Assembly (NCBI GenBank): GCA_009926305.1
Contig: RFPC01000025.1
Span: 1 to 32,032 of the forward strand
Source of the DNA: a bacterium
Lineage (GTDB): Bacteria; Bdellovibrionota_C; UBA2361; RFPC01
Direction of reading: 5' to 3'
Length of the DNA: 32,032 nt
The position numbers and the translations under genes were made by a program. Positions 1 through 32,032 of the stretch are shown here, one piece after another. Under the pieces are notes generated by a model that worked only from the letters and a program-made list of their open reading frames with translations, did no database searches and was not told the origin of the DNA. How positions within the stretch are numbered: position 1 is the first letter of the stretch; the number at the start of each line of letters is the position of its first letter.

Positions 1-102
1 ACCCCTTACAACAGCACCCGAGAGAATAACCCCAGCAGTTGCAAATAGGAGAAAGAGAAAGGTACGGATTCCTTTATCTGGACAGAATATCAGATTTCCC
101 AT
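1..102 (-). CDS. Partial membrane protein N-terminus, possibly heme A synthase (CtaA/Cox15)
   Basis: An open frame of 34 codons runs from an ATG at 102 off the left edge, preceded by a strong Shine-Dalgarno (GGGAGGAG, 4 bases before the ATG). It encodes a short cytosolic segment with one Cys, then a hydrophobic helix (residues 15-29) ending in SGAVVRG. This resembles the first helix of CtaA/Cox15 heme A synthases, where a G-x-x-V/T-R-x-T-x-SG motif follows, but the diagnostic part lies outside the window. The identification is an inference from a short stretch and could be any polytopic membrane protein. The gene is divergent from cutA. A heme A synthase would fit a genome with the heme genes seen further along. 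Confidence 0.4.
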   Translation of the reverse strand, partial: MGNLIFCPDKGIRTFLFLLFATAGVILSGAVVRG

Positions 103-176
103 GAGACTCCTCCCAATATGAGTGTTACGCTTCTCTGGTTAAATAGGGTATCATACTCGCCTCGAATGGGAAGCCT

Positions 177-500
177 ATGATGGAAGCAAGAATCGTCTTA
201 TCAACCATTGCAGACAAGGAGCTGGGAGAATCGTTACTTACTCAACTCGTTTCCGAGGGCCTCATCGCCTGTGGGAATTTGGTAGCGGCAGGGGTTTCAA
301 TATACCAGTGGGAAGGGAAAATTGAAAAAACCGACGAGTGCCTACTGATTCTCAAGACCCAGTTAAAGTCCCTTGAAAAACTAGAGGAACAGTTTCATTC
401 GATTCATCCCTATGAGGTTCCTGAGTTTGTCGTTCTTACTCCTGAATCGATATCATCGCCTTATCTACGCTGGCTGTTGGCTAACAGTAACGGTTGTTAG
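177..500 (+). CDS. cutA: CutA-family divalent-ion tolerance protein
   Basis: A 107-aa protein of the usual CutA length. It carries the family motifs CGNLVAAGVSIYQWEGKI (residues about 32-49) and HPYEVPEFV (about 77-85). CutA proteins form very stable ferredoxin-like trimers in the cytosol. They were named for copper tolerance in E. coli, but their biochemical role remains unsettled. Two ATGs stand in tandem at 177 and 180. The upstream GGGAAG gives a modest ribosome binding site. The gene is divergent from the truncated gene at the left edge and convergent with the secreted-protein gene at 632-1123. Family assignment is firm and function is loose. Confidence 0.93.
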   Translation: MMEARIVLSTIADKELGESLLTQLVSEGLIACGNLVAAGVSIYQWEGKIEKTDECLLILKTQLKSLEKLEEQFHSIHPYEVPEFVVLTPESISSPYLRWLLANSNGC

Positions 501-631
501 GCAACAGAAATTCTTCCTCATCTATCACTACGAGACCAAAGGGGGAGACCCCAAGGAGCGTGCAGAACAGACTTCATATAAACATGCACGATTTATGCTG
601 TGACGAACAAAGAAGTGTTTTCGAGATTTCT

Positions 632-1123
632 TTACTCATCAGCATTATCCAACTCTTTGGCAGCGCCACCTCGCCTATCCAGGATGACTGACACAGACGG
701 CGTAGTAGTATCTAGGGAAGATAGCCCTCCGTTGGAAACACTTGGCGACGGCACTGTTGGAGCAACTGGCGCATGGGGAGCAGTTGGAACAGGTGCTACC
801 GGGACGGGGCCGACAGTAGTGATAACCTTGTGCCTCTTGCCACCACGCTCAACACTTTCACCAGGCAACACCGGTGGCAAACGCGTGTCTCTCCAGTCCG
901 AACTCGTAGCCTTCGGTTCACCTTGAACAGGAGCCACTGCCTGTATCTGCGAGTTGGTCTTTCGCGGCGACTGAAAATGGCGCTCTCTTCCGGCACCGTC
1001 CTCGTCCGCGAGCAGAGGACTCGCAGCGAGGAAAGAGAAGCCGAGCATAGCCCCAAAAAGACCCGCTGCTAACGATTTGGGGAATCGACTCTGAGCGAAC
1101 AAGATTTTAAATCTGGCATGCAT
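632..1123 (-). CDS. Secreted Pro-rich hypothetical protein
   Basis: A 163-aa protein with a clear Sec signal peptide: basic N-terminus, hydrophobic stretch at about 18-34, and likely cleavage after ASPLLA (residue 39). The mature part is low in hydrophobics, with a basic middle and a Pro/Val/Ala-rich stretch (residues about 103-128) that looks disordered. No domain is recognised. The ATG at 1123 is preceded by GAGGTG four bases upstream, which together with the signal peptide favours this strand over the opposing open frames. It is probably a periplasmic or envelope-associated protein. No partner is evident, and it is divergent from purN. Confidence 0.65.
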   Translation of the reverse strand: MHARFKILFAQSRFPKSLAAGLFGAMLGFSFLAASPLLADEDGAGRERHFQSPRKTNSQIQAVAPVQGEPKATSSDWRDTRLPPVLPGESVERGGKRHKVITTVGPVPVAPVPTAPHAPVAPTVPSPSVSNGGLSSLDTTTPSVSVILDRRGGAAKELDNADE

Positions 1124-1170
1124 AATTCACCTCTTTGCTAATCTCTCGTCAGTATATCATAGTCTTATCA

Positions 1171-1815
1171 ATGAGCTGTAGAACAGTTGTTTTCATATCC
1201 GGCAGAGGCTCTAACCTCAAGGCTTTGCTCGCAAATCAGAGACACTTCTCGGTTGAGTGCGTATTGAGCAATCGAGAAGACGCGGCTGGGCTAATGTTTG
1301 CCGACGCTCAAGGCATCCCTACATTCACCGCACCTCGAGATGCATTTAACTCTGTGCGTGAACAAAAATCTGCGTTGTATAAAAAGACTGAAGAGTTACA
1401 ACCCGACTTGATTCTTTTAGCGGGCTATATGCAAATTATTGATGCAGACTTTATCCATCAATATGAGAATCGCATTCTCAATATTCACCCTTCCCTTTTG
1501 CCGGCATTTCCGGGGCTTGAACCGCACCGAAAAGCAATTGAATCTGGTGCGCAGGACCATGGATGCACTGTGCACCTCGTCACACCCGAAGTCGATAGTG
1601 GCCCACTACTTGCTCAAATGAGCTGTGAGATACGGCAAGAAGAAACAGAGGAGTCCTTGGCATCACGGGTATTAGAATTGGAACATCAGCTCTATCCGTG
1701 GGTAGTGAACGCAATCGCTGGGAAAGAACTTATCTATCATGCTGATGGAAGACTAGAGAGTTCTGATGCTCTAAAGAAAGAGGCTACTGAGCGGAAAATT
1801 ACAATCGCTCCCTAA
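1171..1815 (+). CDS. purN: Phosphoribosylglycinamide formyltransferase (GART)
   Basis: PurN transfers a formyl group from 10-formyl-THF to GAR in the third step of de novo purine synthesis. The protein is 214 aa from this start (E. coli PurN is about 212). It begins with the substrate-binding SGRGSNLKALL (residues 10-20) and has the catalytic set N104 and H106 (NIHPSLLPAFPGL) and D142 (PEVDSGPLL). A longer frame can start at a TTG at 1135, but the extra 12 residues have no family counterpart, so the ATG at 1171 is chosen although it lacks an obvious Shine-Dalgarno. No other pur gene is adjacent, so it is probably a single-gene unit. Confidence 0.95.
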   Translation: MSCRTVVFISGRGSNLKALLANQRHFSVECVLSNREDAAGLMFADAQGIPTFTAPRDAFNSVREQKSALYKKTEELQPDLILLAGYMQIIDADFIHQYENRILNIHPSLLPAFPGLEPHRKAIESGAQDHGCTVHLVTPEVDSGPLLAQMSCEIRQEETEESLASRVLELEHQLYPWVVNAIAGKELIYHADGRLESSDALKKEATERKITIAP

Positions 1816-2025
1816 GACCGCTCCCGAAGGCCTGGATGGTCATGTGGCCTTTACTCCCGAATATACTTCAGGTCTGGAGATCAGCTCATCTCTCATTACG
1901 AAAACCGCACTCGATGATTCTCATATTGCGCTGATGGCGTAATATCGAGCACACACCCCCCCTTTTCTCTCAGGTTTGTTCTGAGCTATGATCTAAACGA
2001 ATCAAACACGACTCAGGAGGGGACG

Positions 2026-2733
2026 ATGGGAATACGCGAGGTGAAATATTTAGGGCATTCAGCTGTACTCATCAATTACAACGAGAGCGTCATTGCGATA
2101 GACCCTTGGCTCGTCAATAATCCTGCATGCCCAGATGCATTGAAAACTCCCGAGCAGGTTGATCTTATTATTTTGACCCACGGACATAGTGATCATGCAA
2201 GTGAAGCCCCTGAACTGGCCAAGAGAACGGGGGCCGAAATAGTCGCAACGTACGAACTCTGTAACATCATGATCAGCGAAGGAGTTGATGGCTCTAAAGT
2301 TCACTACATGAATAAGGGTGGGACTATTGGGTGGAATGGACTCCAGATCACTCTTACTGATGCGAAGCACTCGAGTTCGTATGACCTTCCATCAGGCCCA
2401 GTGTACGCAGGAGAAGCATGTGGAATCATCGTGAACGATGGAACCACAACTCTTTACCATGCAGGAGATACTCTCCTCTTTAGGGATATGGAAAGTATCC
2501 GAGAACTCTACCATCCAGAGATCGCACTGCTTCCTATCGGCGATCGCTTCACTATGGGTCCGCATGAGGCTGCAAAAGCAGCGACCTTACTCGGCGTAAA
2601 GCACGCGATTCCAATTCATTACGGCACATTCGACCTCTTAACTGGAACTGCCGAGGAGTTCGTAACAGCGTGTAGCAAGTACGAAGTGGAGCCGCGGATC
2701 TTGGCTCCAGGAGAGACCTTCTCCATCTCATAG
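2026..2733 (+). CDS. UPF0173 metal-dependent hydrolase, metallo-beta-lactamase fold
   Basis: A 235-aa single-domain metallo-beta-lactamase-fold protein of the UPF0173 (YtkL-like) family. Metal ligands are visible as HGHSDH (residues 52-57), HAGDT (145-149) and HYG (198-200), with H115 in the AKHSSS stretch. The order and length match the family throughout. The physiological substrate is not known. The start is well defined: AGGAGGGG at 2015-2022 precedes the ATG, and a possible -10 (TATGAT, 1987-1992) lies upstream without a convincing -35. It appears to be transcribed on its own, with 120-210 bp gaps on both sides. Confidence 0.92.
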   Translation: MGIREVKYLGHSAVLINYNESVIAIDPWLVNNPACPDALKTPEQVDLIILTHGHSDHASEAPELAKRTGAEIVATYELCNIMISEGVDGSKVHYMNKGGTIGWNGLQITLTDAKHSSSYDLPSGPVYAGEACGIIVNDGTTTLYHAGDTLLFRDMESIRELYHPEIALLPIGDRFTMGPHEAAKAATLLGVKHAIPIHYGTFDLLTGTAEEFVTACSKYEVEPRILAPGETFSIS

Positions 2734-2855
2734 TGTGAACCTATGCTTTCTTCTCTCGTTTTGATACATTGCTATTTTCGCTCTATGGCATGAAATCGAA
2801 GCGATGAGAGGAATAAAGCTCGTGAAGGCGTCTCAATCATAAAAAAAACTCAGAT

Positions 2856-4076
2856 ATGAAAAAGCAACATCCAACGATTCTTCTTCTTGGCAATAACTCA
2901 GGGCGCAATCTTGGTGACGCTGCCATTCTCTCAGCTATTCTCGAAACAGTAACCAAAGAGATGCCAGATGCTCAATTTCTCGTCCCCAGTATTAAGCCTC
3001 AGTTCATTGATGCGCACTACGGGGCGCAGTATAACGTGAAAGGAATAAACTGCATGCCGTGGACTGGAAGTCTTCGGCTTTTTGGTCTTCCTACAGTTGC
3101 TGCTATTGCGAGAAGTGATGCCGCTCTCATCTGCGATGGAATTATCTTTGGCAAAGGATTTTGGAACCCCGCTTTTAACTTTCTCATCACACTTTTCCTC
3201 CTTTTACCTTTTTTCAAGCTCTTCAAGTGTAAGTTGGTTTGCTACAACTGTGGAATAGGACCGTTCCCAAGTGCTGTGAGTCGTAAGGCAGCTCGCATCG
3301 TTATGGATGGCTCTGACCTCGTTACCCTTCGCGATGAGGACAGCAAACAGCTCGCCGAAGATATCGGTGTTACTCAACCCCTATTGGTGACGGGAGACTC
3401 TGCCTTTACAAATCCTGTATCCTCAGATGATCGCGCGCAGGAGATATTAGAGGAGAATGGAATTCCGCTTGATGCACCACTACTCGGCATCAATGTGACT
3501 GTTTACATAGACTCTTGGTTGAAACCGGAAGAGCGGGTAGCTGGGGCTGACACGCTCTTGCACAAGATTGCAGAAGCAGCGGAGCGGCTAAAAGAGGCTG
3601 CCGGGGCATATCCCGTTATTTTCTCGACTCAGCCCATGGATGAGGCAACCTCTCATAAGCTTGGAAAGATGATCAATGCCCCGGTTATTGATAACTCGCG
3701 CTATCTCAGCCATGACATTCAGGCAGTTATGCGTCGCTGTGAACTCCTCGTAGGAATGCGATTCCACTCCCTTGTTCTTGCCTCTGCAGTTGGAGTGCCA
3801 GTTGTAGGGATGATTTACGCTCCCAAAGTACGTGGCTATTTACGCTTATTACGGTGCGCTGAGTATGGATTAGAGCTTCAAGATATCACCTCGGGAGCGC
3901 TGTTTGCTAAGCTGCCGAAAGCCTGGAGCGAACGAATACAGGTAAAAACTCGTCAACAGGAAATTGTAAAGGGCTTAACTCATGGAGCAGAATCAGCTGC
4001 TCGACTACTTCGAGAAGTGATAACAGGAGAAAGCCCGACAGTAGAGAATCAAACGAGCTGCCATTCAGTCAGTTAA
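2856..4076 (+). CDS. Polysaccharide pyruvyl transferase family protein (CsaB/WcaK-like)
   Basis: A 406-aa protein with the family N-terminal motif NLGDAAIL (residues 18-25). The C-terminal signature is LLVGMRFHSLVLASAVGVP, followed by a PKVRGYL stretch typical of CsaB/WcaK glycosyltransferase-like enzymes. Characterised members transfer pyruvyl from PEP to sugars of cell-wall polymers or exopolysaccharides. A hydrophobic segment at about residues 106-124 (FNFLITLFLLLPFFKLF) may associate with the membrane. No other polysaccharide gene is adjacent, so the acceptor cannot be inferred. The upstream region lacks a clear Shine-Dalgarno, leaving the exact start slightly uncertain. Confidence 0.85.
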   Translation: MKKQHPTILLLGNNSGRNLGDAAILSAILETVTKEMPDAQFLVPSIKPQFIDAHYGAQYNVKGINCMPWTGSLRLFGLPTVAAIARSDAALICDGIIFGKGFWNPAFNFLITLFLLLPFFKLFKCKLVCYNCGIGPFPSAVSRKAARIVMDGSDLVTLRDEDSKQLAEDIGVTQPLLVTGDSAFTNPVSSDDRAQEILEENGIPLDAPLLGINVTVYIDSWLKPEERVAGADTLLHKIAEAAERLKEAAGAYPVIFSTQPMDEATSHKLGKMINAPVIDNSRYLSHDIQAVMRRCELLVGMRFHSLVLASAVGVPVVGMIYAPKVRGYLRLLRCAEYGLELQDITSGALFAKLPKAWSERIQVKTRQQEIVKGLTHGAESAARLLREVITGESPTVENQTSCHSVS

Positions 4077-4281
4077 CTTTGAGAGAGAGCAAAGAGCGGT
4101 ATCTCTGTGACAACATGTTAGGGAACAGTCCCGTCGCTTCCAAAAAAAATTTCAAGAAGCCCACTCTTCAATCTTCCATTACTTATCGTTCAGGCTCTCT
4201 GGTATCTGCTGAAAGTCATACCAACCATCCATAGCTCCTGCTAACTCCATAGTACTCGTATGATGGTAAGAGGCTTAGGAT

Positions 4282-5109
4282 ATGACACAACGACCGCTAG
4301 GCAGACTGTTTCTTATGATCATGTGCTCTCTGCTTGGCCTGTTTTTTTTATTTGGAAGCTGCTCTCTCTCCCTTCCTCCGACACTGAAGAGCACTCGGAT
4401 GAGAGTTCAAGAACTCCAGCAAGACCCATTCATTCAAGAGTATGCTCATGAAGAGATGGCTGAGGCTGAAAGGGCTATGAGGTATGCAGAACTCCGTTGG
4501 GAAGAAGTTCAAGATCCCGAAGAGGTCAGCATGCTTACAAGACAAACAGAACGATTACTAGATGATACTATGGTTATTGCTGAAGAACGCGCTTCGCTCC
4601 AAAATGGAGCCCAACGAGCACGTCTCCGCTTTCGACAACCCTCTGACTCACATTCTTCCTCAGAGGGAGTTTTCAATCCACAAAAGCTGAATATTGAGCA
4701 CAGCGCTATTGGCTTAGAAACTAGGCTCAAAGACCAAGCAAAGAGTCCTGACAAAGAAATCTACCTCTCCCTCCGAAGTGACCTTTTGTTTGAACACAAC
4801 ACAGATCTGCTGAATGAAGAAATACCTCTCTCTCTTGAACCGATCGTTTCTTACCTTGCGACACATCCCGAACAGCACATTCGCATTGAAGGCCATACTG
4901 ATAGCACGGATGATATGGTATTCAACAAGGAGTTCAGTGAGGCAAGAGCACGGCGCATCGTGAACTTTCTAACCGAGCGAGGGATTGCAAGGACGAGAAT
5001 ACAGTTTCAGGGGCTCGGAGAGGAATACCCAGTTGCATCAAATAGCACCTCATCAGGAAGATTACGAAATCGCAGGATCGACCTCTTCATTTTTACTCCC
5101 AAAAATTAG
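4282..5109 (+). CDS. OmpA-family peptidoglycan-binding lipoprotein
   Basis: A 275-aa precursor with a hydrophobic signal (residues 8-25) and a lipobox LFGSC, giving a lipidated Cys27. An Ala/Glu-rich helical region follows (about 35-115) and resembles the DUF4398 domain often found before OmpA domains. The C-terminal OmpA domain (about 160-275) carries GHTD (204-207) and FSEARARRIV (218-227). D207 and R222 match the Asp/Arg pair that grips diaminopimelate. The protein should anchor the outer membrane to peptidoglycan. AAGAGG lies 8 bases before the ATG. It is followed 54 bp later by an unrecognised gene on the same strand. Confidence 0.9.
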   Translation: MTQRPLGRLFLMIMCSLLGLFFLFGSCSLSLPPTLKSTRMRVQELQQDPFIQEYAHEEMAEAERAMRYAELRWEEVQDPEEVSMLTRQTERLLDDTMVIAEERASLQNGAQRARLRFRQPSDSHSSSEGVFNPQKLNIEHSAIGLETRLKDQAKSPDKEIYLSLRSDLLFEHNTDLLNEEIPLSLEPIVSYLATHPEQHIRIEGHTDSTDDMVFNKEFSEARARRIVNFLTERGIARTRIQFQGLGEEYPVASNSTSSGRLRNRRIDLFIFTPKN

Positions 5110-5163
5110 AACAATCTCAGATCTAGAGGTCACACATTGGATAAATAGCCCATAACCATAAGG

Positions 5164-5991
5164 ATGGATTATGAGAATAACAGGGCACACGGGAGAGAAC
5201 ATGGGTCGAAAATATCGGCTATGGACCTCTTGCGGCAACAAGACCCGAATGCCGACTCCAGCCAACTGAGCGATACTCTTCAAAGAATTAAGGCTATCTG
5301 TAAAGCTCGCCCAGATACGTTCTCAGAACTTACCGCGTCTCTCAGTGTAGAATTTACTCTTTTTGAACACCCCTCTCTTTCATTTCGTAACAACGTACAA
5401 AAAGACCGCGTAATGAAGCTTTGGGATGAAGCGACGAGAGCTGTCCCAGTAGAACACCATGACATCAAAAAACTAAGCTCCCTTGAAGAAATGGTTCGAT
5501 CTGGGTGGAAGATTTCTCTAGCAGAAAAGCAAATGATGGAAACTGCTGCAATACAGATTAGAGAACATGGAGTAGAAAAAGGATATCTTCTTGATTCTGA
5601 AAAATCTCTCTTAAATGAGGCGTCGAAATATCGAGAAGATTTCGATGCTCGCCTTCCTAAGGGTCCAACCTTTGAGGAACTTGGTCTTGTCTGGAAGTGG
5701 AACAACGAACGGTGGGAGCCGGCTCATCATAATACCCGTTTTCGCAACTCAACGTTCGCTACCCTACCGCCGCGGTATTTTCAGGAGTGTCGAAAACGTC
5801 TTAAAAGCGGAGCAGCCTCTCCCGAGTCTCAAATCCTCGATGATATCTACAAGAGGTGCATTGACCTCCAGAAAAAGGGTTCTTCCAACGGAAAAAACTG
5901 GGACGCCTTTCTCAGCGAGTTACAAACGCGGTATCCGACCCCCGATTCACGTTCTGAGGACCCGGGTTCGCAGGTCTCACCGCCCTTTTGA
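5164..5991 (+). CDS. Hypothetical cytosolic protein
   Basis: A 275-aa protein with no signal peptide or membrane segment, rich in charged residues and probably helical. No family is recognised. The middle contains a tract with many Glu and Lys (about 95-165), followed by a Trp-containing segment (LGLVWKWNNERWEP, about 173-186) and a polar C-terminal tail that looks disordered. The first ATG has AGG directly against it, which is poor spacing; an alternative is Met20 at 5221, also without a clear site. It follows the OmpA lipoprotein gene by 54 bp and could share its transcript. The coding call rests on length and the absence of a better frame. Confidence 0.6.
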   Translation: MDYENNRAHGREHGSKISAMDLLRQQDPNADSSQLSDTLQRIKAICKARPDTFSELTASLSVEFTLFEHPSLSFRNNVQKDRVMKLWDEATRAVPVEHHDIKKLSSLEEMVRSGWKISLAEKQMMETAAIQIREHGVEKGYLLDSEKSLLNEASKYREDFDARLPKGPTFEELGLVWKWNNERWEPAHHNTRFRNSTFATLPPRYFQECRKRLKSGAASPESQILDDIYKRCIDLQKKGSSNGKNWDAFLSELQTRYPTPDSRSEDPGSQVSPPF

Positions 5992-6182
5992 GAGTGGACA
6001 AAACTCCCCCCATCTATATGAAATCATTGATAGAAGATAGCGATGTGCAATTCAGCGAACGATGTTCTATAACCAAGGGGAGGAACTGGGATTAACGTAG
6101 GGGGGATCTGTTCGTTCCCTATCATGGAATCCCACGTCAATTCTTCTTCATACTAAGATTCTTATCTGATGGATGAGTGACT

Positions 6183-6986
6183 ATGCCTAACTTTGATGAC
6201 CGAGAGCAACACGATCAAAACATCCCAGACTTACTTTCGGATAGTTCGCTTACTGGTCCTTCACTCACGGAACCAGCTTGGGTGCTCGACTCTGTACAGG
6301 CGACCAACACCATTGCCATGGGACTCGATTATGGCTTTCTCAAAACGGCACGATTCTTTTGTGAGACCAGAGAAATTGTATTTATCCATGCGGACGAATG
6401 CGCTCCCACTCAGAAGTTTGATATTCCTGATGTGGTCTTTCGAGAACTTCTACGCACATTTTGTGCTCGAGCAGAGTACCAAGACGATCATAAAGAACTG
6501 AGGGTATCAGATATCACCTACCAGACTTCAGGCGGAGAAGAACGGAATATCTCGGTCTATAGCGACTATAACCGACTCAATCTCAAATCGAGTCAAGAAG
6601 GGTGGTCAATAACCGAAATTTCGCTGAAACAAGGCTCCGTTCAGAAGAGTTATCCAAAAGACTCGGAGCTAGGACATCTGGAAGAAGTATTTCAAAGAAT
6701 AAAAGCTTCCTCTAACGTGACGGCGCTGTATTATCAAATTGAGGAGCAATTACAGAGCCCGACTTCACCCAATACCGAGGAAGCCCACCTCCGGATCATC
6801 GATCGAAATGGCTCTGAACAGGTATTTATCGAAGATTTCAAAACCGCAGAGGCTGCTGAAGAAACGATGGAATACCTCGAACAGAGATTGTCCGGAATTG
6901 GATTTCACCTCAACAGCTACTATAAGAAAGAGGATCCTCTTTCCCTTCCATACTGGAGGTTGCAAATTCATCGCATTGCCATGTAA
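6183..6986 (+). CDS. Hypothetical cytosolic protein
   Basis: A protein of about 267 aa without signal or membrane segments; no known domain is recognised. It has an acidic N-terminus and alternating charged and hydrophobic stretches suggestive of an alpha/beta fold. The frame can also open at a GTG at 6177. The ATG at 6183 is preferred because GGATGAG (6171-6177) sits about 5 bases before it. It lies downstream of another unrecognised gene after a 190-bp gap and converges with the HExxH lipoprotein gene, only 18 bases separating the two stop codons. No role can be inferred. Confidence 0.6.
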   Translation: MPNFDDREQHDQNIPDLLSDSSLTGPSLTEPAWVLDSVQATNTIAMGLDYGFLKTARFFCETREIVFIHADECAPTQKFDIPDVVFRELLRTFCARAEYQDDHKELRVSDITYQTSGGEERNISVYSDYNRLNLKSSQEGWSITEISLKQGSVQKSYPKDSELGHLEEVFQRIKASSNVTALYYQIEEQLQSPTSPNTEEAHLRIIDRNGSEQVFIEDFKTAEAAEETMEYLEQRLSGIGFHLNSYYKKEDPLSLPYWRLQIHRIAM

Positions 6987-7004
6987 TGCTCTGTTCTCTT
7001 ACCT

Positions 7005-8192
7005 CTAGGGGGCAGTCGATAGGTTAGAATAGTTGATTACTAATTCACGAGGATGTTTGCCAGTAGTGAGAGTCGCATCATGATCAGACAAGAGAACTTG
7101 AAGAGCTTTCGAAGCTTCTTGAACATCATGATCGGTATCGAAAGATAGGTTCCAGCTTTGTACTATGAATTCGGAGTCCGCATCTCGCCCAAGAGTTATA
7201 CAATCACTCTGTAGGCCACGAGCAGCTAAAAAACTCGTATGAGGGTCTACAACCGTTTCTAATAGGCTTCGCAATGCATACTCTCCAATTTCTCTATTCC
7301 CTTCTCCTCTGCTCTTACAACCTTGCCCCTCTTTCGCTTGAACTCCATTTTGCTTATTTTTCTTCACCCTTTGCACATAAGCTTTCGGATCGATAATCTC
7401 GCTGGTGCTCAGTGGTGGATTAGACAAGATCGCGTCTCTTGTTATTTCTGGAAACATACGATTGATACGTGGCCAGAAAAGCGCTCCATAATCGTACTGG
7501 AAATAAAAAAGCCGCTTTATGCTCAGAGGGATCTCGCACGCATTGGCTTGTGGCTTTAACCGAAAACTCTCTGGGAGAGCCGTTTGTCGTGATACTGCTT
7601 GGAGCTTCCCGAGGTAACGATCTTCGACATTCAGCGCTTCGCCTTCAAGCATGGCACCGAGAGCAAGCGCAGAATCGGTGAAAATGCCCCTGAATCGCTC
7701 ATCATTCGAAAAATCAACTTGTTCCCGTTGAAGGAAATGCACTGCCTCATGTACGAGTATGGGAAACGGCACATCAAACCAATTAGGGATAAAAATGGTA
7801 TTTCTCGTGGGAGAGTAAAAGGCTGATGCCTCTCGTGTATAGGCTGCAAAGATACATGCAGCATAAGAATAGTCGCTTGGTATTAGTCCAATTCGCTTAA
7901 AGATCCTGCTCTCAATCTCAAGCTCTTCAGTTGTAACCTCTGCTGCAAGCAGCTCGCTACCGATCTGTACAAACTCATGACGCGTTAGACTTTGACAAAG
8001 CGGAAGAGCGTTGCCTGGTCTTCCTAACAACTGACGCGCTTCCTTTACTGCAAGGACGATTGCTGCGCATGGATCAGGTGTAGTTTCTCTCTGTGCTACT
8101 GGCAATCTGAAACATCCAGTACACACCAATAGAATCAGGAATGTGCTAAAAGCGAGTGTCTGCCGTCTGCGATTATGATGAAAGAAAATCAT
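7005..8192 (-). CDS. Lipoprotein with HExxH gluzincin-like metalloprotease motif
   Basis: A 395-aa precursor. Residues 11-26 form a lipoprotein signal ending in the lipobox VCTGC (Cys27). The body carries HEAVHFLQ (148-155), a zincin HExxH motif, followed about 30 residues later by ALGAMLEGEALNVED, whose Glu183/Glu185 could be the third zinc ligand and which resembles the EG-E/D-A motif of several uncharacterised HExxH families. A zinc peptidase anchored to the envelope is therefore plausible but unproven. The C-terminal part (about 290-395) is unassigned. The gene overlaps the end of the SPFH gene by 20 bases, so it is probably co-transcribed with nfeD and the SPFH gene and may act on the same membrane. 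Confidence 0.75.
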   Translation of the reverse strand: MIFFHHNRRRQTLAFSTFLILLVCTGCFRLPVAQRETTPDPCAAIVLAVKEARQLLGRPGNALPLCQSLTRHEFVQIGSELLAAEVTTEELEIESRIFKRIGLIPSDYSYAACIFAAYTREASAFYSPTRNTIFIPNWFDVPFPILVHEAVHFLQREQVDFSNDERFRGIFTDSALALGAMLEGEALNVEDRYLGKLQAVSRQTALPESFRLKPQANACEIPLSIKRLFYFQYDYGALFWPRINRMFPEITRDAILSNPPLSTSEIIDPKAYVQRVKKNKQNGVQAKEGQGCKSRGEGNREIGEYALRSLLETVVDPHTSFLAARGLQSDCITLGRDADSEFIVQSWNLSFDTDHDVQEASKALQVLLSDHDATLTTGKHPRELVINYSNLSTAP

Positions 8193-9120
8193 CTTTCTTT
8201 GTCTCTGGCTGGTGTTGTATTACTGACATAGCCGTAGCGACCATGCCAGCTATATCAGAGACATTACTTGGAAGCAGCATCGTATTATTCGCCTTTGCAA
8301 GCTTACCAAATTGCAACAGATAGTTTTCTGCCACTCTCAGCTGAACGGCTTCAAATCCACCGGGAACATGAACTGCTGCTGCAACTTGCTTTAATCCCTC
8401 GGCAGTCGCTTCTGCGACAGATAGTATTGCAGCTGCCTCCCCCTCCGCTTCATTAATTTGTTGTTGCTTCGCTGCTTCTGAGGCTTTAATCACTTTCTGC
8501 TTTTCACCTTCAGCATTGTTGATGGCAGCATCCCTCTCCCCCTCAGAGGTGAGAATCACCGCTCGCTTCTCACGCTCCGCACGCATCTGCTTTTCCATTG
8601 CATTGATAACATCTTGAGGTGGCGTAATGTTGCTAATCTCATACCGAAGCACCTTAATACCCCACGGCTCCGTTGCTTTATCAAGTTCACTTACCACTTG
8701 AGTATTTATCTGAGCGCGCTCCTCAAACGTTTTATCGAGATCGATTCGTCCAATTTCACTACGAAGTGTCGTCTGGCATAGCTGAGATATGGCAAAAACA
8801 AAATTATCAATGCCGTATGAAGCTCGCTCCGCATTGAGCACTTTGAAATAAATTACGCCATCTATGCCGACCTGAACATTATCTCGCGTGATACAGATCT
8901 GTTCTGGAATATCTGCAGCAACTTCCTTAAGAGAGTGTCGGTATCGAACAACGTCAATGAAGGGAATGAGGATATGAAACCCAGCTCCCAGTGTTGAATG
9001 GAACTTCCCCAGACGCTCAACAACGTATGCGCTCTGCTGAGGAACAACCAGTGCTATCTTGAAAATAATAAAAATTGCCAATACGACAAAGACGAGCACT
9101 ACGCTAAATGTTGCTCCCAT
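8173..9120 (-). CDS. SPFH/stomatin-family membrane scaffold protein
   Basis: A 315-aa protein with one N-terminal transmembrane helix (residues about 4-26), then an SPFH (band 7) domain opening with the conserved VVPQQSAYVVERLGKF (26-41). After that comes a coiled-coil tract rich in Ala, Glu and Lys (about 170-245, EKQMRAEREKRAVILTSEGE and following). This is the paraslipin/QmcA-type layout. Such proteins oligomerise on the inner membrane and organise membrane domains or proteases. The ATG overlaps the stop of nfeD (TAATG at 9120), the classic NfeD-stomatin pairing, and the downstream lipoprotein gene overlaps its end. Length is typical. Confidence 0.93.
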   Translation of the reverse strand: MGATFSVVLVFVVLAIFIIFKIALVVPQQSAYVVERLGKFHSTLGAGFHILIPFIDVVRYRHSLKEVAADIPEQICITRDNVQVGIDGVIYFKVLNAERASYGIDNFVFAISQLCQTTLRSEIGRIDLDKTFEERAQINTQVVSELDKATEPWGIKVLRYEISNITPPQDVINAMEKQMRAEREKRAVILTSEGERDAAINNAEGEKQKVIKASEAAKQQQINEAEGEAAAILSVAEATAEGLKQVAAAVHVPGGFEAVQLRVAENYLLQFGKLAKANNTMLLPSNVSDIAGMVATAMSVIQHQPETKKDDFLSS

Positions 9121-9575
9121 TATTCTTCGCTCCCTGATTCTCTAGTAAGACGCCTTACACGTAATTCAAGCCCCTCAACGGCCTCTACAATACACTCAGA
9201 GCCAGCTGCGATAACCTCTGAGTCGGTATTATATGCACTCCAAGAGCTCCCTCTCATATCCACTTTCCCTCGTGCTTGAGGAGGCAGATCAGCACTTGCA
9301 ATTGCTTTCCCGCCGACGACCTCATCCATATCGGTAAAGGATTTTGTTACAGCAACCCTTTTTACAAGTCGTTGACGAACAACGGTTAAAAATCCAAGGG
9401 CGAGCACGGCAAAGGTCAACCAGGACATCCAAGGCTGTGAAAAGAGCTCAAGTCCCGTGAGAGCGCTCACAACAAGTGCTGAAACGCCAAGAAAGAAGAG
9501 AAAAAAATCAGCCGGCACTACCATCTCGAAAGCAAGAAGTATAAAGCCAGCTATCGCCCATCCCCACCATTCCAT
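9120..9575 (-). CDS. nfeD: NfeD-family membrane protein, stomatin partner
   Basis: A 151-aa short NfeD protein with two or three N-terminal membrane helices (residues about 3-20, 24-42, 50-68). A C-terminal OB-fold-like segment (about 80-148) contains GKVDMRGSSWSAYN, typical of the NfeD soluble domain. NfeD proteins are encoded next to SPFH proteins and are thought to work with them in membrane quality control. Translation is probably coupled to the downstream SPFH gene through TAATG. An AGGAG lies about 9 bases before the ATG, and part of a short perfect inverted repeat (9586-9599) covers it. trpR ends 91 bp upstream on the same strand. Confidence 0.9.
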   Translation of the reverse strand: MEWWGWAIAGFILLAFEMVVPADFFLFFLGVSALVVSALTGLELFSQPWMSWLTFAVLALGFLTVVRQRLVKRVAVTKSFTDMDEVVGGKAIASADLPPQARGKVDMRGSSWSAYNTDSEVIAAGSECIVEAVEGLELRVRRLTRESGSEE

Positions 9576-9585
9576 AAGTAATTCT

Positions 9586-9599
9586 CCTGAAGATTCAGG
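9586..9599 (-). promoter_or_regulatory. Inverted repeat covering the nfeD ribosome binding site
   Basis: CCTGAA-GA-TTCAGG is a perfect 14-bp inverted repeat. On the minus strand its right arm supplies the first bases of the AGGAG that serves nfeD. As RNA it could form a five-pair stem with a four-base loop and partly hide the site; as DNA it could be a small operator. Only the symmetry is observed; the function is inferred. Confidence 0.35.
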
Positions 9600-9666
9600 T
9601 CGGACAGAGTGGAAAGAGACTTGAACTGAATAGCCCTAAGATAAAACGACGGTACACGGGGAGGGG

Positions 9667-9918
9667 CTAAATTCCCGTTCGCTTTTTTAGCTCTCGAGCT
9701 CCTCGAGAAACGGTTGCAATCCCCACCCCGAGCTTTGCTGCAATATCACGCTGGGTGTATCCTTGCTCAAGGAGGCGCAGAATCTGATAGCGGTGCGAAA
9801 TCTCCTCCAGCTCACGAGGGGTCAAAATCTGCTCGAGGAAATCAAGCAACTCGTCCCTTCCCTGAACCTTATGCAGTTCCTTGATAAACTCCTGAACCGG
9901 CTTATTTTTTTTCATCAC
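9667..9918 (-). CDS. trpR: Trp repressor (TrpR) family regulator
   Basis: An 83-aa protein matching the core of TrpR. The helix-turn-helix spans residues about 52-75 with GVGIATVSRGA, the GxGIAT-x-x-RG signature of true TrpR. Aligning LTPRELEEISHR to the E. coli LTPDEREALGTR stretch places Thr33, Arg43 and Arg72 at the tryptophan-contacting positions Thr44, Arg54 and Arg84. It is shorter than E. coli TrpR (108 aa) at both ends. The frame opens at GTG 9918 with an ATG next to it at 9915; AAAGGA precedes. A CTAG-centred palindrome lies about 41 bp upstream, suggesting autoregulation. No trp biosynthesis gene is in the window. A YerC/YecD-like relative is the alternative. Confidence 0.8.
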   Translation of the reverse strand: MMKKNKPVQEFIKELHKVQGRDELLDFLEQILTPRELEEISHRYQILRLLEQGYTQRDIAAKLGVGIATVSRGARELKKRTGI

Positions 9919-9937
9919 TCCTTTAACCCTTCCTCGA

Positions 9938-9966
9938 TTGACAACAGGTTTGTTTCAGCGTACTAG
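9938..9966 (+). promoter_or_regulatory. Sigma70-type promoter for the gene at 9993
   Basis: A perfect -35 TTGACA (9938-9943) is followed by a 17-base spacer and TACTAG (9961-9966) as a weaker -10. It points to the unknown gene starting 27 bases further on, which has its own GGAG 8 bases before the ATG. The -10 lies inside the palindrome 9959-9970, an arrangement expected for repression. Confidence 0.6.
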
Positions 9967-9970
9967 TACG
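9959..9970. promoter_or_regulatory. Candidate TrpR operator, perfect palindrome CGTACTAGTACG
   Basis: A perfect 12-bp palindrome centred on CTAG lies between divergent trpR and the unknown gene at 9993. The E. coli trp operator contains ACTAGTACG around the same CTAG core, so this matches one such half-operator, though not the full 18-20 bp array. It overlaps the -10 of the rightward promoter. Binding by the neighbouring TrpR is an inference from family knowledge and position. Confidence 0.55.
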
Positions 9971-9992
9971 GCGAGTAATTGGAGCCATCACT

Positions 9993-10571
9993 ATGTACCA
10001 TCGAAACACACCTCGTCCAGAGAATTCTAATCCAGACCCCCTTCATGGTGAACCCATTAATCAAGAAACTCACCTCGCCAGAGAGGCATCCAGACCGTTT
10101 GCAGAAGAGCACTTTTTGAGTAAAGGATTTAATTCCCTGCCTTTTGGAATCCATCAACCCTCTACCGCTGCTGGACCCATGCTCCTTCACTATCCTCAGA
10201 ACACGCATGTGTATCCCGTTTTCTCAGGAGGATGCATCGCTCTCGTTGGTGGAGAACGTTTTGTTTCTGCGTGGGGTGGCTCTAAGCCCCTTGGTGTGGT
10301 GATGCTTGAATCGTGTACCGAGGAAGATGTAATTCGTGTAGTGAGTGCTCTCGGAAGCGAAGTAAAAAATATCTCTAGACTCTCAATACCTCTCGAACAA
10401 CACGAAAAGATTTCTACTCATGAAGTCGGTGACACTGTTCCAGATACAAAGGTCTTCTCCGCATCAATTCCTCCAATGATGGCGACATACATTGCGTTCA
10501 CGGCAAGAAGCGTGGAGTTTCTGAAGAGAGGCTCATCCCCTGAATCACCCCTTCTCACTATCTCTCTATAA
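9993..10571 (+). CDS. Hypothetical protein, putative TrpR-controlled gene
   Basis: A 192-aa protein without signal peptide or membrane segment. The first 60 residues are polar, with several Pro and His, and look disordered. The centre (about 70-135) alternates hydrophobic and charged residues (VYPVFSGGCIALVGGERFVS, then GVVMLESCTEEDVIRVVSAL), suggesting a small alpha/beta domain. No family is recognised. The start is supported by GGAG 8 bases upstream and by a TTGACA promoter whose -10 overlaps a palindrome next to divergent trpR. If that palindrome is a TrpR operator, the gene responds to tryptophan; its product could then act in uptake, use or sensing of the amino acid, but the sequence does not say. 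It converges with hemQ. Confidence 0.65.
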   Translation: MYHRNTPRPENSNPDPLHGEPINQETHLAREASRPFAEEHFLSKGFNSLPFGIHQPSTAAGPMLLHYPQNTHVYPVFSGGCIALVGGERFVSAWGGSKPLGVVMLESCTEEDVIRVVSALGSEVKNISRLSIPLEQHEKISTHEVGDTVPDTKVFSASIPPMMATYIAFTARSVEFLKRGSSPESPLLTISL

Positions 10572-10626
10572 GTTATCGAAAGATCTCGAACCGTGAGTTG
10601 CAAACCCTAATATGTCTTGCTCCCAG

Positions 10627-11457
10627 CTACTTCGGCAACTTCCCAGAGAAATATTCAGCAAGCCGATTGGCTGGAAGACGCACTCCCAAATAGAACTTCC
10701 CAAACTCTCCGTAAAGAGAAGTCGCATCATCAAAACGCATCTCGTACACCAAATCTTTAAAATTCTGCGGTGATTCAGAGAAGAGATCTACCCCCCACTC
10801 CCAATCATCAAATCCAATGGAACCAGTAATGACCTGCCTTACCCGGCCAGCATAACGCCGACCCGTCATGCCGTGCTCCATCATCAACTCTGCGCGATGA
10901 TCCAGCTCTTCGTGATACCAGTTGAATTTTTCCCCTCTTCTTTTATCCATCGGATAGAAACAGATATATCGCGTATCAGGGATTTCCGTGAATCGACGCT
11001 CAAGAAGGTGCTCTTTGTGCGGCTCCATCTTCGCTTTGTAGGCATTGTCCCATTCTTCAGTATGAGGTTTAAGCCCCTGCTCCCGAAGGGCCCTCACAAT
11101 ATTTTTTGTTGTATGGTACATGCCAAGTTCCACAACCGAAACATAAGAGTCCTGTTCTTTCAGGTATTCAGCTATAGACAACTGTGAGAGATCGAGCTCT
11201 ACCTGCGCACAATCAGAAAACTCTGGGCGAAAATGCAAAAAGAGAATTCCTCCTTTGTGTCCTAGGACATGATATGCCGCAGATTGACCTCGCTCCGAAT
11301 CATAAAGATGGCTTTGCTCCAAGTACTGCACGAGCTCGGCTACAATCTCTTCCCTTGCCTCTTCTGCAAGACGCTTTAAGCCAACCCAATCAATACCAAA
11401 AAACTGATGAAGCACTGCCCAACCATCAGCAGTATCAGGCGCAAACTGTCTTCCCAT
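10627..11457 (-). CDS. hemQ: HemQ / coproheme decarboxylase (chlorite dismutase family)
   Basis: A 276-aa member of the chlorite dismutase superfamily matching the HemQ (ChdC) group rather than true chlorite dismutases. Visible HemQ motifs are VVELGMY (residues 108-114), FYPMDKRR (167-174, with the radical-forming Tyr168), HG with the probable proximal heme ligand His195, and GSIGFDDWEWGVDLF (212-226). HemQ converts iron-coproporphyrin III to heme b by two oxidative decarboxylations, the last step of the coproporphyrin-dependent route. GGAGGAGAG stands two bases before the ATG, which lies inside the end of hemY (23-base overlap), so it is the last gene of the hemA-D-E-Y-Q unit. The family call is firm. 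Confidence 0.93.
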   Translation of the reverse strand: MGRQFAPDTADGWAVLHQFFGIDWVGLKRLAEEAREEIVAELVQYLEQSHLYDSERGQSAAYHVLGHKGGILFLHFRPEFSDCAQVELDLSQLSIAEYLKEQDSYVSVVELGMYHTTKNIVRALREQGLKPHTEEWDNAYKAKMEPHKEHLLERRFTEIPDTRYICFYPMDKRRGEKFNWYHEELDHRAELMMEHGMTGRRYAGRVRQVITGSIGFDDWEWGVDLFSESPQNFKDLVYEMRFDDATSLYGEFGKFYLGVRLPANRLAEYFSGKLPK

Positions 11458-12901
11458 ATCTCTCCTCCTCGTCCTTTTTCTCCTCGACTTTCCTCAGAAA
11501 ATCTTTATCCGCTCGGTCTGAAGAGCTCTGGCATGAGCGATCCATCCCTCGAAGATTATTTAAAATACTATGAGCCACCCGATATGACTCCTTCACACAG
11601 TCCGGTATTCCGACGCCTCGATAAGAGGTTCCGACGATGCTTAATCGCGGGAAAGGCTCTAGCGCAGCTGTAATCTGCTCTAGCCGTTCAGCATGGCCAC
11701 ATGCATATTGAGGCAAGCCCCTGTCCCATCGAGCTATCGTCTCATACTGAGGAGCCACTTCATAGCCGAGCTTGTGTGTAATCTCCTCGTGAGCGGCTGT
11801 TAATAAATCTTCATCAGAAACGGTAGATACTCCCCCATTTCTTCCGAAGAATATCCGGACCAGGAGCGTTTCTTTATCATTCCCTCGTCGAAAATCCCAT
11901 TTCTCAGACGAGTAGGTACATCCCGTTACATATCCCCCCTCATCTGAAGAAAGTAAATACCCACTACCCGTCGGACTTTGCTTCACGTGCTTTTCCGACA
12001 ACACCATAGTCACTACGGCTGACGACGCATGCTGTATAGCACTTAATTTTTCCGCAAGAACGGGCGAGAGCTCCTCCAATAGGTTTGCAGAAACCCACGA
12101 CGGAGTTGCTAGTACAAGCTGATCAAATTCCGCTGAGTCCCCCCTGGAAAATTCAACTCGATATCGTCCTTCGGTCGTCTGAAGGACTCTCTGAATCTGC
12201 GCATTCGTCTGTATGTTTGTCCGTTTCAGATTCTGACGTAATGCCTGAGGAAGCATTCCCATTCCATCTTTAAACGAGATAAAGCGCGCTCGATGATACT
12301 TTCCTCCCTTCGACTTGCTTCTATTCGCCATGTCTGGATACAAAGCACAAAAACTTAACTCATCAGCATTTCCGCTGTGGATTCCACCAAAAACCGTCTC
12401 GAAGAAATACTTCGAGACTTCTTTGCCGTATCTGCTTCGAAGAGTCGTTGCAATCGAGGGATCTCCATTAAGGGATGGCGAGAAAATCAGGTCGTACAAC
12501 CCTCTCACCGTTGCCATACACTTTCCGTACAGCGAAAATAGAGAGCATCGCCAGAGAGCCATCAAGTTTTTAGGCATCCCTTGAAGCATTCCTAGAGGAA
12601 CCCGATGAAGGACTCCTGCTCTTTGAATGGAGAAGGTTTTCTGTAGTGGTGAAATGATTTGACTCGATAGCCCGGTTTCTTCCAACAAGGCTTCTAACGG
12701 GGAACCCGCTCTCAGCAGCAACGAATCAGCCCCTCTCTCTATCACCTCCCCATTGGGACCGAGATCGGTCTGAACTTTACCTCCAAGTGAGTCGGCAGCT
12801 TCGAGGAGGGAGATATCGGCTTCAACATCTCCCCTTTCCAGAAAATAGGCCAGGGAGAGGCCAGAGACACCCCCGCCAACAATTCCGATTTTATGCGTCA
12901 T
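11435..12901 (-). CDS. hemY: HemY-type protoporphyrinogen/coproporphyrinogen oxidase
   Basis: A 488-aa FAD-dependent oxidase. The N-terminal dinucleotide-binding motif GIVGGGVSGLSLAYFLE (residues 6-22) is followed by a Glu-containing LLEAADSLGGKVQT stretch. FFETVFGGIHSGNADELS is the hallmark of HemY/PPOX, and the C-terminus has SIVGTSYRGVGIPDC, the FAD-contacting segment. In organisms with HemQ this enzyme normally oxidises coproporphyrinogen III to coproporphyrin III (then called CgoX). In others it makes protoporphyrin IX. Its position between hemE and hemQ favours the first. ATGA overlap with hemE and a 23-base overlap with hemQ indicate translational coupling. No truncation is seen. Confidence 0.93.
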   Translation of the reverse strand: MTHKIGIVGGGVSGLSLAYFLERGDVEADISLLEAADSLGGKVQTDLGPNGEVIERGADSLLLRAGSPLEALLEETGLSSQIISPLQKTFSIQRAGVLHRVPLGMLQGMPKNLMALWRCSLFSLYGKCMATVRGLYDLIFSPSLNGDPSIATTLRSRYGKEVSKYFFETVFGGIHSGNADELSFCALYPDMANRSKSKGGKYHRARFISFKDGMGMLPQALRQNLKRTNIQTNAQIQRVLQTTEGRYRVEFSRGDSAEFDQLVLATPSWVSANLLEELSPVLAEKLSAIQHASSAVVTMVLSEKHVKQSPTGSGYLLSSDEGGYVTGCTYSSEKWDFRRGNDKETLLVRIFFGRNGGVSTVSDEDLLTAAHEEITHKLGYEVAPQYETIARWDRGLPQYACGHAERLEQITAALEPFPRLSIVGTSYRGVGIPDCVKESYRVAHSILNNLRGMDRSCQSSSDRADKDFLRKVEEKKDEEERYGKTVCA

Positions 12902-13920
12902 CGGGCACTCTTCTCATGCACATAGTCAACAAGAAACTCGACATTCTTCTCAGGTGTTCCGGGCAAGACTCCGTGTCCGAGATTAAAGATATGTCCTGGT
13001 CGATTTGCTACTTCGGCAAGAATGCGATCAACCTCTTTACGAATGCGCGCTTGATCACAAAAGAGTATTGCAGGATCAAGATTGCCTTGAACCGCACATC
13101 GATATTCTAGCCGCTCCCAGCTCTCCGCCAGAGGAGTTCTCCAATCAATACCGATCACATCCCCCCCTGCTCTCTGCATGAGAGGCAGAAGAGAAGCGGT
13201 TCCTGTGCCGAAATGAATTAACGGCACCCCATTCTTCCCTACTTCTTCAAAAAGTGTCTTCATCTGCGGAAGAAGGTATTGCTCATAAGCGACTGGATGG
13301 AGCGCCCCCACCCAGCTATCAAAAAGCTGTAGCGCATCCGCTCCGGCACGAGCCTGTAAACCGAGATAGTCAACGGTTACCTTCACTAAGTGATCCATGA
13401 GCTGTTGCCATGCTTCTGGAAATTGATACATAAACTGCCGAACATGCTTAAAGTCCTTAGAAGGCTTTCCTTCAATCAGGTAAGCAGCCAGTGTGAACGG
13501 AGCTCCTGCAAACCCTATCAAGGGAATCTTGAGTTCTTTCTTGAGCAGCGTAATTGCTTGAGTGATAAAAGGAAGCCGCTCGTCCACTGAAAACTCTGTA
13601 AGACGGTTCACATCTTCAGGATTACGGATTGGTTCTTCGATCACTGGGCCAACCCCTGGAACAATATCAAAATCAACACTCATCCCAAGGAACGGGATAG
13701 TTATATCGGAAAAGAGAATCGCCGAGTCAACTCCAAACTGTTCAACTGGAAGGAGCGTGACCCGAGTGACCTCTTCAGGTTCTTGACACAACTCAAGCAT
13801 TGAGTACTTCGCCCGTATCTTTCGGTAGCTCGCTTGATATCGCCCAGCTTGCCTCATCAGCCATACAGGAGTGTATTCGGTAGGCTGACGACGACATGCT
13901 TGTAAAAAAGTATCATTCAT
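12898..13920 (-). CDS. hemE: Uroporphyrinogen decarboxylase
   Basis: A 340-aa enzyme that removes four carboxyl groups from uroporphyrinogen III to give coproporphyrinogen III. Both family signatures are present: PVWLMRQAGRYQASYR (residues 18-33, with active-site Arg23 and Arg27) and GFAGAPFTLAAYLIEG further on, plus LFSD with Asp72. The length is typical and no key residue is missing. The ATG at 13920 overlaps the end of hemD by 8 bases, and the stop overlaps hemY as ATGA, so it is a mid-operon gene. Its product, coproporphyrinogen III, is the branch point between the protoporphyrin and coproporphyrin routes; the downstream hemY and hemQ suggest the latter. Confidence 0.97.
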   Translation of the reverse strand: MNDTFLQACRRQPTEYTPVWLMRQAGRYQASYRKIRAKYSMLELCQEPEEVTRVTLLPVEQFGVDSAILFSDITIPFLGMSVDFDIVPGVGPVIEEPIRNPEDVNRLTEFSVDERLPFITQAITLLKKELKIPLIGFAGAPFTLAAYLIEGKPSKDFKHVRQFMYQFPEAWQQLMDHLVKVTVDYLGLQARAGADALQLFDSWVGALHPVAYEQYLLPQMKTLFEEVGKNGVPLIHFGTGTASLLPLMQRAGGDVIGIDWRTPLAESWERLEYRCAVQGNLDPAILFCDQARIRKEVDRILAEVANRPGHIFNLGHGVLPGTPEKNVEFLVDYVHEKSAR

Positions 13921-14788
13921 TACTCTCTCCGTGAGTCTCTTCTCGACATTTCATTGCTTCGTATTCAATCATCGCATCAATTATCCCATCAGTAGTATAG
14001 CGACTGGCGGAAATAACAGTGCGAGCCCCAAACTCTTTCGCGGTCTTACTCGTGATTGGCCCGATACTAACTACTGGCACCTCCTGCAACCAGGAGAGGC
14101 AACCTGCTTTCTCTAACAATCCGTGCAATCCACAGACCGTTGACGAGCTCGTCACCGTAATGAAATCAGGCTTAGAGATCGATTTCAACTTCTCCACCAT
14201 CGCGGGATCCTCATTCGGAATCACTCCATAGGTTGGCACTTCCGTAACGGCACCACCCCGTCTCTTCAACTCTTCTGGCAGCCACTTACGAGCAATATCT
14301 GCTCTAGGGAGGAGAAAGCGCTTACCGGCTATTTCGTCTAGAGCACTCGGAATTGCATCAGAGATGAACTCATCGGGAACGAGTTGTGGAGATATACCAT
14401 GCGCCTGTAATCGAGCAGCGGTTGCTGGACCGATTGCAATGATTCCCACTTGGTGTCTTATCTTCTCTACTGTCTCCGTTTCGGTACAGGCGGCCATCAC
14501 GGCATCGACTCCGTTCACACTTGTAAAAATAATCCAATCAAAGCCTTCAATTTCCTGGAGACTCTTCAAGAGTGCCTTTCCATGAGGGTGTTCTTTCTTA
14601 AAAGGAGACAGACAAATGGCAGGTATAGTGATTGGAACACCCCCCACCTGAGTAATTCGCTGCTCAAAATCCTCGGCTTGATGCTCTGGTCGCGTCACAA
14701 GAACTGCTCTTTCAGCCAGTGGCAACACAGCTTCTGTACGTGCTATTTGATTATTGCTCACAGAGATGCCTCGACTAGGAGATGACAT
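13913..14788 (-). CDS. hemD: Uroporphyrinogen-III synthase
   Basis: A protein of about 291 aa with the two-lobed HemD pattern: AVLVTRPEHQAEDF near the N-terminus, DWIIFTSVNGVDAV, IGPATAARLQAHG, LLPRADIARKWLPEELKRRG and DFITVTSSSTVCGL, ending with VVSIGPITSKTAKEFG. It closes and inverts hydroxymethylbilane to uroporphyrinogen III. The frame extends upstream to 14833, but the ATG at 14788 is preferred because longer starts add residues foreign to the family; it gives a 14-base overlap with hemA. The ribosome site there is weak, as expected for a coupled gene. hemC, which usually precedes hemD, is absent from the window. HemD is poorly conserved in general, but the motifs are clear here. Confidence 0.9.
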   Translation of the reverse strand: MSSPSRGISVSNNQIARTEAVLPLAERAVLVTRPEHQAEDFEQRITQVGGVPITIPAICLSPFKKEHPHGKALLKSLQEIEGFDWIIFTSVNGVDAVMAACTETETVEKIRHQVGIIAIGPATAARLQAHGISPQLVPDEFISDAIPSALDEIAGKRFLLPRADIARKWLPEELKRRGGAVTEVPTYGVIPNEDPAMVEKLKSISKPDFITVTSSSTVCGLHGLLEKAGCLSWLQEVPVVSIGPITSKTAKEFGARTVISASRYTTDGIIDAMIEYEAMKCREETHGESNE

Positions 14789-16070
14789 GTTGCCCCGAGA
14801 CAATCTTTCCATCTTGCAGGGTATTCGGCTCATCGAGCGGATTCAGGGGAAGCCCGAATTCGCTCCATGCACGCAACAGCGCTTCTCGAAGAGATTCCAT
14901 GTGCGCTTTTGTGTGAAGCGGAGTTGGTGTGATTCGAAGACGCTCGGTACCTGCTGGTACTGTCGGATAATTAATCGGTTGGATGTATATATCCTCATGC
15001 TCAAGAAGGTAATCGGTAACGGCCTTACACGTGCCTGAGTTCCGAACCATAAGAGGAATAATATGGCTTTCTGTCTGAAGAATCGGCAAACCTACCTCCG
15101 CAAGCATATGCTTTAGCTCTCTTGCGTTTCTTTGGTGGAGGTCACGTTCCTCTGAACTTTCCTGAAGATGTCGAATAGAAGCCAGTGCGCCTGCTGCGAT
15201 GACGGGAGGCAGAGAAGTGGTAAAGATAAAACCTGTTCCAAAGCTTCGGATAACATCGATGAGCAAGCTTGATCCCGTTACGAATCCCCCAACAACTCCG
15301 TATCCCTTCCCGAGACCGCCCTGGATAACATCCACACGGTCTGTCAGTCCGCATGCCTGAGCATAGCCACCGCCTTTGTGACCATATAACCCTACTCCAT
15401 GAGTCTCATCCAGGTATGTAAGCGCATTATACTCGTTTGCTAAATCACAAATCGCTTCAATCGGCCCAAAATCTCCACTCATTGAGTAGACAGATTCGAA
15501 GGCAATAATTTTCGGACGTTCTGGGGACACGCTTTTCAGTAACCGTTCAAGATGTGCAAGATCATTGTGCTCAAAAATATACTTTTCCGCCTTGCTGCCT
15601 CGAATCCCCTGGATCATCGAAGCGTGATTCTCGGAGTCTGAAAACACTACGCACCCAGGGAGGCTGCGCGCAAGTGTTGAGAGCGCAGTGACATTCGCAA
15701 CATACCCTGAGGAAAATGCTAAAGCTGCTTCTTTATCATGAAGTGAAGCGAGCTCTGCTTCCAATTCGACAATCGTTTCGTGATTTCCAGCGATATTTCG
15801 TGTTCCACCAGAGCCAGCGCCCGAAGAGTCTAGAGATTCGTGCATTGCTTGCAGCACGTTTGAATGATGACCCATACCGAGATAGTCGTTACTGCACCAT
15901 ACTACTACCTGGCGGGAGTCTTCCTCTCCCTGAAAGGTTACCTCTGGGAAGGTCCCTACTTTCCGTTTCAAATTTGCGAATACGCGGTACCGCCCCTCTC
16001 GATGAAGCCCATCAATAAGCTGTTGAAGCGTCTCCTGGTATTGAAATCCATTCGCTTTTTCTTCAGACAT
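14775..16070 (-). CDS. hemA: 5-aminolevulinate synthase (C4/Shemin pathway)
   Basis: A 431-aa PLP enzyme that condenses glycine and succinyl-CoA to ALA. It is separated from KBL/BioF relatives by EGRYRVFANL (residues 25-34), WCSNDYLGMG (58-67), SGGTRNIAG (87-95) and INYPTVPAGTERLRITPTP near the C-terminus, all ALAS features. DETHGVG (221-227) and the PLP lysine Lys255 in GGLGKGYG are in place; the loop differs from the usual TLAKAFG. The ATG at 16070 follows GGAGGAG; the frame runs on to 16229, but those 53 codons lack family similarity. It is the first gene of the hemA-D-E-Y-Q unit. The gene is not a glutamyl-tRNA reductase despite sharing the symbol hemA. Confidence 0.96.
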   Translation of the reverse strand: MSEEKANGFQYQETLQQLIDGLHREGRYRVFANLKRKVGTFPEVTFQGEEDSRQVVVWCSNDYLGMGHHSNVLQAMHESLDSSGAGSGGTRNIAGNHETIVELEAELASLHDKEAALAFSSGYVANVTALSTLARSLPGCVVFSDSENHASMIQGIRGSKAEKYIFEHNDLAHLERLLKSVSPERPKIIAFESVYSMSGDFGPIEAICDLANEYNALTYLDETHGVGLYGHKGGGYAQACGLTDRVDVIQGGLGKGYGVVGGFVTGSSLLIDVIRSFGTGFIFTTSLPPVIAAGALASIRHLQESSEERDLHQRNARELKHMLAEVGLPILQTESHIIPLMVRNSGTCKAVTDYLLEHEDIYIQPINYPTVPAGTERLRITPTPLHTKAHMESLREALLRAWSEFGLPLNPLDEPNTLQDGKIVSGQHVIS

Positions 16071-16130
16071 GGGGCTCCTCCACAATAATTGAAAACCGCT
16101 TATCTGCCCGTTACGATTCAGAATCTCACA

Positions 16131-16174
16131 CGTTCGGTTTTGAAGAGTAGATGGCGTTCGGTCACAGAACCGAA
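16131..16174. promoter_or_regulatory. Repeated CGTTCGGT motif with inverted copy upstream of hemA
   Basis: CGTTCGGT occurs at 16131-16138 and again at 16155-16162. An inverted ACCGAA at 16169-16174 makes TTCGGT-6-ACCGAA a perfect inverted repeat. All lie in the 200-bp gap between divergent hemA and the SDR gene, 60-105 bases upstream of the hemA start. They may be operator half-sites or a leader hairpin. The repeats are observed; regulation is inferred. Confidence 0.35.
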
Positions 16175-16242
16175 AAGGATAAAATTTTTCACGGAAACTA
16201 GGTGTTGAAGACCGTTTTATGACGTACAATCAGGCACACAGA

Positions 16243-16260
16243 GGGCTGCTTTGGTAGCCC
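16243..16260 (+). promoter_or_regulatory. Short stem-loop upstream of the SDR gene
   Basis: GGGCT and AGCCC form a 5-bp perfect stem with an 8-base loop ending 17 bases before the ATG at 16278. No Shine-Dalgarno is visible between it and the start, so translation of this gene begins from an unusual leader. A purely incidental hairpin is also possible. Confidence 0.2.
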
Positions 16261-16277
16261 AAACAAAAGTATGATAT

Positions 16278-17156
16278 ATGAAGCACCAATCGGCTGCACC
16301 AGATACTGAATCCGTCTCGACCCTCCTTTTAGGTGGGGGGTATGCGCTTTCCGCTCTTTCTCGTCTCCTCGAGCCCCATTCATTTGTAATTACCACACGA
16401 GATGGAGCAAAGGTTCAATCATGGACAAAGGCAGGGATTCATAGTGAACGAGTTCAATTGGACGATACGGCATCAATTCAAGCAATTTTTCGGAAGTATC
16501 CGAACATCCAAACCGTAATCGATAGTATCCCTCCACTCCCCTTACCGAATCCTACGCTCGGAGTAAAAAACCTGCTCGATTTGCTTCCAAATTCTGTAAA
16601 ACAAATTTTCTATCTCAGCACAACTGGCGTCTATGGAAAGCAGGATGGAAGCGTCGTAGATGAAGATACTGAGCGCACCCCTTTCTATCCGAGTGCTCAA
16701 GCGCGAGTTGCGGTTGAAGATCTTTACTTTGGGTTTTGCCAAGCCAGAACTACAACCTTTCGACTTTCTGGCATCTACGGTCTAGGACGTGGGGTTGGGC
16801 TGAGTATGAAAAATGGTACCTATCGACTGATTGAGAATGACATGCGGTATACCAATAGAATTCATGTTGATGACATCGCTGCTATTCTTCAGAAAGCTCT
16901 ACAGGTTGCAAAGCCCTTGCCCTCGGCGTTTAATCTTAGTGATGACTGCCCGACACTTGCTGAAGAAGTTTTCAGTTTTTACTCTCAGAAGTTCGGCATT
17001 CCTCCCGCTCAATACATTTCTCAGGCACAGGCTCAATCCATTGGTGGAAGACTCATCTTGAATCAACGAGTAGGTAACACCCTCGTGAAAGACTATTTTC
17101 AATATGAATTCCTTTATCCCTCCTTTAAAGCAGGAGCAGGCACAGAATTCGCCTAG
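16278..17156 (+). CDS. NAD(P)-dependent epimerase/dehydratase, YeeZ-like SDR
   Basis: A 292-aa extended SDR. The N-terminal Rossmann strand is TLLLGGGYALSALSRLL (about residues 15-31); the usual third Gly of GxxGxxG is replaced, as in atypical YeeZ-type members. The segment FYLSTTGVYGKQDGSVVDEDT (about 111-131) carries the Ser/Thr and Tyr region, and FRLSGIYGLGRG and NRIHVDDIA are typical of YeeZ-like proteins. These enzymes have no established substrate. It is divergent from the heme operon across a gap with repeated motifs. There is no clear Shine-Dalgarno at this ATG. It is followed after about 130 bp by the annexin-like repeat gene. Confidence 0.82.
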   Translation: MKHQSAAPDTESVSTLLLGGGYALSALSRLLEPHSFVITTRDGAKVQSWTKAGIHSERVQLDDTASIQAIFRKYPNIQTVIDSIPPLPLPNPTLGVKNLLDLLPNSVKQIFYLSTTGVYGKQDGSVVDEDTERTPFYPSAQARVAVEDLYFGFCQARTTTFRLSGIYGLGRGVGLSMKNGTYRLIENDMRYTNRIHVDDIAAILQKALQVAKPLPSAFNLSDDCPTLAEEVFSFYSQKFGIPPAQYISQAQAQSIGGRLILNQRVGNTLVKDYFQYEFLYPSFKAGAGTEFA

Positions 17157-17285
17157 GCAATACTACCATCAGCAGCCTGCTCGTGTTGCAGTATTCTCAC
17201 TAAAAAGCACTGAAAATTCTTATAGTTGGATGGAGAGCATTTCTTCGGTATCATGGAGAGTAATGCGCGTCATAAAGAAAGAGAA

Positions 17286-20252
17286 ATGACACAAGAAGAA
17301 GATTCCACGAATTCATATCGCTCGATTGCACAACGGCTCTTACACGCCCATAAAGAAAAGTTTGGTCAAGCCTTCGAGCGATTCTATCGGCCTGAGATTA
17401 TCCGTCGCGAGGGAAGCCCGCTAGAGCGTCTTGCCGAGGAGCCGCTTGCTCTCGTCCAGGGTTCGGATACTGGGGGCTTAAGCGATCCAGAGTTCAAGTC
17501 TTCGTTGAAGATCAATGCCAACCAACTTGCGGAAAAGCTGTACCATCTTGCTGCCAATGCTTGGGATAGGAATATCAACACGTACCTCAAGGCATTTGAT
17601 AATTATCTGGAAGAGTATACGTGCGAAGAACAGCGTATATTTCTCGAAGAGTTAGTCAGTGCATTTAAGAAGCAATACTCTGCGGAACTCCTGGAGCGTG
17701 GAGAAAGTATTGAGCTTATCGATCAAATAGTGAAAAGAACCGGGGAGTCCACTCGCACACGACTCGAGAAAGTCCTTGCTGGAGCAAACATTACCGAGCT
17801 AACCAAAGAGATCTGGGAACTATTTTTTAGTGCGGATTCGGGGAGCAAAGGGGAAATTGAGCGCATTCTTCTCGATCTTACAAATCACCAGATTCGGGAG
17901 CTTCGCGTTGCATTTGCAGACTATCCAGCTCTTCTCCTTGCAAACGTGTTAAAAGAGAATCTCCCAGAAATCAGTATTGAATCAGACGAAGAACACGAAC
18001 CGAAGAAACAGGATACAGAGAATAAAAAAGAAAAGAAGGTCGTCAACCAATTCAAGCTTGAAGCGCTTCGCTATCTACTAAGAGGAAGAGCTCCGTATGA
18101 AATTAAACGAATTGAAACAGCCTACAATGACGTCGTGAAGTCAGAGAAAGAACCAGATCTCCTAGAGCATATAACGCGTGCATTCCCGCTACAACTTCAC
18201 AACGAGCTACTGGGACTGCTTGAGGGTGAAAATCTGAAAGACTCTGCTGCTCGAATCATCAAACTCTTCACCGAGTATCAACAATCGCCCCCTAAGCCTA
18301 CTCCGCTACCACCGCGTATTAGCGAAAACTTACCTACCATTACACCTGAATATACATCATTCTTCTGGAGAAGAAGACTATTTCATGAATCATCAACTGC
18401 TTTTGACTACGAACTCGAGGGCTTTCAGGAGATTCTCGCTGAGGTTGGGCTCCTTTCTCCTTTTCTTCTAGAGCGTCTGGACGCAATGATACGTGAAGCA
18501 AGTGACTTGTCGCTTTCCCTAAGGCTCTATCCTCGGGGACGAGCAGATTCTCCAGCACGAACAGCTGAAAGATTAAGAGATGCCATTAGCAACTCTGAAA
18601 GCTCCCGCTGTGCTCTATCACATATTTATGGATACACTCCAGGAGAAATGGCTCGTGTACGCAAGGCGTACGCTACTCGCTACGGTGTCTCCCTCGAAGA
18701 AGATCTCACTCCCTACTTATCTGGGGATACATTTCAAGAGCGTCTCATAAAAGCTCAAGCATCCGGACTACTCCGTGCTCAGTTTCATGTCGATCTCCTC
18801 TCAATTTTCCTGCCCGCGGAAAAGCACCCGGCGGGAAGTGCTCTTACGACTACTCCTTTTGAGGAACGCCTTCATCAAACCGCTGTATTTTTGCAACAAG
18901 AAAAAATAGAGACCTTTGATGAACTGAGAGAACGTCTCAAGCAGATTGCTCCATCAAAGCTCTATATGCTCGAGGCTGAGTTTGAACTCACAACAGAACA
19001 ATCGCTAAGGCGCTTACTTCCCGTTTTTTCCTCGAAAGACAAGAAAAAAGCCCTTGCTCTTTTTAATGGGACTGATGTTCAGGTGGTCACTGCTGCCATG
19101 GTTGAAAACATGGAGGATGCGCTTGAAAAATATTGGATTGGGCTTTCAAATCAAGAAATTGAGGTTATCGACGAATCCTTTTCTCACGGGGCAAAACGTT
19201 CACTGCTTACTGTTCTTCTCGAGAAGCTTACCATTGCAGGAACGAATGTTGCTCTGATTCAGGAGGCACTCATACAGCTGCTCTCGGTCGAAGCGATTCA
19301 AATCCGGGAAGAATTACGAGCCATAAATCTGAAGCAAGAAGGTGCTTCAACGGAACCTGCCAGATGCATTATGGAGCTCCCGTATCCAGCGCTTCGCTTC
19401 CTAGAACATGCTTACAGCCAGAGATATGGAAGCCTCAGGAGACATCTCCTTTCACTTGTATCTGGCGGATTCATTACAGAAGAGTGGTTTGGCAAACTGA
19501 TATATAGACTCGAAGGGATTGATTCCGCAATCATCGACGAGATTGAGATTGGGCTTTCAGAAAATGACTCGAAAAAGTTAAGGATGATATTTTTGGAGTT
19601 AGGATATCAGTGCCGAACCGTTGAAGAAGTCTTTCTTTTGGAAAACCAAAACGAATCGATAAAAACTGCCATTATGGGAATGAGCGGTGCTGAAGATGAG
19701 CGAGCTGAATCAGTCCTCTACTTCCTTGGATACTATCCAGACAAAGTTGCCAAGTTCGTGGAGGAGGCGCTAGCCGAGAACGAGGTAAGCGTTAGGACGA
19801 AAAGGCTGCAAGAAATCTTTAGAGATCCGTTAAATCCAGCTTCTCCAAATCCTTTACTTCCAGGCGACCTAAACTGGATTAATGAAATGTACATCCAGGT
19901 AAGACGGAGATTCTTCTTGCAAACTGGCGGTTTTCTCATGCCCCAATTACTCGATAGCGGAATACCTCTGGAACTCTCAACGAGTTTAAAACTTCAATTA
20001 TTTGGTTCGGATACTTCTCTCATCGTGGATGAGATTGCAGATACGATAAGCAATCAGGATGCGGACGAGGCGCTCGCTCAGTATCTTTGCTCGCGACTGA
20101 AAGACTCTCCTCCCCGGTATATCAGAGGCATTAGAGAGCTTTTCTCGTGCCTGTACCCAAAAGAATCTCTAGAGGAACGACTGAAAAAATCACCATCTTC
20201 GAAAGCGAAGAAGGCACTTGAAGTTCTTCTTCGTTCGGGCTCATATCAATAG
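17286..20252 (+). CDS. Giant annexin-like helical-repeat protein
   Basis: A soluble protein of about 988 aa without signal or membrane segments, predicted almost wholly helical. It contains recurrent units resembling the annexin repeat. The clearest is at about 421-490, where L-x-x-A-I, then GYTPGEMARVRKAYATRYG, SLEEDL and LSGDTF follow the annexin order. A second at about 654-740 has LEHAYSQRYGSLRRHLLSL and SGGF. Degenerate units are visible near 126, 277, 564, 868 and 951. The Ca-binding GxGT loops of eukaryotic annexins are not evident. Residues about 230-255 form a Glu/Lys-rich spacer. Upstream in-frame starts exist at TTG 17226 and ATG 17253; 17286 is chosen for its purine-rich leader. 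Membrane or lipid binding is inferred, not shown. Confidence 0.75.
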   Translation: MTQEEDSTNSYRSIAQRLLHAHKEKFGQAFERFYRPEIIRREGSPLERLAEEPLALVQGSDTGGLSDPEFKSSLKINANQLAEKLYHLAANAWDRNINTYLKAFDNYLEEYTCEEQRIFLEELVSAFKKQYSAELLERGESIELIDQIVKRTGESTRTRLEKVLAGANITELTKEIWELFFSADSGSKGEIERILLDLTNHQIRELRVAFADYPALLLANVLKENLPEISIESDEEHEPKKQDTENKKEKKVVNQFKLEALRYLLRGRAPYEIKRIETAYNDVVKSEKEPDLLEHITRAFPLQLHNELLGLLEGENLKDSAARIIKLFTEYQQSPPKPTPLPPRISENLPTITPEYTSFFWRRRLFHESSTAFDYELEGFQEILAEVGLLSPFLLERLDAMIREASDLSLSLRLYPRGRADSPARTAERLRDAISNSESSRCALSHIYGYTPGEMARVRKAYATRYGVSLEEDLTPYLSGDTFQERLIKAQASGLLRAQFHVDLLSIFLPAEKHPAGSALTTTPFEERLHQTAVFLQQEKIETFDELRERLKQIAPSKLYMLEAEFELTTEQSLRRLLPVFSSKDKKKALALFNGTDVQVVTAAMVENMEDALEKYWIGLSNQEIEVIDESFSHGAKRSLLTVLLEKLTIAGTNVALIQEALIQLLSVEAIQIREELRAINLKQEGASTEPARCIMELPYPALRFLEHAYSQRYGSLRRHLLSLVSGGFITEEWFGKLIYRLEGIDSAIIDEIEIGLSENDSKKLRMIFLELGYQCRTVEEVFLLENQNESIKTAIMGMSGAEDERAESVLYFLGYYPDKVAKFVEEALAENEVSVRTKRLQEIFRDPLNPASPNPLLPGDLNWINEMYIQVRRRFFLQTGGFLMPQLLDSGIPLELSTSLKLQLFGSDTSLIVDEIADTISNQDADEALAQYLCSRLKDSPPRYIRGIRELFSCLYPKESLEERLKKSPSSKAKKALEVLLRSGSYQ

Positions 20253-20361
20253 TGAGAGCTTATCTCTCTTATAGGTATTCCCATGCTATTTAGCACTGCA
20301 CGTCCCACTCATATATATCCTCTTTGACGATACACGTCTCTGTCAATTGGTGAAGAGCTTC

Positions 20362-22287
20362 TCACTCCTGAAGGTAATGTTGCTCAAACGCTCTCGCTAT
20401 AAGTTCTGCATAGGCTGGACTTGGATGGTCATCATCGAGATATAAAGACACGCCGTCGCTTGTATTCAGGCATCGACCTTTCACGGACGTATCACAAACA
20501 AGTGCCTCGGGCCTAAAAACCGAAACTCTCTCTAGTGATTCTAATTGTTCTAACATCGAAAGAATCTGTTTATTCTCGTTCTGATATACTTCATATGAAG
20601 TCGTAATCGGAAGGAGATTAATTTGGCCAGAGTTCTCCAATCTCTGCAGCCGATGGGGCACATGCCAGCCAGCCTCAGGTATTTGAGAAAAAACGACTAC
20701 CTCTTTCTTTTTGGAGAGTTTTCGTATCTGTTCAATCAAATGATTTACTAAAGTAGTATTTTCATCACTTATTATGTAGTTTTGGCCACTGACTCCAGTT
20801 TCGACCCCACCCTCGCCATTGTTAAAACGCTTTCCAAAAAGATTAAGTCTCCACCGCGCAGCAAAAATAACTGTTGCTGAGGTGCGGCTCAAAAACTCCC
20901 AGTAGTCGTTCTTGTCTTTTACGCATGCTCTTTGAAAAGGCTTGCGTGACGTGTCAGGGATAGGAAGACATGCATCTCTCAAGAGAGTAATCAGGCCTCC
21001 GTTGTGATTCTCTATAACCTCTCTTAGTTTTTTACTCACACTTTCTGCATGCGAGTCCCCGACGAGAATAAAGTTCCTTCCATTTTCCTGAAAACATTTC
21101 TCAGAAATTTTTTTAGGATGCGCATCGTCATCAAATCCATTTCTTACAACACACTCGCTTGTATCCTTCCAGTCAAAATACAACCCTGGTGATGAACCAT
21201 AGATAGAGCCTACGAAGCCACCGACGAGTAATATAACTGCGGGGAAAGACAGAGCCGTAAACACTTTTTCTCGTGACATGAATCCATGTTTTCGAAATGG
21301 CGCTTCTATGAATCTCCAGCTCAGGTATGCAAGCACGAGAGAGAGAAAGGATAAGCCAAGCAGGGTTATCTCGTCAGGAGCATGAAGACTTCTGACTCGC
21401 TGAAACGCAAATAATGGCTGATGCCATAAATAGGCCGAGTAACTTATTAGCCCAATCATGACAAATGGCTTTCGGCTCAACACGGTGGCCACCAAGGTTC
21501 CTGTACTTCCATAGAGGAGAACGAGCACTGTTCCTAAAACTGGGAGAAGAGAATAGTAGCTTGGAAACGGGGTGCCGCGATCATAGAAAAAAACCGAACA
21601 TACCACCGCTATAAGCCCGAACGAGGACAGCGTGTTATTAGCGAAAGTTTGTTTTTTCCTTGTAATAAGTGCGGCGATAGCTCCGCTCAGCAACTCCCAT
21701 CCTCGTGCTGGAGCCAGGTAGAAATTTGCAGATGCAGCTTCCCTCCAGCCAATTTCACACAGAACAAAACTCATTATCCCTAAAAAGACACAGATATGAA
21801 CGAGTAAAGATTTTCGATATTTCCATAGATACAGAAGGAGGATTGGAAAAAAAATATAAAACTGCTCTTCAACTGCCAGGCTCCATGTATGTAGTAGGGG
21901 CTTTTCTTCAGCTGCTGTTTCAAAGTAACCGCTCTTGCTCCAGAAAAATATATTTGAAACGAAAAAAACTGTGGCTATCACGCTCTCTGAGAACTCGAGT
22001 AATTGATCCGGCAACAACCAAAGCCATGCGAGGGGCATGCATACAATCATCACAGCAAATAAAGCTGGCAATATTCGTCTTATGCGCCGCTCATAAAAAT
22101 AAGCGAGGCTAAATTTCCCACGCTCAAGATCATCTATAAGGATGCCTGTGATCAAGAATCCACTAATAACGAAGAACACATCGACGCCGACAAACCCTCC
22201 ACTAAAACCGCTCACGCCAGCATGGAATAAAATCACTGGAACAACAGCGAGAGCTCTTAGTCCATCTATCTCTGGGCGATACTGCAT
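20362..22287 (-). CDS. OafA-type acyltransferase-3 with C-terminal SGNH domain
   Basis: A 641-aa protein. Residues 1-365 form the ten-or-so-helix acyltransferase-3 domain opening with YRPEIDGLRALAVVPVILFH, including the essential His22 and the R/E-rich FYERRIRRILPAL. Residues about 400-641 form a periplasmic SGNH domain with GDSHA (410-414) and DDDH (618-621) supplying the Ser, Asp and His. This is the OafA/PatA-like layout that O-acetylates LPS O-antigen, capsule or other surface glycans using cytosolic acetyl-CoA. No glycan locus is adjacent, so the acceptor is unknown. AGGA lies 9 bases before the ATG. It converges with the annexin-like gene. Confidence 0.94.
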   Translation of the reverse strand: MQYRPEIDGLRALAVVPVILFHAGVSGFSGGFVGVDVFFVISGFLITGILIDDLERGKFSLAYFYERRIRRILPALFAVMIVCMPLAWLWLLPDQLLEFSESVIATVFFVSNIFFWSKSGYFETAAEEKPLLHTWSLAVEEQFYIFFPILLLYLWKYRKSLLVHICVFLGIMSFVLCEIGWREAASANFYLAPARGWELLSGAIAALITRKKQTFANNTLSSFGLIAVVCSVFFYDRGTPFPSYYSLLPVLGTVLVLLYGSTGTLVATVLSRKPFVMIGLISYSAYLWHQPLFAFQRVRSLHAPDEITLLGLSFLSLVLAYLSWRFIEAPFRKHGFMSREKVFTALSFPAVILLVGGFVGSIYGSSPGLYFDWKDTSECVVRNGFDDDAHPKKISEKCFQENGRNFILVGDSHAESVSKKLREVIENHNGGLITLLRDACLPIPDTSRKPFQRACVKDKNDYWEFLSRTSATVIFAARWRLNLFGKRFNNGEGGVETGVSGQNYIISDENTTLVNHLIEQIRKLSKKKEVVVFSQIPEAGWHVPHRLQRLENSGQINLLPITTSYEVYQNENKQILSMLEQLESLERVSVFRPEALVCDTSVKGRCLNTSDGVSLYLDDDHPSPAYAELIARAFEQHYLQE

Positions 22288-22906
22288 CCTCTATAATCCT
22301 AGTAAGACAACGATACATATTATGCATCCCCCTCTCTCACGTACCACCATCTTTTTTTCATTGGATGACGAACCGATGAGACGACCTCCTCCGATTAACA
22401 CTCTGTCATGGGAAATCCGCTACGAACCAAAGACCCATCTCTTTACCGCCTCATTACCACCCACACGGTACTAGCTGAGATGTGGCTCATGCCTACTGCT
22501 AAGAATACAAAGCTCATAGGAGGTATCCTTGCTCGAGTGCCATTCTCATTCCTTTTTCAATTACTGAGCTTACGATCGGCTATACGCCGACTCTTCTGGT
22601 TATTTCCACCATCTGGGGGCCGCTTGTCCTGTTTATGACTTTACGATTTCTTTGCCATAAGAAAGCACTCGGGAAGACGAGATGACTTAATGAATTTCGA
22701 CACAGAGCGCTAGAATTGAGGAAACTAGCGAAGATTACTTAGCAAGACATTGAAACAACTAGTATTTATCAGAACATATCTTCAATATCTCATAGTAGGC
22801 GAGACCTCGTTACAATAGGAGTCCTGCTAAACGTAAAGAATCTGGAGCAGCCCGCCGTTATTTCTAAGAGAGACATAGAACCTATTTTCAGAAACATAGC
22901 TGCTAT
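22288..22906. other. 619-bp intergenic region holding direct repeat copy A
   Basis: The stretch between the acyltransferase start and the secreted-protein gene. It holds repeat copy A (22329-22427). Open frames across it are short, lack ribosome sites and resemble nothing known, so no gene is called. TACAAT at 22811-22816 could be a -10 for the gene at 22907, but no -35 is convincing at the proper distance. Nothing else was seen. Confidence 0.6.
22329..22427. repeat. 99-bp direct repeat, copy A
   Basis: It matches copy B (24006-24104) over 99 bases with six mismatches and no gaps (counted by eye), in the same orientation and 1677 bases apart. The end of the match falls on GTTCGTAG (minus strand), the last two codons and stop of proS in copy B. 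Weaker similarity seems to run a further 20 or so bases into proS. Copy A therefore looks like a partial duplicate of the proS 3' end and its downstream region. Confidence 0.9.
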
Positions 22907-23968
22907 ATGAACTACAACACCCTCTATTCTCTTCGATCCCCGACGGCTACTGTTATCAAGAGTATCCTAGTCGGGATTCTCATTTTTGCCCTCTACCCAT
23001 TCTCCTCTCAAGCAAAGGCAGAGACAAACGTGATCGAACTTGATAATGCGTCGTTCATACAATTACTGCAGGCGGTTACTCCACGGGATTCAAAAGCGGA
23101 CAAAATAAGAGAAGCCCTAATGGATATCATCACACGAGCGCCAGAGTCCGTTTGGGGAGTCGAGGTAAGTGACTCAGGGAACTCAGGTCTCTTTACAGCT
23201 CTAGGAGCTCTCGAGAACATTTTACGACTCGATACTGCTGGAGGCCAGATCTATGAACCAGGACTACTTACCAACTATTCTTCCCCACTAAATGGCGATC
23301 CAAACTTAAGTGGAATTTGTGTAATCATCGGTGCAGCAAATTCGGTTTGGAACACGCTAAAACTTGGGAATAAAAAAGATGCTACTGACAGCAAAGGAAA
23401 CTTCGAAAAAGAGTTTCTCAAGAAAATAAAAAATGCAACATCCAATCCATCTCAGTGGGGGGTCTCTACGGAGGAATACTCAACGGTCTATTCAGCGATA
23501 GCCGGAGAAAAGATTACGTGCGAGACCTCGCTTCTTAAAGGTCCCAAAGATATTAACCGCTGGAAAAAGCAGTTACTATCTGACCTAGCAAAAGGCTATG
23601 ACTGTAGCCTGAGTATCCGAAAGACGGGAATATTTGATCCTAATAACGGGACAATTGAAATGGCTTGGGGACATAATTGGAAGGTAAACTCTGGACATAA
23701 TGCCGGTGATGGAAAAGTGTCATTAAACCTTCTCGAAACTGGTAGGCAAGGAGATGGAAACGGACACAACGTGCAGGCGGAGGGGCGTTCAACACAGCGC
23801 CTCTCTATAAAACCCAATACATTTAAGCCTGGCGAGTTCAGCATTCATATGTTTAAAGGTATAGATAGGCATCTCTGGAACCACTTTTTGAAAAATCAAC
23901 TCAATGATGAAGTAGAGGCAACATGCTGCTACCCTGATAGTAAGCAAGATTCCGCAAACTTCAATTGA
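22907..23968 (+). CDS. Secreted hypothetical protein between direct repeats
   Basis: A 353-aa precursor with an N-terminal hydrophobic signal (residues about 14-34) and probable cleavage after SSQAKA (residue 38). The mature protein is polar and has several Cys (including a CC pair in ATCCYPD near the end). A Gly/His/Asn-rich tract (about 249-285, with GHNWKVNSGHNAGDG) could bind metal or form a beta-rich surface. No family is recognised. There is no Shine-Dalgarno before the ATG. The gene sits alone between two 99-bp direct repeats, which suggests insertion or duplication around it. An exported effector or structural protein is possible, but no function is claimed. Confidence 0.7.
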   Translation: MNYNTLYSLRSPTATVIKSILVGILIFALYPFSSQAKAETNVIELDNASFIQLLQAVTPRDSKADKIREALMDIITRAPESVWGVEVSDSGNSGLFTALGALENILRLDTAGGQIYEPGLLTNYSSPLNGDPNLSGICVIIGAANSVWNTLKLGNKKDATDSKGNFEKEFLKKIKNATSNPSQWGVSTEEYSTVYSAIAGEKITCETSLLKGPKDINRWKKQLLSDLAKGYDCSLSIRKTGIFDPNNGTIEMAWGHNWKVNSGHNAGDGKVSLNLLETGRQGDGNGHNVQAEGRSTQRLSIKPNTFKPGEFSIHMFKGIDRHLWNHFLKNQLNDEVEATCCYPDSKQDSANFN

Positions 23969-24005
23969 TACAATATCATGGGTAATCTGCCCCTGTAATC
24001 AGGTG

Positions 24006-24104
24006 CCCCTCTCTCAAGTACCACCATCTTTTTTTCATTGGATGACGAACCGATGGGACGGCCTCCTCCGATTAACACCATGTCATGGGAAATCCACTAC
24101 GAAC
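24006..24104. repeat. 99-bp direct repeat, copy B, overlapping the proS 3' end
   Basis: The partner of 22329-22427. Its right end covers the stop and last codons of proS, and the rest is the region just downstream of proS. CCATGTCATGG within it is an inverted repeat that copy A has lost by two changes. If copy B is the original, it may include proS transcript-end signals, though no U-tract hairpin is obvious. Confidence 0.9.
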
Positions 24105-25839
24105 GAGAGATCCCTTCCTCTGCCGCAGCAAGAAAACTCTGAATATGCTCGTGAATCAGGTGAGAGGCAACTATCGTACTTTCCTGCCCGCTCCTTTGCT
24201 TTACCTCTACCCCACCATTTTTTAGCGACCGTTCGCTTACCGTGACTCGCAAAGGAATCCCTATAAGATCAGCATCAGAAAACTTCTCCCCCGCCCTCAG
24301 CTCACGGTCATCATAAAGCGTCTCTACCCCACGCAAACGTAGCTCATCATACAGCCGCTCCGCCTCTTCTCGAATTGCTGCCTTTTCAAAATTAAGCCCT
24401 ATGAGATGGACTTGATACGGCGCAATATGTAGCGGCCAGATAATCCCCTTTTCATCGTGACTACTTTCAACAACCGCTGCTGCTATACGAGTAATCCCGA
24501 TCCCATAACACCCCATCACCAATGGGCGACTTTCTCCGTCTTTCGTTCGAAAGTTGGCCCCCATCTGAGAAGAGTACTGTGTTCCAAGTTGAAAAATGTG
24601 GCCGACCTCAATCCCGCGAGTCTCAGCTAACACACCATGCTCGCAGCGAGGACACCCATCCCCACACTTTGCCAACTTAAAGTCGCCAAACTCTGGTCTC
24701 TCAAGGTCTCTTCCAAAATTCACATCGATATTGTGATAGTGAGTCTGATTCGCACCACATTCAAAATTGACTCTTCTATCAACAAAATTATCTGAAACTA
24801 TCTTTACATGATCAGGTAGACCAATCGGCCCCGCATAGCCGACCTCAGCATTCGTGAGCTCTTTTATCTGCTCAGGCGAGCACAACCGCAAGATTTTACA
24901 ACCAAGATAATTTGCTACCTTTAACCCATTAACGTCACTATCTCCTCGCACCATTACTGCAACAACGCTATCATCCGCATTGAAAAGTAGCGTTTTCGTG
25001 GTCTTCCAAATCGGAATACCGAGATGCGCAGCAAGTGGTTCAACGCCTATCAGATTTTCGCCCAAGACCTCCTTCATCGGAAGCACCTCAGCGTCTTGCT
25101 CATACTCTTGCAATCGGGACTCTGCTCGCTCAAGATTTGCTGCATAATCACATGCGTTACAAAACATTATGGTATCTTCACCAGAATCAGCTAAGGCCAT
25201 GAATTCGCGGCTTACAGCCCCTCCTATCGCTCCTGAATCAGCCTCTACCGATCGATAGGCAAATCCCATCCGTTTGCAAATTTTATGGTACGCCTGATCC
25301 ATGAGATGAAATGAATGCTCCAATCCCTCCCGATCCGCATCAAAACTATACGCATCCTTCATTATGAATTCACGCGCCCGCATAAGACCAAAGCGCGGAC
25401 GAATCTCATCACGAAACTTTGTCTGAATCTGGTACAGAGTAAGAGGTAAATCTTTATACGAATCCACTTCGCGACGAACGATATCGGTAATAACCTCCTC
25501 ATGCGTTGGCCCAAGACAAACAGTAGCGCCGCGACGGTCCTCAAACGAAAACATTATCCCGTCGAGAACCGTGTACCGCTCCCATCGCTCTGACTCCTGC
25601 CAAAGCTCTTTCGGCTGAAGAGCAGCCATCAACAACTCCTGTGCTCCAGCTGCATTCATCTCTTGTCGCACAATTTCACTAATCTTCATCAGAGTTCTGT
25701 GGAGCAAAGGAAGATAGGAGTAGGTGCCAGCTGAGATCTGTTTAAGATAACCAGCTCTTAACAGAAACTGATGCGATTTTGTATGGGCATCTCTAGGCAC
25801 CTGTCTCGAAGTGCGGACCAATAACCGTGATTGGCGCAT
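24097..25839 (-). CDS. proS: Prolyl-tRNA synthetase, bacterial type with editing domain
   Basis: A 580-aa class II synthetase (E. coli 572). Motif 2 appears as KFRDEIRPRFGLMRAREFIM (141-160) and motif 3 as GCYGIGITR (443-451). Between them lies the INS editing domain (about 225-405), with FCNACDYAANLERAE at its entry and Lys282 in TTKTLLF, the residue placed to deacylate Ala-tRNA(Pro). The anticodon-binding domain fills about 470-580. The protein charges tRNA(Pro). GGGGGAG lies about 7 bases before the ATG. The last 8 bases of the gene lie in repeat copy B. It is divergent from hemB across a 218-bp gap. All catalytic parts are intact. Confidence 0.97.
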   Translation of the reverse strand: MRQSRLLVRTSRQVPRDAHTKSHQFLLRAGYLKQISAGTYSYLPLLHRTLMKISEIVRQEMNAAGAQELLMAALQPKELWQESERWERYTVLDGIMFSFEDRRGATVCLGPTHEEVITDIVRREVDSYKDLPLTLYQIQTKFRDEIRPRFGLMRAREFIMKDAYSFDADREGLEHSFHLMDQAYHKICKRMGFAYRSVEADSGAIGGAVSREFMALADSGEDTIMFCNACDYAANLERAESRLQEYEQDAEVLPMKEVLGENLIGVEPLAAHLGIPIWKTTKTLLFNADDSVVAVMVRGDSDVNGLKVANYLGCKILRLCSPEQIKELTNAEVGYAGPIGLPDHVKIVSDNFVDRRVNFECGANQTHYHNIDVNFGRDLERPEFGDFKLAKCGDGCPRCEHGVLAETRGIEVGHIFQLGTQYSSQMGANFRTKDGESRPLVMGCYGIGITRIAAAVVESSHDEKGIIWPLHIAPYQVHLIGLNFEKAAIREEAERLYDELRLRGVETLYDDRELRAGEKFSDADLIGIPLRVTVSERSLKNGGVEVKQRSGQESTIVASHLIHEHIQSFLAAAEEGISRS

Positions 25840-26057
25840 TTTCTAACTCCCCCTTGCTTTTGAGTCTATCCTAAAGGAAATCGGAATCCTAACAGTTTTT
25901 ACTTTCTTATCAGACTCATTCTCTACTGCTTTCGCATGATGGAAGAAGATGATTACACCTATTCATGTTACTCCCCGAGGACAGATAGCTATTGCTATTC
26001 AGGAGCGAAAAAGACATAACAATAAGCGCATAAAACACCATTCAGGACACACAACAG

Positions 26058-27056
26058 ATGAGTCAGTTTCCGCATTTTCGATTCCGTCGACTTCGTTCAT
26101 CAGAGACTGTCAGGACGCTAGTTCGAGAGACAGAACTCTCCCTCTCTAATCTTATTCAGCCGCTCTTTATCGTCCCAGGCTCAGGAATAGAGAAAGCCAT
26201 CAGCTCTCTTCCTGGACAAGCACAACGAAGTATCGACAAATCAATAGAGTACGGTCGCCAACTCTCAGACCTTGGCATCACCTCAGTGCTTCTATTTGGA
26301 CTCCCTGAATTCAAAGACGAAACCGGGAGTGCGGCTTGGCAATCCGATGGGATTATCCAAGAGACCATTCACGCCTTCAAACGTGAACTTCCAAATATGC
26401 TCGTAATCACTGACCTCTGTTACTGTGAATACACCTCTCATGGGCATTGCGGGATCTTGAAAGATGGAGATGTCGATAACGATGCAACCCTTGAAATACT
26501 TGCTCGACAGGCTATCTCTCATGCTGAAGCCGGAGCTGATATGATCGCCCCAAGTGGTATGATGGATGGCATGATTGGTTGCCTCAGATCCCATCTTGAT
26601 GAACATAGATTTCAAAATATTCCCATCATGAGCTATGCAGCGAAGTATGCCTCTGCATGTTATGGACCGTTTCGAGAAGCGGCTGACTGCGCTCCATCTG
26701 AAGGAGATCGCAGGTCATACCAAATGGATCCCGCAAACACAGACGAAGCTATGCGAGAAGTGCTTGCTGACTTAGAAGAAGGGGCAGATATCGTAATGGT
26801 CAAGCCAGCACTCATGTACCTCGATATTATCCAGCGGGTAAAAGAAGAGTTTCGAGTTCCAACAGCCGCTTATAACGTGAGCGGTGAGTATGCGATGATC
26901 AAAGCAGCCGCTGCCAATGGATGGATAGACGAAAAACGAGTTATGCTCGAGTCACTCCTCTCGATGAAACGAGCTGGAGCAGATATCATCATCTCGTACT
27001 TCACCGAACAAGTTGCAAGAACCTGTACCGTGAACGGTCGAGTCCAAATCTGCTAA
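26058..27056 (+). CDS. hemB: Porphobilinogen synthase (ALA dehydratase), zinc type
   Basis: A 332-aa enzyme that condenses two ALA to porphobilinogen, the second step of tetrapyrrole synthesis. The zinc site [13 protein letters not shown] is intact (Cys121, Cys123, Cys131), so this is the zinc-dependent form. The Schiff-base lysines are Lys196 (SYAAKYAS) and Lys249 ([11 protein letters not shown]). The length is typical. It stands apart from the hemA-D-E-Y-Q operon by about 10 kb, divergent from proS. AGGA lies about 10 bases before the ATG. A stem-loop at 27127-27150 may end its transcript. Confidence 0.97.
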
Positions 27057-27126
27057 GAAACGCGATAAGCGGCAACTTACGTCTGATACCGAGGAGCTCG
27101 CACCCCAAAGACTCTCTTACTACTGG

Positions 27127-27150
27127 AGAGAGGGTCGAAAGACCCCTTCT
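27127..27150 (+). terminator. Possible hemB terminator stem-loop
   Basis: GGGTC-GAAA-GACCC is a perfect 5-bp stem on a GNRA tetraloop (27132-27145), extended by four more pairs (one G-U) beyond a single A-C mismatch. It lies 70 bases after the hemB stop. No U-run follows directly; an AT-rich stretch with TTTTT starts about 20 bases later, so intrinsic termination is plausible but imperfect. Confidence 0.4.
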
Positions 27151-27344
27151 AACCCTCTGATAAAAATAATTAATTTTTAAGAATCATTCCTCACAAAACC
27201 CCCCATAACCGTATTGAGAGATTCTGTGCCAGATCACCTCCTGAAGGGGTCTGATAATAGGATATCATATGAGAATTACTTGTTTTTCTGTCCCTAAAAG
27301 AGCGATATCAAGGGGACTTCAGAGTGGGTTTAGAGAGGTTTTAA

Positions 27345-30041
27345 GTGGTTATGCTGCCAAAGAAGAGAAAAACTGACACATCCAGAGGTCAAACGACTCA
27401 CAAGAAACAAAGAGTTGGGAGTCGAAATGATGAAAGGAGAAGGTTTCAGGCCTCCTCAACTGAACTCGCTAAGACTACTCCTCATACAGAGCCAAACGAC
27501 ACTCACAGTGCTGGCGGTCTCGCACTTGATACAGACCCAATCGAACTCTCCTTGAGTGATGAGCTATTACAAAACTCAGACACGGATTCATCTTCAGCTC
27601 AGAAAAATCACCTACACGTCCTTCACCGAAACCAAGAACTGGAGGAAGACTTCACTGAGGAGCCTTTTGAGCACACAGAAGTTTCAGATTTCATCTCACC
27701 AACTTCATACGACCTTCGACTCGACTCCCCTTTTCAAATCGAAATTGATACCGAACCAGAGAGAGAGCAAACCCTGACACCGATTCTGCCGAAAACGGAA
27801 GGACTTGGCGGGCTTGGTCTGCCAGAGAATGATGTGAGCGATATTGACGATAACCATCTTTCTTTCGAAGGACTCATCCAAGAAGGTTCGAGCGAACTTG
27901 ACGCTCTCTCTGAAGCACTTCAGAACTATCTCGATACGACCACTGAGCGAAAAGCGATAGATGGAGCCGCACTCGGATTGCGAGCCACTCAGGAAGAACA
28001 CGAATACATCCCGGATAAGGTGGGCTTTCGGCATATCGGAAACCCGGAAGAAATCCTAAAAAAACTAGAAACGGTCGGCTATATCTGTCAGCCGTTTATT
28101 GCAAGCCAAGTGGCCCTGCTCTTAAAAACCGAACTCAACAGCATCTCATCGGTCATGATGGAAGGGCCGTCTGGATGCGGAAAAAGTTTTCTCGCAAAAT
28201 CACTCGCAAAAATTACTGGAGCAGAACTGATCGTAGTCCAATGCTATAAGGGCATGCAAATGGACCACCTGATCGAAAAAACCTCAGATGCTGCTGTTGC
28301 TCAAGCCATGACAGGACATGAGGTGCCGAAAGATGACCTTGTGCCACTTGGGCCGATCTCACAAGCCTTCCTCAAGTCCAAAGAAAAGCCAGTAATTCTT
28401 CTCGTTGATGAAATCGATAAAGCTGATTGGGCAATTGATACTTTCTTCCTCGGCCCTATCCAAGATGGAGTCGTACGACCAGCGTCTCGTCCGGCAATTG
28501 AAGCCGATAGAGACAACCTTTTAATCATGTTCACCAAGAATATGGAACGCCCCTTAAACGATGCGCTACTACGACGGGTTCAGCCAATAAAAATGGATTA
28601 TATGAAGCCCGAATTGGAGGAAAAAGTGCTCTCAAAGCACTGCGCCTCAATTCTCGTTGAGAACCTGATTCATGTGGCTCGAATAATGCGCTATCCAGAT
28701 GAGGCATACCCAATTGAAAGGGCTCCCGCACCCGAAGAACTTCTGAAAACAGGAAAGTATATCACTCAACTGCTTCAGTGGCATATTACAGACTACGCTT
28801 TCATCGGTAAAAATATTTGGTACATGCTTGCTAAGTCAGAGAAAGATCGAGAATCGTTTGAAAACCTTCTCCGACTTCACCCGGACTTCCAAGATCCGCT
28901 CGTCCCCGACAATCGAAATGCAACCCAGTATCAAATCTTCGCACGATTGGGACGCTTTGTGCTTGATGGCATCGTTGATGATCCAACTTCGGAACTCAGA
29001 AAAAATGCCTATCGTCCTGAGGGTATTGGCTGGCACACGGCTGGCACTCCGAATGAGCTCACCAGGAAGTTAAGCGAAGTAGGCTATCAATGCCTTCCGT
29101 TCGTAGCACAACAGATATCACTGCTTCTCAATACACCAACAAAGAAGGTTCGTAGCCTTCTTCTTGAAGGCCCGTCAGGGTGTGGAAAAAGCTTTATGGC
29201 AAAGTGCCTTTCTAAAATTGTGGGCGCAGAGATGATGTGCCTCAGTTGTTACCCTGACATGGACACTGAATTTCTCGTTGAAAAGCCATCACAAATTGCC
29301 ATGCTTGAATCAAAGTCAGGAACCCGGACGCCCAAACGAGAAGAACTCGTTGAGCTGGGTGTCATAGCAAAAGCTTTCCAAAAATCAAAAACTCAGCCTG
29401 TTCTCCTTCTCATTGACGAGATTGATAAAGTTGGCCCTCACCTGGACACCTTTTTTCTTGGGCCGCTACAAGACGGCACGATCTGGTGCCAGTCGCGTCC
29501 ACCTATTGATGGAAACGTACAGAACTTACTCGTGGTTTTTACAAAGAATATGAACAGAACACTTGATCAGGCGCTGCTGAGGAGACTTCATCCCATCAGA
29601 ATGACATATCTCGATTCAACACTTGAAGAGAAGATTCTGTCAGAACATTGTCATCCTCAACTGGTTGCTAACCTCGTATCCATTGCAGACAGGATGCGAC
29701 AAAGCGATGGTTCATACGCATTTCAAAGACCTCCTGCGCCGGAAGAGCTGCTTACCGCTGGTCACTACCTCATGAAAATGATCGAATGGGGAGATATCGA
29801 CTTCGGAGAAGCAGGACGTAATATATGGGCGATTATCTCCAAATCAGAGCATGACAGAGCTGTTCTTGAGCATATGCTACGATTTCATCCAGACTTTGAA
29901 GACCCACTTGTACCTGATAGCCGTAATGCTGACGTATCAGCGATCGAGGCACGCCTTGGTCGTTGGGTTCTCCGTGGCCTGATTGAGGATCCGAATGAAG
30001 AGGCGCGTCAAGATGCGTGGTTTGAAGGCGGATATAACTAA
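27345..30041 (+). CDS. Tandem double MoxR-like AAA+ ATPase
   Basis: An 898-aa cytosolic protein. Residues 1-215 are acidic, Ser/Thr-rich and look disordered. Two homologous modules follow with a period of 335 residues. Walker A GPSGCGKS lies at 274-281 and 609-616, Walker B LVDEID / LIDEID at about 353-358 and 689-694. Sensor-1 FTKN is at 396-399 and 732-735, and an Arg-finger-like LLRR at 408-411 and 744-747. Each ends in PDF-x-DPLVPD-x-RNA and LGR-[FW]-VL. Both appear catalytically complete. MoxR-type ATPases remodel or load partner proteins, but the VWA partner usually next door is absent. The start is a GTG at 27345 with GAGAGG 6 bases before it; an ATG follows at 27351. It leads a same-strand run with the next two genes. 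Confidence 0.9.
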   Translation: MVMLPKKRKTDTSRGQTTHKKQRVGSRNDERRRFQASSTELAKTTPHTEPNDTHSAGGLALDTDPIELSLSDELLQNSDTDSSSAQKNHLHVLHRNQELEEDFTEEPFEHTEVSDFISPTSYDLRLDSPFQIEIDTEPEREQTLTPILPKTEGLGGLGLPENDVSDIDDNHLSFEGLIQEGSSELDALSEALQNYLDTTTERKAIDGAALGLRATQEEHEYIPDKVGFRHIGNPEEILKKLETVGYICQPFIASQVALLLKTELNSISSVMMEGPSGCGKSFLAKSLAKITGAELIVVQCYKGMQMDHLIEKTSDAAVAQAMTGHEVPKDDLVPLGPISQAFLKSKEKPVILLVDEIDKADWAIDTFFLGPIQDGVVRPASRPAIEADRDNLLIMFTKNMERPLNDALLRRVQPIKMDYMKPELEEKVLSKHCASILVENLIHVARIMRYPDEAYPIERAPAPEELLKTGKYITQLLQWHITDYAFIGKNIWYMLAKSEKDRESFENLLRLHPDFQDPLVPDNRNATQYQIFARLGRFVLDGIVDDPTSELRKNAYRPEGIGWHTAGTPNELTRKLSEVGYQCLPFVAQQISLLLNTPTKKVRSLLLEGPSGCGKSFMAKCLSKIVGAEMMCLSCYPDMDTEFLVEKPSQIAMLESKSGTRTPKREELVELGVIAKAFQKSKTQPVLLLIDEIDKVGPHLDTFFLGPLQDGTIWCQSRPPIDGNVQNLLVVFTKNMNRTLDQALLRRLHPIRMTYLDSTLEEKILSEHCHPQLVANLVSIADRMRQSDGSYAFQRPPAPEELLTAGHYLMKMIEWGDIDFGEAGRNIWAIISKSEHDRAVLEHMLRFHPDFEDPLVPDSRNADVSAIEARLGRWVLRGLIEDPNEEARQDAWFEGGYN

Positions 30042-30103
30042 GAACCGTCCCGTTAAAAGAAACCAGATAAATCTTCTTCTCAGCACCGTGAAAAAACACT
30101 ACG

Positions 30104-31510
30104 ATGAGAAGCATGTCGCAATTTTCTTTCCGCTCAGTGCTTCCATTTTCACAAGAGCAAGTGTTTGCATATCACATGTCTCCTGGAGCGCTCTCTCGTC
30201 TCATTCCTCCTTGGGAGCCAATCTCTGTTCTCTCAAAAACCAGTCCTGGAGTTGCCCTGAATAGTCAAGTGCTCCTACGCGTGCCACTTGCACCTTTTCT
30301 CTTTACAAAATGGCTAGCAGAGCATACCGAGGTAACCCCTCCACAGTCTTTTACAGATGAACAAAAAACTGGGCCATTTGCTCGATGGAAACACCAACAC
30401 ATTTTCACTGCCTTAACACCAGAATCAAGCGAACTGCATGACTCCATAGATTATGCTCTTCCTTTCGCTCCGTTTTCGACTCTCATTGCAAGACGAATGG
30501 TAGAACGAAAGCTCAGGCGAACTTTTAACTTCCGTCATGTACGAACTCTGCATGACCTCAAACACCATAGTGCGCTTACTATCGAAAAACCCAAAACAAT
30601 TCTCATCACTGGGGCAAGCGGTCTTGTGGGTCGCAACCTCTCAGCCCTCCTAGAAATTGCTGGACACACAGTACTGACGCTGTCGCGGAGAGCAGGTAAT
30701 TCAGATAATGCGTATCAGTGGGATGTACCCAACGGCACTCTGCCACAAGAAGCCCTTGAACGTGCGGATGCGGTAGTGCATCTTGCCGGAGAAAATATCG
30801 CGGGGAAAAGGTGGTCGGTCGAACAAAAAAAGAAGATCTTAGAAAGTCGGGTTATGAGCACAAGGCTCATAGTTCAAAAAATGAAAGAGTGTCAGAATCC
30901 ACCTGAAGTCTTTCTTTCTGCCTCAGCAGTTGGATTTTATGGTGATAGAGGTGATGAGATTTTAACAGAAGAAAGCTCGAATACTCCCGCCGCATTCACC
31001 ACCCATGTTGCAGAACTCTGGGAGACAGAAGCACGCAAGGCGGAAGAGCTTGGGATAAGAACAATCATTACGAGAATTGGTGTGGTGCTCACACCTGAGG
31101 ATGGAGCGCTCAAAAAGATGCTCCCAGCTTTTCAAGCTGGAGTTGCTGGAACTCTCGGTAGCGGGAAACAGTGGATGAGCTGCATCTCGATTGACGACTT
31201 GATCTACGCCTTACATTTTCTCCTCGTAAAGCGAGAAGCCAGCGGCATCTTTAATCTTGTTTCACCGGAGCCTGTGACCAACAGAGAATTTACGAAATTA
31301 TTGGGCAAACTCCTAAAAAGACCTACCCTTCTCCCGGTGTCTGCGCATGGCCTCCAACTTGCCCTAGGAGAGATGAGCCGCGAGCTCTTACTTGCCAGTG
31401 TTCGTGTGCTCCCTGAACGACTATTGAATGAAGGGTTTCATTTTTCATATCCTGGGATAGAGTCATCATTGAAATTTGTTTTAGGAATACCAGATGAGAA
31501 CAATACGTAA
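30104..31510 (+). CDS. SRPBCC domain fused to TIGR01777-type epimerase
   Basis: A 468-aa two-domain protein. Residues about 5-155 resemble an SRPBCC (START/cyclase-like) ligand-binding domain. Residues about 164-460 are a TIGR01777 (YfcH/SDR39U1) SDR with NAD(P)-binding ILITGASGLVGRNL (166-179), AVVHLAGENIAGKRW, LSASAVGFYGDRGDE and ITRIGVVL motifs. This fusion occurs in a number of bacteria; no substrate is established. The frame has ATGs at 30104 and 30113. It starts 62 bases after the tandem AAA+ gene and overlaps the next lipoprotein gene by 17 bases, suggesting one transcript. No residue loss is seen. Confidence 0.9.
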   Translation: MRSMSQFSFRSVLPFSQEQVFAYHMSPGALSRLIPPWEPISVLSKTSPGVALNSQVLLRVPLAPFLFTKWLAEHTEVTPPQSFTDEQKTGPFARWKHQHIFTALTPESSELHDSIDYALPFAPFSTLIARRMVERKLRRTFNFRHVRTLHDLKHHSALTIEKPKTILITGASGLVGRNLSALLEIAGHTVLTLSRRAGNSDNAYQWDVPNGTLPQEALERADAVVHLAGENIAGKRWSVEQKKKILESRVMSTRLIVQKMKECQNPPEVFLSASAVGFYGDRGDEILTEESSNTPAAFTTHVAELWETEARKAEELGIRTIITRIGVVLTPEDGALKKMLPAFQAGVAGTLGSGKQWMSCISIDDLIYALHFLLVKREASGIFNLVSPEPVTNREFTKLLGKLLKRPTLLPVSAHGLQLALGEMSRELLLASVRVLPERLLNEGFHFSYPGIESSLKFVLGIPDENNT

Positions 31511-31949
31511 TCTCTCCGAGAGAATAAACTTCTCTTTCGCGCTCTTGATTCTTGCAATCGTAGGACTTCCCGGCTGTTCTACCGTTCAAGAAGCTCCTCT
31601 TCAGCCTGGCCAGATTTCATCTATTCGCGAGCTCACACTCTTTATGAGCCGCACTTCGCTTTCGAGCACTGATTTTGAACAATACAAACTTCTTAACGAT
31701 GAAACTCTATTTGTGGAGTGTGGCGAAAAAAAAGGAGGTCGCTTTTTTCCGACAATTCAGAAACTATACGCGGTCAACAAAGCAGCTACCAATGATGTAA
31801 AAGATGCACTTGCTTATCTCGTTTCATCAAAGACATATCAACAGAATCGATTTGAAAGTCCCGAGGAGTCTGATTCGATTTTCAGCCTCTGGATTGGCTG
31901 GCGTGTGGGCCGAAGAGAATACGCGGGAATCGATTTACGATGGGTTTAG
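31494..31949 (+). CDS. Small lipoprotein of unknown function
   Basis: A 151-aa precursor with a hydrophobic signal (residues 13-24) and the lipobox GLPGC, giving lipidated Cys28. The mature part is mixed alpha/beta in appearance, without a recognised domain. Its only additional Cys lies in FVECGEKKGG (about 73-82). The ATG lies inside the end of the epimerase gene (17-base overlap), which supports the start and co-expression. It is complete within the window, ending 64 bases before the adapter. Confidence 0.75.
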   Translation: MRTIRNLSERINFSFALLILAIVGLPGCSTVQEAPLQPGQISSIRELTLFMSRTSLSSTDFEQYKLLNDETLFVECGEKKGGRFFPTIQKLYAVNKAATNDVKDALAYLVSSKTYQQNRFESPEESDSIFSLWIGWRVGRREYAGIDLRWV

Positions 31950-32013
31950 ACGGAAAGAAACCTTCGCGACCAGTGGCCCCCGCATTAAAGTCCGATTCTT
32001 TGCTGGCTACGAC

Positions 32014-32032
32014 CTGTCTCTTATACACATCT
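32014..32032 (+). other. Tn5 mosaic-end adapter (Nextera) at the contig end
   Basis: The final 19 bases are CTGTCTCTTATACACATCT, an exact match to the engineered Tn5 mosaic end used in tagmentation libraries. Natural IS50 outer and inner ends differ from it at several positions. It sits exactly at the terminus, so it is untrimmed adapter, not genome. Confidence 0.97.

Follow-up and report, generated by a model that had tools for sequence, protein, structure and literature searches.

The locus and its genes

The window, i.e. the whole stretch of 32,032 nucleotides that was analysed, carries two genes of interest, one of which encodes a very long protein built of degenerate annexin units (polyannexin) and the other an ATPase:

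17286..20252, + strand: polyannexin gene, an ORF of 988 aa with ~11 degenerate annexin units (Pfam, PDB profile, Foldseek, conserved homologues)
27345..30041, + strand: tandem AAA+ ATPase gene, 898 aa; in relatives, a homologue lies immediately upstream of polyannexin
~27996-29000 and 29001-30038, + strand: the two AAA modules of the ATPase, each with a Walker A (GPSGCGKS) and a Walker B motif

The polyannexin reading frame is open from a TTG at 17226 to the stop at 20252, and the ATG at 17286, which lies behind a purine-rich stretch, is likely its start codon. Full-length homologues with 20-36% identity are present in other species of the order, meaning that the ORF is a real and conserved gene. 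A scan of the locus for promoters and terminators was uninformative.

Upstream of polyannexin lie an epimerase-like gene and a haem-synthesis cluster, and an acyltransferase-like gene follows on the opposite strand (the haem and acyltransferase names are our own reading of the sequences). Haem-synthesis-like genes (hemG-like, hemE, hemD-like, ALAS-type and hemB) surround both polyannexin and the ATPase gene (11435-16229 and 26058-27056), and positions 22907-23968 encode a 353-aa protein whose N-terminus has a hydrophobic, signal-like stretch and which matches nothing in Pfam. In the congener G002 (L086, 4979-7093), a tandem AAA+ gene sits right behind the epimerase gene, which is the place of polyannexin in the window.

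Searches with a family profile found polyannexin in 15 of 46 genomes of its phylum, all 15 within one order, and in none of ~337 genomes from other phyla. The phylum is small and made up of 'delta-proteobacterial' metagenome-assembled genomes (MAGs); close relatives with named records are MAGs, several of them labelled delta proteobacterium, and their isolate names (e.g. ErkenSummer and Loclat) suggest lakes as the source. PHROGs, PADLOC and plasmids yielded no match for the polyannexin of the window.

Annexin ancestry

The clearest single match is found at residues 427-481, which score 26.3 bits against the Pfam annexin model PF00191 (cut-off 25; E 8e-6). Two further family members, L030 and L031, also pass this cut-off, and 7 of the 16 members match PF00191 at E 0.1 or better. 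When a profile of these 16 full or partial homologues was searched against PDB sequences, nearly all matches were annexins (best 6e-7). Cutting the alignment into segments, which was done to rule out that unit 5 alone carries the annexin signal, gave a match to annexin VI for residues 520-655 (E 3.5e-6), while residues 238-420 and 817-988 had annexin 6b3i (E 0.012) and annexin III (E 0.025) as their best matches, both weak when taken alone. Segment profiles of residues 66-225 and 656-816 returned no annexin match worth counting, so the units in these stretches rest on the register described below and on the structural model. Taken together, the whole-family profile and three further non-overlapping segments support the annexin homology of polyannexin well.

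Structure prediction agrees with this assignment. The AlphaFold model of the window protein, made from 10 sequences, is all-helical with a mean pLDDT of 67, reaching ~75-90 across most of residues 600-988, and the model of a relative, made from its own alignment, has a similar helix layout at pLDDT 74. Searched against the PDB with Foldseek, both models place annexin VI first (5.7e-8 and 2.5e-6). For the second model, all 50 matches listed are annexin structures or annexin fusions; for the first, annexins take nearly all of the leading places. In these models, whose confidence is moderate, polyannexin thus has the predicted five-helix fold of the annexin repeat. The same moderate confidence (pTM 0.39 and 0.48) leaves the overall shape uncertain, and superposition of the full length on annexins gives low TM-scores and a high rmsd. 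The units thus match, and their overall arrangement either differs from the annexin tetrad or is poorly modelled.

A preliminary description, made from the window's letters, had read residues ~421-490 as annexin-like, in agreement with the Pfam match above, and had named profile searches and structure comparison as checks. Both favour annexins: the family profile and segment 520-655 do so by sequence, and in predicted fold no other family fits the two models as well as annexins do.

Annexin repeats also occur outside polyannexin. The window's own genome encodes a second, classical annexin ORF of 242 aa (L035, contig 5, 3897-4622, minus strand) with a GTDE loop and 50 bits to PF00191; it lies near a contig end and may belong to a gene that is longer or interrupted. 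Other members of the phylum encode very large ORFs (1,400-4,400 aa; L116, L118, L121, L125, L127 and others) in which one or a few annexin repeats are found. An 11-bit annexin match in a 2546-aa ORF on contig 20 was treated as noise.

Repeat units along the chain

Eleven units can be laid along the protein, with C-helix anchors placed from helix boundaries at residues 113, 200, 270, 392, 452, 556, 622, 700, 776, 862 and 943 (all on the + strand):

Unit 1, residues 66-166, 17481..17783: helix layout and weak register; no significant annexin match alone
Unit 2, residues 167-235, 17784..17990, then a charged linker: in register with units 7, 11 and 5 (P 8e-6 to 3e-4)
Unit 3, residues 238-315, 17997..18230: in register with unit 6 (P 6e-6); 6b3i is the top match of its segment profile
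Unit 4, residues 316-422, 18231..18551, with a proline-rich linker inside: least certain unit; helix layout of the model and register test
Unit 5, residues 423-508, 18552..18809: canonical-looking repeat; carries the PF00191 match; annexin IV in the PDB, E 1.7e-4
Unit 6, residues 520-596, 18843..19073: within the 520-655 segment that matches annexin VI
Unit 7, residues 597-668, 19074..19289: 520-655 segment; in register with unit 5 (P 7e-7)
Unit 8, residues 669-744, 19290..19517: register; pLDDT mostly >70; no profile match alone
Unit 9, residues 745-815, 19518..19730: in register with unit 8 (P 5e-5); model
Unit 10, residues 816-911, 19731..20018, with an insert before helix C: model; 817-988 segment (annexin III)
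Unit 11, residues 912-988, 20019..20249: in register with units 6, 2 and 5 (P 6e-6 to 4e-5); 817-988 segment

In profile-profile alignments of all 55 unit pairs, 35 were in register, i.e. within 5 residues, compared with 3-10 of ~52 when the anchors were shifted (eight sets). Four pairs with P <0.01 did not keep the register; three of these consist of adjacent alignment windows with residues in common, and the fourth, units 2 and 6, shows an offset of 15. As the anchors were chosen by inspection, this test is supportive rather than blind. Degenerate copies do fill the rest of the chain as the preliminary description had it, to a total of ~11 units by register and helix layout. Its second annexin-like stretch, residues 654-740, is unit 8, which has no annexin match of its own and is in register with units 9, 6 (P 2e-4), 3 (7e-4) and 11 (0.003).

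Calcium loop and N-terminus

A motif search found the GxGT(D/E) calcium loop in none of the 16 homologues, a lack that the preliminary description had suggested. According to our reading of alignment and model, the E-to-A linkers and the majority of A-B loops are short compared with those of classical annexins. None of the 16 members has a likely membrane helix, making polyannexin probably cytosolic.

The most conserved part of the protein lies outside the repeats:

17361..17393, + strand, residues 26-36: N-terminal motif FGQAFERFYRP (YxGExFDQFYRP in relatives), with invariant G27, F30, R35 and P36

This stretch has the highest information content, as judged from fewer sequences, and is part of a tail (residues 1-43) that is predicted to be disordered (AlphaFold pLDDT <50). 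It is perhaps a docking site for the ATPase, for which we infer it to be a candidate.

Genomic association with a tandem AAA+ ATPase

In every member of one genus (f11) that could be tested, polyannexin is directly preceded by a tandem AAA+ gene of the same strand, and most of the loci read at the DNA level have ~20-30 bp between the two genes. The ATPase of the window is 58% identical to this upstream ATPase over 693 residues; here, its gene is found on the same contig 7.1 kb downstream of polyannexin, with other genes between. Walker A and B are intact in both modules of the copies read, in the seven of polyannexin genomes from f1 and f11 and in G014.

The two genes also tend to occur together. 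The AAA+ gene is of the tandem form in 12 of 12 polyannexin genomes in which the form was readable, and order members without polyannexin mostly have a single-module AAA+ of ~360-470 aa (8 genomes with the single form), giving a two-by-two Fisher value of 1.4e-4 that is uncorrected for kinship. Leaving aside the G002 module, the single forms cluster in a tree. The close relative G002 has a tandem AAA+ with a strongly diverged N-terminal AAA module and no polyannexin seen; G009, on long branches in the tree, likewise combines a tandem AAA+ with no detected polyannexin. Both genomes are incomplete (86% and 89% for G002 and G009, respectively). Conversely, G016 has polyannexin and no detected AAA+.

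The ATPase is of the AAA_5 type, and its closest named relatives are midasin, MadB and GvpN. NCBIfam scores amount to 131 of 475 bits for MadB and 40 of 267 for GvpN, both below the cut-offs. MoxR was considered as a name and dropped because no MoxR-specific model was reached among the NCBIfam matches listed, and its PADLOC matches appear to reflect general similarity among AAA proteins. No VWA-domain partner gene was recognised in the neighbourhoods listed, part of whose genes were profile-scanned. Our literature search returned neither a link between bacterial annexins and MoxR nor a description of the NCBIfam MadB ATPase.

Possible roles

While the anatomy of polyannexin is well supported, its function we infer. 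With its AAA+ neighbour, a partnership in protein remodelling looks more plausible than simple membrane binding, and we tentatively favour, as quite possibly correct, a cytosolic, calcium-independent and elongated scaffold or adaptor of ~11 units that serves the tandem AAA+ ATPase encoded with it. Polyannexin would hold a client or the inner face of the membrane through its helical surface and contact the AAA_5 (midasin/GvpN-like) ATPase, perhaps via the FYRP motif, whereupon the motor might remodel the client at the expense of ATP. Its part would be analogous to that of the VWA proteins serving MoxR ATPases. The fuller version, in which a tandem AAA+ motor and a giant annexin-derived solenoid form a two-gene machine with the solenoid as a calcium-free adaptor replacing the VWA partner of MoxR, we regard as more speculative and somewhat doubtful. 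Several observations speak against the favoured reading: adjacency is conserved in one genus only, the window has 7 kb and other genes between the two, and G009 and G016 each have one gene detected without the other. Moreover, the AAA+ may have other work, as it is far more conserved than polyannexin (82% versus ~36% identity within the genus).

Alternatively, polyannexin could be a scaffold at the membrane surface that acts independently of the ATPase, with annexin units binding lipid head groups in a calcium-free manner to line or brace the inner membrane. Its annexin ancestry and probable cytosolic location would suit this role, as would the basic N-terminus (GGKKIVFKKR) kept in most relatives. 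However, the window member lacks this basic stretch and is acidic overall (157 D+E versus 124 K+R), and the linkage to and co-occurrence with the tandem AAA+ would be left unexplained, making this reading rather unlikely.

Polyannexin might also be acted upon by the ATPase as its client, e.g. as a structural subunit that is assembled or disassembled, instead of being its adaptor. This draws on the same gene-linkage evidence and would fit the much faster change of the polyannexin sequence, yet sequence cannot tell a client from an adaptor, and we consider it decidedly unlikely.

A calcium-binding annexin with an unrecognised site is very improbable: the window protein and that of a congener do have a GTD at a unit junction (residue 595 in the window), but it sits at the E-to-A turn rather than in the A-B loop and is absent from most members, and the A-B loops are mostly shortened. 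Most improbable of all is that polyannexin is a helical repeat protein of another family (HEAT, TPR or the like) and looks like an annexin by chance. Alpha-solenoid proteins (the TBCD complex and mTOR) do occur among the weaker Foldseek matches of the first model, which would suit this reading. Against it, annexins top every sensitive search, several separate segments reach annexins independently, and the agreement of profile, fold and register tests excludes a chance resemblance.

Comparison with known systems

Annexins are known to bind membranes under calcium control and to have four repeats, in rare cases eight. Lacking the GxGT(D/E) site and the four- (or eight-) repeat core, polyannexin belongs to the annexin superfamily without being an annexin sensu stricto. 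A conserved eleven-unit family without the calcium motif suggests that a long scaffold can be built by extending the annexin fold, and the AAA+ linkage suggests that annexin units have been reused as a scaffold that is worked on by a protein-remodelling motor. New here is the polyannexin gene directly behind a tandem AAA+ ATPase gene in one genus; this tie is a concrete hint at a possible job of polyannexin, and the pair can be tested as a system by co-expression.

Bacterial annexins as surveyed earlier have one to five recognised units (five in Corallococcus), mostly with GxGTD; further diverged repeats are suspected, and fusions to toxin, protease or lipase domains are known for some of these proteins (Kodavali et al. 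2014, PMC3894181). Polyannexin resembles them as a bacterial protein with PF00191-type repeats and differs in its ~11 units, none of which has GxGTD, in having no recognised fused enzyme and in its AAA+ linkage.

Its best fold match, annexin A6 (PDB 1avc and 1m9i), is a long annexin in the PDB whose eight repeats form two compact calcium-binding tetrads, whereas polyannexin has eleven units with shortened A-B loops. Global superposition of the two fails (TM-score ~0.1-0.2), indicating that the arrangement differs or is poorly modelled.

With regard to the ATPase, genes for MoxR ATPases frequently accompany those for VWA proteins, and the two are believed to remodel clients together (PMC12657314). 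Like the pairs RavA-ViaA, NorQ-NorD and CbbQ-CbbO, the AAA+ gene adjoins that of a large adaptor-like protein. Unlike in these pairs, the partner is annexin-derived rather than a VWA protein, and the ATPase is a tandem AAA_5 protein that stays below all NCBIfam cut-offs seen. Midasin, MadB and GvpN are its closest named relatives, the latter two at scores far below their family cut-offs.
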